DNA from: Candidatus Bathyarchaeota archaeon B24
GTDB lineage: Archaea > Thermoproteota > CALKCG01 > B24
Assembly: GCA_001593865.1 (NCBI GenBank)
Contig: LUCB01000004.1
Location: 26,897 to 90,896 of the forward strand
Length of the DNA: 64,000 bases
Direction of reading: 5' to 3'
The notes below the pieces were generated by a model that did no database searches, had not been told where the DNA came from, and was given only the letters and a program-made list of their open reading frames with translations. Of this stretch, positions 1 to 64,000 are shown piece by piece. The translations under genes were made by a program, and so were the position numbers. The first letter of the stretch is position 1. Each line of letters begins with the position of its first letter.

Positions 1-1
1 A

Positions 2-529
2 GAGACTAGGCCACTCTACCAAGGGCTCATAACGGCTGAGGAGCTTGAAAAGGAGGGTATACCGTTCACGTTGATAATAGATGGAGCCGCTAGGTTTTTG
101 ATGAAGAAGGTGGATAAAGTGGTTGTAGGGGCAGATGCGGTAGCGGCTAACGGAGCGGTCGTGAACAAGATAGGTACGTCGATAATCGCTCTGGCTGCTC
201 ATGAAGCTAGAACTTTACTGTTCGTAGCTGCCGAAACCTATAAGTTTAGCCCAGAGACGTTAGTCGGCGAACTTGTTAAGATAGAGGAGAGACCTCCCGA
301 AGAGGTCGTATCGCCTGAGGTTTTTAAGCGTTGGAGGTATGGCTCGGTTAGAAACCCTGCTTTCGATGTAACGCCACCAGAGTATATAGACCTTATAGTA
401 ACAGAGAAGGGGATTATTCCTCCTCAAGCGGCTTTCACGATCATCAGGGACGAGCTTAGAGGGATGCCGTACGAGTTTCAAAGGAGATACAGCACGTACT
501 GGGAGAAAAGTCTGGAGCCTGAGGGCTAG
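2..529 (+). CDS. eIF2B-like isomerase, probably ribose-1,5-bisphosphate isomerase (5'-truncated by window edge)
   Basis: Frame is open from base 2 ([59 protein letters not shown]...); eIF2B alpha/beta/delta family motifs. Confidence 0.85.
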
Positions 530-533
530 AAGA

Positions 534-1118
534 TTACTTGACCCATAGATTTTTGTAGACCAGCATAGCCATATCTTTTTTAGCCCTCTCGATTAGGAAG
601 TCGATAAACTCTTCAAACCCGTATTTTCCACCGGTCTCCGAGAGCCACCTGTTCACCGCGTCGGCATACAGCCTTTTTTCGAAAACCCTTGCCTTGGCGA
701 GTTGCATTATATTGTTATATGTTTCATCGTCTATCGGCTTGCCGTCTAATATTAGACCCGGGCAGACGCCTATCGCATCCTTATTCACCTCAATCCTCAA
801 GACCCTGCCGCCGGATGTCACGTAGAGAAACGGGTAGAATCGGCATGTCAAAGGCTTAAACTTGTGGATGATGCATAATCTATCGACATTAAACACGCAT
901 ACACCGTTTACATATCGCTTTAAACCTATGTAGCCTTCACCCTCTTTAAGACGTACTTTAGGCATCGTGCTCTTATAGCCAGCGGCGGGGTATAACCTCA
1001 AGAAGTATCGAGGCTTATAGCCACCGTAGTGCATTATACGCCAGATATCTAAGTGAGTTACCGGAACCCAGTATTTGCTACAACATATCCCGCACAGTGT
1101 GCACTTAAACCGGACCAT
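534..1118 (-). CDS. YkgJ-type cysteine cluster protein (putative Fe/Zn-chelating domain)
   Basis: CTLCGICCSKYWVPVT and CRFYPF motifs. Confidence 0.75.
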   Translation of the reverse strand: MVRFKCTLCGICCSKYWVPVTHLDIWRIMHYGGYKPRYFLRLYPAAGYKSTMPKVRLKEGEGYIGLKRYVNGVCVFNVDRLCIIHKFKPLTCRFYPFLYVTSGGRVLRIEVNKDAIGVCPGLILDGKPIDDETYNNIMQLAKARVFEKRLYADAVNRWLSETGGKYGFEEFIDFLIERAKKDMAMLVYKNLWVK

Positions 1119-1228
1119 CTCCTCTAAACCTGAAGCCGAGGATAGACCTCTATAAAGTTTACACCGTTGACTAGGGAGTTTAGACGAAAAAGTTTAGCTA
1201 TTACTAGGCTATTAAACCATATTAGAGA

Positions 1229-1927
1229 GTGGGTGAAATGGTGAAAGTTCGACCATTCAAAAACTTCGAGGGTGTTTATCAGATAATCTTGGACAGCGGT
1301 GAGAGGAGGCTTGCGACGGTAAACCTCGCCCCTGGTGTTCAGGTCTATGGCGAACGACTCGTGAAGGTTAAGGGAGTGGAGTATAGGCTTTGGGACCCCT
1401 ATAGGAGCAAGCTAGGCGCTGCCCTACTTAAAGGGCTTAGGCGTCTGCCGATCAAGAAGGGAGTTAAGGTTCTGTACCTAGGCGCGGCCGCTGGAACTAC
1501 CTTAAGTCACGTCAGCGACATAATCGGTGAAGACGGGATCGTATACGGAGTGGAGTTTAGCCCTAGGGCTATGAGAGACTTCATAAAGAGGGTATCGGCT
1601 CACAGAGAAAATGTCGTACCTATACTTGCAGACGCGAGGTTTCCGGAGAGATACCTCCCATATGTCGAAGAGGTTGACGTGATCTACTGCGACATAGCTC
1701 AGCCAGATCAAGCGAGGATCCTCTCCGATAACGCCGACTTCTACCTTGAAAAGGGAGGTAGTACCCTACTGGCCGTTAAGGCGAGAAGCATAGACGTATC
1801 TAGGAGACCGGTTGAGATCTTCAAGGAGGAGGCTAAAGTTCTACGAAGTAGAGGGTTTAAGGTCGAGGCGACGTTGAGGCTGGAGCCGTTCGATAAAGAC
1901 CATGTCTTAATACTTTCAAGAAGGTGA
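1229..1927 (+). CDS. flpA: Fibrillarin-like rRNA/tRNA 2'-O-methyltransferase
   Basis: VLYLGAAAGTTLSHVSDIIGEDGIVYGVEFSPRAMRDF SAM-binding signature. Confidence 0.95.
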   Translation: MGEMVKVRPFKNFEGVYQIILDSGERRLATVNLAPGVQVYGERLVKVKGVEYRLWDPYRSKLGAALLKGLRRLPIKKGVKVLYLGAAAGTTLSHVSDIIGEDGIVYGVEFSPRAMRDFIKRVSAHRENVVPILADARFPERYLPYVEEVDVIYCDIAQPDQARILSDNADFYLEKGGSTLLAVKARSIDVSRRPVEIFKEEAKVLRSRGFKVEATLRLEPFDKDHVLILSRR

Positions 1928-1936
1928 AGGGGAGCG

Positions 1937-2596
1937 GTGGATGGATACGTAGCAGGGGTCGACGAAGCCGGTAGGGGATGTGTTATAGGACCTATGGTCG
2001 TGGCAGGGGTTTTGCTGAAGCTTGGAGCCCTAGAGACTCTTGAATCGAGCGGGGTGAAGGACTCTAAGAAGCTTACAGCAAAGACCCGAGAGCGTTTATA
2101 CGAGATCATTTTAAACGAGGCATCTAGGCTGATGTGCATCATAGTCGACCCGGCTACGATAGACAGATACGTTAGATTTAAGAGACGACTGGGCGGGTTA
2201 AATGCTCTCGAGCTTGAGGCTATGGTGGATATTCTGAGGGGGCTCAGGCCTAAGGAGGCTTACGTAGACTGTCCGGATAGAAACTTGAAGAGGTTTCTTA
2301 GAGAATTGAAGAGTAGGCTCTCTTGGAAGCTGGATATTAAGGTCGCTCATAAAGAGTTTGACGACCATCCGGCTGTCGCGTCGGCTTCCATCGTCGCGAA
2401 GGTTTTAAGAGATAGGATCGTGGAAAACCTTAGAGAGCTTTATGGAGACTTCGGAAGTGGGTATCCGTCAGACCCTAAAACTGTGAAATTTCTCGTAGAG
2501 GTCTATGAAGCAGGGCACGTACCGTCATGCGTGAGAAGAAGCTGGAAGCTTTCCAGGCTGGATAAATTCCTGACACGGGGCGTAGGTAGATATTGA
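1937..2596 (+). CDS. rnhB: Ribonuclease HII
   Basis: GVDEAGRGCVIGPMVVAG, DSKKLT, SASIVAKVLRDR motifs. Confidence 0.95.
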   Translation: MDGYVAGVDEAGRGCVIGPMVVAGVLLKLGALETLESSGVKDSKKLTAKTRERLYEIILNEASRLMCIIVDPATIDRYVRFKRRLGGLNALELEAMVDILRGLRPKEAYVDCPDRNLKRFLRELKSRLSWKLDIKVAHKEFDDHPAVASASIVAKVLRDRIVENLRELYGDFGSGYPSDPKTVKFLVEVYEAGHVPSCVRRSWKLSRLDKFLTRGVGRY

Positions 2597-3789
2597 AGGA
2601 GCTCATAGAGGTTAAAGAGGGACTTGTACGTCTCAAGCTTCCCCCTCAAGCCTTAAAGCCTTTGGGAGAGCGAAAACCTAAGCCTCCGGTTTTCTACAAT
2701 CCTGAAGCCGTCTTAAATAGAGACGTAGCCGTTCTCGTGGTGAGAACGCTTTCTAAGGCGGCTGGCGAAGGTTTACGGGTATGCGACGCCTTAGCAGGAT
2801 GCGGGGTCCGGGGTTTAAGGTTCTTAGCCGAGGGGCTCGGCGTAAAGGAAGCTGTCCTAAACGATTTGAACCCAGACGCCGTTAGGTTTATCCAGTTAAA
2901 CACCGAGATTAACGGCCTATCAGGAAGGGTGGAGATATACAACCTTGACGCGAGAGTGCTTCTTCTCGAGAGGAAGGTTAGGCTTCAGGGATTCGACTTC
3001 GTCGACATAGACCCCTTCGGTTCTCCGGCTTCCTTCGTCCAGTCGGCTGTGTTAAGCCTTAAGCCAGGGGGTGTTTTAGCGGCTACGGCTACAGATACCG
3101 CGCCGCTCTCGGGAACCTACCCTAGGGTTTGTCTTAGAAGATATTGGGCTAGACCTCTGAAGACGGAGTACTATCCAGAGGTTGCTGTGAGGATCCTACT
3201 GGGTTTCATAGCTAGAAACTGTACGACCGTAGATAGAGGGTTAGAACCGATACTCGTGCATAGGACTACGCAGTACATAAGAGTATATGCTAGAGTCCAC
3301 CGGGGCGTTAAGACGGCTGAGGAAACTATGAACAAAATGGGGTATCTAAACCATTGTTTCAGGTGTCTTCATAGGTTTTTCGTGGACCTCGATACTCCCC
3401 CGGGAGGGAAATGCCCAAACTGTGGCGACAGGTTGAGCTGGGCTGGTCCGTTGTGGATGGGTAGGATATTCGACGCAGACTTCTGCCATAAACTACGTGA
3501 AGAGTACATAACGAGCCATCTAAGTAGTAAAAGAGAACTTGGCAGGCTTATAGAGGCTATAGACGCCGAGTCTAGAGGCGCTGCGACGTACTACGTCACG
3601 GATAGAGTTTCCTCACTTCTTAAGGCGTCCCCGCCCGCTAAAAACATCATCATAGAGAACCTCAGGAAGATGGGCTATACGGCCACACCCACGCATTTCG
3701 ACGGGAAAGGGTTTAGGACGGATGCACCTATAAGGGATATAATCATGGTGTTTAAGAAGACTTCTGGGTCTTCAAAACCCACTCCATGA
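2593..3789 (+). CDS. trm1: tRNA (guanine26-N2)-dimethyltransferase Trm1
   Basis: FYNPEAVLNRDVAVLV, DIDPFGSPASFVQSA, C-terminal zinc motif; overlaps the rnhB stop. Confidence 0.95.
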   Translation: MKELIEVKEGLVRLKLPPQALKPLGERKPKPPVFYNPEAVLNRDVAVLVVRTLSKAAGEGLRVCDALAGCGVRGLRFLAEGLGVKEAVLNDLNPDAVRFIQLNTEINGLSGRVEIYNLDARVLLLERKVRLQGFDFVDIDPFGSPASFVQSAVLSLKPGGVLAATATDTAPLSGTYPRVCLRRYWARPLKTEYYPEVAVRILLGFIARNCTTVDRGLEPILVHRTTQYIRVYARVHRGVKTAEETMNKMGYLNHCFRCLHRFFVDLDTPPGGKCPNCGDRLSWAGPLWMGRIFDADFCHKLREEYITSHLSSKRELGRLIEAIDAESRGAATYYVTDRVSSLLKASPPAKNIIIENLRKMGYTATPTHFDGKGFRTDAPIRDIIMVFKKTSGSSKPTP

Positions 3790-4144
3790 GTTTTCTGCAG
3801 TTTAGAGGAGATACTACGTCTTGGATGTTACATCTAGAGTTGTCTTCGCATACTAGGCAGGGGCTATCGAGTATCGGTAGGAGGGGATGGTTCTTTCTGA
3901 CCGGGTAAAGCCGGTAAGTCCATCTTTTGGATGAGTATTCTCGCTCCCGCCTTATAAGGTTCTTCTTCTCAAGCCTTATGGCGATTCTCGAACCCTCTCT
4001 GCTGGTGACCCCTATGAGCTTCCAGAGCTCGCTCTGTAAGATCCCCTTATCCCCGGCTTCGTTAACCAACTGAAGGGCTAACCGCTCGATCTCCCCTCTT
4101 TTTCTACCGCTGCTCGATGGCAAAGAACAACCTCCTTCGAACAC
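3752..4144 (-). CDS. TFE-beta/RPC34-RPC39-like winged-helix transcription factor with predicted C-terminal 4Fe-4S cluster
   Basis: N-terminal wHTH (GILQSELWKLIGVTSREGSRIAIRLEKKNLIRRE) plus CLVCEDNSRCNIQDVVSPLNC, matching the C-x2-C-x5-C-x10-C/SPxxC pattern of TFE-beta. Confidence 0.65.
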   Translation of the reverse strand: MFEGGCSLPSSSGRKRGEIERLALQLVNEAGDKGILQSELWKLIGVTSREGSRIAIRLEKKNLIRREREYSSKRWTYRLYPVRKNHPLLPILDSPCLVCEDNSRCNIQDVVSPLNCRKLMEWVLKTQKSS

Positions 4145-4256
4145 GAAGTATACATTAAAAATATAATGTGAGATGCATTAGGTAAATGTTTCTGTTAAAC
4201 TCCGCCACAACCCGGAGGTCCATCTGCCATAGATAACAGAGGGATATTGGGCTTCA

Positions 4257-5171
4257 TCATACCCAGACTATTATATCTATGTGCTTCAGAATGTTTGAGT
4301 ATCTGTTTCTGACAGTGACCTCTGTAACGTTAGCAACCTCGGCTATCTCCCGTTGGGTACGTCGGTCCCCGGTTACGACAGACGCTAAGTATATCGCAGC
4401 AGCGGCTACACCCGTGGGTCCTCTACCGCAAGTAAGCTTAAGCTCCGCAGCGGTCTTGACTATCTTATGAGCAATCTCTTCTGTTCTACCCTGGATCCCC
4501 AGCTGGTTTGAGAACCTAGATACATAAACGACCGGGTCGACCGGTGGAACGAACTCACCGAGCTCCTTGACTATGAAACGGTAGCTCCTAGCGATCTCCC
4601 TCTTACTTATCATGGTCACCTTCGATACTTCGTCTAGGGTCCTAGCTAAACCGCATAGTCTACACGCTAAGTATATAGAAGCCGCGACTATGCCTTGGAT
4701 GCTTCGACCACGTATGAGCCTCTTCTTAAGAGCCTTCCTGTAGATGACCGACGCCGTTTCAAGAACGTGTTTGGGAGTATTCAAGGACATCGAGATCTTA
4801 CTAAGCTCCGTAAGCGCGAACGCAAGGTTCCTCTCAGAAGAATCTGAAAGCCGAACTCTTCTCTGCCACTTACGGAGGTTATATATTTGAAGCGCTCTAG
4901 CAGGGTCCATCTTCTTTCGATAAGAAAATCTCCTCCAGTCGATCATAGTGGAGAGACCTTTATCGTGTATTGTATATGTGGTCGGCGCCCCTACCCTCGA
5001 GCGCTTATTCTTCTGTTCCTCATCAAACGCCCTCCACTCAGGACCGGTATCAGGTATCTTATCGTCCAAAACATAGCCACAGTTGGCGCATATGATCTCA
5101 CCGGTATCATAATCTTTTATAAAGTTATAACTACCGCATTCCGGACACTTCTTATCATCACTCAAACTCAA
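4257..5171 (-). CDS. tfb: Transcription initiation factor IIB (TFB)
   Basis: CPECGSYNFIKDYDTGEIICANCGYVL zinc ribbon; two cyclin repeats. Confidence 0.97.
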   Translation of the reverse strand: MSLSDDKKCPECGSYNFIKDYDTGEIICANCGYVLDDKIPDTGPEWRAFDEEQKNKRSRVGAPTTYTIHDKGLSTMIDWRRFSYRKKMDPARALQIYNLRKWQRRVRLSDSSERNLAFALTELSKISMSLNTPKHVLETASVIYRKALKKRLIRGRSIQGIVAASIYLACRLCGLARTLDEVSKVTMISKREIARSYRFIVKELGEFVPPVDPVVYVSRFSNQLGIQGRTEEIAHKIVKTAAELKLTCGRGPTGVAAAAIYLASVVTGDRRTQREIAEVANVTEVTVRNRYSNILKHIDIIVWV

Positions 5172-5189
5172 ACCTCCTAAGGGGAAAGC

Positions 5190-5447
5190 CTACCCCTTGA
5201 AGTAGAGGGTTTTATCCACAAGCCCCCTTAGATCCTTAGTAGAAAGCGGCCTAATCACGGCATAAGGAGATTTCACGTTACCTATAACATCCACCACAAC
5301 CCCAACATACTTAAGGTTTCTATCGTAGACCCTTTCCCCCAGTCGAGGAACATGCTCACCGAGCTTTATTATGACCCTTCCTTGCTTGGATATGGTGAGA
5401 ACCTTACCGGCCGTGTATAGAGCCTTAGACTTTTTAGACTTCTTCAA
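5190..5447 (-). CDS. gar1: H/ACA RNP component Gar1-like
   Basis: Short beta-barrel protein (RLGERVYDRNLKYVGVVVDVIGNVKSPYAVIRP) immediately upstream of tfb. Confidence 0.8.
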   Translation of the reverse strand: MKKSKKSKALYTAGKVLTISKQGRVIIKLGEHVPRLGERVYDRNLKYVGVVVDVIGNVKSPYAVIRPLSTKDLRGLVDKTLYFKG

Positions 5448-5505
5448 GGGGGCGTGAAGTAAAGAGAGGAAAAGCTTAAATAAAGTTTTCTATTTTAAGG
5501 CGTCC

Positions 5506-5814
5506 TCATCTATGCCCGTATTCTGTTTTCTCGCTCCTCAGCCGCCTTATCTCCAAGGCAAGAGCCTTCAAAAGCTTGCTTTTAGAGGCAAACTTGTCTA
5601 CGATTATATATCCTCTTCTTCCCCACCAGATCCTTGGATATCTAGCGTCCCTCCTCAGCTGAAACTCAAGTTTCAGCCGTTTACAAGCCTCGACGAGCTC
5701 ACCGAGAGTCGGAGCCTCTACGGCTAAACTCCTCGGAACCTTCCTACCGAGTCGACGAGGAAGGTTAGCGTCCAAATACACAAGCCATACGACAGCTTTA
5801 CCAGGAAGCTTCAC
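5506..5814 (-). CDS. srp19: Signal recognition particle SRP19
   Basis: VVWLVYLDANLPRRLGRKVPRSLAVEAPTLGELVEACKRL. Confidence 0.9.
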   Translation of the reverse strand: MKLPGKAVVWLVYLDANLPRRLGRKVPRSLAVEAPTLGELVEACKRLKLEFQLRRDARYPRIWWGRRGYIIVDKFASKSKLLKALALEIRRLRSEKTEYGHR

Positions 5815-5849
5815 GGTAAAAACCTTGAGTGGTGAATAAATTTAAACCT

Positions 5850-7004
5850 TTACCGAGCAACCGATTTTGCCTCACCTGTTTTTCTCAGAAATCTCCTAGC
5901 GATGGCTGGACATAGGAGAACGGTTATTATCGCGAATATCACGATAGTTGAGTATACTTCTTCGGTTAGTAGACCGAGTTCCAGCCCTATCTTAGCCCCG
6001 GCTAGGATTAAACTAAGCCTTGCGGAGTGGAGGATGCCCATGGCTAGACCTGCGTTCGTCGATAAGCCGAGGATTTTACCAATAGCCGCTACTCCTAGAA
6101 GCTTGCCTCCGACCCCCATAGCTAGAAGAAGCAACAACATCGACAGCCATTCAGGTCTTATAAGCGCACGGATGTTCACCGTCAAACCCACAGCTATAAA
6201 GAACAGGGGGATGAAAAAACCGTATCCGAAGTCGGATAGACGTCTCTCCAAGGCGCCTCCTTTCACCGTGAGCTCTGATACGATAAGGCCCGCGAGGAAA
6301 GACCCTAGCACCATGTGGAAGCCTAGTATCTCGAAAACCACCGCGAGGAAGGCTATCAACGCGAAACATAACCTAACCTCGTAGTCGAAGTGTTCCCTTT
6401 CACCAGACCACTGCTGCATCTTTTCAGAGATGTTTAGCTTCCTCAACGTCACCGGTAGTATGAAAAGCGTCAACGCGAAGACTAGGGAAAACGCCAAGAG
6501 TATCAGAGTCGTGCCTCTTGAGGTCTCTAGAGACAGCGTCAGAAGGAACATGCTGAGGGTGTCTACTAGGAAGGCGGACTCTAGGGTTAGACGTTTGAAG
6601 TCTTTATCATGAGTGAGACCCCTTAGCACAGGTAGAACCACGCCTATCGAGGTAGTCGAGAGAAGAGTCCCGAGCAGTAGAGGGGGGACTCCTAAAAATA
6701 AGCCTAAAAGAGCGCCTAGGAGAAAAGGTGTCATCAAAGAGCCTAGAGCGAGTAAAACGCTGCCTTTACGGAACTCCTTCACACCCATCTCTAACCCGGC
6801 TAGAAACATGAGATACATGAGCCCAAAATCGGCTAGAAAGTCTAACCATATGTCGTAGGATATGATGTTCAAAACGGATTTACCGAGCATTATACCCGTT
6901 AATACCTCTAAGACTATGACCGGTAGGTCGAACCTACGCGACGCGATATACGTGATGAACACGGCCGAAAGTATCAACGCAAGGGCATATATCTCGGAAA
7001 GCAT
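5850..7004 (-). CDS. CPA2-family cation:proton antiporter
   Basis: Multi-TM; VLEVLTGIMLGKSVLNII, GLMYLMFLAGLEM. Confidence 0.88.
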   Translation of the reverse strand: MLSEIYALALILSAVFITYIASRRFDLPVIVLEVLTGIMLGKSVLNIISYDIWLDFLADFGLMYLMFLAGLEMGVKEFRKGSVLLALGSLMTPFLLGALLGLFLGVPPLLLGTLLSTTSIGVVLPVLRGLTHDKDFKRLTLESAFLVDTLSMFLLTLSLETSRGTTLILLAFSLVFALTLFILPVTLRKLNISEKMQQWSGEREHFDYEVRLCFALIAFLAVVFEILGFHMVLGSFLAGLIVSELTVKGGALERRLSDFGYGFFIPLFFIAVGLTVNIRALIRPEWLSMLLLLLAMGVGGKLLGVAAIGKILGLSTNAGLAMGILHSARLSLILAGAKIGLELGLLTEEVYSTIVIFAIITVLLCPAIARRFLRKTGEAKSVAR

Positions 7005-7100
7005 AACAGCTCAACCTCCCTTCTAAACCAAGACGAGGAATAATTCCCGGGTTGGAAACGGGAATGAGGATTATGTTTAGGCTTCTAAGCCACTGTCTAC

Positions 7101-7493
7101 TTAGCTCTTACGCTCTATGAGAACAGCGTTCAATACGCCATCACAGCCGGGTTTGCTCGTTATCCTTGCAACACCGTATTCGGTTTCGACCAACGTGCCT
7201 TTAGTTATCACACCCCTCCGGTCGTAATCCCTATTAGCAGGGTTTTTTAACACCCGGAGGATCTTGCATTTAACGGTCTTGCCGGTCGCAGGGTCGCTGA
7301 GGTTTACTACGCTATCTTTAACGACCCTCACCTTAATGTTACCGCCCCTAACCCGGTCTATCTTAACCACTCTCTCGCCGAGGGTGGTCTCCGTCGGATA
7401 TCCTCCACGCTCATACTTTCTTCTTCCACGGTAAGGACGACTTTTTCCGCCTGTTCTCTTACGCTTATGTAGGTCGCTATGCCAGTAAGCCAA
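7101..7493 (-). CDS. rps8e: 30S ribosomal protein S8e
   Basis: SDLHKRKRTGGKSRPYRGRRKYERGGYPTETTLGE. Confidence 0.97.
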   Translation of the reverse strand: MAYWHSDLHKRKRTGGKSRPYRGRRKYERGGYPTETTLGERVVKIDRVRGGNIKVRVVKDSVVNLSDPATGKTVKCKILRVLKNPANRDYDRRGVITKGTLVETEYGVARITSKPGCDGVLNAVLIERKS

Positions 7494-7612
7494 TAAATCA
7501 CCTTACTGAGAGGAATGCAGCGGATTTATTTAAACGTTAATGAAGACCCATCTGAACCGTCGAGGTTCATACATCATGTTAACGCTTTTAACCGGTTAGT
7601 AATGATCGAAAA

Positions 7613-8956
7613 GTGGTATGCAAGATGGATGAGAAGATTACGATAGTCGGTGCAGGTAGCCATTTCACGCTTGGGCTACTTGGAGACCTATACAGGGTGA
7701 ACGACCTATGGGGTGGCGAACTCGTGCTTTACGATATCGACGAAGAGAGAGCTAAGGCCATGGAGAAGATAGTTGAAAGAGACGTGAAACGTCGTGGTGT
7801 AGAACTTAAAGTAAACGCTACATCAGATAAAGTCGAGGCTTTAGAGAACTCAGACTTCACCATAGTAGCGATAAGAGCCGGAGGTCTTAAAGCACTCAGG
7901 AATTTTCTAGAGATACCGCTCAGACACGGGATCCTGCAGGTCGTAGGCGACACGGTCGGACCGAGCGGAATACTTAAGGGATTGTTCGAGATACCAGCTG
8001 TCCTCGAGATAGCTAAAACCCTCGAAGACCTATCTCCTAAGGCACTCATGATAAACTTCACAAACCCTATGACCCCGATATGCATGTCTGTACTAAAAGC
8101 CACTAGAGTGAAAATCATCGGATTGTGCCATGGAGTCTACGATGTCATGCGGCTGGCCTCGAAGCTCCTCGACCTAGAGTTCGACGGGATAAAGCTGGAG
8201 GCCGGTGGGATCAACCATCTGACCTGGGTTACGTCGATGAAGTACCAAGGGTCAGAGGTTTTAGATGATTTCAACCGAGCGGTGTTAGAGGGTAAACGGT
8301 GGAATATCCTAAAGGCTCATCCATACATGATCGGCAGACAGCTTTTGAAGGCCTATAAGCACCCGACTACGGCAAGCGACAGGCATATCGCAGAGTTCTT
8401 CCATTACCTCTACGAATGGTTTAGAGACCCAGAGATAGGTGGTATACTGAAAAAGGTAAGTAGGTACATAGACTATGAGAGACTGACCCTCTCTGATAAA
8501 GTAATCGAGAATGCGGAGACACGATGGAGATGGCTCCTCAGGGCCGCTAGGGGAGAAATACCCGTCAAGGTCGAGCCGTCATACGAAGCAGCTATGGATA
8601 TAATATCCTCGATAGTTAATAATAAACGTAGAGAGCTGATCGCAGTCAACCTATCTAACGACTTCTACATAGATGGGGTACCAAACGGGTATGTGGTGGA
8701 GGTCCCGGGAACTGTCGACGGAAATGGGGTGAAGGGTAAACCGGTCAGAGGGCTCTCGACATCTGTGACGGTGATACTCAATATGCATCTTAAAAAGTTC
8801 GAGCTTCTAGTGCAGGGCATATTAGAGGAGAGTAAAGACCTAGTCCTAGAGGCCATGGCTCTAGACCCCTTAACGACATCGCCTGAGAAAGCCGAGGTGA
8901 TTCTGAGAGAATTTCTAGAAAAATCTGGAGACCTACTAGCTATAGATTTGAAGTAG
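7613..8956 (+). CDS. Glycoside hydrolase family 4 (NAD/metal-dependent) enzyme
   Basis: ITIVGAGSHFTLGLLGDL; FTNPMTP; GLCHGVYDVM; GINHLTW. Start may be the ATG at 7625. Confidence 0.88.
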   Translation: MVCKMDEKITIVGAGSHFTLGLLGDLYRVNDLWGGELVLYDIDEERAKAMEKIVERDVKRRGVELKVNATSDKVEALENSDFTIVAIRAGGLKALRNFLEIPLRHGILQVVGDTVGPSGILKGLFEIPAVLEIAKTLEDLSPKALMINFTNPMTPICMSVLKATRVKIIGLCHGVYDVMRLASKLLDLEFDGIKLEAGGINHLTWVTSMKYQGSEVLDDFNRAVLEGKRWNILKAHPYMIGRQLLKAYKHPTTASDRHIAEFFHYLYEWFRDPEIGGILKKVSRYIDYERLTLSDKVIENAETRWRWLLRAARGEIPVKVEPSYEAAMDIISSIVNNKRRELIAVNLSNDFYIDGVPNGYVVEVPGTVDGNGVKGKPVRGLSTSVTVILNMHLKKFELLVQGILEESKDLVLEAMALDPLTTSPEKAEVILREFLEKSGDLLAIDLK

Positions 8957-8958
8957 AT

Positions 8959-10200
8959 TCAAACGTCTTTTTCCAATACATCCTTAACCTTTGCCCAGAC
9001 GAGCTTAGAGAGTGTCCTAACAGGCACACCGGTGGATGCCGATATCCTCTTTAAATCTTCGTATTCAGGTTTAACTCTGACCAGACGGCCTTTGAGGTCG
9101 CGTGCAACCTTAACCCTAACCGAAAACTCCACATCATTCAGCTTAACCCTTAACCTCTTGACTTCTCTGGAAACCACATATCTCGGAGTCTTCAGAACCC
9201 GAACCCCCAAAGTACCTGTTTCCCTGATTATCGTCTCCAAGACCTCGTCTAACCTTTCGAGGCCGGCTATGACCTTTAATACATATCCCGGTCTGTTCTT
9301 CTTGGTGGTGGACGGGATTATGCAGACATCTCTGGCGCCGGATTTCATAAGCCTATCGACCGTATCACCTAGCACCTCGCCGCTGACATCGTCTAGGTTT
9401 GTCTCTAAGACATAGACCTCCTCGGCCACATATGGTAGTGGACCTTCACCGTAGACGAGCCGTAGGACGTTAGGTAGTCCAGGCAGGTCTTTAAACCCGG
9501 CGCCATACCCGACTTTAAGGGGCTTAATCAGCGGAGGAGAATAAACCGGCTCGTCTACAAGATTCACCAACACAGCCACGCCTGTCGGTGTGGCAAGCTC
9601 CCCTTCGGCCGGGCCGCCTTTAAACGGATACCGTCGAGACCTAAGTATCTCTAGAGTCGCAGGTGCAGGACTTACAAGATAGCCATGTTCGGTTTTGAAC
9701 ATACCTGAGCCTACGGCCACCGGGCTACCGTAAACTTTGGCGTCTCTGAATAAGTTTAAGCTGTCTAACGCCGCTGCGATACCAGCTATGTCGACCAACG
9801 TATCTGGAGAAGCCATCTCGTGAAGATGGAGGGTCTCGATGGGTTCACCGTGTATCAGGCTCTCAGCCTCCAATATCGTATCGACGACCCCCATGGCGAA
9901 GGTCTTCGCTTCGCGGCTGACCCCTATAGATTCCAAAGTCTTCACCAACGCATCCCGAACCTCAAGCCCCGTTCTATGGTGTTTCGAATCTTCTATTTCC
10001 ACCCTGAGAGAACCTGCTCTAAACCCCTGCTTACGGACTACGCTATATGAAACATCTAGATGCCTGACGCCTTCCATGCTCTCTTTAACGGATTCAGAAA
10101 GCTTTCTAAGGTCTAATTCGGCCCCAAGGTTTAATAGAGCAGACAGCATCATATCTCCGGAGACTCCGGCTAGAGAACAGTCGATGTATAAAACCCTCAT
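8959..10200 (-). CDS. larC: Nickel-pincer cofactor nickel chelatase LarC
   Basis: YIDCSLAGVSGDMMLSALLNLGA, LHLHEMASPDTLVDIAG, ETNLDDVSGE. Confidence 0.93.
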   Translation of the reverse strand: MRVLYIDCSLAGVSGDMMLSALLNLGAELDLRKLSESVKESMEGVRHLDVSYSVVRKQGFRAGSLRVEIEDSKHHRTGLEVRDALVKTLESIGVSREAKTFAMGVVDTILEAESLIHGEPIETLHLHEMASPDTLVDIAGIAAALDSLNLFRDAKVYGSPVAVGSGMFKTEHGYLVSPAPATLEILRSRRYPFKGGPAEGELATPTGVAVLVNLVDEPVYSPPLIKPLKVGYGAGFKDLPGLPNVLRLVYGEGPLPYVAEEVYVLETNLDDVSGEVLGDTVDRLMKSGARDVCIIPSTTKKNRPGYVLKVIAGLERLDEVLETIIRETGTLGVRVLKTPRYVVSREVKRLRVKLNDVEFSVRVKVARDLKGRLVRVKPEYEDLKRISASTGVPVRTLSKLVWAKVKDVLEKDV

Positions 10201-10258
10201 ATCAAGTCGGTTAAACTATGTAGGTGGGTTTTATTAAAATATACGTTGGAGGGGCGCT

Positions 10259-11038
10259 ATGGAGGAAGTTTTGAGAAAACTAGCTAGAGGGGAGATATCT
10301 GTCGAAGAGGCCATCAGGACGCTAAAACTATTCGCGATCGAGAAAATCGGGGAATTCGCGCGTATAGATGTCGGTAGAGAGCTTAGGAGGGGGATCCCAG
10401 AGATAATACTTGCCGAGGGGAAGAGCCTCGAGGAGCTTTCTGAAATAGTCTTTAGAAGTATCGAAACAGCGGGCCGCGTGATAGTCAGTAGACTCGACGG
10501 TGAAATCATGGATAAACTAGCGAAGAAAGCCCGTAGAAGAGGGTTAAACGTCGAAGAGTATAGGAAGGCTCGTATGCTCGTCGTTAGGAAAACGCTAGGC
10601 AGACGGGAGACAGGTGGTAGAGTGGGGGTGATAACGGCTGGAACTGCGGACATACCGGTCGCAGAGGAAGCGAGTATCATCGCCGAGGAGATGGGGTGTA
10701 AAGTCTATAAGGTCTACGACGTAGGAGTGGCAGGGATGCATAGGGTGTTCGACGCCGTCAAGACCATGGTCGAGGCAGACGTAGACGTGATCATCGTAGC
10801 CGCCGGTAGAGAAGGCGCGTTACCTTCCATCGTAGCCAGTCTGGTAGATATTCCTGTCATAGGTGTTCCGACCTCTCAAGGATACGGATTTGGGGGCAGC
10901 GGTGTTGCGGCGTTGCAGTCGATGCTACAGTCTTGCCCTCTTGGACTTACCGTGGTGAATATAGACGCTGGAGTAGCAGCCGGGACTGTGGCGGCATTGA
11001 TAGCTAACAGAGCCGCCTATAGAGCGGGGGTAAAATAA
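10259..11038 (+). CDS. larB: Nickel-pincer cofactor biosynthesis protein LarB
   Basis: ARIDVGRELRRGIPEIILAEGKS; GTADIPVAEEA; GVPTSQGYG; divergent from larC. Confidence 0.93.
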   Translation: MEEVLRKLARGEISVEEAIRTLKLFAIEKIGEFARIDVGRELRRGIPEIILAEGKSLEELSEIVFRSIETAGRVIVSRLDGEIMDKLAKKARRRGLNVEEYRKARMLVVRKTLGRRETGGRVGVITAGTADIPVAEEASIIAEEMGCKVYKVYDVGVAGMHRVFDAVKTMVEADVDVIIVAAGREGALPSIVASLVDIPVIGVPTSQGYGFGGSGVAALQSMLQSCPLGLTVVNIDAGVAAGTVAALIANRAAYRAGVK

Positions 11039-11081
11039 ATTATATAATGACGTTATAATAGGGAATATTTTGTGATACTCC

Positions 11082-11612
11082 TTGAGCGGTGAAAAGCCCA
11101 AGATATGGATATTTAGAGACTATGAACGATGCAGCGGCTGTAGACGATGCGAGATAGCCTGCTCGATCAGGCACGAGGGTAGGATATGGCCTGAGGCCTC
11201 GAGGGTGAGGGTTTTCATGCCTATACCTGGTCTTGAAATACCTCATCTATGTACCCAGTGTCCTGGATATCCATGTGTCGAGGCTTGTCCCTTCGACGCG
11301 TTACTCGTCGATAAAAACACAGGTGCAGTTATAGTGGATAGAGATAAATGCACCGGGTGCGGGAAGTGCATAGACGCCTGCCCAGGACAGATTCCGTTCA
11401 TACATCCGAGGGACGGCTACGCGGTCATATGCGACCTCTGCGGAGGCGATCCTGAATGCGTCAAAGTTTGCGTGGAGGCAGGCTATAACGCCCTTATAAC
11501 GACCCCGAGGTCTCCGAGTGAGATCTACAAGGTCTACGCCAGAACTCCTCAAGACATCGCTAAAGACCTCGTCTCTAAGCTCTACGGTGAAGAGTGGGAG
11601 GGGTGGGTATAG
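11082..11612 (+). CDS. 4Fe-4S ferredoxin, AOR-associated
   Basis: CSGCRRCEIACS, CTQCPGYPCVEACP, CTGCGKCIDACP; TTG start; directly upstream of AOR. Confidence 0.9.
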   Translation: MSGEKPKIWIFRDYERCSGCRRCEIACSIRHEGRIWPEASRVRVFMPIPGLEIPHLCTQCPGYPCVEACPFDALLVDKNTGAVIVDRDKCTGCGKCIDACPGQIPFIHPRDGYAVICDLCGGDPECVKVCVEAGYNALITTPRSPSEIYKVYARTPQDIAKDLVSKLYGEEWEGWV

Positions 11613-13484
11613 ATGCCGTATGGATACTGGGGTAGGCTTTTAGAGGTAAACCTCTCGACCGAAGATGTGAAAACCCTTCAGGTCGATAAGAGGACGATGC
11701 GTAAATACGTGGGAGGGCGTGGGTTAGGTGTTAAGATTCTATGGGATAGACTCGGAGACCGGTGGGAGGAGATAGACCCGCTAGGACCTGATAATATACT
11801 ACTCATACTTACGGGACCTTTAACCGGTTATTACCCAGGTAGCAGGGTCTGTGTAGCAGGTAAGTCTCCTCAGAGTAACGGGGTCGTGGGCTCCACGGTC
11901 GGCGGCGAATTCGGTGTCGAGCTTAAATCCGCGGGATACGACGGGATCATCATAACGGGAGAGTCTGAGAAGCCGGTCTACCTGTGGATTAACGATGACG
12001 AGGTCGAGATTAGAGACGCCTCCCACCTATGGGGTAAAGAGGCGAAGGATACCCTAAGAATACTAACCAGAGAGCTGATAGACGAAATGTCGAAGAAGAA
12101 ACCCTTAAGAGGGTTATGCAAAGAACCCAGCATACTCTACATAGGTCCGGCTGGGGAGAGAAAGGTCAGGATAGCGGCCGTAGCTCATAAGCTAACTCAC
12201 GCTGCAGGCTATGGAGGCTATGGAGCAGTCATGGGTGCTAAAAAGCTTAAGGCTATCGCTGTTAAAGGCTCGGGACCGTTACCTGATGTCGCAGACCTGG
12301 AGGGGTTCAAGAAGCTTCTAGACAGTGTCTGTAAGGTGTTAATCAAAGAGTTTAGGATGCGGTACTGGGGTACTGGATGGGCGGGTTATACGGTAGGGGC
12401 AGATACCAGTAGCGAGCCTATAAGAAACTGGCAGGAGGAGTGGCATGATGAAGCCCGATTCGGAGTAAGCTTCTTCGAGAAGTATTGGATTAAACGGTTC
12501 TGGGGGGACTTCGGATGCCCGACGACCTGTCTAAAGATAGCTTTTATACGAAGTGGTAGGTTTAAGGGAGTCTTAACAGACAACCCAGACTACGAGTTGC
12601 AGGCTTATCTAGGCACAAACTTAGGTATATTCGACCCTGAAGGAAACATCTACCTCTCCTCTAGGGCGGATGAGCTTGGGCTATGCGGCATACAGACGGG
12701 TAACGTGATGGGTTTTGCGGCCGAGCTGTATCAGAGGGGGATCCTTACGAAGGATGATATAGGCTTCGAGCTTAAATGGGGTGATGTGGAAGCGTTCGCC
12801 AAGCTTCAGGAGATGATCGCGCGGAGGGAGGGGATAGGTGACCTGTTGGCTGAGGGCACATATAGGGCTGCTGTGAAGATAAGCGAGATGAAGAAGGTCG
12901 ACGTGATGCCTTATGCGATACAGGTAAAGGGTATAGGCGTAGGAGCACACGGAATCAGAAGTGGGTTAGACTACACCAAGCCCACAGCTTACGTATGCAG
13001 CCTGCAAGGCGGAGACCACACCTCGGTCTCGAACCTAGACGACCAGAATAGGCCGGGAGAATACGAGATGATACTGCTAGACTCCATCGTCGCATGCTGG
13101 TTCAACTACAAGAAGCAGTACTTGTACGAATTCTTCAAAGTAGTAGCCGGCTGGAACCTGACAGAAGACGAGTGGTATGGAGAGCTAGCGCCTAGGATAG
13201 CGGCTATACAGAGAACCCTACTCCTACTGGGCGGTCCAGATGCATACTGGGACCCGAGGATCCACGACGAAAACCCGCAGAGGTTCTACGAGCCCCTACC
13301 CTCTGGACCTAAGAAAGGCGCTGTAGTGAAGAGAGAAGAGATAGAGAAGCTTAAGAAAACCTACTACGAAGCCGCCGGGTGGGATGAAAACGGTCTACCG
13401 AAGCCGGAAACCCTGAAAAGACTAGGTATAACGGAGCTTGAAAAGGCTTTAGAAAGGATAAGGCATAGACTCGGACTCGCCTAA
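11613..13484 (+). CDS. aor: Aldehyde:ferredoxin oxidoreductase (tungsten family)
   Basis: MPYGYWGRLLEVNLSTEDV..., GGRGLGVKILWDRL, GPLTG.PGSRVCVAGKSP. Confidence 0.96.
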   Translation: MPYGYWGRLLEVNLSTEDVKTLQVDKRTMRKYVGGRGLGVKILWDRLGDRWEEIDPLGPDNILLILTGPLTGYYPGSRVCVAGKSPQSNGVVGSTVGGEFGVELKSAGYDGIIITGESEKPVYLWINDDEVEIRDASHLWGKEAKDTLRILTRELIDEMSKKKPLRGLCKEPSILYIGPAGERKVRIAAVAHKLTHAAGYGGYGAVMGAKKLKAIAVKGSGPLPDVADLEGFKKLLDSVCKVLIKEFRMRYWGTGWAGYTVGADTSSEPIRNWQEEWHDEARFGVSFFEKYWIKRFWGDFGCPTTCLKIAFIRSGRFKGVLTDNPDYELQAYLGTNLGIFDPEGNIYLSSRADELGLCGIQTGNVMGFAAELYQRGILTKDDIGFELKWGDVEAFAKLQEMIARREGIGDLLAEGTYRAAVKISEMKKVDVMPYAIQVKGIGVGAHGIRSGLDYTKPTAYVCSLQGGDHTSVSNLDDQNRPGEYEMILLDSIVACWFNYKKQYLYEFFKVVAGWNLTEDEWYGELAPRIAAIQRTLLLLGGPDAYWDPRIHDENPQRFYEPLPSGPKKGAVVKREEIEKLKKTYYEAAGWDENGLPKPETLKRLGITELEKALERIRHRLGLA

Positions 13485-13589
13485 CCGTTTTCTTTCCCTT
13501 ATTAAGACATCTAGTTTCCCGGTTTTTCTTTAAGGATTACAGGATAGACGTTTATTCAGGAGAAAGGGATATAAGGAAGGGGAATAAAC

Positions 13590-13658
13590 TGCTCAGCATT
13601 CGGCAAATTCTTCATCTGGGCTTCAGGTGTCCCCACCGGAAGCTCATCATCACATATC
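13590..13658 (-). ncRNA. C/D-box sRNA (two guides), previously unannotated in the ORF track
   Basis: Minus-strand sequence GUGAUGAUGA-GCUUCCGGUGGGGACAC-CUGA-AGCCCAG-AUGAAGA-AUUUGCCGAAUG-CUGA gives the order box C / D' / C' / D with normal spacing; intergenic. Confidence 0.75.
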
Positions 13659-13696
13659 CTACTACGGAGACGATACAGTTAAACTTAACGCCTAAG

Positions 13697-14350
13697 CTAC
13701 TTCAACACCTTACCGGTTTCCAGATACCATAGATAAAGGTCTAGCTCAGCCAAGTTTAAGCTAAGCCTCTCAGCCATCTCTCTAAGCAGTTGCTCTATCG
13801 CCAGATATCGTTTCCTCGTCAAAGTCTTCGGACGACTTAATACTCCATACCTAGTCAGCAGGTCTACTATATGGAAGTCTACGATGGCTACGTCCGTGAA
13901 ACCTATGTTCCTAAGAAAATGGCTCGCCTCCTTATAGCCTACCCCTCGTATGTTTTCCACAAGCCACTCTCTAACCGTGCTTCCGGAGCCGAGTTTCTCG
14001 ACTAACCTCCTTAAGGCATATGCGTAGCGTCTAGCCTCCACGATGTACCGTGCCCTAGCACGAGGATAACGATGACCAAGACTTCTAAGCCTTTCAGCTA
14101 GCTCAGATTCGGGAAGTGTTAGAAAGCCGTCTCCGATTGCCTCCTGGATCCTAATACTCCGCTCAGCGTTGAAGTTCGCGGTCAAGATGCAGAAGCATAA
14201 TTCCTTGAAGAGCTCACTACTCGGTTTTTTACTCAACGCTTTAAACTCTCTGATCCGGGCCTCGACCAACTGTCTAACATGGCTTCTTTTCAAACGTTTC
14301 ACCGCTTCAAGTAGTTCATCGAGCTTTGACGCGTTTTCGGTCTTACGCAT
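13697..14350 (-). CDS. N-glycosylase/DNA lyase (Ogg2-type 8-oxoguanine glycosylase)
   Basis: HhH-GPD: IRGVGYKEASHFLRNIGFTDVAIVDFHIVDLL. Confidence 0.88.
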   Translation of the reverse strand: MRKTENASKLDELLEAVKRLKRSHVRQLVEARIREFKALSKKPSSELFKELCFCILTANFNAERSIRIQEAIGDGFLTLPESELAERLRSLGHRYPRARARYIVEARRYAYALRRLVEKLGSGSTVREWLVENIRGVGYKEASHFLRNIGFTDVAIVDFHIVDLLTRYGVLSRPKTLTRKRYLAIEQLLREMAERLSLNLAELDLYLWYLETGKVLK

Positions 14351-14359
14351 GTAACATAC

Positions 14360-15118
14360 TCACCGTTCCCCAGGGTCGAGTTCAACCTTGAGGTCTGGGT
14401 CTTCAAGCCACACAGTCGAAGACATAGGTTCGTAACATATCCTGACTGCCTTTAACAAAACTCCGGCTTCAGAAGCCTGCTGTAATAGCGAAGCCATCTC
14501 AGGGTCACCTTGGACGTTAGGTTTAAACGCTTTAACATGCGGCAGAGCAGCTATGAACACTATAGCTCCGTAACCACCCTTCAAAACATGCTCCATAAGC
14601 GTTTTTACGTGGCGTCTTCCCCTGAGAGTTGGGCAGTCAGGGTACATGGCGTAGCCTCCATCACCACGTAGAACTGCGCTTTTAACCTCAAGGTACATCG
14701 ATCCACAAGTACAGGTAACGAGGTAATCTATCAAAGAGGAACCCAGCCTAACGTTTCTCTTCGATATAGCACATCCTTCAAGCCAAGGTATAGCCTCCTC
14801 AGACACTGCTTTCTCGAAAAACATCATCTGCATCTGCGCATCTATAAGCGCCGCTAAACCATCTTCCTCTATGGCGAACAACCTATATTCAGTTTTCCAG
14901 CCTGGCGGATTTCTTACACAGTAGCCCTTCCTCCCCATAACTAAGTACTCCCTAAGCCTACCCGTATTATTGATATAGGCCCTAGTAAAAGCCCCGGCTA
15001 GAGACACCTCCACCACAAACCTGTTTAAACGGTTAACTACCCTACACTCCACGACCCCTGGTATATCGCCAAGCCTACGACGCATAATTCCACTTTCCAC
15101 CGTTACGACCGTAGTCAA
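14360..15118 (-). CDS. sfsA: SfsA-family DNA/RNA nuclease homolog
   Basis: FVVEVSLAGAFTRAYINNTGRLREYL; EVKSAVLR; YPDCPTLRGRRHV. Confidence 0.9.
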   Translation of the reverse strand: MTTVVTVESGIMRRRLGDIPGVVECRVVNRLNRFVVEVSLAGAFTRAYINNTGRLREYLVMGRKGYCVRNPPGWKTEYRLFAIEEDGLAALIDAQMQMMFFEKAVSEEAIPWLEGCAISKRNVRLGSSLIDYLVTCTCGSMYLEVKSAVLRGDGGYAMYPDCPTLRGRRHVKTLMEHVLKGGYGAIVFIAALPHVKAFKPNVQGDPEMASLLQQASEAGVLLKAVRICYEPMSSTVWLEDPDLKVELDPGER

Positions 15119-15133
15119 AGAGACATGAGTATT

Positions 15134-15529
15134 TCAAAGTTCACGACTTGAAAATACTTTAACGTATTTACGCGCTACTTTACGAAGATCCGCATCGTCG
15201 GTGATGAGAATCATCCCGTTTTTGAGAGCCATATAAAGATATGATGCATCGTAAAAAGTGAGCCCCTCCTCTACGGCTAATTTTAATACCTCAAGCGGAG
15301 ACTCTACTTTTAAACACTTCATCTTCCCAAGCATCGTCACTAAAGCATCCAAAACCGTTAGAGAATCCTCTAAGGAGACTCTTCTAAAGACGTAGACGTG
15401 CTTCCAAACGGCATTTCCGATCTCATAGAGCGCAAGGTCTAAAGTGTATCCTCTCACCAATATATCGACCATCCCTCTGCCACACAGGTTTATTATAGAT
15501 GATGCATCAAACAGAAGCTCATCTCTCAT
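15134..15529 (-). CDS. VapC-type PIN-domain toxin
   Basis: LLFDASSIINL...TFYDASYLYMALKNGMILITDDADL; overlaps antitoxin. Confidence 0.88.
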   Translation of the reverse strand: MRDELLFDASSIINLCGRGMVDILVRGYTLDLALYEIGNAVWKHVYVFRRVSLEDSLTVLDALVTMLGKMKCLKVESPLEVLKLAVEEGLTFYDASYLYMALKNGMILITDDADLRKVARKYVKVFSSREL

Positions 15530-15749
15530 CTCTGCTCTCCCTCACAGCTCTAACCCAATTTTCTACACCGATTCTAGAGATTATTCCAGCAGCCTTCTCC
15601 ACCTTCTCCCTTAGAAGGGCCATGGTTCTCTTCTCGACCTCCGCCTCAAGAGCACGCCTGATTACTTCTGAAGGCTTTATACCCAGCTCAGCGAGTTTTC
15701 GTCTAAGCTCTTTGGGTATCTTAGCCGAGACCGTCACATACTCGGTCAA
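15519..15749 (-). CDS. VapB-type antitoxin
   Basis: VTVSAKIPKELRRKLAELGIKPSEVIRRALEAEVEKR; upstream of and overlapping the VapC-like ORF. Confidence 0.8.
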   Translation of the reverse strand: MTEYVTVSAKIPKELRRKLAELGIKPSEVIRRALEAEVEKRTMALLREKVEKAAGIISRIGVENWVRAVRESRDER

Positions 15750-15763
15750 AAGACCACCTAAAA

Positions 15764-15800
15764 GGTAGTATAAATAATGTAGTATAAAAATTGCACTACC
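15764..15800. promoter_or_regulatory. VapBC operator candidate
   Basis: Two direct repeats GTAGTATAAA (15765-15774, 15779-15788) within an inverted repeat GGTAGT...ACTACC. Confidence 0.45.
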
Positions 15801-15804
15801 AAAG

Positions 15805-16920
15805 TTAGCTCACCTCTATTCCGAAGAGTATAGAGGCAATTCTACCGATCACATACGTTACCCCGGCAGAGCCCAGTCCGAAGGCCACCATCTCCAGCAT
15901 CTTCCTTTTAACCGGAAGGTCTGCCGAGATCGCTATCATGAAACCCGTTGCTCCTAACGCTATTCCTGCGAGCAGTAGCGACAGTATTACCGCTATGACC
16001 ACCGGTAGGTCTAAGAAATACGGTATGAGCGGGACGAAAGCTCCGACCGCGTAAAACATACCGGTATACGCCCCCGCCCTAAGCGGGTTCTCTAGAGCCT
16101 CCTCTCGAAGCCCATACTCCTCCTCGGCTATAACACGTGCCAGTAGTTTAGGGTCTTTAGAAGACTCCTCGGCCACCGCCTCAGATACCGTTCTACTATA
16201 GCCCTTCCGAGTCATACATCCGATCAACCTACTCTTGAATACATGAGCTACATACCGGGAAGCCGCCGCGATCCTCATAAGAGTGCTTTCATGAACCTGT
16301 CTCTGCGCCCTTACACTCGCCAAAGCTCCTATACCCATCGATAAAGCCCCTGCGGCGCCGACTATCAGACCACCTATAGCTATGTAAAATGGGTTACCAT
16401 ATGCACCGGCTAACCCAGTAGTGACCGATAGTATCTCGACTAAACCGTCATTCATACCTAAAACCGCATCTCTCACGTGCATAAGAAAACCTTTAAACTT
16501 AGACTCTTCTTCGACGAACTCTTCTTCGTGGATAAATTCGTCCTCTAGGATCCGTCTTAACTCATCTTTTTCATGTTCATCCAGTTCGGAGTGTTCAAGC
16601 ATCTCAGAGTATAGTTGAATAGCATCTCGCTCGCCCGATTCTAGCATACGAAGCGTAAGGCCAAGACCGAAGATCTTCGGTATAACTGTGTAGAAGAAAA
16701 GTTTTATTTTACTGATTTCGACAGAAGGACTGCTACGGCCTCTTTTCTCAAGAAAAGTTCTCCAGAATTTAGCATGTTCACGCTCCATTGCGGCCATTTC
16801 GACGAGCTTCCGCTTTAGGGTGCTACTACCATACAGCATAGCTATACGCTCATATAGTATAGCGGAGAATACTTCGTCGGCTAACGCCTTCTCAGCCGAC
16901 TTAAGAATATCAAACGCCAT
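15805..16920 (-). CDS. Ferritin-like domain fused to VIT1/CCC1 transporter (MbfA-like)
   Basis: N-terminal E(x6)Y...EREHAKFW ferritin-like; C-terminal LGMNDGLVEILSVTTGLAGA VIT1 motif. Confidence 0.87.
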   Translation of the reverse strand: MAFDILKSAEKALADEVFSAILYERIAMLYGSSTLKRKLVEMAAMEREHAKFWRTFLEKRGRSSPSVEISKIKLFFYTVIPKIFGLGLTLRMLESGERDAIQLYSEMLEHSELDEHEKDELRRILEDEFIHEEEFVEEESKFKGFLMHVRDAVLGMNDGLVEILSVTTGLAGAYGNPFYIAIGGLIVGAAGALSMGIGALASVRAQRQVHESTLMRIAAASRYVAHVFKSRLIGCMTRKGYSRTVSEAVAEESSKDPKLLARVIAEEEYGLREEALENPLRAGAYTGMFYAVGAFVPLIPYFLDLPVVIAVILSLLLAGIALGATGFMIAISADLPVKRKMLEMVAFGLGSAGVTYVIGRIASILFGIEVS

Positions 16921-16978
16921 AAAGGATCACTAACCATATTTTAACGCATAAGTTCACAGACGACTTAAAAAGGAAAAA

Positions 16979-17356
16979 TTAGGGGGAGCTCCATAACCCA
17001 TGTAGGTTACAGTATTCTCTAGCCGTGATCTTCTCGGCTTTAACTTTAAACTCTGCTTCCGGCTTACTCCCCGGTGTTAAAAACGCTCTATATACTAAAC
17101 CGTCTGCGAGAACCTCTATCCACTGGATGTGATGGCTTTTCTCCATGGGGTGAGGTATCGACCCTACTTTAACCCTAACTCCTTTTTCGGTTCTCTCGAT
17201 AACAGGGACGTGCTTCTCAGAACCGACGTCCTCGGTCTTCTTTACGAGCAACTCCATAGGCTTACTGCAACATACTAGAGAACCTGCTCCTGGGTTGAGA
17301 ACCTCCACTATATTACCGCATATGTTACACCTGTAGATTTGACCTCTCTCCGTCAT
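16979..17356 (-). CDS. Desulfoferrodoxin / superoxide reductase
   Basis: [60 protein letters not shown]. Confidence 0.95.
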
Positions 17357-17365
17357 GGTCTTACC

Positions 17366-17785
17366 TTACAATTCCTCAAGCAGGCTCGTGAAGAAATCGT
17401 GGTGCTCCTCCTCATCTGCCAAGATCTTCCTGAAAAGCCTCGCGGTCGTTATATCGCCTTCTTCCCTCGCCTTAGACTCTATCTGCTTGTATAGTTTTAT
17501 GGTATCCTCCTCGTTTTTAGCGTCCTGCTTGATCATCTCCCTTAAGGAGCCGCCGACCATGATCGGGGCAGGCTTAGTAGTGGGAACCCCTCCCAGGTAA
17601 ACCAGTCTCTCCGCGATAGATTCAGCATGCTTCATCTCGCTTACAGCGATCTTCTTCAACTCATCTTTAACCACAAAACCTTTCAAACCTCTCCACATCA
17701 CATGCTGCCACATATACTGTATCGAAACCTGTAGTTCCATAGAAATAGCTTTGTTCATCAAATCCAACAATTCTTTAGAAACCAT
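17366..17785 (-). CDS. Ferritin-like (bacterioferritin/Dps-like) protein
   Basis: Ferritin-like E/H motifs (SEMKHAESIAERL, ADEEEHHDFF). Confidence 0.85.
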   Translation of the reverse strand: MVSKELLDLMNKAISMELQVSIQYMWQHVMWRGLKGFVVKDELKKIAVSEMKHAESIAERLVYLGGVPTTKPAPIMVGGSLREMIKQDAKNEEDTIKLYKQIESKAREEGDITTARLFRKILADEEEHHDFFTSLLEEL

Positions 17786-17823
17786 ATTTTAGTCTCCTAA
17801 AATCCATAATTATTCCATGTTAT

Positions 17824-18489
17824 TTAAAGGTTCTTATAGCAGAACCACCAGTCGAAGCACTCGATCTCCTTGGCTTTAGCCTTTTCAAGCCGTTCTCTGG
17901 CTGTTTTCTCATCCGACGGCGGAGGAAGTATGACTTTATCGCCTATAAGCTCGTTATTCGGCCAATTAGCAGGTATAGCAACCCCGTTCTCATCCGATAT
18001 CTGCAACGTCTTAACCATCCTTAGGATCTCGTCCATGTTTCTACCGACTTCCTGAGGATAGTATAGGATCGCTCTAACTACACCATCGGGGTCTATTATG
18101 AAGACAGCCCTAACGGTGTTCGCACCTTTGCCAGGATGGATCATCCCGTATAGGTGAGCAATTCTACCGGTATCGTCTGCGATCACCGGAAACTCTATCT
18201 CTATACCTAACGTCTCCTTGATCCACTCAACCCATTTTATATGACTAAAAACTTGGTCGATGCTGAGACCTATAAGATCACAGTTGAGCTTTTTAAACTC
18301 CTCATACCTCTTCTGAAAAGCCACGAACTCTGTAGTGCAAACAGGTGTGAAATCTGCAGGATGAGAAAACAGAACCACCCACTTGCCCTTATGGTCTTCT
18401 GGGAATTTTATTACACCTTTAGTCGTTTGGGCTTTGAAACTCGGAGCCTTTTCACCTATGAGAGGTAGTTTACGAATTTCACCTTCCAT
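17824..18489 (-). CDS. Peroxiredoxin (Prx6-like)
   Basis: [42 protein letters not shown]. Confidence 0.95.
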
Positions 18490-18509
18490 TTCACCGCCTC
18501 CAGAATGAA

Positions 18510-18523
18510 TTTAACCCGTTAAA
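18510..18523. promoter_or_regulatory. Inverted repeat TTTAAC-CC-GTTAAA in divergent prx/lrp intergenic region
   Basis: Perfect 6-bp arms, flanked by a second nested pair ATGAAT...ATTCAT. Confidence 0.35.
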
Positions 18524-18553
18524 CTTATAACTTATTCATAAATTTTAAATATT

Positions 18554-18976
18554 ATGGTTCGAAATTCGGACCTCAAGATCATACGGATACTTCAGGAAAA
18601 CTCTAGAACACCATTCCTTAGGATCGCGAAAGTCCTCGGAGTAAGCGAGGCAGCCGTGAGGAAAAGGGTGAAGAGGCTTGAGAAGGAGGGTGTGATAAAG
18701 AGATACACGGTAGAAGTCGACCCTGTTAAACTGGGGTTTGAAATCGTCACGTTCATAGGGGTGGATACTAAACCCGAGTACTACATTTCGACACTGGAGA
18801 AGCTGAAAGACTTGGACAAAGTAGTGAGTCTATACTCCTCAAGCGGAGACCATATGATTCTTCTGGAATGCTGGTTTAAAGACTCAGAAGAACTCGCAGA
18901 GTTCGTCAAACGATTAAACTCCATGGATGGAGTCACACGGGTATGCCCAGCGATAATACTTAAGAAGCTTAAATAA
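18554..18976 (+). CDS. Lrp/AsnC-family transcriptional regulator
   Basis: IIRILQENSRTPFLRIAKVLGVSEAAVRKRVKRLEKEGVIKRYTVEVD. Confidence 0.93.
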   Translation: MVRNSDLKIIRILQENSRTPFLRIAKVLGVSEAAVRKRVKRLEKEGVIKRYTVEVDPVKLGFEIVTFIGVDTKPEYYISTLEKLKDLDKVVSLYSSSGDHMILLECWFKDSEELAEFVKRLNSMDGVTRVCPAIILKKLK

Positions 18977-19050
18977 TGAATAGATATCTTCCAAAAAAGA
19001 GGACTGGTTGCAAAAACGTAGAAGTTTAAAGACAGATGCTATGAATTCTC

Positions 19051-19308
19051 CTACTCCTCTCCGCTTCCAGCGACCGGTACGGCTACAGCAAACCTTCGGC
19101 TGACGGAATCGATCTTAACCCTAAGCTTATCGCCGACTTTAGTGCCTCTCACGAATATCACGAAGCCCTCTATCCTAGCTATACCGTCACCTCTGCTACC
19201 CAGGCTCTCTATCTCGACATCATACTCCTCACCTACGGCGACTGGTATAGGTTTAATAGGCCTAAACCCGCCGCTTGCCGGCCGCCTACGTCTGAACCTT
19301 TTTTCCAT
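19051..19308 (-). CDS. TRAM-domain small protein
   Basis: VAVGEEYDVEIESLGSRGDGIARIEGFVIFVRGTKVGDKLRVKIDSV. Confidence 0.9.
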   Translation of the reverse strand: MEKRFRRRRPASGGFRPIKPIPVAVGEEYDVEIESLGSRGDGIARIEGFVIFVRGTKVGDKLRVKIDSVSRRFAVAVPVAGSGEE

Positions 19309-19442
19309 AAAACCAACCTCCCTTTAAATTATAGGGTTAAGAAGGTAGGAGGAGTTCTCTGCGAAGAGGAGCTCGACCCGACCTTCCTAAGCCCCAAGCA
19401 TAGGTAACGTTCACGATATATAAGTGTTTATCGTTACCATGG

Positions 19443-21131
19443 TTAAACAGGAGCCATCGACGCTAAAACCCGTCTTATCCTCCCTTCGCTACGCCGCATA
19501 CGTTTAAGATACTCTGAGGAGAGCCTTTCGTAGACTTGTCTCGAAACCTTACCAGCCCTATAACGGCTTCTAAGCTCCCTTAGACCGACGTCGCAGATGC
19601 TTATATCCGCCTCAGCTTCCTCTATGAGGTTAAGCTCCTCTGAGTAACCTGCAGACCTGACGGATGGTTTGCGGCTTTCGATCATCCTATCGAGCTCGGC
19701 TATGCGTCTTCTAAGCCTTGACAAACGGGTCCTATACTGGACCCTCGAAATCTTACCAGCCCTATAATCCTCCTCAAGCCTAGCAACCTGTCTCCTGACC
19801 CTAAGCTTCTCTTCATAGAACTTGACGAAGCTCAAAACGTCCTCTGTAACCACAGCTGGTTTAGCCTCAGGCGCGGCCTCGACCGGCTTCACACCTCGAA
19901 GCCTTTGAAAACCGTAAAAGGCGGCTACGGCGGCTAAGATGAGCGACACCCATAAGGCAGGTTTAAACGATACCCATAGAACATTGTAGCGGTACTTCAC
20001 CCTTACGGTCGGTGGATTTCTGAGCATCGAAAGCACAGGGCTTGACTCTCGGGTTAGAACCCACGTCACTGTAGGAGCCATATCCTTAGCTACTTCGTAG
20101 TCTGGGGGTTCAGCGTCTAATACCGTAGAATGCTCCGGAAGCCTCACGGAAACGTTTAAGGTTTTAACCACAACCGGCATAGTCTCATCGAGCCTAAGGG
20201 TTAAGGTATGTATGTCCTCTAAGAGGCTGTGATCAACTAAGGCTCCAGCAGGGAGCTTGTAAAAGACTGTAAACGAGTACCTGTCACCCTCATCTAAGCT
20301 ATACCTCGGCCTAACGGTTAATATAATGTAGTCTTCAGCACGGTTATTCGACGTCTGGAGACTTCCGAATTCATCTTTAGCACCGAACTCTGAGGCATTT
20401 AGAGGAACCATGAAGTCTATACGTGAAACTGTAGACTTACCTAGGTTTATGACCGTGTAGAAGTCTTCGACCATGACATCTCCAAACTCCGACACCGTCA
20501 CTACTCTACTAAGCCTCTCGACCTTGAGCAAGGTCAAACCTGAGATCATTATGCTTTCAGTCTTCATAGCACCCGACTCCAGATCCGATGCCGAAAACTC
20601 TAATATATCGACGTTATCACCAGAGTTCAAGGTAAAGTTCTGGGGTAGCTCAGACACTGCTAACGGAGCCGGCATATACATCTTGAAGCTCAGATCTTCG
20701 ACCGGTATGTTTAAACCAGGATATATGGGGACTGAAACATTGAAATACTCTAGGTAACGTTTCCATACACCGTTATCGAAAACAGCCTCGAACGCTATAA
20801 CCGATGTATCAGGCGGTATATCTAGAACCTCGATACGGGAGACGTTTCCAGCATAAACGATCCTAGTTTCCAGAACTATATCTTTGTCCGTCTGAACCTT
20901 CAAGTCCAACAGGTTTTCGATGAATATCTGGGGAAAAGTCAAGCTGAGCTGGCTGACATCTTGAAAGACACCAGATATCGTGTCGTTAAACGTTAGAAGC
21001 CCGTTCGCGTATACCTCTATATGCCGGCTATACTTTAGAGGTTGTACGCAGTATCCAGGTGCAGAGACTGGGAGTAGTATAAACACGAACACCATGAAAA
21101 TCATGACAGACACTATGCTCTTCATAAGCAT
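19443..21131 (-). CDS. Predicted membrane protein: signal peptide, large extracytoplasmic region, one C-proximal TM, cytoplasmic tail with two SHOCT-like repeats
   Basis: N-terminal hydrophobic leader; TM ALWVSLILAAVAAFYGF; repeats DYRAGKISRVQYRTRLSRL and RYRAGKVSRQVYERLSSEYL. Confidence 0.6.
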   Translation of the reverse strand: MLMKSIVSVMIFMVFVFILLPVSAPGYCVQPLKYSRHIEVYANGLLTFNDTISGVFQDVSQLSLTFPQIFIENLLDLKVQTDKDIVLETRIVYAGNVSRIEVLDIPPDTSVIAFEAVFDNGVWKRYLEYFNVSVPIYPGLNIPVEDLSFKMYMPAPLAVSELPQNFTLNSGDNVDILEFSASDLESGAMKTESIMISGLTLLKVERLSRVVTVSEFGDVMVEDFYTVINLGKSTVSRIDFMVPLNASEFGAKDEFGSLQTSNNRAEDYIILTVRPRYSLDEGDRYSFTVFYKLPAGALVDHSLLEDIHTLTLRLDETMPVVVKTLNVSVRLPEHSTVLDAEPPDYEVAKDMAPTVTWVLTRESSPVLSMLRNPPTVRVKYRYNVLWVSFKPALWVSLILAAVAAFYGFQRLRGVKPVEAAPEAKPAVVTEDVLSFVKFYEEKLRVRRQVARLEEDYRAGKISRVQYRTRLSRLRRRIAELDRMIESRKPSVRSAGYSEELNLIEEAEADISICDVGLRELRSRYRAGKVSRQVYERLSSEYLKRMRRSEGRIRRVLASMAPV

Positions 21132-21202
21132 ACACCACGCCGAACCACTTATGGTTTAGAGCAGCACTAACTATTTAAACACTTCCCAGTTTGGACGGGA
21201 TA

Positions 21203-24200
21203 CTACATGAACCTGCTTAGGCTTGTCTGCGTCTTTATAGCGTCGGTGGCTAAGAGGGTGGATATTTCATCCTTGATCAACATGAGCCTCTGCCGGTAGT
21301 ATTCTCCAAGCCGGTACCGTTCGACCAAACGCTCAGCCATGTTCAGATACTTCTCGATGTTCCCCCTATACACCGTTAGAGCAAGCTCGCCTCCGCATTT
21401 TAGACATTTACCGCTCAACGGTATCCTACGATAGCTTGCGTTACACCGTTTACACCTAAACTTCTGGGAAGAGAAAGCCCTCAAGTTCCCGGCTATATCT
21501 CTAAGTAGATGAGTTGTTAAGACCTTCTCGGCTATCTTAGCCGCATCAACCGCCACGATCCTGTCTGCAAGCTTAAGCTGATTAGCCATCTTCTGACTCA
21601 TGCTCTTAAGCCTCTTATAACTAGTCTCGATGTTCCCCGCCGTTATACTGGACGTGGGATGCGTGTACCTGAACCCCTCAAACTGCCTCTCCGAGCCCAA
21701 TCTACTTTCGACCACATCTATGAGACCCTTAGCCTTTCTAGCATCTATCTTCTCAACACATAGCTCGTAGAATTTGAGCGGATAGGCATCTGATACGTCT
21801 AAGTTATGAACCGCCGAGTCCACCTCGTAGGGGTTTATCCTGTAAGTGACCATTAGCGGCGCATCCATGAGACCGCCTACCTGAGCGGGCAGATACTCGG
21901 CTGAGAAATTTATGAAGCAGTCCAAGGCAAGCATGACTGAGTCCTCGTCGCCGTCGCAGTCCCGTCTTTTACATGCATGCCAGTAGGGATGGGCAAAGCA
22001 AACGTTTGCATCCGTGAAGCCTATTATCCTTCCGAGAACCCCCACAGAGGTGTGTGGAGCTAACCCGACAACAAGGTGCCCTACTAGATCGTTCCTAGTT
22101 TTAACCCCGTAGAACCGAGGTAAACCATAAAACCTCTCGAGAAGCTCATCTATAAAACGCGCCACCCTTACGAGGTAGTCACCGCACTTCTTAGGTAGGA
22201 TCACATCTTGAACTTTAAGCTCACATATCTGGTCGGGGTCTCTAAGAGGCTTCCCGTCCATATCTACATCATAACCTAGCTCTTTAAGCCTGCAGACCGA
22301 CACCCCGATCTCCCTAGGTTTAAAGTGGGTTAGAGGGGCGTTTGTCATATCAAATCTTACAGTGCCGTCTTTGAAAACCGATAAATCATATTTAGCCCTT
22401 AAAATCCCCTTCTCGAGGGGTTCAGGAGTTCTGCTGGCGTTCATAAGTTTGACCACCCCTTTGACGATGTCGAGTCTAGGGGAACCCATCTTAGCTAAGG
22501 CTTCTTGAAACTCCCTCCTCAGATCTAATAGTTTAACCCTGTAGGCGGCCGAATGTACCCTGCACGAGGGGCATACTGCGTCTCTACTTAGGGGTCTACC
22601 GCACTTAGGACAGCCGTATTTAACGACGGTCTTGCCACCGCATCTTGGGCATCTGGGTTTATGCGTCTCGAAGCCGCAACGTTCACATACGCGATGGACT
22701 ACCTCGACCTCCACCAAGCCCTTCTCGGTAGCTGCGATTATGTTTCTCCTAGAACCACCCTTGAGGCCTACCGGAAAAAGTACATGGACTAGGGGTTTCA
22801 TAACGCGGCGATCCGCTTTCTCCGGCCTACCCATCCTAGCGCCTATGAACGTCTGAAACTTAGGTTTAACCCTTAAACCAGAGACCTTGTATATGGCCTC
22901 TAAAACATCGGCTACTCCATCTAAAGAAACCATCACGCCGGGATTTAGACATTCATAGAACACCTGCGAGCCATCTTCTATAACGACCTGCCCGTTAACG
23001 ATCCTATGCGGTATCAGAAGCCTCTCAAGAATCTCCTTAACCCTAGGGTCGAACCTCAGCCTGATACGTTTCGCATCCCCTGATGGTTTACCATCGAGAA
23101 CAGCGTTTCTCAGGGTTTTGAATTCGTCTACCGTAATGTGTTCCCAGGCATAGGTGTAGCGTGGATGTAGAGGTATGTTCAAAATCCTTGATAGAATTAG
23201 AGCTTCTGAAGCAGTCGGTTTAATCTTGAACGGATTTTCAACGAATTTCCTAAGCCGGTCTGCGGGGATCCCAGACACCTCACTAAGCCTCTCGTAGCTG
23301 GAGTCATACCCGCTATCTAACGCCTCTAGAAAGAGGCGGGTCCAAAGCTCCTCTGTAAAGCCGGGTGGAAGAAGATTAGCCTTATTCTCCAGAAACTCGT
23401 AGAAGCTTAGAAGAAGGTCTCCTAGGAAGAGGATTTTATCGACTTTTCCTCTAAGCTTTAAAGCCGTCTCGACCGTTTCAACTCTGACGACGGAGCCGTC
23501 TTTGAGCCGTACAACCGGAGGCTCTATGGAGTCCACAGAGGCGACTATACCACCTTTGCTAGGTTTCTCGATTTTTATCTGCGTACCTACCGCTAGGAAC
23601 CCGTCTAGGATGACCATCGTAGCCGGATGAACTCCTAAGGCTGCTAAACCAGTGTTTCTAGCTCGCCCATACCTCAGCCTAAAACCTCCGATTCTAGAGG
23701 GGAAGCTAAATACAGGTCTACCTGCGATTATCTCGTCGAGGTACATGGTCTCAGGGCTTTTACTGTTTCCCCCGGAGTCCCACACGCTCCCTATCCACTT
23801 CCAGTCTTCGATGTTTAACGCCTCAACGATCTTCATGAGTTTTCTAGCCCTACCCGCCAGCCCATCGTTAAGCACGATCAAAGCACCACCTCTAACCCTG
23901 TTAGTTTCCACCCTAGGGAGGTCTCTATAGGAGGAGACCTCTACGGGGTCCGTCTCTACACCTGTCACCTCGACCGGTAGGTTTCGGATTATCCTCTCTA
24001 AAACCTCGTCCGGAACCTGGTACTGAAAGGGTCTTACCCGCCGCTCGTAAACCCTAACCTCCTCTATAAGACGCATAACCTCCCTATCCGTCGGTTTCCA
24101 TCGGTCCAACCCTAGCTTCTTCCTCACGAAATCCGCCACGACGACTATGAACGCCTGCTCGGTTCCACCAGCCGGTCTTATCGGACCGGCAAAGTAGACG

Positions 24201-24649
24201 GCTAGGTACCTGGAACCGTCGTCATTCGTCTTTATAGCTACACGTGTAATACCTTGAACCGGTGCGACCGTCACACCTTCTGTCACGATAGCTAAGGCCG
24301 TCCTCAAGGCCTGTTCAGCGGCCTTCTCCCCGGTGAGCCTGCCGAAAACTCCGTAGATCACTTCCTCTGCGATTTTCAGAGCTACCTCTTCCCTAGACAT
24401 TTTCAGGCTGAATTTTCTTATGTGGTCGGCTACACCCTTAGGGCCGACTAAGAACTCTACTCTCTCGGCGAGGTCTTTCGAAAGCTTAGGTTCAGGTTTC
24501 GTGTATGGGTCGAAGCCCCTAGACCTAGCCTCTGAAGCAACCTGGTAGATTCTTTTAAGCTCGGTCTCCAGCTTTCTAAAGTATTTTTCATACCTCTTTG
24601 AAGCTATCATACCAGGAGAGACGCGTCGACCGAGCAACTCATCCACCAC
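21203..24649 (-). CDS. polC: DNA polymerase D large subunit DP2 (no intein)
   Basis: PIRPAGGTEQAFIVVVADFVR; CKRRDCDGDEDSVMLALD catalytic region; zinc motifs; about 1148 aa. Confidence 0.97.
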   Translation of the reverse strand: MVDELLGRRVSPGMIASKRYEKYFRKLETELKRIYQVASEARSRGFDPYTKPEPKLSKDLAERVEFLVGPKGVADHIRKFSLKMSREEVALKIAEEVIYGVFGRLTGEKAAEQALRTALAIVTEGVTVAPVQGITRVAIKTNDDGSRYLAVYFAGPIRPAGGTEQAFIVVVADFVRKKLGLDRWKPTDREVMRLIEEVRVYERRVRPFQYQVPDEVLERIIRNLPVEVTGVETDPVEVSSYRDLPRVETNRVRGGALIVLNDGLAGRARKLMKIVEALNIEDWKWIGSVWDSGGNSKSPETMYLDEIIAGRPVFSFPSRIGGFRLRYGRARNTGLAALGVHPATMVILDGFLAVGTQIKIEKPSKGGIVASVDSIEPPVVRLKDGSVVRVETVETALKLRGKVDKILFLGDLLLSFYEFLENKANLLPPGFTEELWTRLFLEALDSGYDSSYERLSEVSGIPADRLRKFVENPFKIKPTASEALILSRILNIPLHPRYTYAWEHITVDEFKTLRNAVLDGKPSGDAKRIRLRFDPRVKEILERLLIPHRIVNGQVVIEDGSQVFYECLNPGVMVSLDGVADVLEAIYKVSGLRVKPKFQTFIGARMGRPEKADRRVMKPLVHVLFPVGLKGGSRRNIIAATEKGLVEVEVVHRVCERCGFETHKPRCPRCGGKTVVKYGCPKCGRPLSRDAVCPSCRVHSAAYRVKLLDLRREFQEALAKMGSPRLDIVKGVVKLMNASRTPEPLEKGILRAKYDLSVFKDGTVRFDMTNAPLTHFKPREIGVSVCRLKELGYDVDMDGKPLRDPDQICELKVQDVILPKKCGDYLVRVARFIDELLERFYGLPRFYGVKTRNDLVGHLVVGLAPHTSVGVLGRIIGFTDANVCFAHPYWHACKRRDCDGDEDSVMLALDCFINFSAEYLPAQVGGLMDAPLMVTYRINPYEVDSAVHNLDVSDAYPLKFYELCVEKIDARKAKGLIDVVESRLGSERQFEGFRYTHPTSSITAGNIETSYKRLKSMSQKMANQLKLADRIVAVDAAKIAEKVLTTHLLRDIAGNLRAFSSQKFRCKRCNASYRRIPLSGKCLKCGGELALTVYRGNIEKYLNMAERLVERYRLGEYYRQRLMLIKDEISTLLATDAIKTQTSLSRFM

Positions 24650-25415
24650 GTCTTTTCTGGAAGCCTCTTCTCACAGCGTTAACAAACAGGGAGATAGACT
24701 CTTTTACGTCTAACGCTTCTTCGATAACCGTTCCGGTTACGACTATATCAGCTCCCGCACATACTCTATCTTCAACATCTTTAGCATTTCTTAACCCGCC
24801 TCCGACTATGAGAGGTATATCGATCATGTTTCGAACGAGAGACACAGTCTTTACGGGAACAGGTTTCACAGCTCCTGAACCAGCCTCCAGATAGACAAAT
24901 CGCATACCTAGATACTGCGCCGCCAGGGCATATAAAGCCGCGACCTCCGGCTTATCGTAAGGTATGGGTTGGGCTTGACCTATGAAACCGGCGGCGCCGC
25001 CGTCTCCGACTATTATATAGGCCATAGGTATGGGTTCTAAGCCATACTCTTTAACAGCCGACGCCCCCAGGACTTGAGCTCCTATGATGTAGTAGGGATT
25101 TAACGAGTTTAAAAGGGACATAAACCATATGGCATCTGCGTATGGGCTTATACCTGTGAGGTTATTCGGAAACAGTATAATGGGGATCGAAACCCTTTCC
25201 TTTATACGCTTGATCACATTATTCAACTTAGGTATAGCAGCTACTGTCGAGCCTCCGACCATAATAGCGGCCGACCCAGCCTCCTCAGCTGTCAAACCTA
25301 TATCGGCGGCGTTCTCAGGGGAGGTCTTTTCAGGGTCTATGAGGGGAATGTGAATCGCGCCTTCATCCCGTATTTTTTCTACAAGGTATTTTTCGACTTT
25401 CCCAGCTTGAACCAT
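24639..25415 (-). CDS. Geranylgeranylglyceryl phosphate synthase
   Basis: HIPLIDPEKTSPENAADIG; YLEAGSGAVKPVP; VGGGLRNAKD. Confidence 0.93.
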   Translation of the reverse strand: MVQAGKVEKYLVEKIRDEGAIHIPLIDPEKTSPENAADIGLTAEEAGSAAIMVGGSTVAAIPKLNNVIKRIKERVSIPIILFPNNLTGISPYADAIWFMSLLNSLNPYYIIGAQVLGASAVKEYGLEPIPMAYIIVGDGGAAGFIGQAQPIPYDKPEVAALYALAAQYLGMRFVYLEAGSGAVKPVPVKTVSLVRNMIDIPLIVGGGLRNAKDVEDRVCAGADIVVTGTVIEEALDVKESISLFVNAVRRGFQKRRGG

Positions 25416-25444
25416 AGCCGATCATCCCTTAGGAGACTTTCGTA

Positions 25445-25711
25445 TTAACTACTACTTGGTTCTAAAGGTATTTCAACACCCTTAGAGAGTACTTCGTCGT
25501 ACCATGTACAGTACGCATCTACAGACGTCATACCTTCGGATATCTGAACATCACCTGAGACCCCGCATGACCCGCATGTTATATGAGCTATCCCGGTCTC
25601 CTTCGATATACTGACGGTTACAGCCCTCTTACCGCATACCGGGCATATGAATATCTTCGGGATCCTCCTCCGTAAAACCCGTACGATCTTCCGCCTTCTC
25701 CTCCTACCCAA
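25445..25711 (-). CDS. Elf1-family transcription elongation factor (zinc ribbon)
   Basis: MGRRRRRK...FICPVCGKRAVTVSISKETGIAHITCGSCGVSGDVQ...VDAYCTWYDEV. Confidence 0.8.
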   Translation of the reverse strand: MGRRRRRKIVRVLRRRIPKIFICPVCGKRAVTVSISKETGIAHITCGSCGVSGDVQISEGMTSVDAYCTWYDEVLSKGVEIPLEPSSS

Positions 25712-25828
25712 GAGCTATCACGATATAGCGGTCTCACCGACCTCTTAAACTTTATCAAACAGCCTCCTGTTAAGCTCTGAGAGATGAACCCAAACTTTAA
25801 GTAGAACCCCGAACTCCAGATCAGTTGA

Positions 25829-26185
25829 GTGTGGGGCTTGATGACTTTTTACAGGTATGTAGACTATTTGTTAAAAGAGAGGAAGAACCTGGAGGAGAAG
25901 CTTAAGACCATGAGTAAAGCCGAGATGATACGGTTTGGTAGGCAGCTTATAGCGACCTACCAGCAGAGCCTTAAGGGCTTCGACGAGTGGTTTACGAATT
26001 ATGGTATAATGGAGAAGATGGAGCCTGAACTCGTGCGAGATATCGTTCTCAACCTTATGAATATAGGTTTCGAGCTTCTTAGATACGATAGAGATGTAAC
26101 GATGATGTGGCTCGAGAGGGAGCAGAAAGAGCTTAAACGTAAAAAGGAAGAAGAGGAAAGGAAGAGACAAACCTCGATAATCTAA
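25829..26185 (+). CDS. Conserved archaeal hypothetical, alpha-helical (possibly DUF2153-like)
   Basis: Good ORF; MTFYRYVDYLLKERKNLEEKLKTMSKAEMIRFGRQLIATYQQS. Confidence 0.55.
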   Translation: MWGLMTFYRYVDYLLKERKNLEEKLKTMSKAEMIRFGRQLIATYQQSLKGFDEWFTNYGIMEKMEPELVRDIVLNLMNIGFELLRYDRDVTMMWLEREQKELKRKKEEEERKRQTSII

Positions 26186-26226
26186 CACCCGAGAATATTT
26201 TTCTAGATAAACGGTGAGCACCTGAT

Positions 26227-26868
26227 CTAACCTGTCATCTCACGAGGTATTCTACTGCCGCAATTTGGACAGTAGAGGTACTCTCTGGTTATGGGATGCC
26301 CGCATACTGGGCATCTATAAGCCATGTAGACGCCTGGAACACGTGTAGGTGGAGCTGCCTCGACAGACGGGAGACCTTTAAGTATATGGTACAGCGCTAT
26401 TCCTCCGGCGGCTATGGGAAGGACGACGCCGAGCGGTATTATCGAATACGACTGTGAGAAGTCTGAAGCCTGAAGTAGGCTCACCGTAACGTTGTCTACG
26501 CTTGCGAACAGGGTAGGGGCCGCTAAGCCCAATATTACCGCTATGGTTAGCATGCGGGCGTCGGTTTTTTCACGTCTAGCGACTCTCATTATCAGGAGAC
26601 CGCTTGCGAACACCATGATGGCGGCGATCGACCTTACAGGAAATATCTCGATCCAGCCTTGGGTGGCCTCTCCGTTCATCGTATAGTATATGTAGGCGAC
26701 CAGAGGAAACTCGAAAACCGTGAACGTCTCCTCTACAAAGCCAGCGCCCTTCATATAGTAGTTAGATTTACCGACTATAATCGTCCAAGGTACGAATATA
26801 GAAGCGATCATCACGATACCTGCGATCAACATTACTCTTACGGGCTTACGCGGTTCTCTTGGCCTCAA
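26227..26868 (-). CDS. Membrane protein with C-terminal zinc ribbon
   Basis: Multiple TM segments; CPVCGHPITREYLYCPNCGSRIP. Confidence 0.65.
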   Translation of the reverse strand: MRPREPRKPVRVMLIAGIVMIASIFVPWTIIVGKSNYYMKGAGFVEETFTVFEFPLVAYIYYTMNGEATQGWIEIFPVRSIAAIMVFASGLLIMRVARREKTDARMLTIAVILGLAAPTLFASVDNVTVSLLQASDFSQSYSIIPLGVVLPIAAGGIALYHILKGLPSVEAAPPTRVPGVYMAYRCPVCGHPITREYLYCPNCGSRIPREMTG

Positions 26869-26969
26869 ACCAAATCGACCTATTCATTAACTAACCAGAC
26901 GACCCATAATAAAGTTATCCCTGACCCATGGATCAGAAAAGTTAAAGATGTTAAAACGTCTATCTAGGT

Positions 26970-27572
26970 ATGGGTAGCTGTTTGGAAGGTATTAAACCTA
27001 GAAGCTGTAGCCTAGAACCCCGTAAAACAGCTCTTATAATAGTCGACATGCAGAAGGATTTCGTATATCCTGATGGGAAACTCTACGTCCCGGGCTCAGA
27101 GAAGATAATACCTCCTATAAGGATGCTTTTAGATAGGGCTAGAGCCAATCGGGTGAAGGTTGTATATACCCAAGACTGGCATCCGGAGAATTCCCCCGAG
27201 TTTAAGATATGGCCTGAACATTGTGTTATGGGAAGTCGAGGAGCTGAGATAGTCGACGAGCTTAAACCTCAGCCCGGTGAGCTTATAATCAGAAAGGAGA
27301 CTTATGACGCGTTCTACAGGACCGAGCTTGAGGAACGTCTTAGAGAGGCGAACGTGGAGAACGTGATCGTGACCGGTGTCGTCGCAAACATATGTGTTCT
27401 TCATACCGCGGGTAGCGCCGCTTTAAGGGGATTAAAAATCGTACTACCGGTCGACTGCACGGTCGCCTTAAACGAATTCGACTATCGGCTTACGCTGAGG
27501 CAGGTGTCGTTCCTCTACAAAGGAATTATAACGAGAAGCGACCTCCTATCTTTCAAAAAACAGAGCCATTAA
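26970..27572 (+). CDS. Nicotinamidase/isochorismatase-family hydrolase
   Basis: ALIIVDMQKDFVYPDGKLYVPGSEKI; VIVTGVVANICVLHTA. Confidence 0.93.
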   Translation: MGSCLEGIKPRSCSLEPRKTALIIVDMQKDFVYPDGKLYVPGSEKIIPPIRMLLDRARANRVKVVYTQDWHPENSPEFKIWPEHCVMGSRGAEIVDELKPQPGELIIRKETYDAFYRTELEERLREANVENVIVTGVVANICVLHTAGSAALRGLKIVLPVDCTVALNEFDYRLTLRQVSFLYKGIITRSDLLSFKKQSH

Positions 27573-28744
27573 AGAAGACCGAAGGATTTCTTAAACCCAT
27601 CCATAGACGAGAAACCTATCAAGTGGAGGTTTCCTACGTTGACGTTTTTAAGATATCGTCTAGCCGCTTTATAGCATTCGACCACCTGGTTAACAGGGGT
27701 TATAGGTAGATCTCGCATCATGTAATCTGGATGGAAGATGAGTAGGCTGTAAGGTATCTCAGGGTCTAAATCTGCGAGAAACCTCGCTATGCCTTCGACC
27801 TCCTGAGAGTCTACGTAACCCGGTACGAGAAGCGTAGTAGCCGTTAAAACAGGTAGGCCCGGCCGTTCCGTGTAGAATTCATGAAAAAGCATCTCAAAGT
27901 TCTCGTAAGCCCTCCTGTTTGAGACACCGCTCAGAGCCTTGTTCAAAGAGTCGCTGTAGGCTTTGAGGTCAAACTTTATGTTCCCACCCGACCTGAGGGA
28001 TAATTCACCAGCCTTCTTGACTAGTGCTTTGTTACCGCAGCCGTTCCACTCGAAGCATATCCTCAGTATTCTACCAGGCTTAAGCTCCTTTAAGACCTCC
28101 TCTGAAGCCCTCACAGCGAAGGGAAGTTGAGGTTCAGGCGAGCCTCCGAAGAAGCACCAGCAGGATATCCTCTGGTTAGCTAAAGTCTCATTCACAAGCT
28201 GGCTAACAGTCACCACCGGCGCATCCTCAACTCTTTTATGCGAGTAGTTCTGGCAGAAGAGACAGTCGAAGTTACATCCATAGAAGAACAGAGCAAGGTT
28301 ATAATACCCATATTCCGGTCCTCTAGTGTAAGCATACTTAGGATAGCCGGCGCCTGTTCCAGCCGGGCAGAACCATGCACTACAGCAATTCGTGACATGA
28401 GGGTCTAGGTAATAGTGAAGAAGCGAAGTTTCAGAGCTTACATACGACTCTAGTCGGCCGTTTTTAACCCATCTTAAACCGCAGAAGCCCGTCTCCCCCT
28501 CGCCTATGCTACATTGGTTAGCGCATAGGTTACATCTAACCCCGACCGAAGACCTGGGAGGCTCAGGAGGAAGCCCGTAATAGGACCTGGAGGATTTATG
28601 GATGTTTAAAGCGATTTCTAAGGCTTCTCCGGGGTTTTCACGTATACAGTTCAGACACACACCTAGGTGACTAGAGATTAGGGGCGACTCTAAGCCACAT
28701 ATCTTACACCGTTTGACCTGTCCACGTTTTAATATGAAAGCCAT
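27569..28744 (-). CDS. Radical SAM protein (PflA/AmmeMemoRadiSam-like)
   Basis: CNFDCLFCQNYSHKR (CxxxCxxC) plus N-terminal zinc ribbon and CNLCANQCSIGEGETGFCGLR. Confidence 0.85.
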   Translation of the reverse strand: MAFILKRGQVKRCKICGLESPLISSHLGVCLNCIRENPGEALEIALNIHKSSRSYYGLPPEPPRSSVGVRCNLCANQCSIGEGETGFCGLRWVKNGRLESYVSSETSLLHYYLDPHVTNCCSAWFCPAGTGAGYPKYAYTRGPEYGYYNLALFFYGCNFDCLFCQNYSHKRVEDAPVVTVSQLVNETLANQRISCWCFFGGSPEPQLPFAVRASEEVLKELKPGRILRICFEWNGCGNKALVKKAGELSLRSGGNIKFDLKAYSDSLNKALSGVSNRRAYENFEMLFHEFYTERPGLPVLTATTLLVPGYVDSQEVEGIARFLADLDPEIPYSLLIFHPDYMMRDLPITPVNQVVECYKAARRYLKNVNVGNLHLIGFSSMDGFKKSFGLL

Positions 28745-28898
28745 CCTCTAAGTTAGACTTGGATAAACTCAGACTTAAACAAATCCCCTCCGTAGACTCG
28801 GGTCTAAACATAACTGTTCAGAACTCTCCGTCTAAAGCCGGTTGTGATTGAGTCGAATCCTACACAAACGGTAAAATCGTGTTTCGAGACTATTATCT

Positions 28899-30455
28899 GT
28901 GTTAATGCGTTCTAAAGTCTCGGCGAAGAAGCATAGGATCATGAAAGTTGTGCTAGAGCATGGACTACAGATAGAGCCTGAGGCTCTAGAAGAGCTTGAG
29001 AAACTAGAATCTACGGTCTTAGACGACGTGCTGGAGAAGATTCTAGCGAGAGTAGTCGAGAGAAAGGGGTTCATAGTGAGGCTTGACGATTTTAAACCCC
29101 TTCTCAAGCCCGAGGAGAAAGAGAATAAGAAAGAGGCACATGTATCTGTAGCGGTCAGACCTGTATCGGCTAGAGACATAGAGGCAAGAGTCGAAGTGTT
29201 GTTCGACCCCACCGAGAAGCTCTCAGGCGGAGCAAGCGTAGAGGATTTTTACCGGTATTTCAGAAGCCGGTTCGAGAAGCTTAAGAGGATCCTACGTAGG
29301 AGGATGGACGTTAGAGGTAGCATTCCGATCTCCGAGGTTCTGAAGAACCGAGAAAAAAGCCGTGTTAAATTCATAGGTATGGTTACTGAGAAGACTAAAC
29401 GACGGGGTTATAGGTTCCAGATAGAAGACCTTGAAGCATCTATAACCGTCGTGGTGCCTGAAAACGCTGATAGAAAGGTTTTAGATAAAGCCGAGACCGT
29501 CCTACAAGACCAGGTGATCTGTGTATCTGGTGTTAAGCTTTCCAGCGATTTGGTTGTAGCAGACGATCTCATATTTCCAGACGTGCCGGAACACAGGGTT
29601 CAAACGAGCGACGAGGAAGTCTACGCGACGCTTATATCCGACATTCACGTCGGTAGCAAGTTTTTCATGGATAAACAATTTGAACGATTTCTCAGATGGT
29701 TGAACGGTAAGGAGGGAGCTGAGCCCTTTAGAAGGTTGGCGGGTAAGGTTAAGTATCTGCTGGTGTGCGGAGACCTGGTCGATGGCGTCGGTGTCTATCC
29801 CGGTCAGGAAAGAGAGCTAGCTATAGATAACTTGGTACAGCAATATGAACACGTCGCCAGATACTTCAGTATGGTTCCAGACCATATAGAAGTCATCGTT
29901 ATACCTGGAAACCACGACGCCTCTAGGCAGGCGCTTCCTCAACCGGCTATATTCCGGAAGTATGCCGAGCCTCTTTACGGCTTAGATAACGTCAGGGTCC
30001 TAGGTAATCCTTGTCTAGTATCTCTGCACGGGGTTAAAACGCTGATGTACCATGGAAGAAGCCTGGACGATGTACTTACCAATATACATGGCTTAAGCTT
30101 TCAAGAGCCTGACAAGGCTATGGAACTCCTTCTAAAAGTCAGACATCTGGCACCCATGTATGGTCAGAGAACGGCTATAGCTCCTGAAGAGGAAGATTAC
30201 TTAGTTATAGAGGACCTTCCCGCGGTCTTCCACTCAGGGCACGTCCACGTCGCTAGGCACAGATATTATAGAGGTGTTTTGATATCGAACTCAGGTGCAT
30301 GGCAGGAGCAGACGGAGTATCAGAAGAAGAACGGCTTAAAACCCCTACCAGGTGTGGTTCCGATAGTTAACTTGAAAACCCTTCAGCTACTGTACATAGA
30401 TTTTAGGAGACCAAGCCTAGAGGCGATGGCTGAGCCGCCTATAAGCTACCCTTAA
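28899..30455 (+). CDS. polB: DNA polymerase D small subunit DP1
   Basis: LISDIHVGSKFF; LVCGDLVDGVGVYPGQE; VIPGNHDASRQALPQP; FHSGHVHVARH phosphoesterase motifs. Confidence 0.96.
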   Translation: MLMRSKVSAKKHRIMKVVLEHGLQIEPEALEELEKLESTVLDDVLEKILARVVERKGFIVRLDDFKPLLKPEEKENKKEAHVSVAVRPVSARDIEARVEVLFDPTEKLSGGASVEDFYRYFRSRFEKLKRILRRRMDVRGSIPISEVLKNREKSRVKFIGMVTEKTKRRGYRFQIEDLEASITVVVPENADRKVLDKAETVLQDQVICVSGVKLSSDLVVADDLIFPDVPEHRVQTSDEEVYATLISDIHVGSKFFMDKQFERFLRWLNGKEGAEPFRRLAGKVKYLLVCGDLVDGVGVYPGQERELAIDNLVQQYEHVARYFSMVPDHIEVIVIPGNHDASRQALPQPAIFRKYAEPLYGLDNVRVLGNPCLVSLHGVKTLMYHGRSLDDVLTNIHGLSFQEPDKAMELLLKVRHLAPMYGQRTAIAPEEEDYLVIEDLPAVFHSGHVHVARHRYYRGVLISNSGAWQEQTEYQKKNGLKPLPGVVPIVNLKTLQLLYIDFRRPSLEAMAEPPISYP

Positions 30456-31026
30456 CTAAAGAAGGTGGTGGTAGCCCTTTAGCTATTAGCCTGGCGACCC
30501 TAAGAGGCTCCGGGGTTTTACCCAGGAAAGTTATCGCCTTAAGCGTCTGTAAAGCTGTTTCTAGATCTATGCCATAGATAGACAGTACGAGCCTACCGTC
30601 TAGCACAACCTCGACAGGCTCACCCTGCTTTTTTAGTATATTAAACCGTTCACACCAGTCTGTAAACTTAGATTTCAAAGCTTTCAACACGTTAGCCATG
30701 TCGGGTTTACGGTCGAGCACGCAGATAATAGGGTATCCTGTTAAACTATAGACCCCATCGGCATCTATTAGGTTAAAACCGGCGTAGGGAATGCCATGCA
30801 ACAGCACGAGGTCGAGAGGCTTCGACTTGTTTATGAAACTTAAAACCTTCTCTGTGGCATCCAACCCATCGACTTCTATGATATCGATAAAAATCTTCTC
30901 AACAGTATCGTAATGCATCAAGACTCCTACTAGAAACGCCTTGTCTAAAAGACGCCTATCTATCGTGAAAACACCGTCTTCTACAGCCAGCACCCTTAAC
31001 CTTAAGCTCGACCACCTCTCAGACAC
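30439..31026 (-). CDS. DUF99 (UPF0215) family protein, endonuclease V-like fold
   Basis: LRVLAVEDGVF...LVLLHGIPYAGFNLIDADGVYSLTGYPIICVLDRKPD. Confidence 0.85.
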   Translation of the reverse strand: MSERWSSLRLRVLAVEDGVFTIDRRLLDKAFLVGVLMHYDTVEKIFIDIIEVDGLDATEKVLSFINKSKPLDLVLLHGIPYAGFNLIDADGVYSLTGYPIICVLDRKPDMANVLKALKSKFTDWCERFNILKKQGEPVEVVLDGRLVLSIYGIDLETALQTLKAITFLGKTPEPLRVARLIAKGLPPPSLVKGSL

Positions 31027-32252
31027 TTAGGCGAATACTCCAAAACGAAGTTTAACCTTAAGTCTTCGGATAGAAAGCTCCTTAAAGTCTTCATGGGAAT
31101 ATTTAACCGTATTTTCTTTGACCGCCCGTGTCTTCCGAGACTCACGACCTTAGCGTTTATTATACCCAACGCGTCTAACTCCCCTATAAGCCCGCTTATC
31201 CTCCTCTGAGTCAGAGGCTCTAACCCCGTCTCAGAACATAACTCTGTGTAGACCTCATAGATCCCCCCGGTCATCATACGGTTATTCAACCCCCTCCGCT
31301 TTATGGCAAATATGCTAGCTAAGACGAGTTTAGAATGCAACGGAAGGGTTCTTAGAACCTCTAAAACCCGGTCTTCTTCTATCTTCATCTGCGCCATCCT
31401 CACATAGTTTTCATCTATCTTAGTTGCGCCTTCTCTCTCCGCTATCTCGGCTGAAACCCTCAACAAGTCTAAAGCCCTTCTTGCGTCTCCATGCTCAGAA
31501 GCGGCTAAAGCCGCGCACAGCCTTAAAGCCGCCTCATCGAAGGCGCCTGGGTTAAACGCCAACTTAGCCCTATCTAAAAGGATATCGTAAAGCTCTTCCG
31601 CCGTGTAGGGTCTGAAGACAAGTTCCTCCTCGCTGAGGGAGCTTAAAACCCTGGGGTCCAAGTAATCCTTAAACTGAAGGTCGTTAGATATTCCTATTAT
31701 CACGAGCTTTCCATACTCGGACTCCTCGTTAACCCTTGTTAGCCTGTATAGGAGGTCGTCGCCGTACTTTCTAACCAAGACGTCAAGCTCGTCCAAGACT
31801 ATTATAAGTATGGCCCCCAGGGACTTTAAGCCGTTTTTAAACCTTTCAAAAACTTCACCTTTCGACAATCCTGTGAACGGAACCTTAACTCCAACGCTAT
31901 CGCATAAATAAGTCAAAATTCTATAATCAGTACCCACAGTTCTACAATTTATAAAGCAAACTTTTAATGGATTATTCACCTCGACGCTTTTTCTAGATAA
32001 ATGTTTAAGGACATACCTTGTAACAGCTGTTTTACCCGTGCCGGGTTTTCCATAGATGAAAATGTTAGAACATCTATAACCCCTCAGGGTTGGAGCCAGT
32101 ATAAGTCCAAGTTTAGTTATCTGTTCCCCCCTATGCGGGAGATACTCAGGGACATAATCATGTCTGAGACATTCTCTATTCTTAAAGATGGAAGACCCCT
32201 GAATGTACCTATCGAAGATGCTTGAAAGAGGGTTTTTCTCCAGGGACTTCAC
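31002..32252 (-). CDS. cdc6: Orc1/Cdc6 replication initiator (GTG start)
   Basis: IFIYGKPGTGKTAVTRYVL Walker A; LIIVLDELDVL Walker B; C-terminal winged helix. Confidence 0.96.
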   Translation of the reverse strand: MKSLEKNPLSSIFDRYIQGSSIFKNRECLRHDYVPEYLPHRGEQITKLGLILAPTLRGYRCSNIFIYGKPGTGKTAVTRYVLKHLSRKSVEVNNPLKVCFINCRTVGTDYRILTYLCDSVGVKVPFTGLSKGEVFERFKNGLKSLGAILIIVLDELDVLVRKYGDDLLYRLTRVNEESEYGKLVIIGISNDLQFKDYLDPRVLSSLSEEELVFRPYTAEELYDILLDRAKLAFNPGAFDEAALRLCAALAASEHGDARRALDLLRVSAEIAEREGATKIDENYVRMAQMKIEEDRVLEVLRTLPLHSKLVLASIFAIKRRGLNNRMMTGGIYEVYTELCSETGLEPLTQRRISGLIGELDALGIINAKVVSLGRHGRSKKIRLNIPMKTLRSFLSEDLRLNFVLEYSPKCLRGGRA

Positions 32253-32276
32253 CTATATTTCAACTGGAGAAAAATA
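32243..32276 (-). promoter_or_regulatory. ORB-like element 1 (over the cdc6 start)
   Basis: Minus strand TTTTCTCCAGTTGAAATATAGGTGAAGTC; aligns with the two elements below. Confidence 0.65.
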
Positions 32277-32512
32277 CGATAAAAACTTACTAGTAAAAGA
32301 GTTTGTATCTATAATGTTTAATATTTGTACTACCCCTACCCCATCGCTTCCTCTGGATCACAGGTTTCGCATCACGTGAAGTCCTGTGAAGCTTTGTTAA
32401 ACCTATATGTTAAAAAGATTAGAGTAAAAGATTTTTATAATTCAATTTTTCAATAAAAATGGGAGAGTATATTTATCATAATATAAATATAATATGGAGA
32501 AATTACATATCT

Positions 32513-32542
32513 TCCTTTTCCAGTTGAAATAAAGGGGTCCCT
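32513..32542 (+). promoter_or_regulatory. ORB-like element 2
   Basis: TCCTTTTCCAGTTGAAATAAAGGGGTCCCT: dyad half plus G-string typical of archaeal ORBs. Confidence 0.8.
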
Positions 32543-32686
32543 CTCTAGCCTCTCTAAGTCGTTTAAGACCATGGATCATGTTCTCAGAGACTTTCTCAAG
32601 TGAACTTTCCATAGGAAATGATCACCTTTTCTGTTAATTTTCCATACGCTTCATCGAGGAAAGATATCTTTTTATAGTGAATGTTT

Positions 32687-32710
32687 GACCCCTCGATTTC
32701 CACTGGAGAT
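32687..32710 (-). promoter_or_regulatory. ORB-like element 3
   Basis: Minus strand ATCTCCAGTGGAAATCGAGGGGTC; inverted relative to ORB 2. Confidence 0.8.
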
Positions 32711-32883
32711 CTTAAAGAAACGAACTCTTTCCTTAGTTTTTAATCTCAGGAAATTTGTGAACTTGTAGAGAAGAAAAAATAGGAGATTTTAGAGATTTCA
32801 CGTTTTAAACTTGTTTTTCTGGTTTTCTTTTCTCAAGTTCTCACACTAACTTTTTAACCTCCGGCTTGTGAATCTATGTGTAG

Positions 32884-33303
32884 ATGCCTAAGTCTAAACT
32901 GCGTTTCGAGACCGAGGATGAGTCAGGTGTAAAACTAACTATTACCTTAGAGGGGAACATCTCTAGAGAGAAGGTGCTTCAAGTTTTAGATTTAGTCGAG
33001 CTTATGGGTGGCTTATCCGGCAATTCTAAACGTATTAAAAGCTTCGAAGGCTCCACTAAGCTTGAGAAAATCAAAAAGCTTATAGTTGAGAGACTTCCAG
33101 TGGGGTGGTTCTCATCGAGAGATGTCCAAGCTGAGTATGAAGAACTTTATGGAGAGCCGATACGGCTAAGTACGGTTTCGACCTATCTCCAACGACTTCA
33201 CAGCAGTGGTTTCCTCTTGAGGTCTGGTTCTAGAGCCATGAGAACGTACAAGCTTAACAGTATGAGTGTTTCCGATGTCTCAGGCTCTTCCCGTCCACGG
33301 TAA
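32884..33303 (+). CDS. Uncharacterised winged-helix protein flanking the origin
   Basis: C-terminal wHTH-like LPVGWFSSRDVQAEYEELYGEPIRLSTVSTYLQRLHSSGFLLRSGSRAMRTYKL. Confidence 0.65.
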   Translation: MPKSKLRFETEDESGVKLTITLEGNISREKVLQVLDLVELMGGLSGNSKRIKSFEGSTKLEKIKKLIVERLPVGWFSSRDVQAEYEELYGEPIRLSTVSTYLQRLHSSGFLLRSGSRAMRTYKLNSMSVSDVSGSSRPR

Positions 33304-33316
33304 GCTTTCATGCTTT

Positions 33317-33901
33317 CTACATCTGTTTTCTCAATATAGTCGTTATAAGGTCGATCTTAGTTATGATCCCAGAGATTTTTCCATCCTTCATTACGAGAAC
33401 CGCAGGCACACCTCGAGAGAATATGTATAGAAGCTCTTGGATACTCGTGTTAGGAGCTACCTGGGGAAAAGGGTTCTCCATTATGTTTCGAATGCGTTTC
33501 TCCGAAAACCTTCGGAAGTTCCTCTCCCTGATGAGATAGTTTATCAGGGTCGACTCCTGAAGAGCCCCTATAGGCACCCCTTCTTCATCGACTACTGGAA
33601 GCTGTGAAATATCGTACTTCTCCATAAGTTCCACAGCTACCTTAACAGGCTGGCTTGCTTTCACCGTTATGACGGGTTTATGCATGATCTGCTCAGCTGT
33701 CACCTTACCCTTTACCGACAACCCCTCGATAACCCTCATAATCTTTCTCACGGTCGAAAGCCTAGGATCTATATTACCTCTCTCTATCCTAGAGATCAGA
33801 GATTGGCTTAGACCAGCTCTTCTAGCCAATTCCTTCTGAGTAAGTCCTACGGCTTTCCTAAGCCGTCTAATGACGTTGCCGTCAGGTATCACATGAGACA
33901 T
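33317..33901 (-). CDS. XRE-type HTH plus tandem CBS-domain regulator
   Basis: LRKAVGLTQKELARRAGLSQSLISRIERGNIDPRLSTVRKI; two CBS domains. Confidence 0.92.
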   Translation of the reverse strand: MSHVIPDGNVIRRLRKAVGLTQKELARRAGLSQSLISRIERGNIDPRLSTVRKIMRVIEGLSVKGKVTAEQIMHKPVITVKASQPVKVAVELMEKYDISQLPVVDEEGVPIGALQESTLINYLIRERNFRRFSEKRIRNIMENPFPQVAPNTSIQELLYIFSRGVPAVLVMKDGKISGIITKIDLITTILRKQM

Positions 33902-33990
33902 GATATCTTTACTCCTAGGTTAGGAGTTTCAAATTAAGAAATAAACCGGTCTTTAAAATATGTTTTTATGTAAATAAATTTTGGGAGGGG

Positions 33991-34956
33991 TCACCACCAA
34001 GGTTTAACCTCTGGAGGCTCAACCTCTAATAGAGGTTTAAGGTATGTCACCGCTTGTCTTACACCCGAGTCTCTGCTCATGCATGGGTCTTCATGCTCGA
34101 CCGATAGGACATAGTCGTAGCCTATCTCGAGCAGAGCCGTTATAATGCGTTTCCAAGGCATCTCACCCCAGCCGACGGTTCTAAATCTAAATCCTCTAGC
34201 CGCCTTATTCCAAGGTCCGGTCGCCAATACACCAGACGCTAAAACCGTGTGATAGACTCTTTCGGAGTCTTTTGCATGGCAGTGGAAGATCCTATCTTTA
34301 ACCTCGTATATGAACTGCACAGGGTCCATGCCTTGCCATAGGAGATGACTTGGATCATAGTTAAACCCCGCAGATGGATGTCCTCCGGAAACCTCTACAA
34401 GCCTCTTAGCCGTCTCCAGGTTGTAGTTCATCTCCTGCGGATGAGTTTCATAAGCTATTTTAACGCCATGGTCCTTGGCGTAGTCTAAGATCGGAAGCCA
34501 CCTTTCCTTGAAGAGGTCCCAATAGCTTTCCCAGATCCTCTCGTTCGCAGGTGGGAATATATACCATTTAGCCCAGTCTGGACATCCTGTGAAGGAGTTA
34601 ACGACAGGGACATCTAACGCCGAGGCAGCTTCGATCGTCTTCTTAAGCCTCTCGACACCATAGCGAACCTTCTCCTCAGGAGACCCCTTAAACCATTCAT
34701 CCGTACTCTCATCTAACGGCCCCAGTATAAGCTGTCCCTCGAGATGATTGCTTAAAGCCGAAATGATTAAACCGTATTTCTCAACTGTTTTCTTATACCC
34801 CGACGCTCCACCTGCGAGGATCTTATCTATGTCTATATGGGTGCTTCCCTTCCATGCCGCTATCTCGACGGCTTCATAACCAAGCTTTGAGATGAATTTG
34901 AGAACCTCTTCGAAGGGTCTGTCGTTATACAGGACTGTAAATATCCCAACTTTCAT
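33991..34956 (-). CDS. Sugar phosphate isomerase/epimerase (AP endonuclease 2 TIM barrel)
   Basis: LGYEAVEIAAWKGS; GFNYDPSHLLWQGMDPVQFI; HCHAKD. Confidence 0.88.
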   Translation of the reverse strand: MKVGIFTVLYNDRPFEEVLKFISKLGYEAVEIAAWKGSTHIDIDKILAGGASGYKKTVEKYGLIISALSNHLEGQLILGPLDESTDEWFKGSPEEKVRYGVERLKKTIEAASALDVPVVNSFTGCPDWAKWYIFPPANERIWESYWDLFKERWLPILDYAKDHGVKIAYETHPQEMNYNLETAKRLVEVSGGHPSAGFNYDPSHLLWQGMDPVQFIYEVKDRIFHCHAKDSERVYHTVLASGVLATGPWNKAARGFRFRTVGWGEMPWKRIITALLEIGYDYVLSVEHEDPCMSRDSGVRQAVTYLKPLLEVEPPEVKPWW

Positions 34957-35061
34957 AAGCCATCTAGCTAATATTTAGCAGATTTAGAGTTTTTAGGTTT
35001 ACCCTGTCTTGGCTTAGACTTTTAAATTTGAACACACTCTTTTTCTAAAACGGAGGTTTTT

Positions 35062-36261
35062 ATGAGTGAAGAGGTAGGTTTCGTTACGATGGCTAAAGTC
35101 GAGCGTAGGATACGGGAGCTCCCAAGGGTTGGCGTCGGGCTTCTGGGCTATGCCTTCATGGGTAAAGCGCATACTCACGCGTGGAAGTCTATACCGACGT
35201 ATTTCTGGCCTCCACCGGCGATACCCCGCTTAGTGGCGATCTGCGGTAGAAGACTGGAGGGTGTGTCCGAAGCCGCTAGACGATACGGTTACGAGAGGTA
35301 CTACACGGATTGGCATAAGCTTGTCGAGGATCCGGATGTCGAGGTATTCGACAACTGCGGTCCTAACAACGTTCACGCGGAACCTTGTATAGCCGCAGCC
35401 GAAGCCGGTAAACATGTGATATGCGAGAAGCCCTTGGCTAGAAACAGCAGAGAGGCCAAGATGATGCTAGATGCCGTGAGGAAAGCCGGTGTTAAACACA
35501 TGTGTGCATACAACTACCGGTTTGTACCGGCGGTCAGGTTGGCTAAGAAGCTTATCGAAGAAGGCCTTGTCGGCCGGATATACCATTTCAGAGCGCGATA
35601 TCTTCAAGAGTGGATCATGGATCCTAACTTCCCCCTGGTCTGGCGTTTAAGAAAAGACCTAGCCGGCTCAGGTCCGTTAGGTGATTTAGGCTCGCATATA
35701 ATAGACCTCGCCAGGTTTCTGGTCGGCGATATTAGGGCTGTGTCCGCGGTCACACGTACGTTCATAAAGGAAAGACCACTGCCTGAGGATCCCTCTAAAA
35801 AGGGGCTTGTGACAGTCGAAGACGCCTTCGCAGCAGTAGTAGAGTTTGAGAACGGAGCGATAGGGACGCTTGAGGCAACGAGATTTGCAGGGGGACGTAA
35901 AAACTACAACTCTTTCGAGATAAACGGTGAGAAAGCCTCTATAGAGTTCAACCTTGAGCGTCTGAACGAACTCCGAGTGTACTGGCGGGAAGAGCCTGTG
36001 AAGGATATCATGGGCTGGCATGAAGTCTTGGTGACCGAGAGCTACCACCCGTTCTATAAATACTATTGGCCGCATGGACACATAGGCGGATGGGAGGATA
36101 CCTTCAAGAACGAGCTCTACCACTTCTTGGACTGCGTCGTTAACGATAAACCCATAGAACCCTACGCCGCTACATTCGAAGATGGCTGGAAGGTAGATGT
36201 AATCTGCGACGCCATCCTCGAATCCGCTGAAAAGGGTAAACGCGTCGAAATCCGATATTGA
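35062..36261 (+). CDS. Gfo/Idh/MocA-family oxidoreductase
   Basis: VGLLGYAFMGKAHTHAW; GKHVICEKPLA; GDLGSHIIDLARFL. Confidence 0.92.
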   Translation: MSEEVGFVTMAKVERRIRELPRVGVGLLGYAFMGKAHTHAWKSIPTYFWPPPAIPRLVAICGRRLEGVSEAARRYGYERYYTDWHKLVEDPDVEVFDNCGPNNVHAEPCIAAAEAGKHVICEKPLARNSREAKMMLDAVRKAGVKHMCAYNYRFVPAVRLAKKLIEEGLVGRIYHFRARYLQEWIMDPNFPLVWRLRKDLAGSGPLGDLGSHIIDLARFLVGDIRAVSAVTRTFIKERPLPEDPSKKGLVTVEDAFAAVVEFENGAIGTLEATRFAGGRKNYNSFEINGEKASIEFNLERLNELRVYWREEPVKDIMGWHEVLVTESYHPFYKYYWPHGHIGGWEDTFKNELYHFLDCVVNDKPIEPYAATFEDGWKVDVICDAILESAEKGKRVEIRY

Positions 36262-36338
36262 TCCACCTCCCCTATTATTTTTAAAGCAACTTTGAAAAAT
36301 TTAATGTTTTTAAGGAAGCTCTGAAGTTTCCTAAGATC

Positions 36339-37271
36339 GTGGAGGTTAGAAAGGCGCAGTTAAGCTCGGGCACGTTATTTGTATCCCTTCCGAAGGCTTG
36401 GGTTGTGCGTCATGGTCTAGGTAAGGGTTCACCTATATTTATGGAGGAGCGGGAGGACGGGGCTCTGGTTCTTTATCCTTTCGGTAAGGTTAAGTATACC
36501 CCTAAAAGCACCGTGGTACTGGTGTCTCCGGACATGGAGAAAGAGATCACTAGCAAGTATTGGCTTGGGTATGACTCGATAGTCATACGTTCTCCAACCG
36601 GTAAAATCAGCTTAGCCGAGAGAGAACGGATTAAAAACTTGGTTAGACGATTCATAGGTTTAGAAATAGTGGAGGAGAACGCATCGTCGATAGAGCTACA
36701 TTGTTTCATAGAGGCCTCCTCGGTTCCGCCTAAGAAGATCCTTAGAAGAGAGCATCTGTTGACCGCCGCTATGCTTAGGGATTTGAAGGAAGCATCCCTA
36801 GGCGACGAAATGCTTCTTAAATCCATAGTCGCTAGAGACGATGAAGTCGATAAACTTTACTTTCTTCTGGTCAGGGTCTTAAGGATAGCTATTCAAAACC
36901 CAGTGCTCAGTAGCGAGCTTAAGGTCTCTCCCCTAGACTGTATGGATTACCGTTTAGTAGCTTGCTTCATAGAATCGATAGCCGACTCTGTAGCCTCTAT
37001 GGCTGACAGCCTTCTAAGACACGTTGATTCTCCGAAGATTTACCTAGAAAGATTCCGGTCGCTTTTGACGATACTCTCCGAAATTTACGAGAAGGCTATG
37101 GAGGCCTTCTTGGCTAAGGATTTCAAAAGAGCGGAGCTTGCTAGAGCGAGACGAGAGGTCTTCGATTCGAGGCTTTCCTCAGAAGACCTCGGAGATATCG
37201 GGTTTTTATCCTCTGAGCTTGTCAGGATAGCCGATATAGCCGTCGATATCGCTGACCTAGTCATTCCTTAA
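36339..37271 (+). CDS. AbrB-like plus PhoU-like domain regulator
   Basis: VRKAQLSSGTLFVSLPKAWVVRHGLGKGSPIFMEE; PhoU-like helical C-terminus. Confidence 0.75.
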   Translation: MEVRKAQLSSGTLFVSLPKAWVVRHGLGKGSPIFMEEREDGALVLYPFGKVKYTPKSTVVLVSPDMEKEITSKYWLGYDSIVIRSPTGKISLAERERIKNLVRRFIGLEIVEENASSIELHCFIEASSVPPKKILRREHLLTAAMLRDLKEASLGDEMLLKSIVARDDEVDKLYFLLVRVLRIAIQNPVLSSELKVSPLDCMDYRLVACFIESIADSVASMADSLLRHVDSPKIYLERFRSLLTILSEIYEKAMEAFLAKDFKRAELARARREVFDSRLSSEDLGDIGFLSSELVRIADIAVDIADLVIP

Positions 37272-37674
37272 CTAAACCTAGGTATTCCCCGCCGTCAACC
37301 TCGATTTTCGACAGTCCTCTCAAGTAAAAAACTGGGATCCCCTCTCTTCTTAGTCTTCTCCTAAGGTCTAAGTCGTTAGTAGCTACCGGTAGTTTCATCC
37401 TAGTCGCTAAGTCTAGTATAAGGTCGTCTACGTCGGCGTCTACGCGGGTCTTTAAAACATGAGTTCTAGTTTTGGCTAGAAGCTGGATAAGTAATCTGGC
37501 GTAGCGGCTTCGTTCGTCACTTCCCTTAGATATCCGTTTAATCTCGTCGTAAACGGGTTTTAGGATCACAAGTTCAACCCTCGAATTTAAAAGTCTCTCC
37601 AAGCCCTCTACAAAGTCAACTCTTCTTCTTATGCATTCTAGAAGGAAACTCGTATCCGCTATCACCTTGATGGT
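37261..37674 (-). CDS. PIN-domain protein (Fcf1/Utp24-like)
   Basis: VIADTSFLLECIRRRVDFVEGLERLL...DADVDDLILDLATRMKLPVATNDLDLRRRLRREGIPVFYLR; probable start at or near 37674, so the ORF-track extension is likely artificial; follows aIF2-gamma. Confidence 0.78.
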   Translation of the reverse strand, partial: TIKVIADTSFLLECIRRRVDFVEGLERLLNSRVELVILKPVYDEIKRISKGSDERSRYARLLIQLLAKTRTHVLKTRVDADVDDLILDLATRMKLPVATNDLDLRRRLRREGIPVFYLRGLSKIEVDGGEYLGLVKE

Positions 37675-38927
37675 CAAACTACGACACCGTATCCTATGAG
37701 TCTCCATCTGCCGCCTATCCTACGGCTTATCGCTATTCTATGGCCTTTGGGGACGCATACCGGTCTTCTGAGCGTCACCGTTACACGGCTTTCCCTTACA
37801 TCTGTCACGACACCGAGCGTTATCGAGGTCAAAGCGTTAAGAAGAAGCGGCTCTCTAAGCTTGATCTTCTCTACCTTAACCTGCTCCACGGTTCCGACGG
37901 CTCTCTCGAACAGGGATACGTCGACGGTTATTTCCTGAAGAGTCTCAGGCAGGGTTCCAGGTTTACCTAGCACGTTTCCAGCAAGTCTATCAGCCTTGGT
38001 TAGGCTGGGGTCTAAGCTAGTTCCCACGCCTACTAAACCTCCGCATCGTGCCTCTTCGACCGTTCTCCCTCCATGGCGTAGGGATACGACCTTAGTTATC
38101 AAAGACCTATGGGTCGTCCTACCATGTTCAGTAGTTATTATGCCAGGCCTTATCTCGACTTCGTCTCCGACCCTTAGCACACCTTGGACTATCGAGCCGC
38201 CCACAACCCCACCCTGCAGGTCTGCCGGCCTAGTACCTGGCTTGTTTACGTCAAACGACCTTACGATGTACATCAGCGGAGGCTTTGAGAGATCCCTCTT
38301 AGGCGTGGGTATATACTTCTCTATAGCCTCTATGAGATAGTCTATGTTAACCCTATGCTGTGCCGATATGGGTATTATCGGTGCATCTTCCGCCACAGTC
38401 CCTTCGATAAACCTCTTTATTTGACGATAATTTTCCACAGCTTCCTGGGGGGTTACCAGCTCGATCTTATTCTGCACGATCACTATGTTTTTAACACCTA
38501 TGATCTCTAGAGCTGCTAGATGTTCCCTGGTCTGAGGCTGGGGGCAGGGTTCGTTAGCCGCTATAACTAGGATCGCTCCGTCCATGACGGCCGCACCGGA
38601 TAGCATGGTCGCCATCAATATTTCATGGCCTGGAGCGTCTACGAAGCTTACGACTCTTAGGAGCTTAGTCTTAGCCCCGCAGTGCGGGCATGTCGGCTCT
38701 GTCGAGTAGCATCTAGGTGGAGGGCATACCGGGCATTTATAAAAACCCGCGTCGGCGTATCCCAGCTTGATCGTGATACCGCGTTTAAGCTCTTCGCTAT
38801 GTCGGCTTGTCCACACACCTGTAAGAGCCTCTACGAGCGTGGTCTTGCCGTGGTCTACATGCCCCGCTGTACCTATATTGCACTCAGGAGGCTTCTCGAA
38901 AACCCTTGACACAGCTTCATCCCTCAT
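37674..38927 (-). CDS. eif2g: Translation initiation factor aIF2 gamma subunit
   Basis: [57 protein letters not shown]. Confidence 0.97.
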
Positions 38928-39009
38928 TTAAGGAGGAAACCCGTTTTCAACTGATAAACCTTTTCAAGCTTAAAAGTCGGTTACGCGTAATTGGCTTAGG
39001 TGGTTTAGT

Positions 39010-39879
39010 ATGTTGAAGACTAACGAGGATCGGCTTGTTAAAGTCTCTGTTCTAGGAGAGGTTTCAAGCCCTGTCATGCGCTATCCGTATAGGATATCCG
39101 TCAAAGGCGAGCCTATGGTGTTACCGGGTGTAGGCGGTATAAGGTATAACGTGCGGGTGGGAGATCCCGCGGTCGGGTGGATGGCCGACCATGTCGAGCC
39201 TGGTGTGAGCATAAAGGTTTCCGACGTCAACGCTAACATGGCTTTAAACATACTTTCGTGTATAGGCAACGAGGCTATAGTCGTCTCGGGGGATGCTAAG
39301 GGTAGTAAAGGAGTAGTTACAGGGAAGCATGGAGGAATCGAACACGTTATAGTGGACTTTACCCCAGATGTCTTAGATAAGCTAGTCATAGGCGATAAGG
39401 TTCTTGTCAAAGCCTACGGTGTCGGCTTAAAGATTCTAAATCTTCCCGAGGTTAGGGTTATGAATATAGACCCTAAGCTTCTAAAGCTTATGGATTTAAA
39501 GATAGTCGAAGGCTTTCTCGAAGTACCTGTTACGCATCTCGTTCCGGCTTCGATCATGGGTTCAGGCTTAGGTGCTGTGCAAACCTACAGCGGAGATTAC
39601 GATATCCAGCTGTTCGACGAGGAGACGGTTAAGAAATACCACTTAGAAGACCTCCGGCTCGGAGACCTGGTAGCTATAATGAACGCGGAGCACACTTATG
39701 GTCGCATCTACCGTAGCGGGGCTGTCTCGATAGGTGTAGTAGTCCATACAGATTGTGTGATGGCTGGACATGGACCCGGCGTGACGACTATAATGACCTC
39801 AGGTAGTGGAAAGATAAAGCCTAGGATAGACCCTGAAGCTAATATAGCAAAGCTTCTAAACCTGAGAGACGACATCTAA
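39010..39879 (+). CDS. DUF4438 family protein
   Basis: YRISVKGEPMVLPGVGGIRYNVRVGDPAVGWMADHVEPGVSIK...GHGPGVTTIMTSGSG. Confidence 0.75.
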   Translation: MLKTNEDRLVKVSVLGEVSSPVMRYPYRISVKGEPMVLPGVGGIRYNVRVGDPAVGWMADHVEPGVSIKVSDVNANMALNILSCIGNEAIVVSGDAKGSKGVVTGKHGGIEHVIVDFTPDVLDKLVIGDKVLVKAYGVGLKILNLPEVRVMNIDPKLLKLMDLKIVEGFLEVPVTHLVPASIMGSGLGAVQTYSGDYDIQLFDEETVKKYHLEDLRLGDLVAIMNAEHTYGRIYRSGAVSIGVVVHTDCVMAGHGPGVTTIMTSGSGKIKPRIDPEANIAKLLNLRDDI

Positions 39880-40014
39880 AATGATGTCGCTTTATTTTTT
39901 CTACGTTGCTTTATGTCGAAAACCGTCTACATGACCGTCTAGGATCCTCTACTTTTCTCGAAGATTTTGCAGTCGAAGACCGTCTTCAGAACGGATAAAT
40001 TTGTCGAGTCTAGT

Positions 40015-40026
40015 TAGGTTAACCTA
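40015..40026. promoter_or_regulatory. 12-bp perfect palindrome TAGGTTAACCTA upstream of wHTH gene
   Basis: Direct reading; overlaps the start of the SD sequence AGGAGGTG. Confidence 0.4.
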
Positions 40027-40040
40027 GGAGGTGTTTAGGT

Positions 40041-40850
40041 CTGACCTTATCGGAGGAGGATTTAGACCTCATGTTTTCAGCTTTAAGCCACGGCGCCAGG
40101 AGGGCTGTTGTGAAAAACTTAGGTGAGCAAGGTGTTCTATCTTTCTCCCAGCTCATGGAAGCGGCGGGGATAGAGGAAACCGGCACTTTCGGTTTTCACC
40201 TGAAGAAAACTGAGCCCCTTCTAGAGAAGCTCCCTGATGGTAGGTATAAGCTCTCTAAGCTTGGTGAAAAAGCGTATAGAGTCATGTTGTTTCTCGAAAA
40301 GCCTGAGGCCTTTAGTATGCCTTCTAAGAAACCTGAGGAAGGGGTTAAAGAACTTAGGTCGCTAAACAGGCTTCTCCTAGACGCCGAACGACTCGGTAGA
40401 TACGATAAAGTCGTCATCAGAGACTGCTATGAGGTTCTGATAGACTCAGATGTCACACCTGAGCTTTTCAGAAATAAGGTTCTATCCATAAGGGAGGTCG
40501 GCAGGATAGTTTGCCCCAAAGAGCTTCACAAGGCTGTTTTAAGCAGGATTGAGCGTGGATGTGATGTCGTCGAAACATACGAGGGGGAACTCCCTTTAGA
40601 AGCTTTAGAAGGAAAGTATCCAAGACACTTAGGAAACTACAGCGAGCTTGTCGTAGATGTTTCAAGGCTTAGACCAGGTACACGTATAGAGAACTATGGT
40701 CACCTAACCCTAAAGGAGGTTACGGAGGAAAACGTCGGTAAAATAGCGGGTATAGAGAACTACGGCGTAATCAAGGTTCCGAAAGGTTTCAAAGAACTAG
40801 TTTTAACAAGAGTTACTAGCAACTACGGGATAGTCACAGAGTACGAATAA
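40041..40850 (+). CDS. wHTH (ArsR-like) protein with C-terminal repeat/beta-rich domain; probable CTG start
   Basis: Frame open from 40023: CTG-ACC-TTA-TCG-GAG-GAG-GAT-TTA-GAC-CTC-ATG = LTLSEEDLDLMFSALSHGARRAVVKNLG; SD GGAGGTG at 40027-40033. Confidence 0.65.
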   Translation: MTLSEEDLDLMFSALSHGARRAVVKNLGEQGVLSFSQLMEAAGIEETGTFGFHLKKTEPLLEKLPDGRYKLSKLGEKAYRVMLFLEKPEAFSMPSKKPEEGVKELRSLNRLLLDAERLGRYDKVVIRDCYEVLIDSDVTPELFRNKVLSIREVGRIVCPKELHKAVLSRIERGCDVVETYEGELPLEALEGKYPRHLGNYSELVVDVSRLRPGTRIENYGHLTLKEVTEENVGKIAGIENYGVIKVPKGFKELVLTRVTSNYGIVTEYE

Positions 40851-40858
40851 CTGATAGA

Positions 40859-41878
40859 TTAATATGGTTTCACAGCTCTACCCTCGTATACGCTATTCCA
40901 GACGGCTTCGGCTAGTTTGAGGGCTTTAAATCCATCCTCTATACTGGGCTTCGGAGGCTTATCCTCTAAAACGGAGTCTATGAAGTGCTCTATTTCGCCG
41001 TAGTATCCTCTGAGGTATCTGCTCTGATATTCTAAGCTTGGTAAATGGTTTATCTCCCAGAAGTAGCCCTGGTTTGCAGCCTTGAACTCCTCTGTTTCGA
41101 TCCATAACCCCCTCGGATAGTATTTAACCTGAGACGCCATATCGTCGACGAAGATGAACGACTCGTCTCCTGTGACCTCTACGTATTCATCTATCTTCAG
41201 CCAAGACTGGCATGAGTTTAGGTTCATGACACCGGTCGCGCCGTTTCTAAACGTTACGAGTATCGAATACGAGAACTTCGTGTCCGTTAACGTATGGAGT
41301 TTAGCATAGACCTCCTCGACCTCGCCGACTAGAAACCTTATGAGGTCAAAGTGATGAACTGCCTGACCGATCAGAAAGGCTTTAGCCGGTGGTTCTATAC
41401 CCCAGACGGAGCCGTAGGGACCGTTAGCAAATTTAGTCGATATATGAGTGACCTTACCTAGCCACAGCTTATCTATGACCGTTTTAGCAAGCCTGTAACC
41501 GACCGAAAATCTTTTCATAAACGCTACCATAACGAAGCGTCCAGAACTCTTAGACGCTTCCATAAGCTTGTACGCTTGGTTCGAGTTTAACGCCGGAGGC
41601 TTTTCCACAAATACGTGGATGCCTGATTTTAGACACTCAAGCCCAGCCTCATAATGCAAAGCAGGATGTCCGACGATGAAAACCGCATCTAGATCCTCCC
41701 TCCCTATCATCCGGCTATAATCGGTATACCACTTACGGAAACCAAATAATCTCGCATTCTTCTCGGCTTTCTCAGCTATAATGTCACAAGTTGCTACAAG
41801 CTCGATTTTATCGGCAAAGTATCTTAAACAAGGATACAGATTTTCCGTCGAATGAGAGCCACAACCTATAAACCCCAC
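40859..41878 (-). CDS. Gfo/Idh/MocA-family oxidoreductase
   Basis: MGFIGCGSHSTENLYPCL; GIHVFVEKPPALNSNQA. Confidence 0.9.
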   Translation of the reverse strand: MGFIGCGSHSTENLYPCLRYFADKIELVATCDIIAEKAEKNARLFGFRKWYTDYSRMIGREDLDAVFIVGHPALHYEAGLECLKSGIHVFVEKPPALNSNQAYKLMEASKSSGRFVMVAFMKRFSVGYRLAKTVIDKLWLGKVTHISTKFANGPYGSVWGIEPPAKAFLIGQAVHHFDLIRFLVGEVEEVYAKLHTLTDTKFSYSILVTFRNGATGVMNLNSCQSWLKIDEYVEVTGDESFIFVDDMASQVKYYPRGLWIETEEFKAANQGYFWEINHLPSLEYQSRYLRGYYGEIEHFIDSVLEDKPPKPSIEDGFKALKLAEAVWNSVYEGRAVKPY

Positions 41879-42209
41879 TCTAACCTTGTTCAGGAAAAAT
41901 CACCATAAACCAATATTAAGGTTGTTACTTAAAACCTTATGACCGGTTTAATGGTTAAAAAATAGTTCCGTGAGGACGAAAGAGGTTTAGCGATTATCCT
42001 TCTGAGCCCCTTCTTTATGTTTTGAGAACTCTAGCCATGTAAAACTCTCTGGTCCTCATTTTGAACGTTGAGTACGCCGTTCGATGTTGCTGATAAGCCG
42101 TTCATTAACCCCTCCAGTCCATAACCCTCAACTTGAAAAATAACAGAGAAGAAAAAGAAAATTTAATTTAGTCTAAATCGCTCCACAAAGTGATGACTGA
42201 AACTGCTTA

Positions 42210-43553
42210 ATGGAGGGAAATACCTTGTTTAAGAGTATTAGTGCCGGGGTTGCACGCGTAAATATTACACCAAGCGTTGGGTTTGACAATATGGGTGACT
42301 ACTTACGGCTCAAACCTGCTATCGGCGTAGGCAATGAACTTTACGCTAAAACCATAGTCTTCGACGATGGTGAAAACCGGGTCGCCCTTGTGACGGCGGA
42401 CATTATAGGCTTCCCAGAAGACCTAGTGAACGATATACGGAGACGTGTCGAACAACTTACAGGAATCGAGGGAAAGAACATTCTCCTCAGCGCCTCCCAC
42501 ACTCATTCCGGTCCCGCGATCACATCCAAGGACAAACCTGCACGGGAATATCTCGTTGAATTGGCGAAGAAGATAGCCGGGATAGTCTATATGGCAGATC
42601 AGAACAAGCAGGAAGTGCTCATCGGCGCAGGTGTCGGCGAAGCCAAAGTTTCCATAAACCGGTGGCAGAGGACTCCTACAGGCGTAAGATGGGGTCCTAA
42701 CCCTGACGCTCCGGTGGACCACTCCGTAGGTGTGCTCCGTGTGGATAAGCTCAACGGTGAACCACTCGCCATACTCGTTAACTACGCTTGCCACCCATCC
42801 ATTATGGGTGCAAACAACCTTCTCTACTCAGGCGACTACGCCAGTTACGTCCAGAGTGTGATTGAAAAGGTTTACGATGGGGTGACCGCGCTCTTCAGCA
42901 ACGGGGCTGGAGGAGATGTCAAGATAGCTGTGCTCACCGAAGACGGCTCCCAGTTCCGCTATGCCAACCTAGAAGATTGCCGCCGCTTCGGAACGATAAT
43001 CGCTGCCGAAGCCATCAAGGTTGCAGAGAGCATTAAAACTAAGCCTGTTAAACGGGTGAGCGCACGGACCAAGCGTGTAGACCTTCCACTCGCCCCTCTT
43101 CCCAGCCCAGAAGACGTAGAGGCCGAGCTATCAAGGCTCGAGAAGGAAATAGCTGAACTTGAGGCTCAGGGTAAAGATGCATACGAGAAGAGGCTACACC
43201 TTGAGTGGGCGCAGAGGACGTTGACCGCCCTGAGAAGCAAGACAGCACCCACGTCGATTCCAGCGGAAGTGCAAATGTTGCGGATAGGGGAGGAGATAGC
43301 CTTCTTCGCCGTGCCTGGAGAGTTATTCGTGGAGGTGGGGTTAAAGATCAAAGAAGCGATGGGGCTACCAGGTTCCTTCGTAGTAGCGTATGCAAACGGA
43401 TATATCGGATATCTCCCGTCGAAACGGGCTGAGGAGTGGGGATGGTGTGCACATGACGACTCCTACAAGACCACAACCCGACCAGCTAACTTCTCCGGCC
43501 GCATCGAAGACATACTCGTCGCGGCAGCTAAGGAGCTTCTTTCAAACAGTTGA
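42210..43553 (+). CDS. Neutral ceramidase-like / alkaline non-lysosomal ceramidase-family protein
   Basis: AGVARVNITPSVGF; VTADIIGFPEDLV; LLSASHTHSGPA; YACHPSIMG. Confidence 0.82.
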   Translation: MEGNTLFKSISAGVARVNITPSVGFDNMGDYLRLKPAIGVGNELYAKTIVFDDGENRVALVTADIIGFPEDLVNDIRRRVEQLTGIEGKNILLSASHTHSGPAITSKDKPAREYLVELAKKIAGIVYMADQNKQEVLIGAGVGEAKVSINRWQRTPTGVRWGPNPDAPVDHSVGVLRVDKLNGEPLAILVNYACHPSIMGANNLLYSGDYASYVQSVIEKVYDGVTALFSNGAGGDVKIAVLTEDGSQFRYANLEDCRRFGTIIAAEAIKVAESIKTKPVKRVSARTKRVDLPLAPLPSPEDVEAELSRLEKEIAELEAQGKDAYEKRLHLEWAQRTLTALRSKTAPTSIPAEVQMLRIGEEIAFFAVPGELFVEVGLKIKEAMGLPGSFVVAYANGYIGYLPSKRAEEWGWCAHDDSYKTTTRPANFSGRIEDILVAAAKELLSNS

Positions 43554-43610
43554 TGATTAAAGGAAAAATCTGGACGTGAAGTAACGGTGAGATACCCTGT
43601 TTTACATCGA

Positions 43611-43630
43611 GCTCAGGCGGTTCCCTGAGC
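43611..43630. terminator. Hairpin GCTCAGG-CGGTTC-CCTGAGC downstream of the ceramidase-like gene
   Basis: 7-bp perfect stem, 6-nt loop; function not certain. Confidence 0.3.
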
Positions 43631-43681
43631 CGTCATAAAGCCTAGGGGATCAAGTAATGGAAGGTTCCCTGTGTTTAAACA

Positions 43682-43732
43682 ATATAATCGACTTATGGCG
43701 ATATGACTTCCTAGCTGGAAAGTCGATTATAT
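43682..43732. repeat. 13-bp perfect inverted repeat ATATAATCGACTT...AAGTCGATTATAT
   Basis: Arms 43682-43694 and 43720-43732, 25-nt spacer. Confidence 0.7.
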
Positions 43733-43789
43733 GATAACCTTAATATTGTGACTTAATATATGATGGAAAATATTCTTTGACCGTCTAAA

Positions 43790-45253
43790 TTACCCTTTAG
43801 CTACTGCTATCGGCACTAATCTAGCGACTTTTGTAGCTATCCCTACGTTATGGCTTACCTCCGCTACGGCGTCGCAGGGCTTGTAGGCTCCTGAGGCTTC
43901 TTCGCTTAAGACTCTCAAGCTCGCCGCCTCGACTAGGATCCCTCTACGCTCCATATCCCGCTTGATCTCGGAACCTCTCCACTGACGTTTAGCCCTAGCC
44001 CTAGATAGTAATCGCCCAGCTCCGTGCGCCGTAGAACCGAACGTCAGCTCCATAGCTTTCTGGGTTCCGAGTAGAACCCAGCTTGAGTCGGCCATAGAGC
44101 CCGGGAGCAGAACCGGCTGACCTATGTCCCTATATTTCGTAGGTAGCTCCGGTCTACCGGCTGGGAACGCTCTTGTGGCGCCTTTCCTATGCACATAGAC
44201 CTTTCTCTTAGTCCCCTTATCGTCGACTATGTGCTCCTCGAGCTTAGCTATGTTGTGCGCCACGTCGTAGACTAAATGCATACCTAGATCCTCTGGATCC
44301 GTCTTGAAGACGCGGCTGAAGCTCTCTCTGACCCAGTGCATTATCGCCTGCCTGTTGGCGAACGCATAGTTTATACCGCATTTCATAGCCGCGATATAAT
44401 CCTGCGCCTCTCTGCTAGTAGCCGGTGCGCATGCAAGCTCCCTGTCGGGCGGATGAATCCCGTACTTATGCATGGCACGCTCCATAACCCGCAGGTAGTC
44501 GGAGCATATCTGGTGTCCAAACCCCCTAGACCCCGTGTGGATGAGGACCACGACTTGCCCCTCATGCTCTATACCGAAGGTCCTAGCGGCTCTAGGGTCT
44601 TCTATACGGTCCACCACATCTATTTCTAGGAAGTGGTTTCCGGAACCTAACGTGCCTATCTGAGCTGCTCCACGGCTCCTAGCCGTGTTGCTAACCTTAC
44701 TCGGGTCCGCCCCCTCTATACCCCCTCTCTCCTCGCAATAATCTAGGTCTTCATCCCATCCAAGCCCGTGTCTCACGACCCAGCCGGCGCCCTCGACCAT
44801 GAGGTCGTCTATATCCCTGCCTGTGACCCTAAAGTCTTTCCTACGGCTACCTAATCCGCAGGGAACGTTTCTGAAGAGAGTCGCTATAAGTTGCTTGAGA
44901 ACCGGTCTGACATCCTTCTCGCTGAGGTTTGTCCTGACGAGCCTGACACCGCAGTTGATGTCGTAGCCTACTCCGCCTGGGCTTACCACACCGTTCTCCG
45001 CGTCGAAGGCTGCGACTCCGCCTATCGGAAACCCGTAGCCCTCGTGTCCGTCTGGAAGGGTTATACTGTACTTGTATATACCCGGTAACGTAGCTACGTT
45101 AGCGCATTGTATAAGGGTTCTGTCAGACCGCATCTTGGTTAAAAGTTGCTCGCTGGCGAGTACCAGCCCCGGGACTCTCATACCTGACTTGTAGTTCTGG
45201 GGGATACGCCACATATAGCGGTCTATCCTCTGAAGAGGAACTCTTTCACTCAA
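43790..45253 (-). CDS. rtcB: RNA-splicing ligase RtcB (no intein)
   Basis: LPDGHEGYGFPIGGVAAFDAENGVVSPGGVGYDINCGVRLVRTNL; GTLGSGNHFLEI; VLIHTGSRGFGHQI. Confidence 0.97.
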   Translation of the reverse strand: MSERVPLQRIDRYMWRIPQNYKSGMRVPGLVLASEQLLTKMRSDRTLIQCANVATLPGIYKYSITLPDGHEGYGFPIGGVAAFDAENGVVSPGGVGYDINCGVRLVRTNLSEKDVRPVLKQLIATLFRNVPCGLGSRRKDFRVTGRDIDDLMVEGAGWVVRHGLGWDEDLDYCEERGGIEGADPSKVSNTARSRGAAQIGTLGSGNHFLEIDVVDRIEDPRAARTFGIEHEGQVVVLIHTGSRGFGHQICSDYLRVMERAMHKYGIHPPDRELACAPATSREAQDYIAAMKCGINYAFANRQAIMHWVRESFSRVFKTDPEDLGMHLVYDVAHNIAKLEEHIVDDKGTKRKVYVHRKGATRAFPAGRPELPTKYRDIGQPVLLPGSMADSSWVLLGTQKAMELTFGSTAHGAGRLLSRARAKRQWRGSEIKRDMERRGILVEAASLRVLSEEASGAYKPCDAVAEVSHNVGIATKVARLVPIAVAKG

Positions 45254-45354
45254 CTAAACACCTCCTGAAGGGAGCATCTGTCGGTCTCCCTCTTTAGAAG
45301 GGAGAATCCTAAATTAAGCTAGCTTACCATCACTCTAATAAATTTATCCACAAC

Positions 45355-45570
45355 CTAAGTCCCCGCGGCCATGTATCTCCACTTCTTAAGAAGACTATCC
45401 TTCTTAAGCCTCTTCTTAACGAGCTTGTAATGCTCCTTACACAGGTATACTCTGCCTTGGCCGCCTACTTTAAGCCCAGACCTTGCGACGACTTCTCTCG
45501 ACAAAGACCTAACCGCGGCTCTACCGCATCCCGCGACATCGCAGAGCTTACCTTTAGCTACCTTGCCCAC
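45355..45570 (-). CDS. Small Cys/His zinc-binding, Lys-rich protein
   Basis: KLCDVAGCGRAAVRSLSREVVARSGLKVGGQGRVYLCKEHYKLVKKRLKK: CxxxxC...CxxH pattern. Confidence 0.6.
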   Translation of the reverse strand: MGKVAKGKLCDVAGCGRAAVRSLSREVVARSGLKVGGQGRVYLCKEHYKLVKKRLKKDSLLKKWRYMAAGT

Positions 45571-45604
45571 AAACCACCTATAGAGTTTAAGGGTTTGATT
45601 AAGT

Positions 45605-46381
45605 TTACCTTGGAACTAAGATGGATACTAGGGTGAGAACTAGGTCGCCCACAGGGATAAGCAGTAACCCGGCCGTTATAAAAGTTATAAAGGGGATGGT
45701 CGGTGTAGCCAAGACACCGTCGGTGTAGAGCCCTTTAGCGACGTAAGGCTCCAGCTCTTTCATAAGCTCCTCCTTATCGACCTCCGCCTTCATGAAATAT
45801 ATGGGTCTTCTGACGACATCACCGTCAGCCTTTACGGGGCGCTCGGCCGGGTAGTATCCGACTTTTCTCCTGAGCGTCTCAAGCGAGACGCGTCTCGTCG
45901 TCAGGAGTAGAACAACAGTCGATATGGGGCCTTTGAGCTGTAGCCCCTCAAACGGGTTTCGACCTCTAGCCAGGTCCGTTAGGTTCAGGGTTAGAATGGC
46001 TAAGGGATAGCATAGCGATAGTATAAGCGAGTTATCGAATATGGTCAAAACGGGTATCGGGGTCGACACGGTCATCTGTCTAAACCAGGTGGGATACTTG
46101 GGTATGGTTAAGGATAGAAACATGAGGGCTTTCGAGTCGGCTCCTCCGAAAAAGCCCATGTAGAACAGGGCTAAGCCCAGAACCGAGCCTACGGCTATCG
46201 AGACTGCTAGGCTTAAAACCGAGAGCGCCCCCGTCAGGATCTCTAGCCCCGTCATGGCTAGGCTGAAAATGAACCCTACCACCCAAAACTTATCCGGCAC
46301 CTCCCTAGTCTTGATGTCGAGTATCGTGGATGGGATCAAGACGGCGAGCGACAGCATAGCCTTGGGTATGAACAGATCCAT
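45605..46381 (-). CDS. A24-family prepilin/preflagellin peptidase
   Basis: IPSTILDIKTREVPDKFWVVGF; FGGADSKALMFLSL (GxGD-like). Confidence 0.87.
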   Translation of the reverse strand: MDLFIPKAMLSLAVLIPSTILDIKTREVPDKFWVVGFIFSLAMTGLEILTGALSVLSLAVSIAVGSVLGLALFYMGFFGGADSKALMFLSLTIPKYPTWFRQMTVSTPIPVLTIFDNSLILSLCYPLAILTLNLTDLARGRNPFEGLQLKGPISTVVLLLTTRRVSLETLRRKVGYYPAERPVKADGDVVRRPIYFMKAEVDKEELMKELEPYVAKGLYTDGVLATPTIPFITFITAGLLLIPVGDLVLTLVSILVPR

Positions 46382-46418
46382 CCTTCCGAAACCTTGATCG
46401 ACCCCTTTTAATTAAACG

Positions 46419-47523
46419 TTACGTACTAGAATGGCTGTCTGAAAGTTTAAGCCGCTGTTTTCTAAGCTTATCTAGGTCCTCGGGTATCCTAAACACCCCA
46501 TACTCCGTTATTATCGCGGATACGAGCTCTGAAGGCGTCACGTCGAAAGCCGGGTTCAAAGCTCTAGCTCCCAGGGGAGCGATCCTACGACCGCATATCT
46601 CTAACACCTCCTCCTCGCTTCTGAACTCTATGACTATGTCTTCCCCCCGTTTAAGCCTAGGGTCTATTGTGGACATCGGAGCTGCGACGTAAAACGGTAT
46701 GTTGTGGTGTTTAGCTAACACGGCGATCGTGTAGGTTCCTATCTTATTAGCCACATCACCGTTAAGCGTTATCCTATCCGCTCCTACGACAACCTTATCT
46801 ACAAGACCCCTAGACATGAGGAAGCCGACCATGCTATCTGTTATGAGCCTAAACTCCACCCCGTCTCTGAGGAGTTCAAAGGCGGTTAACCTCGCGCCTT
46901 GGAGAACAGGTCTAGTCTCTGTAGCATAGACTTTCAACCGCAACCCCCTAGATATCGCAGACCTTATGACTCCAAGGGCTGTACCATAGCCAGTTGTGGC
47001 AAGTGCCCCCGCATTCTGCTGGCGTTTAAAGCCATTTACAGTGCGTGAGCACCCTATCTCCGTCCTCTAACAGCTCCGCTCCATAGTCGCCTATACGCCT
47101 GTTAACCTCATAGTCCTCCTTCCATATGGCTAAGGCCTCTTCGAGTATAAGCTTCTTAGCTTCTTCGACGGTTTCGGCTTCACGCGCTTTCGAGATAACC
47201 CTGTCCAAAGCCCAGAAGAGGTTTACCGCTGTCGGACGGGTGGAGGCTAAAACCCGATATGCCTTTATCAGGTCGTCCATAAGGTCTTTAAGGGTTGTTT
47301 TCTCAGACCGATAGGCTGCGAGGGCGAGGCCGAAGGCCGCTGCAGAGCCTATGGCTGGAGCCCCTCTTATGGCCATGCTCTTTATAGCATCGGCCATCTC
47401 CTCTACGGTTCGTATCTTGAGGAGTTTAAACTCATGAGGTAGTGCTCTCTGGTCTATAGTCACAACCTCTCCGTCTTCCCATTTTATGGTCCTAAACGTG
47501 AAAAAGCTTTCCGTATGCATCAT
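46419..47523 (-). CDS. mtnA: Methylthioribose-1-phosphate isomerase-like (eIF2B family), interrupted by a 22-nt putative BHB intron; ORF-track halves are 47026..47523 and 46419..46943
   Basis: N-half [26 protein letters not shown]...GDRVLTHC; C-half [48 protein letters not shown]...[20 protein letters not shown]. Confidence 0.88.
47014..47035 (-). other. Putative 22-nt archaeal BHB mRNA intron in mtnA (junction ambiguous by up to 2 nt, equivalent 47016-47037)
   Basis: RNA: GUGCUCACGCA-CUGU-AA^A-UGGC-UUUAAAC-GCCA-GCAG-AA^U-GCGGGGGCAC; excision gives CAC UGU AAU GCG GGG GCA = H C N A G A. Confidence 0.75.
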
Positions 47524-47571
47524 AAACCGAATTAGTCTCCAGGATGTCTATAAGCGTTTAGCCGGTTCCCT

Positions 47572-48156
47572 TTGAAAAGATGGATAACGTTTAATTTTAG
47601 GCTTTCCATGTTAAAGGCTTGGATGGATTCAAAGCCTCAGCTTATGACCGGTGTGGCATATCTCGAAGACGGTAGAGTAGTCGTTAGGGATAGGGCTTAC
47701 CGAAGCTTTCTCATCCAAAGGGGCTACGGTTTTAGAGAAGGTAGCCTTCTTATCTTAACGGGTGAGGAGGCGCTTTACCTCCTCAGCGAGAATAAGCTTA
47801 AGCTCCTCGACGAAGAGTGTGAGCTAGGTCTTAAGGAAGCTGCTGACAGGCTTATAGCGGAAGACCCCGACGTATGGGTTAGGTTTCTGATCTATCGCGA
47901 CCTGAGAGACCGGGGTTATGTGGTGCGCAGAGGCTATGGGCTTGGGCTGGATTTCCTACTTTATGAACGTGGAACCTATGGTAAGAAGCCTGCTAAATAC
48001 TTGGTCATAGGAGTTTCAGAGGGTAAGCCCCTGGGGCTCAACGACTTACTCAGAGACCTTAAAACCGCTATAAGCTCTGATAAGGAGCTTATCCTAGCCG
48101 TCGTAGACCGAAGAGGGGATGTAGTCTACTACAGGGTGTCAGCAGGTTTTAGATGA
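47572..48156 (+). CDS. endA: tRNA-splicing endonuclease EndA-family subunit, catalytic His position apparently not conserved
   Basis: FLIYRDLRDRGYVVRRGYGLGLDFLLYERGTYGKKPAKYLVIGV...ELILAVVDRRGDVVYYRV. Confidence 0.85.
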   Translation: MKRWITFNFRLSMLKAWMDSKPQLMTGVAYLEDGRVVVRDRAYRSFLIQRGYGFREGSLLILTGEEALYLLSENKLKLLDEECELGLKEAADRLIAEDPDVWVRFLIYRDLRDRGYVVRRGYGLGLDFLLYERGTYGKKPAKYLVIGVSEGKPLGLNDLLRDLKTAISSDKELILAVVDRRGDVVYYRVSAGFR

Positions 48157-48582
48157 GCTTTCTAGGTTTACTTCCTCTTCAGTTAGAGAGATGCCTACGA
48201 ACTTAACTATCTCGACCCCTTTAACCGTTCTGAGCTTCTCTGAAAGCCTACGCACCTTGTCAGCTTCTCCCCTGACGGCTATGATCTCCAAGCAATCCTT
48301 ATGGCTTAAGTGAATGTGTAGTGTGGAGTTCACAAGCCTGCCGTAGCTGTGCTGTAGGTCTGTCAGTTCCTCCTCTGAACCCTTAATCTTGTGGTTGAAC
48401 ATCACCAGAATGGCTCCTACGCATAAGCCCTCGCCTTTAACCCACCTATACTCTGATAGAAACGTCCGTATGGCGTCTTGAACGGCTTTCGAGCGTTTTC
48501 TATAACCCATCCTTGAGATCGTTTCGTTAAACTCTTTCATCAAGTCCTCTGGAACAGTTACGCTGAACCTAACAGCGCCCAT
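48139..48582 (-). CDS. nikR: NikR-like nickel-responsive RHH regulator
   Basis: MGAVRFSVTVPEDLMKEFNETISRMGYRKRSKAVQDAIRTFL...LQHSYGRLVNSTLHIHLSHKDCLEIIAVRG; start trimmed to MGAVRF because the ORF-track extension overlaps the upstream gene. Confidence 0.9.
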   Translation of the reverse strand: MGAVRFSVTVPEDLMKEFNETISRMGYRKRSKAVQDAIRTFLSEYRWVKGEGLCVGAILVMFNHKIKGSEEELTDLQHSYGRLVNSTLHIHLSHKDCLEIIAVRGEADKVRRLSEKLRTVKGVEIVKFVGISLTEEEVNLESSSKTC

Positions 48583-48610
48583 CACACTATTATAAAACCC
48601 TTTAGGGTTG

Positions 48611-48919
48611 TTAAAAGTTTCCAGGTTTTCCGGTTCTGCAAACGCAGGGTATCGACCCACATCTCGGACATCCCTTACCATACTTCTCATAAGCCGCTTT
48701 CTCTGCATCTATACCCAACAGGTTGCATAGGCTTAGAAGCCACGCAAGCACGTCGGCGACCTCCTCGGCTATGAGCGGTTTACTACCTCTTATAAGCGCC
48801 CTGGCAAGCTCCCCCACCTCAGATACGAGCCAAGCATAGGTTATAGGTACCCCCCTCTCCCTGTCTCTCTCAAAGTATATCGTCCTCATGAGGTTTTGGA
48901 AATCCCTTATACCGACCAT
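48611..48919 (-). CDS. MazG-like nucleotide pyrophosphohydrolase
   Basis: YAWLVSEVGELARALIRG...EEVADVLAWLLSLCNLLGID; C-terminal CPRCGSIPCVC. Confidence 0.87.
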   Translation of the reverse strand: MVGIRDFQNLMRTIYFERDRERGVPITYAWLVSEVGELARALIRGSKPLIAEEVADVLAWLLSLCNLLGIDAEKAAYEKYGKGCPRCGSIPCVCRTGKPGNF

Positions 48920-49037
48920 GGCTCATCATCTACCTAACCTCAGACGGTAAAAACATTGTCGTAAAGACGAAGTTCAATTTCGCTATCGTATAGTTAATTA
49001 TGGACTTTAGGATGCCAGTACCTTTATAAGCCTGCAA

Positions 49038-49071
49038 CTACATTTCTCTGTAACGTTACAGAAAAATGTAG
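49038..49071. promoter_or_regulatory. 34-bp near-perfect palindrome, operator candidate for the arsR-ABC operon
   Basis: CTACATTTCTCTGTAAC|GTTACAGAAAAATGTAG, one mismatched pair; TATA-like CTTTATAAG at 49022-49030. Confidence 0.7.
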
Positions 49072-49087
49072 GAGGTTTTCCTGAGCC

Positions 49088-49684
49088 TTGAAAGATATAA
49101 TCGTGATCAGAGATTCTAACGTCGCTAAACTACTAGCGGATAAAACGCGGCGTCAGATACTTGCGTTGCTAAGGGTTAGGGATATGTCTGTAAACCAGCT
49201 TGCCAAGGTTCTGGGCAAACCAGCCTCGTCGATAACTCATCATATAAAGTGTCTCAAGTCAGCCGGTCTGGTGGAGCTTGCCGGTGAACGGAGGAGGGGT
49301 AACATAATCGAGCGATTCTATAGGGCAGCTGCTAGACACTATGTCGTAAGCTATGCCCTACGGTATGAAGAAGGTGAAAGCTTGTTCAGAGACCATGAGA
49401 AGACTGTCATGGAGAAGACCGTGGCGGCTTTAGAGAACTTCGGCTATAAAGTCGTCGATGAGCGTAAGGTCACTAGGCTTCTTAACGAGTTTATGCGTCT
49501 AAGCCAGCTTATGCTGGAGCGTTTAGCCGAGAGACAGGTTAAGTCTTCGGACTTGGATACACCTGCTCTACATCTGCTTCTGCACATGTTACTACATCTT
49601 GAGCTCTATAGAGATGAACGATATCGAAGGCTTATGGAGGAGTTGTCGGATTTGATAGTGGGTGGTCGGGATGACCGAACGTAA
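49088..49684 (+). CDS. ArsR-family transcriptional regulator
   Basis: AKLLADKTRRQILALLRVRDMSVNQLAKVLGKPASSITHHIKCLKSAGLVEL. Confidence 0.9.
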   Translation: MKDIIVIRDSNVAKLLADKTRRQILALLRVRDMSVNQLAKVLGKPASSITHHIKCLKSAGLVELAGERRRGNIIERFYRAAARHYVVSYALRYEEGESLFRDHEKTVMEKTVAALENFGYKVVDERKVTRLLNEFMRLSQLMLERLAERQVKSSDLDTPALHLLLHMLLHLELYRDERYRRLMEELSDLIVGGRDDRT

Positions 49685-51425
49685 GACCTCAGATGGCGTT
49701 TTTAGAAGACTTTTAAACTATCTGTTAGCCTATAAGCTGTATTTAGCCTCGGTTATACTGCTCACGCTCATAAGTAACGTGGCAGACCTTCTGATACCAT
49801 GGATGGCTAAAGATATAATTAACGAGGTCGTCGAGGGTTCGACGTCTGAGATATGGCTGTATGCGTTGTCCATAGTGGGTTTAACGGTCGTCAGCGGCAT
49901 ACTGTTCTTCTTCAGAAACTACCTGTCGAGTTTGACATCACAGAAGATAATACACCATATGAGGCTTGAACTCTACAAGCGGCTTCAGGAGCTTTCCTAC
50001 AGCTTCTTCGACAGGGTCGACATAGGTCAGATAATAACCCGGCTAACCAGCGACATGGATACTGTAGGCTCCTTCATAGGGTTCAGCATACCACGTCTGT
50101 TGAGCGCGGCTTTCATGCTTACCCTAACATCTGTCATGCTATTTTCCATGAATATTCCGCTGACTTTCATGACGCTCTCGATAACCGTGCCGGTCATAGC
50201 CTTAGTATCCCTGATATTCGTGAAGCTTGTCCGCCCTATATTCGAACGTAGGTGGACTGAGGTCAGCAAGCTGAACACAGCGGTTGCTGAGGCGGTTTCA
50301 GGTTTCAGGGTTCTCAAAGCCTTGGGTGCTGAGAGCTGGATGTTTAAACGCTTCGACTACAGAAACCGTCGGGTCTACGAGCTCGAGATGTTGTCGGCAA
50401 AGCTTAGTGCTCAAACCTGGCCCCTCCTGAACCTCGTCATAAGCCTAGTCTCTACCCTCATATACTGGTACGGAGGGTTGAAGGTTATAGAAGGCGGTTT
50501 CAGGGTCGGCGACCTAGTGGCCTTTACCATGTACCTGGGGTACCTTGTCTGGCCTATAATGATGTTCGGTTTCACGATGGCTCGTTACCAGAGAGCCAAC
50601 GTATCGGCGAACAAGATATTCGAAGTCTTAGATACCGAGCCAGAGGTCAAGGAGAAGCCTGACGCGGTCGAGCTTCCCCCGGTTAAGGGGCATGTTGTGT
50701 TCGAAGACGTGGTTTTCGGCTACGAGCCCGACAAGCCCATACTCAAAGGTGTGAGCTTTGAGGTTAAGCCTGGTGAGAAGGTCGCTATAATCGGGGCTAC
50801 AGGCTCGGGTAAGAGCACGCTTATAAAACTGATACCTAGGTTTTACGACCCCCAGAGGGGTCGCATACTCATAGACGGCTATGATATCCGGGATGTTAAG
50901 CTAGACTCCCTGCGTAGGCAGATAGGTATAGTTCACCAGGACGTGTTCATATTTCCGACGACCATACGGGAGAACATAGCATACGGCAAGCCTAACGCGA
51001 CCATGGAGGAGGTCGAGAGAGCCGCTAAGGCCGCTCGTATTCACGACTTTATAATGAGCCTTCCAAAGGGTTATGACACGGTCGTGGGTGAACGGGGTGT
51101 GACGTTATCCGGTGGTCAGAGACAGAGGCTAGCCATAGCCAGGGCGCTTCTTATAAACCCTAAGATCCTCATACTCGACGACTCTACGTCCAGCGTAGAC
51201 TCTGAAACAGAGAGGGAGATCTACGAGGCGTTGAGAGAGCTCATCAAGGATAGAACGGTTTTCATAATAACCCAGAGGTTGTCGACGCTTAAGCTTGCGG
51301 ACCGTATAATAGTTCTCGACGATGGACGTGTCGTAGAGGAAGGCACTCACGAAGAACTTATGGCTAAAAACGGGCTGTATGCGAAGCTATACAGAGCTCA
51401 GTTTCTAGGCTCGGAGGAGGTGTAA
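49662..51425 (+). CDS. ABC exporter half-transporter A (ABCB-like), degenerate catalytic site
   Basis: GATGSGKSTL; LSGGQRQRLAIARALLINPKILILDDSTSSVDSETE. Confidence 0.95.
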   Translation: MVGMTERKTSDGVFRRLLNYLLAYKLYLASVILLTLISNVADLLIPWMAKDIINEVVEGSTSEIWLYALSIVGLTVVSGILFFFRNYLSSLTSQKIIHHMRLELYKRLQELSYSFFDRVDIGQIITRLTSDMDTVGSFIGFSIPRLLSAAFMLTLTSVMLFSMNIPLTFMTLSITVPVIALVSLIFVKLVRPIFERRWTEVSKLNTAVAEAVSGFRVLKALGAESWMFKRFDYRNRRVYELEMLSAKLSAQTWPLLNLVISLVSTLIYWYGGLKVIEGGFRVGDLVAFTMYLGYLVWPIMMFGFTMARYQRANVSANKIFEVLDTEPEVKEKPDAVELPPVKGHVVFEDVVFGYEPDKPILKGVSFEVKPGEKVAIIGATGSGKSTLIKLIPRFYDPQRGRILIDGYDIRDVKLDSLRRQIGIVHQDVFIFPTTIRENIAYGKPNATMEEVERAAKAARIHDFIMSLPKGYDTVVGERGVTLSGGQRQRLAIARALLINPKILILDDSTSSVDSETEREIYEALRELIKDRTVFIITQRLSTLKLADRIIVLDDGRVVEEGTHEELMAKNGLYAKLYRAQFLGSEEV

Positions 51426-51428
51426 GCT

Positions 51429-53267
51429 ATGGGATGGTACTTCAGACATTATGCCGAAAGGGTCTCGGATGAGAAGCCTGTTAAGGTTCCTACCACGATA
51501 CTTCTCAAGTGGTTTGCAAAACTATTGGCTCCGATGAAGCTCGGGCTCGTAGCCATGTTGCTAGTGGCTATAGGCTCCATAGGTCTAAGCATGGTAACCC
51601 CCTACCTCAGCAAGCTTATCGTAGACGAGGGGATAATGGGCGCCAACATGGGTTCTCTAACATTCTACGCAGTCCTACTGGCCTTGGCTGCCGTAGCCCA
51701 GTGGGGGATAGGGGCCTCTAGGCGATACTTATCGGCATACCTCAACCAGCGGCTCCTCTATGGTCTCAGGACGCGTGCCTTCAAACACCTGATGGAAATC
51801 GATATACAATACATAACCGGAAGACCGGCCGGTAGAATGATATCGTTGATAACCAACGATATAAACGCCATAGGTGAGATAGTCACCTCTGGCGCCATAG
51901 ACCTGTTGATAAACGCGTCCACCATAGTCGGTGCGCTTTCGATAATGCTGAGCATGCATCTTACGTTAAGCCTAGCTGTGTTATCGGTTTTACCGCTCAT
52001 GGTAGTGGTTACCTATTTCTTCGCACGTAAAACCCGTAGCGCATACAGGGAGACGCGGGTTAAGATAAGTAAGCTCACGAGCAGCGTCGAACAAAGCGTG
52101 GCCGGTGCCAGGGTCGCTCAGGCGTTCACGAAGCGTAAAAACATAGACTTCAGCTCCTTCGAAAGCGTAAGCCGTGAGACGATGGCTGCGAACGTTAGAG
52201 CAACGCTCATATTTTCGCTTGTCCGTCCCTCCTTGGACGCGATCAACGCGCTCGTAGCCGCTATACTGATCGGCTACGGAGGGATGCTTGTGGCTTCTCG
52301 GCAGCTGACGATAGGCACGCTCATAGCCTTCTACGGCTATGTGCAGATGTTCTTCAGACCGGTGATAATGCTTACGACCTTCTACAACACGCTTCAGTCG
52401 GCTCTTGCGGCGGCTGAAAGGGTCTACAGCTTCCTCCAGACTCAGCCGTCGGTCAAGGACGAAAGCTACGCTAAGGAGCTGGAGATAGAGAAGGGCGAGA
52501 TAACGGTCGAAAACGTTTATTTCAGCTACGGCTCAAACCCCGTATTCGAAAACTTAAACCTCAAGGTGAGACCGGGTGAAATCCTAGCGGTCGTCGGACC
52601 TACCGGCGCCGGTAAAACCACACTCGCAAACCTGCTCATGAGGCTGTATGACCCTCAGAAGGGACGTATACTCATAGACGGCCACGATATCAGAGAGTTC
52701 AAGCTCGGTTCTCTAAAGCGTCAGGTGGCTCTGGTGCCTCAGGAGCCCATACTGTTCAACGACACGGTTTTAGAAAACATAAGGATAGGTTTTCCAGACG
52801 CCTCGGACGAGGATGTTAAGAGAGTAGTCGCAAGTCTAGGTCTTGAGAAACTCATCGAAAATCTCCCAGACGGCTACGAGACCGTTATAAGCCCGGGTGG
52901 CGAGAACCTGTCTATGGGACAGAGGCAACTGATAAGCTTCGCAAGGGCGATGCTTAAGAACCCTAAGATCCTGATCCTCGACGAAGCCACTAGTAGCCTA
53001 GACCCATACACGGAGGCTATGCTTCAAGACGCTATGATGAAGCTCATCACCGGAAGGACATGTATAATAATCGCGCATAGGCTCTCCACAGTTAAACTCG
53101 CAGATAGGATCATAGTCTTGGACCATGGTAAGATAGTCGAGGAGGGAACCCATGACCGGCTTCTACGCAGAGGAGGACTATACGCTAAACTCTATGAGAC
53201 ACAGTTCGGTGCACCTAAGCTGACGGCTAAATCCGAAGCTGGGCCGCTGGAGTCGTCGTCTCGCTAA
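51429..53267 (+). CDS. ABC exporter half-transporter B (ABCB-like)
   Basis: GPTGAGKTTL; LSMGQRQLISFARAMLKNPKILILDEATSSLDPYTE. Confidence 0.95.
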   Translation: MGWYFRHYAERVSDEKPVKVPTTILLKWFAKLLAPMKLGLVAMLLVAIGSIGLSMVTPYLSKLIVDEGIMGANMGSLTFYAVLLALAAVAQWGIGASRRYLSAYLNQRLLYGLRTRAFKHLMEIDIQYITGRPAGRMISLITNDINAIGEIVTSGAIDLLINASTIVGALSIMLSMHLTLSLAVLSVLPLMVVVTYFFARKTRSAYRETRVKISKLTSSVEQSVAGARVAQAFTKRKNIDFSSFESVSRETMAANVRATLIFSLVRPSLDAINALVAAILIGYGGMLVASRQLTIGTLIAFYGYVQMFFRPVIMLTTFYNTLQSALAAAERVYSFLQTQPSVKDESYAKELEIEKGEITVENVYFSYGSNPVFENLNLKVRPGEILAVVGPTGAGKTTLANLLMRLYDPQKGRILIDGHDIREFKLGSLKRQVALVPQEPILFNDTVLENIRIGFPDASDEDVKRVVASLGLEKLIENLPDGYETVISPGGENLSMGQRQLISFARAMLKNPKILILDEATSSLDPYTEAMLQDAMMKLITGRTCIIIAHRLSTVKLADRIIVLDHGKIVEEGTHDRLLRRGGLYAKLYETQFGAPKLTAKSEAGPLESSSR

Positions 53268-53349
53268 ATACAGATTAATAGACTTTTTTATATAAAAATG
53301 TGTATAAAGTTTATCTAGGAACCTCTTAATTTACTTCTTAATAAGAGAA

Positions 53350-53688
53350 ATGGAGAAGCCCATGATAATCCTCGACGCCATGATGCCCTACTACATGAAA
53401 GCGTATCTCATGGTCCTAGGATATCCGAACGTCTACCATCTAAGAGACATCTGCCCGGTCGATGTTGACGATACTGAGGTCAGGCGCATAGTCGAGTCTA
53501 AAAGAGCGATACTCGTGACGAGAGACCGTAAACACTTCAACTGTCTTAAAGAGGGCCGGGTTTTAATACTGAGCCGGGAAGACCCCTACTGGATGTTCCG
53601 AGAGGTCTTAGAGGGCTTATCGTTCATGGGCCTACCTCCTAGACTCGAATGGCTTAACAACCCAGGGAAACCTAGCGCTAAGACTTAG
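53350..53688 (+). CDS. PIN-like (DUF5615/Mut7-C-like) protein
   Basis: IILDAMMPYYMKAYLMVLGYPNVYHLRDI...RAILVTRDRKHF. Confidence 0.6.
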   Translation: MEKPMIILDAMMPYYMKAYLMVLGYPNVYHLRDICPVDVDDTEVRRIVESKRAILVTRDRKHFNCLKEGRVLILSREDPYWMFREVLEGLSFMGLPPRLEWLNNPGKPSAKT

Positions 53689-54862
53689 CTAGCTCGTCTA
53701 AGGTTTTAAGAAGCTCCATGACCTTATTCTTCTCGACGACCCCCGAGGCCGCTACCGCGTGTCCATCCGCGAATCCTCCGTGTCTCGAACAGGCCTCAGG
53801 AAGTATCTTGGACAACGGGGGTTTTCGACCGTTTAAGATATCCTGAGTCAGCGGTCTAGGGGCTCTCGTAGAAAGCTTGACATATTCCTTACTAAGTCTG
53901 CCATAGCCCGGTATCTCGGGTAACACGTCCATGTAGCCTACGATGTACTTATCCTGGTCTATGAACCGCTGATACCGTAGATAGCTGCAGAAGCTTCCTA
54001 TGACCTTGGTCCCCATACCCCGATACACACCGCCGTCTGAGAACCACTGGATGGCCTTCATCCTCTTCAGCCCTCCCCTTCTAAGTCTCGCAAGAAGCAT
54101 AGCGTTGGCTTTCCTCCTTTCCTCCTCAAGCCTAGAAGCCTCTTCGTAATCACGGTCTTCAAACCCCTTCATACATGCTTTTAACGCTCTGAACGGTCCA
54201 CCCCTGTAATAGCCTACCGAGGCTAGAACCGAGAGCAAAGTCGAGTATCGTTTATAGGAGAGCGGCTTACCGATGTTCAGAACCCTGTAGCCTGCCTTAC
54301 CCCTAGGCTCGACTACCCCGTTTTCCAACGCATCTTTCAAGGCGAGCATGTTCAACCCTGTGAATGGGCCGGGTATCTCAGCGGCGCCTATAACGGCTAA
54401 AGACGATAGGTCAACGTTATCTGGGCTTAGGGCTTTAGCAAAGAGGTATGCGACTGTCGACGCAGAGGCATCTCTTTCACCGGATAGCCCCCAAAGCTCA
54501 GGGTTCAGGTTTAACACGTCAGGTCGCTTAGACTCGGCGGTGTCGTGATGGTCTAACATGATGGTTAAAGAGCCTTCAGGTGCTTCTTTTTCTACCAGTT
54601 TTACATGGGCGGAGCCTATGTCTGTAAACACATATAGCCCGGCTCCAAGGGAGTATATGCCTTTCAAAACCTCGGGATACAGCTTATCTAGGCATATAGT
54701 TTTGAAGCCGAACCCGGCTCTTTTAAGCGACTTAGCTGCTATAGCCGCTGAGCATACACCGTCTGCCTCATCGTGGTGAACTATTAAAGCTTCTCTAAAA
54801 CCGGAAGTAACGAGTTTATCGGTCGCCTTTTTCAAGGCGTTTAGAAACTCCTCCAGTCCCAT
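53678..54862 (-). CDS. DHH/DHHA1-family phosphoesterase (archaeal RecJ-like)
   Basis: ALIVHHDEADGVCSAAIAAKSL; MLDHHDTAE; RHGGFADGHAVAASG. Confidence 0.9.
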   Translation of the reverse strand: MGLEEFLNALKKATDKLVTSGFREALIVHHDEADGVCSAAIAAKSLKRAGFGFKTICLDKLYPEVLKGIYSLGAGLYVFTDIGSAHVKLVEKEAPEGSLTIMLDHHDTAESKRPDVLNLNPELWGLSGERDASASTVAYLFAKALSPDNVDLSSLAVIGAAEIPGPFTGLNMLALKDALENGVVEPRGKAGYRVLNIGKPLSYKRYSTLLSVLASVGYYRGGPFRALKACMKGFEDRDYEEASRLEEERRKANAMLLARLRRGGLKRMKAIQWFSDGGVYRGMGTKVIGSFCSYLRYQRFIDQDKYIVGYMDVLPEIPGYGRLSKEYVKLSTRAPRPLTQDILNGRKPPLSKILPEACSRHGGFADGHAVAASGVVEKNKVMELLKTLDELAKS

Positions 54863-54982
54863 CGCTACCCGATCATGTATTTGGAACGAGGGGAAAAAAG
54901 GCTTCCGCCGACCTAGATATTGCTGCGATTAGCTTATATCTTGTCCAAACGATCGAAATGAGGGAGGTGAAGCGTTCTGCTT

Positions 54983-56518
54983 TTGAAGGTTAAGAGGCTG
55001 TACATCGAGGCTGGCGGTAAGCCTATAGTTCTCTTGAATAAGGATGATGCAGACGATTTAGGTGTTAGGGCTTTAGGCCGGGTTAGGCTTAGGGCTAACG
55101 GTCACGAGCGCACGGCTATCGTCAACACAACCTCCAAGGTGATCGAGAAGGGCGTAGTAGGTGTATATGAGGAGGTGGCTTCCAGGTTAAACCTTGAGGA
55201 TGGATCCGTTGTCGACGTTAGGCTGTCTGAGCCTCCTAGAAGCATATTCTTCATAAGGGAGAAGCTCAAGGGTAAGAAGCTCACCTACAGCGAGATCTAC
55301 GAGATAGTCAAAGATGTGGTCGAGGGTAACCTGAGCGAGGTCGAGATATCAGCCTTCGTGACGGCGTTGCACACGTTCGGTCTCGACCTAGACGAGGCTA
55401 CGAATCTGAGCATAGCTATGGTTGAAGTAGGAGAAACTTTGGACCTAGGCGATATATTGGTCGTGGATAAACATAGCATCGGGGGTGTACCGGGCGATAA
55501 GACCAGCTTGGTAGCCGTACCCACCGTAGCCGCGGCGGGTTTAACGATCCCTAAGACGAGTTCTAGGGCGATAACGAGCGCCGCCGGTACGGCCGATAGA
55601 GCTGAAGTGCTTATGCCTGTGTCGCTCGACCTAGATGAGATCAGGTCTGTCGTCTTGAAGACCGGTGGCTGTCTAGTCTGGGGAGGTGCGCTACATCTAT
55701 CCCCGGCCGACGACATATTCGTACAGATCGAGTATCCGTTGGCGATCGACCCGCTTCTGTTGCCGAGTATAATGAGTAAGAAGAAAGCCGTCAACGCTAA
55801 GATGCTTGTTATAGACATACCGACCGGTAGGGGAACCAAGGTTAAGACGATAGGTGAAGCCAACGCTCTGGCTAAAGACTTTATAGAACTCGGTAGGAGG
55901 CTGGGTATACAGACCGGGTGCGCCGTAACCTACGGGGAGCAGCCTGTAGGATATGCCGTGGGCCCCGCGTTGGAGGCTAGAGAGGCTCTTGAAACCCTCA
56001 TGGGCTCTAATAGGGCTGTGGACTTGGTCAGTAAAGCCGCTAACATAGCGGGTGTGCTCTTCAAAATGGCTGGTGTAGGCGATGCGGAGACGGCGCTTCG
56101 GTTGATACGTTCGGGTAAGTCTGAGAAGAAGTTTAGAGAGATAATCGCGGCTCAGGGTGGAGACCCAGATGTCAAGCCGGATGACATACCTATCGGGGAT
56201 AAGACCTATGAGGTTAGGGCTAAGCGTCGGGGACGGGTTTTATGGATCGACAACGGCAGGCTCGTAGAGGTGGCTAGGGCGGCGGGCGCGCCTAAGGATA
56301 AGGGAGCTGGTATACTGCTTAATAAGAAGATAGGGGAGCACGTGGAGGAGGGGGAGCTGTTATACACCATATACTCTGAGTCTTCTGTGAAGCTTCAAAA
56401 CGCGATAGAGCTTGTGGAGGCCAGAGACTTCATGGGTATAGGTAGGAGCATGGATATGCTCATACAGTTCATAGCTGAACCGCCGGTTTACAAGAGAAGG
56501 TTCGAGCTAGAGCGTTAA
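54983..56518 (+). CDS. deoA: AMP phosphorylase (thymidine phosphorylase family)
   Basis: VDKHSIGGVPGDKTSLVAVPTVAAAGLTIPKTSSRAITSAAGTADRAEVL; N-terminal extension typical of archaeal AMPpase. Confidence 0.93.
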   Translation: MKVKRLYIEAGGKPIVLLNKDDADDLGVRALGRVRLRANGHERTAIVNTTSKVIEKGVVGVYEEVASRLNLEDGSVVDVRLSEPPRSIFFIREKLKGKKLTYSEIYEIVKDVVEGNLSEVEISAFVTALHTFGLDLDEATNLSIAMVEVGETLDLGDILVVDKHSIGGVPGDKTSLVAVPTVAAAGLTIPKTSSRAITSAAGTADRAEVLMPVSLDLDEIRSVVLKTGGCLVWGGALHLSPADDIFVQIEYPLAIDPLLLPSIMSKKKAVNAKMLVIDIPTGRGTKVKTIGEANALAKDFIELGRRLGIQTGCAVTYGEQPVGYAVGPALEAREALETLMGSNRAVDLVSKAANIAGVLFKMAGVGDAETALRLIRSGKSEKKFREIIAAQGGDPDVKPDDIPIGDKTYEVRAKRRGRVLWIDNGRLVEVARAAGAPKDKGAGILLNKKIGEHVEEGELLYTIYSESSVKLQNAIELVEARDFMGIGRSMDMLIQFIAEPPVYKRRFELER

Positions 56519-56557
56519 ACGGCGGTCCTAAAAAGTATGAAGAAGGGTGATTGGGGT

Positions 56558-58675
56558 CTAGAAACTTCGTCTCCTGCTCAGTATCACGATCACGGCTATC
56601 GCCACTACTATGGCTGCCGCCATGCCTCCGAGTATCACAGGGTTCTGATACCAGGCTAAGACCACTTTAACCATGACACCCTCGCTCTCGAAGCTCTGGT
56701 CTACGAAATCGTAGACCGCTTTCACGGTGAATTCTCCCTCTTTTTCAAGCTTCAGCCTCGCCGAGAACCTCCCCTCCTCGTCGGTCACGGTCTCGGCCAA
56801 TCTAACACCGTCTACGACTATGTTCACCTTTTCCCCGGCCATAGGATTACCCAACACTCTGAGGATTCCTGAAACCTCTACTTCTCCGCCTACGTCGACC
56901 TCCCTTCTATCGACCGTTATCTCGATATCAGGCGGTGACCATACGATCTCCAGCTTCCTAAGACTGTGGCTGTACGTCGCGTATACGACGTAGCTCTCCC
57001 CCATAAGCTTCACACTCGGCTTGACGAGTTCACCGTCCACCAGGATCACTATTACACCGTTGACCAAGGTCTTGGGGATGGATGCGTTTAACGCACCTAA
57101 AGTACCTTCGACGCCTGAAACTGTGATCTCCAGCCTATCGTCTGCAAACGTCGGCATCTCCACCAAGCTTGAGTTCGTGAAGATCTCGACGACGTACTCA
57201 GCTCCATCAACAGTTTTCTTAACTTCTATGTAGTTGAAGTCTATGATGCCTATAGTGTTAGGCTTCTTTATCAGCTTAAGCCTATCTATGGCACCCAGCT
57301 TCTTGAACCTCCACTCTATCCTATACCTCCCCCCTACGGCAACCGGCTCGGCTATGTACTCCTCAGCCGCTAAGGGTATCTCGACCTCGACCATCTCCTT
57401 GGCATCTGAACTACCTTGAACCACAAGCGTAAGCCGATTCGAGGGCATAACCTCTGACGCAAGGCTTACGACGCTTAAGAAGTCCGGTATAGACTTAGGC
57501 TTTATCTTCAAACCTGAGAGATTAAGCATCGCGTATCCTTCATCCAGGTTTACATCCATCGATACGGTTAACTCATCGACGTCGAACTCGCTGTTGGTTA
57601 CAAGGTCATATACCTCTAGAGCCAGCTTCTGAACATCCTCCCTACCCTTCCCAGCCATAAACGTCAACTGAGCTCTGAGAAGAGTCGTCCATACCATCTT
57701 GTACTGTTTCCCTAGGTCTCCGCCGTAGACCGTATAGCCTTCAAAAACGAACGCCCCATCCTCCCTATCCCAGGTCATGTTGAACTCGGCGTCTTCAACC
57801 CAAGCGTATCTAGTCTCTAATAGGCTCAACATAGCCTCCAAGACCTCCCTAGCCTCCTTCGGTATTTCAGGCATCGGAGCCGGTGGGGTGACCGGGGTCG
57901 AAGGGGTTATAGACTTCTCAATAAACCTCCTAAGCCCCTCTACCAGATTTCCTGATACCCTAGCTTCGAAGAGTAAGGTCGCGGAGTCTGGTCCTATGGT
58001 GTAGTCTTCAAGCTTTATGCTCAGGTCTATCAGCTCATCTGAGGCTTGAATCACAGCAGCCTCTATAAGACCTCTCAGGATGGGCCAGGCCACGACTATA
58101 TCCCTGACATCCGACTTCGTCATGTTCAAAGCCTCATAGTACAGGGTGACCTCTAAGGTGATGTTGATATCCGAGTATTTCTCGACTACGTTCCCGTAAG
58201 AGCTCAGCTCGACGCTTACCTCTATGGTCTCAGGTAGGCTGAAGTTTGCGTTTACATGCCACTTCGTCTCGTTCTCGTTTCCACTTCCCTTAGCCACGAT
58301 ATCCAACACCATCTTCTCCAAAGCCTCCTCGACCTTAGGGTCGGGGATTTCAGGCATCTCCACGAAGCCGCTGGCTCTCTGTTCGACTTTTCCACCGACC
58401 GGCCTACTAGTCATGTTTATACAAATCCTGGGAATGCTTACATTCCATCTAGGTTTCTCTAAATTAGCCTCGAACGTCCCGGTTAAGCCCACGGAGTCGT
58501 CGGGATAGATCTTAAGCACCACCACACCGCTGACGTTACCTGGTCTGAGAACGGTAGGCTTGACGTATGGAGCCTGGCATCTTACAGCGTTTAAGCTCGA
58601 AGCAGTCGTAAGAGTCAGGGCTAGCAACACTATCATGTAAAATGTCGGGATACGTCTTCTCATACCTCTACACAC
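56558..58675 (-). CDS. Predicted secreted/membrane-anchored protein with C-terminal Ig-like domain and TM anchor
   Basis: N-terminal signal; GNPMAGEKVNIVVDGVRLAETVTDEEGRFSARLKLEKEGEFTVKAVY Ig-like; C-terminal VILGGMAAAIVVAIAVIVILSRRRSF. Confidence 0.7.
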   Translation of the reverse strand: MCRGMRRRIPTFYMIVLLALTLTTASSLNAVRCQAPYVKPTVLRPGNVSGVVVLKIYPDDSVGLTGTFEANLEKPRWNVSIPRICINMTSRPVGGKVEQRASGFVEMPEIPDPKVEEALEKMVLDIVAKGSGNENETKWHVNANFSLPETIEVSVELSSYGNVVEKYSDINITLEVTLYYEALNMTKSDVRDIVVAWPILRGLIEAAVIQASDELIDLSIKLEDYTIGPDSATLLFEARVSGNLVEGLRRFIEKSITPSTPVTPPAPMPEIPKEAREVLEAMLSLLETRYAWVEDAEFNMTWDREDGAFVFEGYTVYGGDLGKQYKMVWTTLLRAQLTFMAGKGREDVQKLALEVYDLVTNSEFDVDELTVSMDVNLDEGYAMLNLSGLKIKPKSIPDFLSVVSLASEVMPSNRLTLVVQGSSDAKEMVEVEIPLAAEEYIAEPVAVGGRYRIEWRFKKLGAIDRLKLIKKPNTIGIIDFNYIEVKKTVDGAEYVVEIFTNSSLVEMPTFADDRLEITVSGVEGTLGALNASIPKTLVNGVIVILVDGELVKPSVKLMGESYVVYATYSHSLRKLEIVWSPPDIEITVDRREVDVGGEVEVSGILRVLGNPMAGEKVNIVVDGVRLAETVTDEEGRFSARLKLEKEGEFTVKAVYDFVDQSFESEGVMVKVVLAWYQNPVILGGMAAAIVVAIAVIVILSRRRSF

Positions 58676-58833
58676 TCCTCGCTTAAGATGGGTTCAAGTA
58701 GCTTTTAACTAATAAGGGTTTCAAGCCTATGCAGTGACCAAAACAAGAAGCGTCTAGAGGCTTGTTCCACTTCATATTGTAAAACGGTTCGAAGTTTATT
58801 AGAGACCATGAGCTTGGAATCTTCTAGGGATGC

Positions 58834-60126
58834 GTGGTGGTTAGAGTATACCTCGAAGTCTACGGCTGTAGCGCTAACGTAGCCGACGCCGAGATAATGC
58901 TAGGCCTACTCAGGAGTAGAGGCCATGAGGTAGTAAACGACCCGGAGCTCTCTGACGTAAACATCCTAGTGACTTGTACGGTTAAAACGCCTACTGAGCA
59001 CAGGATGATTCATCGGATAACCGTACTCTCAAGCCTTGGTAAACCGCTTATAGTCGCAGGCTGTATGCCTCTTACGGGTAGGGCTATAATAGAGCGTATA
59101 AACCCTAAAGCCTCCCTCCTAGGAGCGAGAGCAGTTACGAGGATTGAAGAAGCTGTGGAAGCAGCGGTCAAGGGTAAACGATTCATCAAGCTTACCGAAC
59201 CTGATGAGGTTAAGCTCTGTAAGCCCAGGTTCAGGCTTAAATACCCCGTCGGCATCGTCCCGATAGCCCAAGGATGCCTAGGAAACTGCAGCTTCTGCCA
59301 GGTTAAACTGGCTAGGGGGAGGCTTAGGAGCTATCCGCCCGACATGGTGGTCGAGGAGGTCCGTAGGGCTCTAAGACAGGGCTGTAAAGAGATATGGCTG
59401 ACGTCTCAGGATAACGGATGCTACGGCTTCGACATAGGGTCTGACTTAGCAGAGCTGCTCGAGAAGGTCCTGAGCATCGAAGGGGACTTCATGGTTAGAG
59501 TCGGGATGATGAATCCATCGTATCTATCTAGGTTTCTAGACAGGCTTCTCGACATGTACTCCGATGAGAGGATCTTTAAGTTCGCCCATATTCCTGTCCA
59601 ATCTGGAAGCGACAAGGTGCTTAGGGATATGCGTAGAGGATATACGTCGTCCGAGGCTGAGGAAGTCATGCGGAGGTTCAGAGCCAAATACCCAAACCTA
59701 ACCCTTATGACGGACATTATAGTCGGCTATCCAACAGAGTCTGAAGAAGACTTCGAGGAGACATTAGCCTTCATAGCGCGTGTGGAGCCGGACCACGTCA
59801 ACGTTTCGAAGTTCGGAGCTAGACCTGGAACAGAAGCCTACAAGCTTAAGCCCCTACCGGTTAAGCTCGTCAAGGAGAGGGTTAAACGTTTAAACGCTCT
59901 ATGCTCCGAGATATCCTATAAGCGTAACCTCAGCTGGGTCGGCTGGGTAGGAGAAGTCTTGGTCGAGGAGCCTGGTCTGAAGCCTAGGAGCTGGATAGCC
60001 CGGAACTTTTCTTATAAACCGATAGTCCTCCGGACACATGAAGATCTTTTAGGTAAAAGGTTAAACGTCAGAGTTGTGAAAGCCTATAGAAACTTCCTCC
60101 TAGCCACCACGCTGTTGTCAAGTTAG
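58834..60126 (+). CDS. tRNA threonylcarbamoyladenosine methylthiotransferase (eMtaB/CDKAL1-like MiaB family)
   Basis: VYLEVYGCSANVADAEIMLGLL; IAQGCLGNCSFCQVKLARG; C-terminal TRAM. Confidence 0.93.
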   Translation: MVVRVYLEVYGCSANVADAEIMLGLLRSRGHEVVNDPELSDVNILVTCTVKTPTEHRMIHRITVLSSLGKPLIVAGCMPLTGRAIIERINPKASLLGARAVTRIEEAVEAAVKGKRFIKLTEPDEVKLCKPRFRLKYPVGIVPIAQGCLGNCSFCQVKLARGRLRSYPPDMVVEEVRRALRQGCKEIWLTSQDNGCYGFDIGSDLAELLEKVLSIEGDFMVRVGMMNPSYLSRFLDRLLDMYSDERIFKFAHIPVQSGSDKVLRDMRRGYTSSEAEEVMRRFRAKYPNLTLMTDIIVGYPTESEEDFEETLAFIARVEPDHVNVSKFGARPGTEAYKLKPLPVKLVKERVKRLNALCSEISYKRNLSWVGWVGEVLVEEPGLKPRSWIARNFSYKPIVLRTHEDLLGKRLNVRVVKAYRNFLLATTLLSS

Positions 60127-60222
60127 ACCCCGGCGTTCTAAAACAACCGGCATAAAGAGCATACTGTTTAAACACGATTTTCAAACTACCTGGCATTTCT
60201 TCCTCAGCCGTTTAAATACCTC

Positions 60223-60250
60223 CGTGGACGATGTATTATCCACGTAATAC
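60223..60250. promoter_or_regulatory. Overlapping inverted repeats upstream of RHH gene
   Basis: CGTGGA(60223-60228)...TCCACG(60239-60244) and GTATTA(60233-60238)-TCCACG-TAATAC(60245-60250); TATA-like TTTAAATA just upstream. Confidence 0.4.
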
Positions 60251-60304
60251 CAATAGCTATTTCTAAACATGTGCTATCTATAGGTGGCTTAAAGGGAGGA
60301 TGCT

Positions 60305-60478
60305 ATGATGAAGCTTGTGTCGGTTCACCTACCTGAAACCTACCTTAGAGACCTAGATGTTCTCGTTAAGGCCGGATACTACCCGAATAGAGCCGAAGCC
60401 ATAAGGTCCGCGGTGAGAGACCTTCTGATACGAGAAGTCTGGTATAGACGTTTTGACATAGAAGAAACAGCCGAGTAA
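60305..60478 (+). CDS. RHH/CopG-like small DNA-binding protein, 57 aa (below ORF-track cutoff)
   Basis: MMKLVSVHLPETYLRDLDVLVKAGYYPNRAEAIRSAVRDLLIREVWYRRFDIEETAE*. Confidence 0.85.
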   Translation: MMKLVSVHLPETYLRDLDVLVKAGYYPNRAEAIRSAVRDLLIREVWYRRFDIEETAE

Positions 60479-60543
60479 CTTAACGACTTTAGCCCGTTAG
60501 AAGGTGGTGGGGCCGGCCGGATTCGAACCGGCGACCGACGGGT

Positions 60544-60610
60544 TTCACCTAGCGCTCCAGAACCCTCATCATCCCCTGTTTAGGGTCTTACCCTGGTCGC
60601 TCTCCGGCAT
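60544..60610 (-). other. tRNA-Trp intron 2, canonical position 37/38, 67 nt
   Basis: Removal leaves a 7-nt anticodon loop CUCCAGA closed by ACGGG/CCCGU; contains box C-like AUGAUGA. Confidence 0.85.
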
Positions 60611-60619
60611 CTGGAGCCC

Positions 60620-60650
60620 TTAACGAACCCAGCCTTAACCGGCTGGGCTT
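60620..60650 (-). other. tRNA-Trp intron 1, non-canonical position 28/29, 31 nt, BHB
   Basis: GACG[AC^A]AGCCCAGCC(GGUUAA)GGCUGGGUU-CGUU[AA^G]: 4-bp central helix, 3-nt bulges, 9-bp inner helix. Confidence 0.88.
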
Positions 60651-60731
60651 GTCGTCATGCCTGGCTAGACTACGGCCCCCACCGAGATCACAGGTTTTAA
60701 CCAGGCTCTATATTAAAGTTATCCTCCATCG

Positions 60732-61415
60732 TCAACCTACTAGGGGCAAGATCTCTGATGCGACCATGTTTATGAAGTCTGTTTTATCCATGTTGCTGAA
60801 CGCCACCACGACACCGTCTCTGGTAAGCCCGATCGTAACCCCGTAGCTTCTAGCCACCGTAACCAGGTACCAGATGCTTCCCATCGTCAGGTAATGACTA
60901 TATAGGTCTGTCTGCCTAAGGTCAGGCCCATATAGCGATAGCTTATCGAGGTTCGGCACGGGTAGGTTGTCAAAAAATATGACCTTGGTGCTCTCTGGGT
61001 TTTTCTCATGATACTCCCTCATCTTCTCAGGGCTTATAGAGACGTTAACTATGTATCCCTTGGAGATGAAGAGTAGCTGGCTGAACAGGTTTGCAACCCT
61101 GTTAGCGATGCTCTTCCTCTCAACCGCCAAGAGAAACGTCCCGCCGGCTGTCTTGAAGAAAGCAAAGGTCACGTATAGGGTTCTCGGGACAGGTATCCTG
61201 TTACCCCTATGGTATGTGAAACGCAGGGTATCCCACGCTAAGACCCCTCTCAAACTGTTGAAGCCCACGGCTAAGTCCAAGACCTCCGTTATCAGCTTAA
61301 TCCTATACGGCTCCTCCTCGAACTCATCCTCGACCCTGTATCCCCTAAGCTTCTCAGCTATCCTCGATAACGGTAGGTCCTCCACAAGCCTGAAAATTTT
61401 ACCGGCTAAAACCAA
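60732..61415 (-). CDS. Conserved archaeal hypothetical protein
   Basis: Long ORF with typical codon usage; no recognised motif. Confidence 0.55.
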   Translation of the reverse strand: MVLAGKIFRLVEDLPLSRIAEKLRGYRVEDEFEEEPYRIKLITEVLDLAVGFNSLRGVLAWDTLRFTYHRGNRIPVPRTLYVTFAFFKTAGGTFLLAVERKSIANRVANLFSQLLFISKGYIVNVSISPEKMREYHEKNPESTKVIFFDNLPVPNLDKLSLYGPDLRQTDLYSHYLTMGSIWYLVTVARSYGVTIGLTRDGVVVAFSNMDKTDFINMVASEILPLVG

Positions 61416-61438
61416 GGAAGAACACCTTTCAACCTCGT

Positions 61439-62458
61439 CTACTCGGCCAGCGGAAACACGACCTTCTCCTCCTCCATACTAGCCCTGTAGATCGCCAGCA
61501 CGATCTCCAGAGACTTACGTCCTTCCTCACCGGTTACCATGGGTTCCCTATCCTCGACTATGGCTGAGAGGAAGTCTTCGACCACAGCGTTATGCCCTGT
61601 AAGGCTGGTCTTCATCTCCTCCTCGCTCGGAGGTTTCACGTCTTTGACCGTCCAGACCGTTATCCTCCCATCTCTTACGCATACCGCCCCCTCAGAGCCG
61701 TATATGTTCAGACATGTTTCCTGAGGCTTTATGGAGACACTTCCGACGATGTAGCCTAACGCCCCGCTTCTAAACCTGAGGATCGAGACCGCTAAGTCCT
61801 CGACCTCTATGTGATGCGTCCTAGTGTCGCATATTCCATACAGAAAATCCACGGGCCCCATGATCCACTGCAGCAAGTCTATCGTGTGGATCGCCTGGTT
61901 TATCAACGCCCCGCCTCCCTCGGTGGCCCGCTTCCCCCTCCACGACTTAGCCACCTCATCTCGGAAATAGTATCTAGCCTCCTCCCTATACCACTTCACC
62001 ATCGCTTCGGCTAGGACAGGTATACCGAATCCTCCGCTGTCTGAAGCCTCCTTGATCCTCCGGTAAAGCGGGTTGAACCGGAGCTGAAACACTATACCGA
62101 GCTTTACACCGTTGTCTCTACAGGCCGCTATCATCTCATCGGCTTGTCTCAGACTTATGGCCATAGGCTTCTCGCATAGAACGTGTTTACCTGCCTCGGC
62201 CGCCGCTACCGTCTGCGAAGCGTGAAGATGGTGAGGCGTGCATATGCTAACAACCTCGAGCTCAGGATCTCGTAGAAACTCTTCTAAGCTGGTATAATAA
62301 CGTGGGACGCCGAACCTCTCGGCCATGGCTACAGCCCTCTCGCGTCTTATATCGCAGACCGCTACGAGCCGGGCCCTGCTGGCCCTCCTATAGGCCTCGG
62401 CATGAGCCGTAGCTATACCTCCGCAGCCGATTATACCCGCACCTAAAACCCTACCCAT
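61439..62458 (-). CDS. Gfo/Idh/MocA-family oxidoreductase
   Basis: GAGIIGCGGIATAHAEAYRRA; GKHVLCEKPMAISLRQADEM; GGALINQAIHTIDLLQWI. Confidence 0.93.
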   Translation of the reverse strand: MGRVLGAGIIGCGGIATAHAEAYRRASRARLVAVCDIRRERAVAMAERFGVPRYYTSLEEFLRDPELEVVSICTPHHLHASQTVAAAEAGKHVLCEKPMAISLRQADEMIAACRDNGVKLGIVFQLRFNPLYRRIKEASDSGGFGIPVLAEAMVKWYREEARYYFRDEVAKSWRGKRATEGGGALINQAIHTIDLLQWIMGPVDFLYGICDTRTHHIEVEDLAVSILRFRSGALGYIVGSVSIKPQETCLNIYGSEGAVCVRDGRITVWTVKDVKPPSEEEMKTSLTGHNAVVEDFLSAIVEDREPMVTGEEGRKSLEIVLAIYRASMEEEKVVFPLAE

Positions 62459-62660
62459 AGGTCTCTAGATCGGATAAGCCGCAGCTATACGGTTTAAATT
62501 TTCTCCCACCCCAAGACAAGCCGTTGGAAGAGCTTCTCCGAGGTCGGTTTAAGAGATGACTACATTATATTAAAAAAGAGAGGTAGTAGACCTAACGGCG
62601 CTTTGAAGGAAGAAGCTTTTATCTGCATATGTCTATTAGGCTTCTGAAGGTGTTGGAACG

Positions 62661-63437
62661 TTGGAGGAGAAGCCTGTATTTTTCGTGAACGAAGGGGAAC
62701 GGCTTGTCGGTATGCTTCATGTTCCTGATGAGACGCCTGCGCCGATCGTGGTCTTCTGTCACGGCTTTACAGGTCACCGGATCGAGGCTCACCGGCTCTT
62801 CGTCCACGCGGCTAGGACGTTCTGTAGGCATGGCTTCTTAGCATTGCGTTTCGACTTCAGAGGGTCTGGCGAGAGCGAGGGGTTGTTTCAGTCGATGACC
62901 GTTTCGGGGGAGGTTAGCGACTTGAAAGCCGCCATAACTTGGGTTGAAAACCTCGATGAGGTTGAGAAGGGTAGGGTCGGTGTGGTTGGTTTAAGCCTAG
63001 GAGGGGTGGTCGCCATACTGACGGCTTCTCAGGACGATAGGATCAGGGCTGTGGCTGCATGGAGCGCGCCTGCAGACCTTTCAGAAGTGGCTAAAGGGGT
63101 CCTCGGCGGTGTGGAGCTTGAGGAGGTCGCGTCTAGGGGTTACCTAGACCTTCCGTCTGGCTACCGTGTAGGTTACGGCTTCGTATCAGAGGCATACTCT
63201 ATGAAGCACGCTGTCTTATCGGCCGTCTCGAAGATTTCGCCTCGGCCGCTTCTGATAGTCCACGGAACCGAAGACCAAGTGGTTCCGCCTAGCCACGCCG
63301 AGAGACTGTATAAAACGGCTGGAGAGCCTAAGAGCCTCTTCATGGTCGAGGGTGCAGACCACACGTTCAGCCGCTGGGAGCTTCAGTGGAAGGTCATAAA
63401 CCACACGGTCGAATGGTTCGAGGAAAATCTCAAGTAA
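62661..63437 (+). CDS. Alpha/beta hydrolase (esterase/acyl-peptidase-like)
   Basis: IVVFCHGFTGHR; ALRFDFRGSGESEG; VGVVGLSLGGVVA; LIVHGTEDQVVPPSHA; GADHTF. Confidence 0.92.
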   Translation: MEEKPVFFVNEGERLVGMLHVPDETPAPIVVFCHGFTGHRIEAHRLFVHAARTFCRHGFLALRFDFRGSGESEGLFQSMTVSGEVSDLKAAITWVENLDEVEKGRVGVVGLSLGGVVAILTASQDDRIRAVAAWSAPADLSEVAKGVLGGVELEEVASRGYLDLPSGYRVGYGFVSEAYSMKHAVLSAVSKISPRPLLIVHGTEDQVVPPSHAERLYKTAGEPKSLFMVEGADHTFSRWELQWKVINHTVEWFEENLK

Positions 63438-63549
63438 GACTCCTAAGCTTAAGCTTGTTAACTCCCTTCCTTCTCTTGCTACGAGAAGAATTTCACGTTT
63501 TCTAGAGAAACCTTATGAGCTATAACCTATAATGATCTATCGAATCCGT

Positions 63550-64000
63550 ATGGTCGTGAAGATCGGGATCGTGGGTTCAGGTTGGGCTTCTCACATGCAT
63601 GTCCGTTGTCTCAAGGAGAATCCCAAGGCCGAGGTCGTGGCGCTGGCGGACGTAGTCAAGCCTAAAGGGCTGTCCTTTGCGAAAAAATACGGTATCCCGA
63701 AGTTCTATGAGTCTCCTGAGAGGCTTTTCAAAGACCCTGAGGTCGAAGCCGTCTACATAGCTTCTCCGCCTAAGTTCCACGTCGTCCAAGCCATAGCTAC
63801 TTTGAAGTCGGGTAAGCACGTGTTCTCTGAGAAACCTCCCGCCATAAGCCTCGAGGAGGCTGAGAAGCTCGTTAAAGCCGTGGAGAAAGCGGGTTTAATC
63901 TATCAGGTTGGCTTCAACAGGAGGTTCTGGCCGGTCTACAAGAGGCTTAAGGGGCTTGTGGATTCTAAGCGTCTCAGACCGTTCGTAGTCGATATCAAGA
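63550..64000 (+). CDS. Gfo/Idh/MocA-family oxidoreductase, truncated by window end
   Basis: MVVKIGIVGSGWASHMHVRCLKENPKAEVVALADVVKPKG...GKHVFSEKPPAISLEEAEKLV...YQVGFNRRFWP; open to base 64000. Confidence 0.9.
   Translation, partial: MVVKIGIVGSGWASHMHVRCLKENPKAEVVALADVVKPKGLSFAKKYGIPKFYESPERLFKDPEVEAVYIASPPKFHVVQAIATLKSGKHVFSEKPPAISLEEAEKLVKAVEKAGLIYQVGFNRRFWPVYKRLKGLVDSKRLRPFVVDIK

Follow-up and report, generated by a model that had tools for sequence, protein, structure and literature searches.

The gene endA-beta, which lies in the 64,000-nucleotide stretch of Candidatus Bathyarchaeota archaeon B24 DNA analyzed here (hereafter the window), very probably encodes the beta, or structural, half of an archaeal RNA-splicing endonuclease of the (alpha-beta)2 type, which would handle both strict and relaxed bulge-helix-bulge (BHB) motifs, a reading to which we assign a probability of roughly 0.94. 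The definition of (alpha-beta)2 EndA enzymes that we follow, and the broad specificity ascribed to them, are those of PMC6379350. We infer the alpha2-beta2 assembly, as well as the cleavage and ligation steps, from the genes described below. In the proposed enzyme, two beta and two alpha subunits would join through conserved strand and L10 contacts, with beta contributing the scaffold, including an acidic L10 loop, and alpha contributing the Tyr/His/Lys triad together with the Arg and Trp residues that would grip the bulge. A Lys-bearing crenarchaeal specificity loop in alpha would permit the cutting of relaxed BHB motifs. The substrates would be tRNA introns with canonical and relaxed BHB motifs and, most likely, the pre-mRNAs of cbf5 and mtnA as well, and the exons would be joined by RtcB after cutting. 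The features of the window that bear on this proposal are collected in Table 1.

Table 1. Features of the window discussed in the text, with window coordinates, strand and basis of assignment
Feature	Coordinates	Strand	Basis or remarks
endA-beta, proposed non-catalytic subunit of an (alpha-beta)2 RNA-splicing endonuclease	47572-48156	+	Pfam/NCBIfam; PDB sequence and fold matches; tree
Tyr131 codon (Tyr115 position)	47962-47964	+	alignment; DFLLY; aromatic in 71/71 distinct non-degenerate beta
Pro140 codon (His125 position)	47989-47991	+	alignment; KKPAKYLV; His in 0/71 distinct beta
Lys171 codon (Lys156 position)	48082-48084	+	alignment; SSDKEL; Lys in 32/32 beta of the smaller set, basic in 71/71 distinct beta
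mtnA (methylthioribose-1-phosphate isomerase), two ORFs, 47523-47026 and 46943-46419	46419-47523	-	NCBIfam; ORFs; protein search
Predicted BHB intron of mtnA, 22 nt, ATGGCTTTAAACGCCAGCAGAA	47014-47035	-	directly after the Cys codon of THC-NAG
RNA stem holding the mtnA bulge-helix-bulge motif	47002-47053	-	MFE -23.7 kcal/mol; z -4.25; 0/200 shuffles as good
tRNA-Trp(CCA) gene with two predicted introns	60505-60679	-	ARAGORN with introns allowed
tRNA-Trp intron 1, 31 nt, non-canonical position 28/29 (anticodon stem), relaxed BHB	60620-60650	-	inspection
tRNA-Trp intron 2, 67 nt, at 37/38, box-C-like UGAUGA	60544-60610	-	splicing prediction
RtcB RNA ligase, expected exon joiner	43790-45253	-	PF01139, 4.1e-173; sole copy found in the genome

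Identity and reading frame of the EndA-fold protein

Both its domains and its fold place the product of the 194-codon endA-beta frame in the EndA (tRNA-intron endonuclease) family. The Pfam profiles PF01974 (3.9e-23, 81.8 bits against a curated cutoff of 27) and PF02778 (3.9e-11, 42.7 bits against 21) match it well above their thresholds, and the NCBIfam model TIGR00324 endA scores 67.1, exceeding its cutoff of 59.6. A single-chain AlphaFold model, built from a 31-sequence alignment, reaches a pLDDT of 88.3 and a pTM of 0.83; its top structural match in the PDB is the EndA of Methanocaldococcus jannaschii (1a79_A; E 1e-16, TM 0.90 on the target), and others include the structural subunit of N. 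equitans (3if0) and the beta subunit of Aeropyrum pernix (3ajv_A). The Methanopyrus kandleri structure 5X89 is also a strong profile match. In sequence, the protein is closer to the alpha4-type EndA (1a79) than to the solved crenarchaeal beta chains. Among named organisms, the nearest match comes from a Bathyarchaeota MAG, with 49% identity.

Translation probably does not begin at the TTG of 47572, and an ATG at 47608 or 47623 is the likelier start. We doubt the TTG because the sister species carries small indels around codons 1-2, because the pLDDT of the model falls below 50 over residues 1-10 and averages ~52 over residues 11-20, and because other members of the family begin near M13 or M18. 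A start codon also appears to be misplaced on the opposite strand, where a NikR-like ORF (48139-48708) overlaps a 102-aa ORF (48611-48919) that has no NCBIfam match; NikR similarity of the former begins only at residue ~45, and its start has probably been misplaced.

Former catalytic positions and the proposed catalytic partner

Numbered after M. jannaschii EndA, the catalytic residues of the family are Tyr115, His125 and Lys156. The complete Tyr/His/Lys triad of a catalytic alpha subunit is absent from endA-beta, which reads Y/P/K at these positions. The earlier note, made from this DNA alone, had proposed that the catalytic His is missing while the Tyr of DFLLY and a downstream Lys are present, and the alignment bears this out: Pro140 occupies the His125 position, Tyr131 and Lys171 fall on the other two, and no other His was found at the catalytic site. 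A count of the whole protein returns no His among its 194 residues, and there is therefore no substitute His for the site. The note had also given the canonical motif as H-x-x-K-Y-x-V, which proved incorrect; the actual form is H-x-x-[Y/F], e.g., EHSVYLV or DHAPYII, and the Lys of AKYLV is a feature of the beta family that lies outside the canonical EndA motif.

The paralog that such a His-less subunit would need was found elsewhere in the same draft genome (G000; 1.73 Mb in 37 contigs, ~90% complete), which holds exactly two matches to PF01974 and two to PF02778; in a draft of this completeness, a third EndA gene is improbable but conceivable. The second EndA gene lies on another contig (G000:C17:12414-12974, L001:1468-2028) and reads DFAVYKKGPGIDHAPYII...RLATTVRKRF, i.e., with the full Y/H/K triad; it is thus the second, His-containing EndA gene for which a search had been suggested. 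Its product also bears a Trp close to the C-terminus and a segment, YGKPVGISKPK, that matches YGKPIGISKPK in S. tokodaii 2cv8, the Lys-bearing crenarchaeal specificity loop (CSL) associated with broad specificity. With a His-less EndA-like subunit and a catalytic paralog in one genome, endA-beta is best classed, on its sequence, as a beta subunit, and the suggestion of a structural partner in a heteromeric alpha2-beta2 endonuclease gains support. EndA was found in 41 of the 41 genomes searched, and two EndA matches in 34 of them.

Comparison across these genomes separates the two kinds of subunit. In a tree of 74 proteins, all 35 alpha sequences form one side of a branch labelled 99* and every beta falls outside it, so placing endA-beta on the beta side of the split. 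The deep forks inside the beta part are too weakly supported to place endA-beta among the beta subgroups or to decide whether the beta subunits had a single origin. The triad is intact in 35/35 alpha sequences, and a loose specificity-loop pattern matches the same 35. A C-terminal Trp is present in 34/35 alpha versus 2/32 beta, L10 position 168 is acidic in 32/32 beta, and the position equivalent to the bulge-recognizing Arg149 of alpha is variable in the 32-sequence beta set.

Our beta alignment comprised 32 non-degenerate sequences and 50 further matches, with 11 genomes represented in both, for a total of 71 distinct sequences. The confirmed absence of His from endA-beta is not the unusual trait that it had been taken for, as His is missing from the site in all 71; nearly all of these relatives have Pro, Ala, Gly or Thr in its place, and loss of the His is the rule in this family. 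What was unexpected is that all 71 retain an aromatic and basic pair at the other two catalytic positions, with Tyr (61), Phe (8) or Trp (2) at position 115 and Lys (68) or Arg (3) at position 156. Of the 176 columns in the alignment of the 32-sequence set, 11 are invariant, K171 among them, with the Tyr column at rank 23. With two of its three catalytic residues kept, endA-beta is less degenerate than the textbook beta subunits.

Retention of Tyr and Lys, along with the closest likeness being to an alpha4 EndA, might be read as a sign that endA-beta is itself an active homo-oligomeric EndA in which another general acid replaces His. We regard this as highly improbable, given the second, intact EndA gene in the genome, the lack of any His in the protein and the identity of the residues found at the site in nearly all relatives, none of which can serve as an acid. 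That one catalytic residue is gone could also mark the gene as a decaying duplicate or pseudogene, a notion with a negligible chance of being correct in view of the orthologs present in many families, the 11 invariant columns, the confidently modelled fold and a sister-species protein that is 89% identical and encoded in an unbroken frame.

A more substantial alternative, albeit still an unlikely one, is that beta is a pseudoenzyme in which the kept pair still works, e.g., by holding a phosphate of the RNA or by cleaving slowly with no need of His, and that beta so contributes to the choice of substrate beyond acting as scaffold. Its appeal lies in the persistence of the pair in every one of the distinct beta sequences, set beside crenarchaeal-type beta subunits and the A. 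fulgidus N-terminal repeat, in which the pair is lost and the fold retained. Six highly diverged beta-like subunits (families f5, f8, f10, f17 and f20) have likewise lost all three catalytic positions, and the EndA fold therefore does not need them. On the other side, the equivalent of the bulge-gripping Arg149 is not conserved in beta, and the beta sites of EndA-fold tetramers should point away from the scissile bonds. Furthermore, the two beta sequences with Trp at position 115 have Arg in place of Lys, a joint change that fits a stacking pair better than a working one and suggests such a pair, albeit weakly because both sequences come from one family. Most likely, then, the aromatic and basic residues of beta form a structural stacking pair that is a remnant of the old active site.

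Predicted introns and the expected exon-joining ligase

The earlier note had pointed out that the heteromeric architecture is associated in the literature with relaxed-BHB, non-canonical tRNA and mRNA introns and had reported both kinds in the window; both are present there as sequence features, at 60505-60679 and 47035-47014, respectively. The latter interrupts mtnA, the divergent neighbor of endA-beta, whose two ORFs join only when 47035-47014 is removed. A BHB or relaxed BHB motif spans the junctions and removal of the insert restores the frame; in the MFE fold, one extra base pair beside the 3' bulge gives bulges of 3 nt and 2 nt, which is near-canonical. The Cys that precedes the insert is presumably the active-site Cys of MtnA, as judged from the bacterial enzyme. 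The gene is split in 4/4 genomes of family f1, and a split at that site is absent in 16 of 17 genomes outside the family, the remaining one having no match. G000 and G001 carry an insert of 22 nt, G002 and G003 one of 19 nt; the frame is disrupted in every case, and the same stem-bulge fold recurs across the inserts (z -4.25 to -4.82, with 0/200 shuffles as stable). We rejected an error of sequencing or assembly because four genomes share the insertion site and the RNA fold while the insert comes in two lengths, and programmed frameshifting is unlikely, given an in-frame stop in the insert and the added residues that it would place inside the active-site motif. The insert in the mtnA pre-mRNA is thus most likely an archaeal BHB mRNA intron that this endonuclease would remove.

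The two genes are adjacent (window 47524-47623 and orthologous loci) in ten compared genomes from several families (G000, G001, G005, G006, G007, G008, G010, G013, G016 and G019). Were the beta pair functional, the mtnA intron might tie MtnA production to splicing-endonuclease activity and so create a regulatory link between splicing and methionine salvage, an idea that we hold to be quite improbable.

No tRNA was detected in the window by ARAGORN with default settings or by Rfam at gathering thresholds; the tRNA-Trp gene emerged once introns were allowed. ARAGORN labelled 60505-60679 as tRNA-Ser(GGA), which is wrong, since splicing out both introns leaves a 77-nt molecule that the same program calls tRNA-Trp(CCA). 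By inspection, intron 1 has the helix GACG/CGUU flanked by the bulges AC^A and AA^G, and a strong intronic helix; no clear outer exon helix was seen, and the motif is therefore a relaxed one. Intron 2 possibly encodes a C/D guide RNA, its UGAUGA resembling that of known guide-RNA introns. Of 44 tRNA genes that we located in the genome, nine or ten appear to bear introns, which outside tRNA-Trp mostly sit near 37/38. Another ARAGORN call, 'tRNA-Pyl' at G000:C3 (L131), is not pyrrolysine and is better read as tRNA-Gln(CTG) with an intron.

A second protein-coding gene of G000 seems to be interrupted in the same manner. Its cbf5 (G000:C36:28945-29918, L188) is split after GHGGTL, and taking out 17 nt restores LDPPATGVLP; the insert folds less stably than that of mtnA (z -2.0). 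A split of cbf5 at about the same residue recurs in roughly a dozen relatives, which belong to many families. The cbf5 pre-mRNA introns of Crenarchaeota are short and BHB-like, 16-44 nt in length, and associated with heterotetrameric EndA (PMC2738675). Such introns may extend well beyond the Crenarchaeota of that 2009 survey. The mtnA insert is likewise a short BHB-like element in a protein-coding gene and differs in its host gene. In one relative, the Cbf5 frame (G007:C11:292017-294374, minus strand) contains an intein-like in-frame insert of ~1.6 kb at residue 169, giving an open frame of 797 aa, in addition to an intron-like split near residue 67.

The neighborhood of the window's RtcB gene is common to the sister species only, among the genomes checked. 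RtcB genes in three other genomes (G002:C46, G012:C12 and G020:C9) have open frames of ~985-1002 aa in which the profile begins at 46-49, which suggests inteins.

Likeness to known enzymes and significance

The proposed enzyme resembles those of A. pernix (3P1Z/3AJV) and Pyrobaculum aerophilum (2ZYZ), in which a catalytic alpha subunit with Y/H/K and the specificity loop is combined with a His-less beta. Non-canonical tRNA introns occur in the hosts of such enzymes, and A. pernix has a cbf5 intron as well. Unlike the P. aerophilum beta, endA-beta has a full N-terminal domain, and its Tyr and Lys positions are intact where the highly diverged beta subunits sampled have lost theirs. The (alpha-beta)2 EndA of M. 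kandleri (5X89) is a heterotetramer with a His-less EndA-like subunit, as is proposed here. The M. kandleri enzyme lacks the specificity loop (PMC6379350), and its EndA-like half lacks the Tyr and Lys positions, unlike endA-beta. The alpha4 EndA of M. jannaschii (1A79) shares the fold of endA-beta but is encoded by a single gene with a full triad in each subunit.

In itself, endA-beta is an ordinary protein, a subunit of a known kind, and the greater novelty lies with the predicted intron in mtnA. According to PMC7714728 (2020), the only other archaeal BHB mRNA intron, besides that paper's own 5'-UTR case in Haloferax, is that of cbf5. Our search of the literature, the scope of which excluded many subscription papers, found no report of an intron in mtnA, and it is apparently undescribed; if spliced as predicted, it would be a rare example of a protein-coding archaeal BHB intron. 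The pair of genes described here documents a candidate (alpha-beta)2 splicing endonuclease from a part of the phylum that has received little study. Its beta subunit, in which two of the three residues of the former active site persist, is informative about how a catalytic subunit may have given rise to a structural one.
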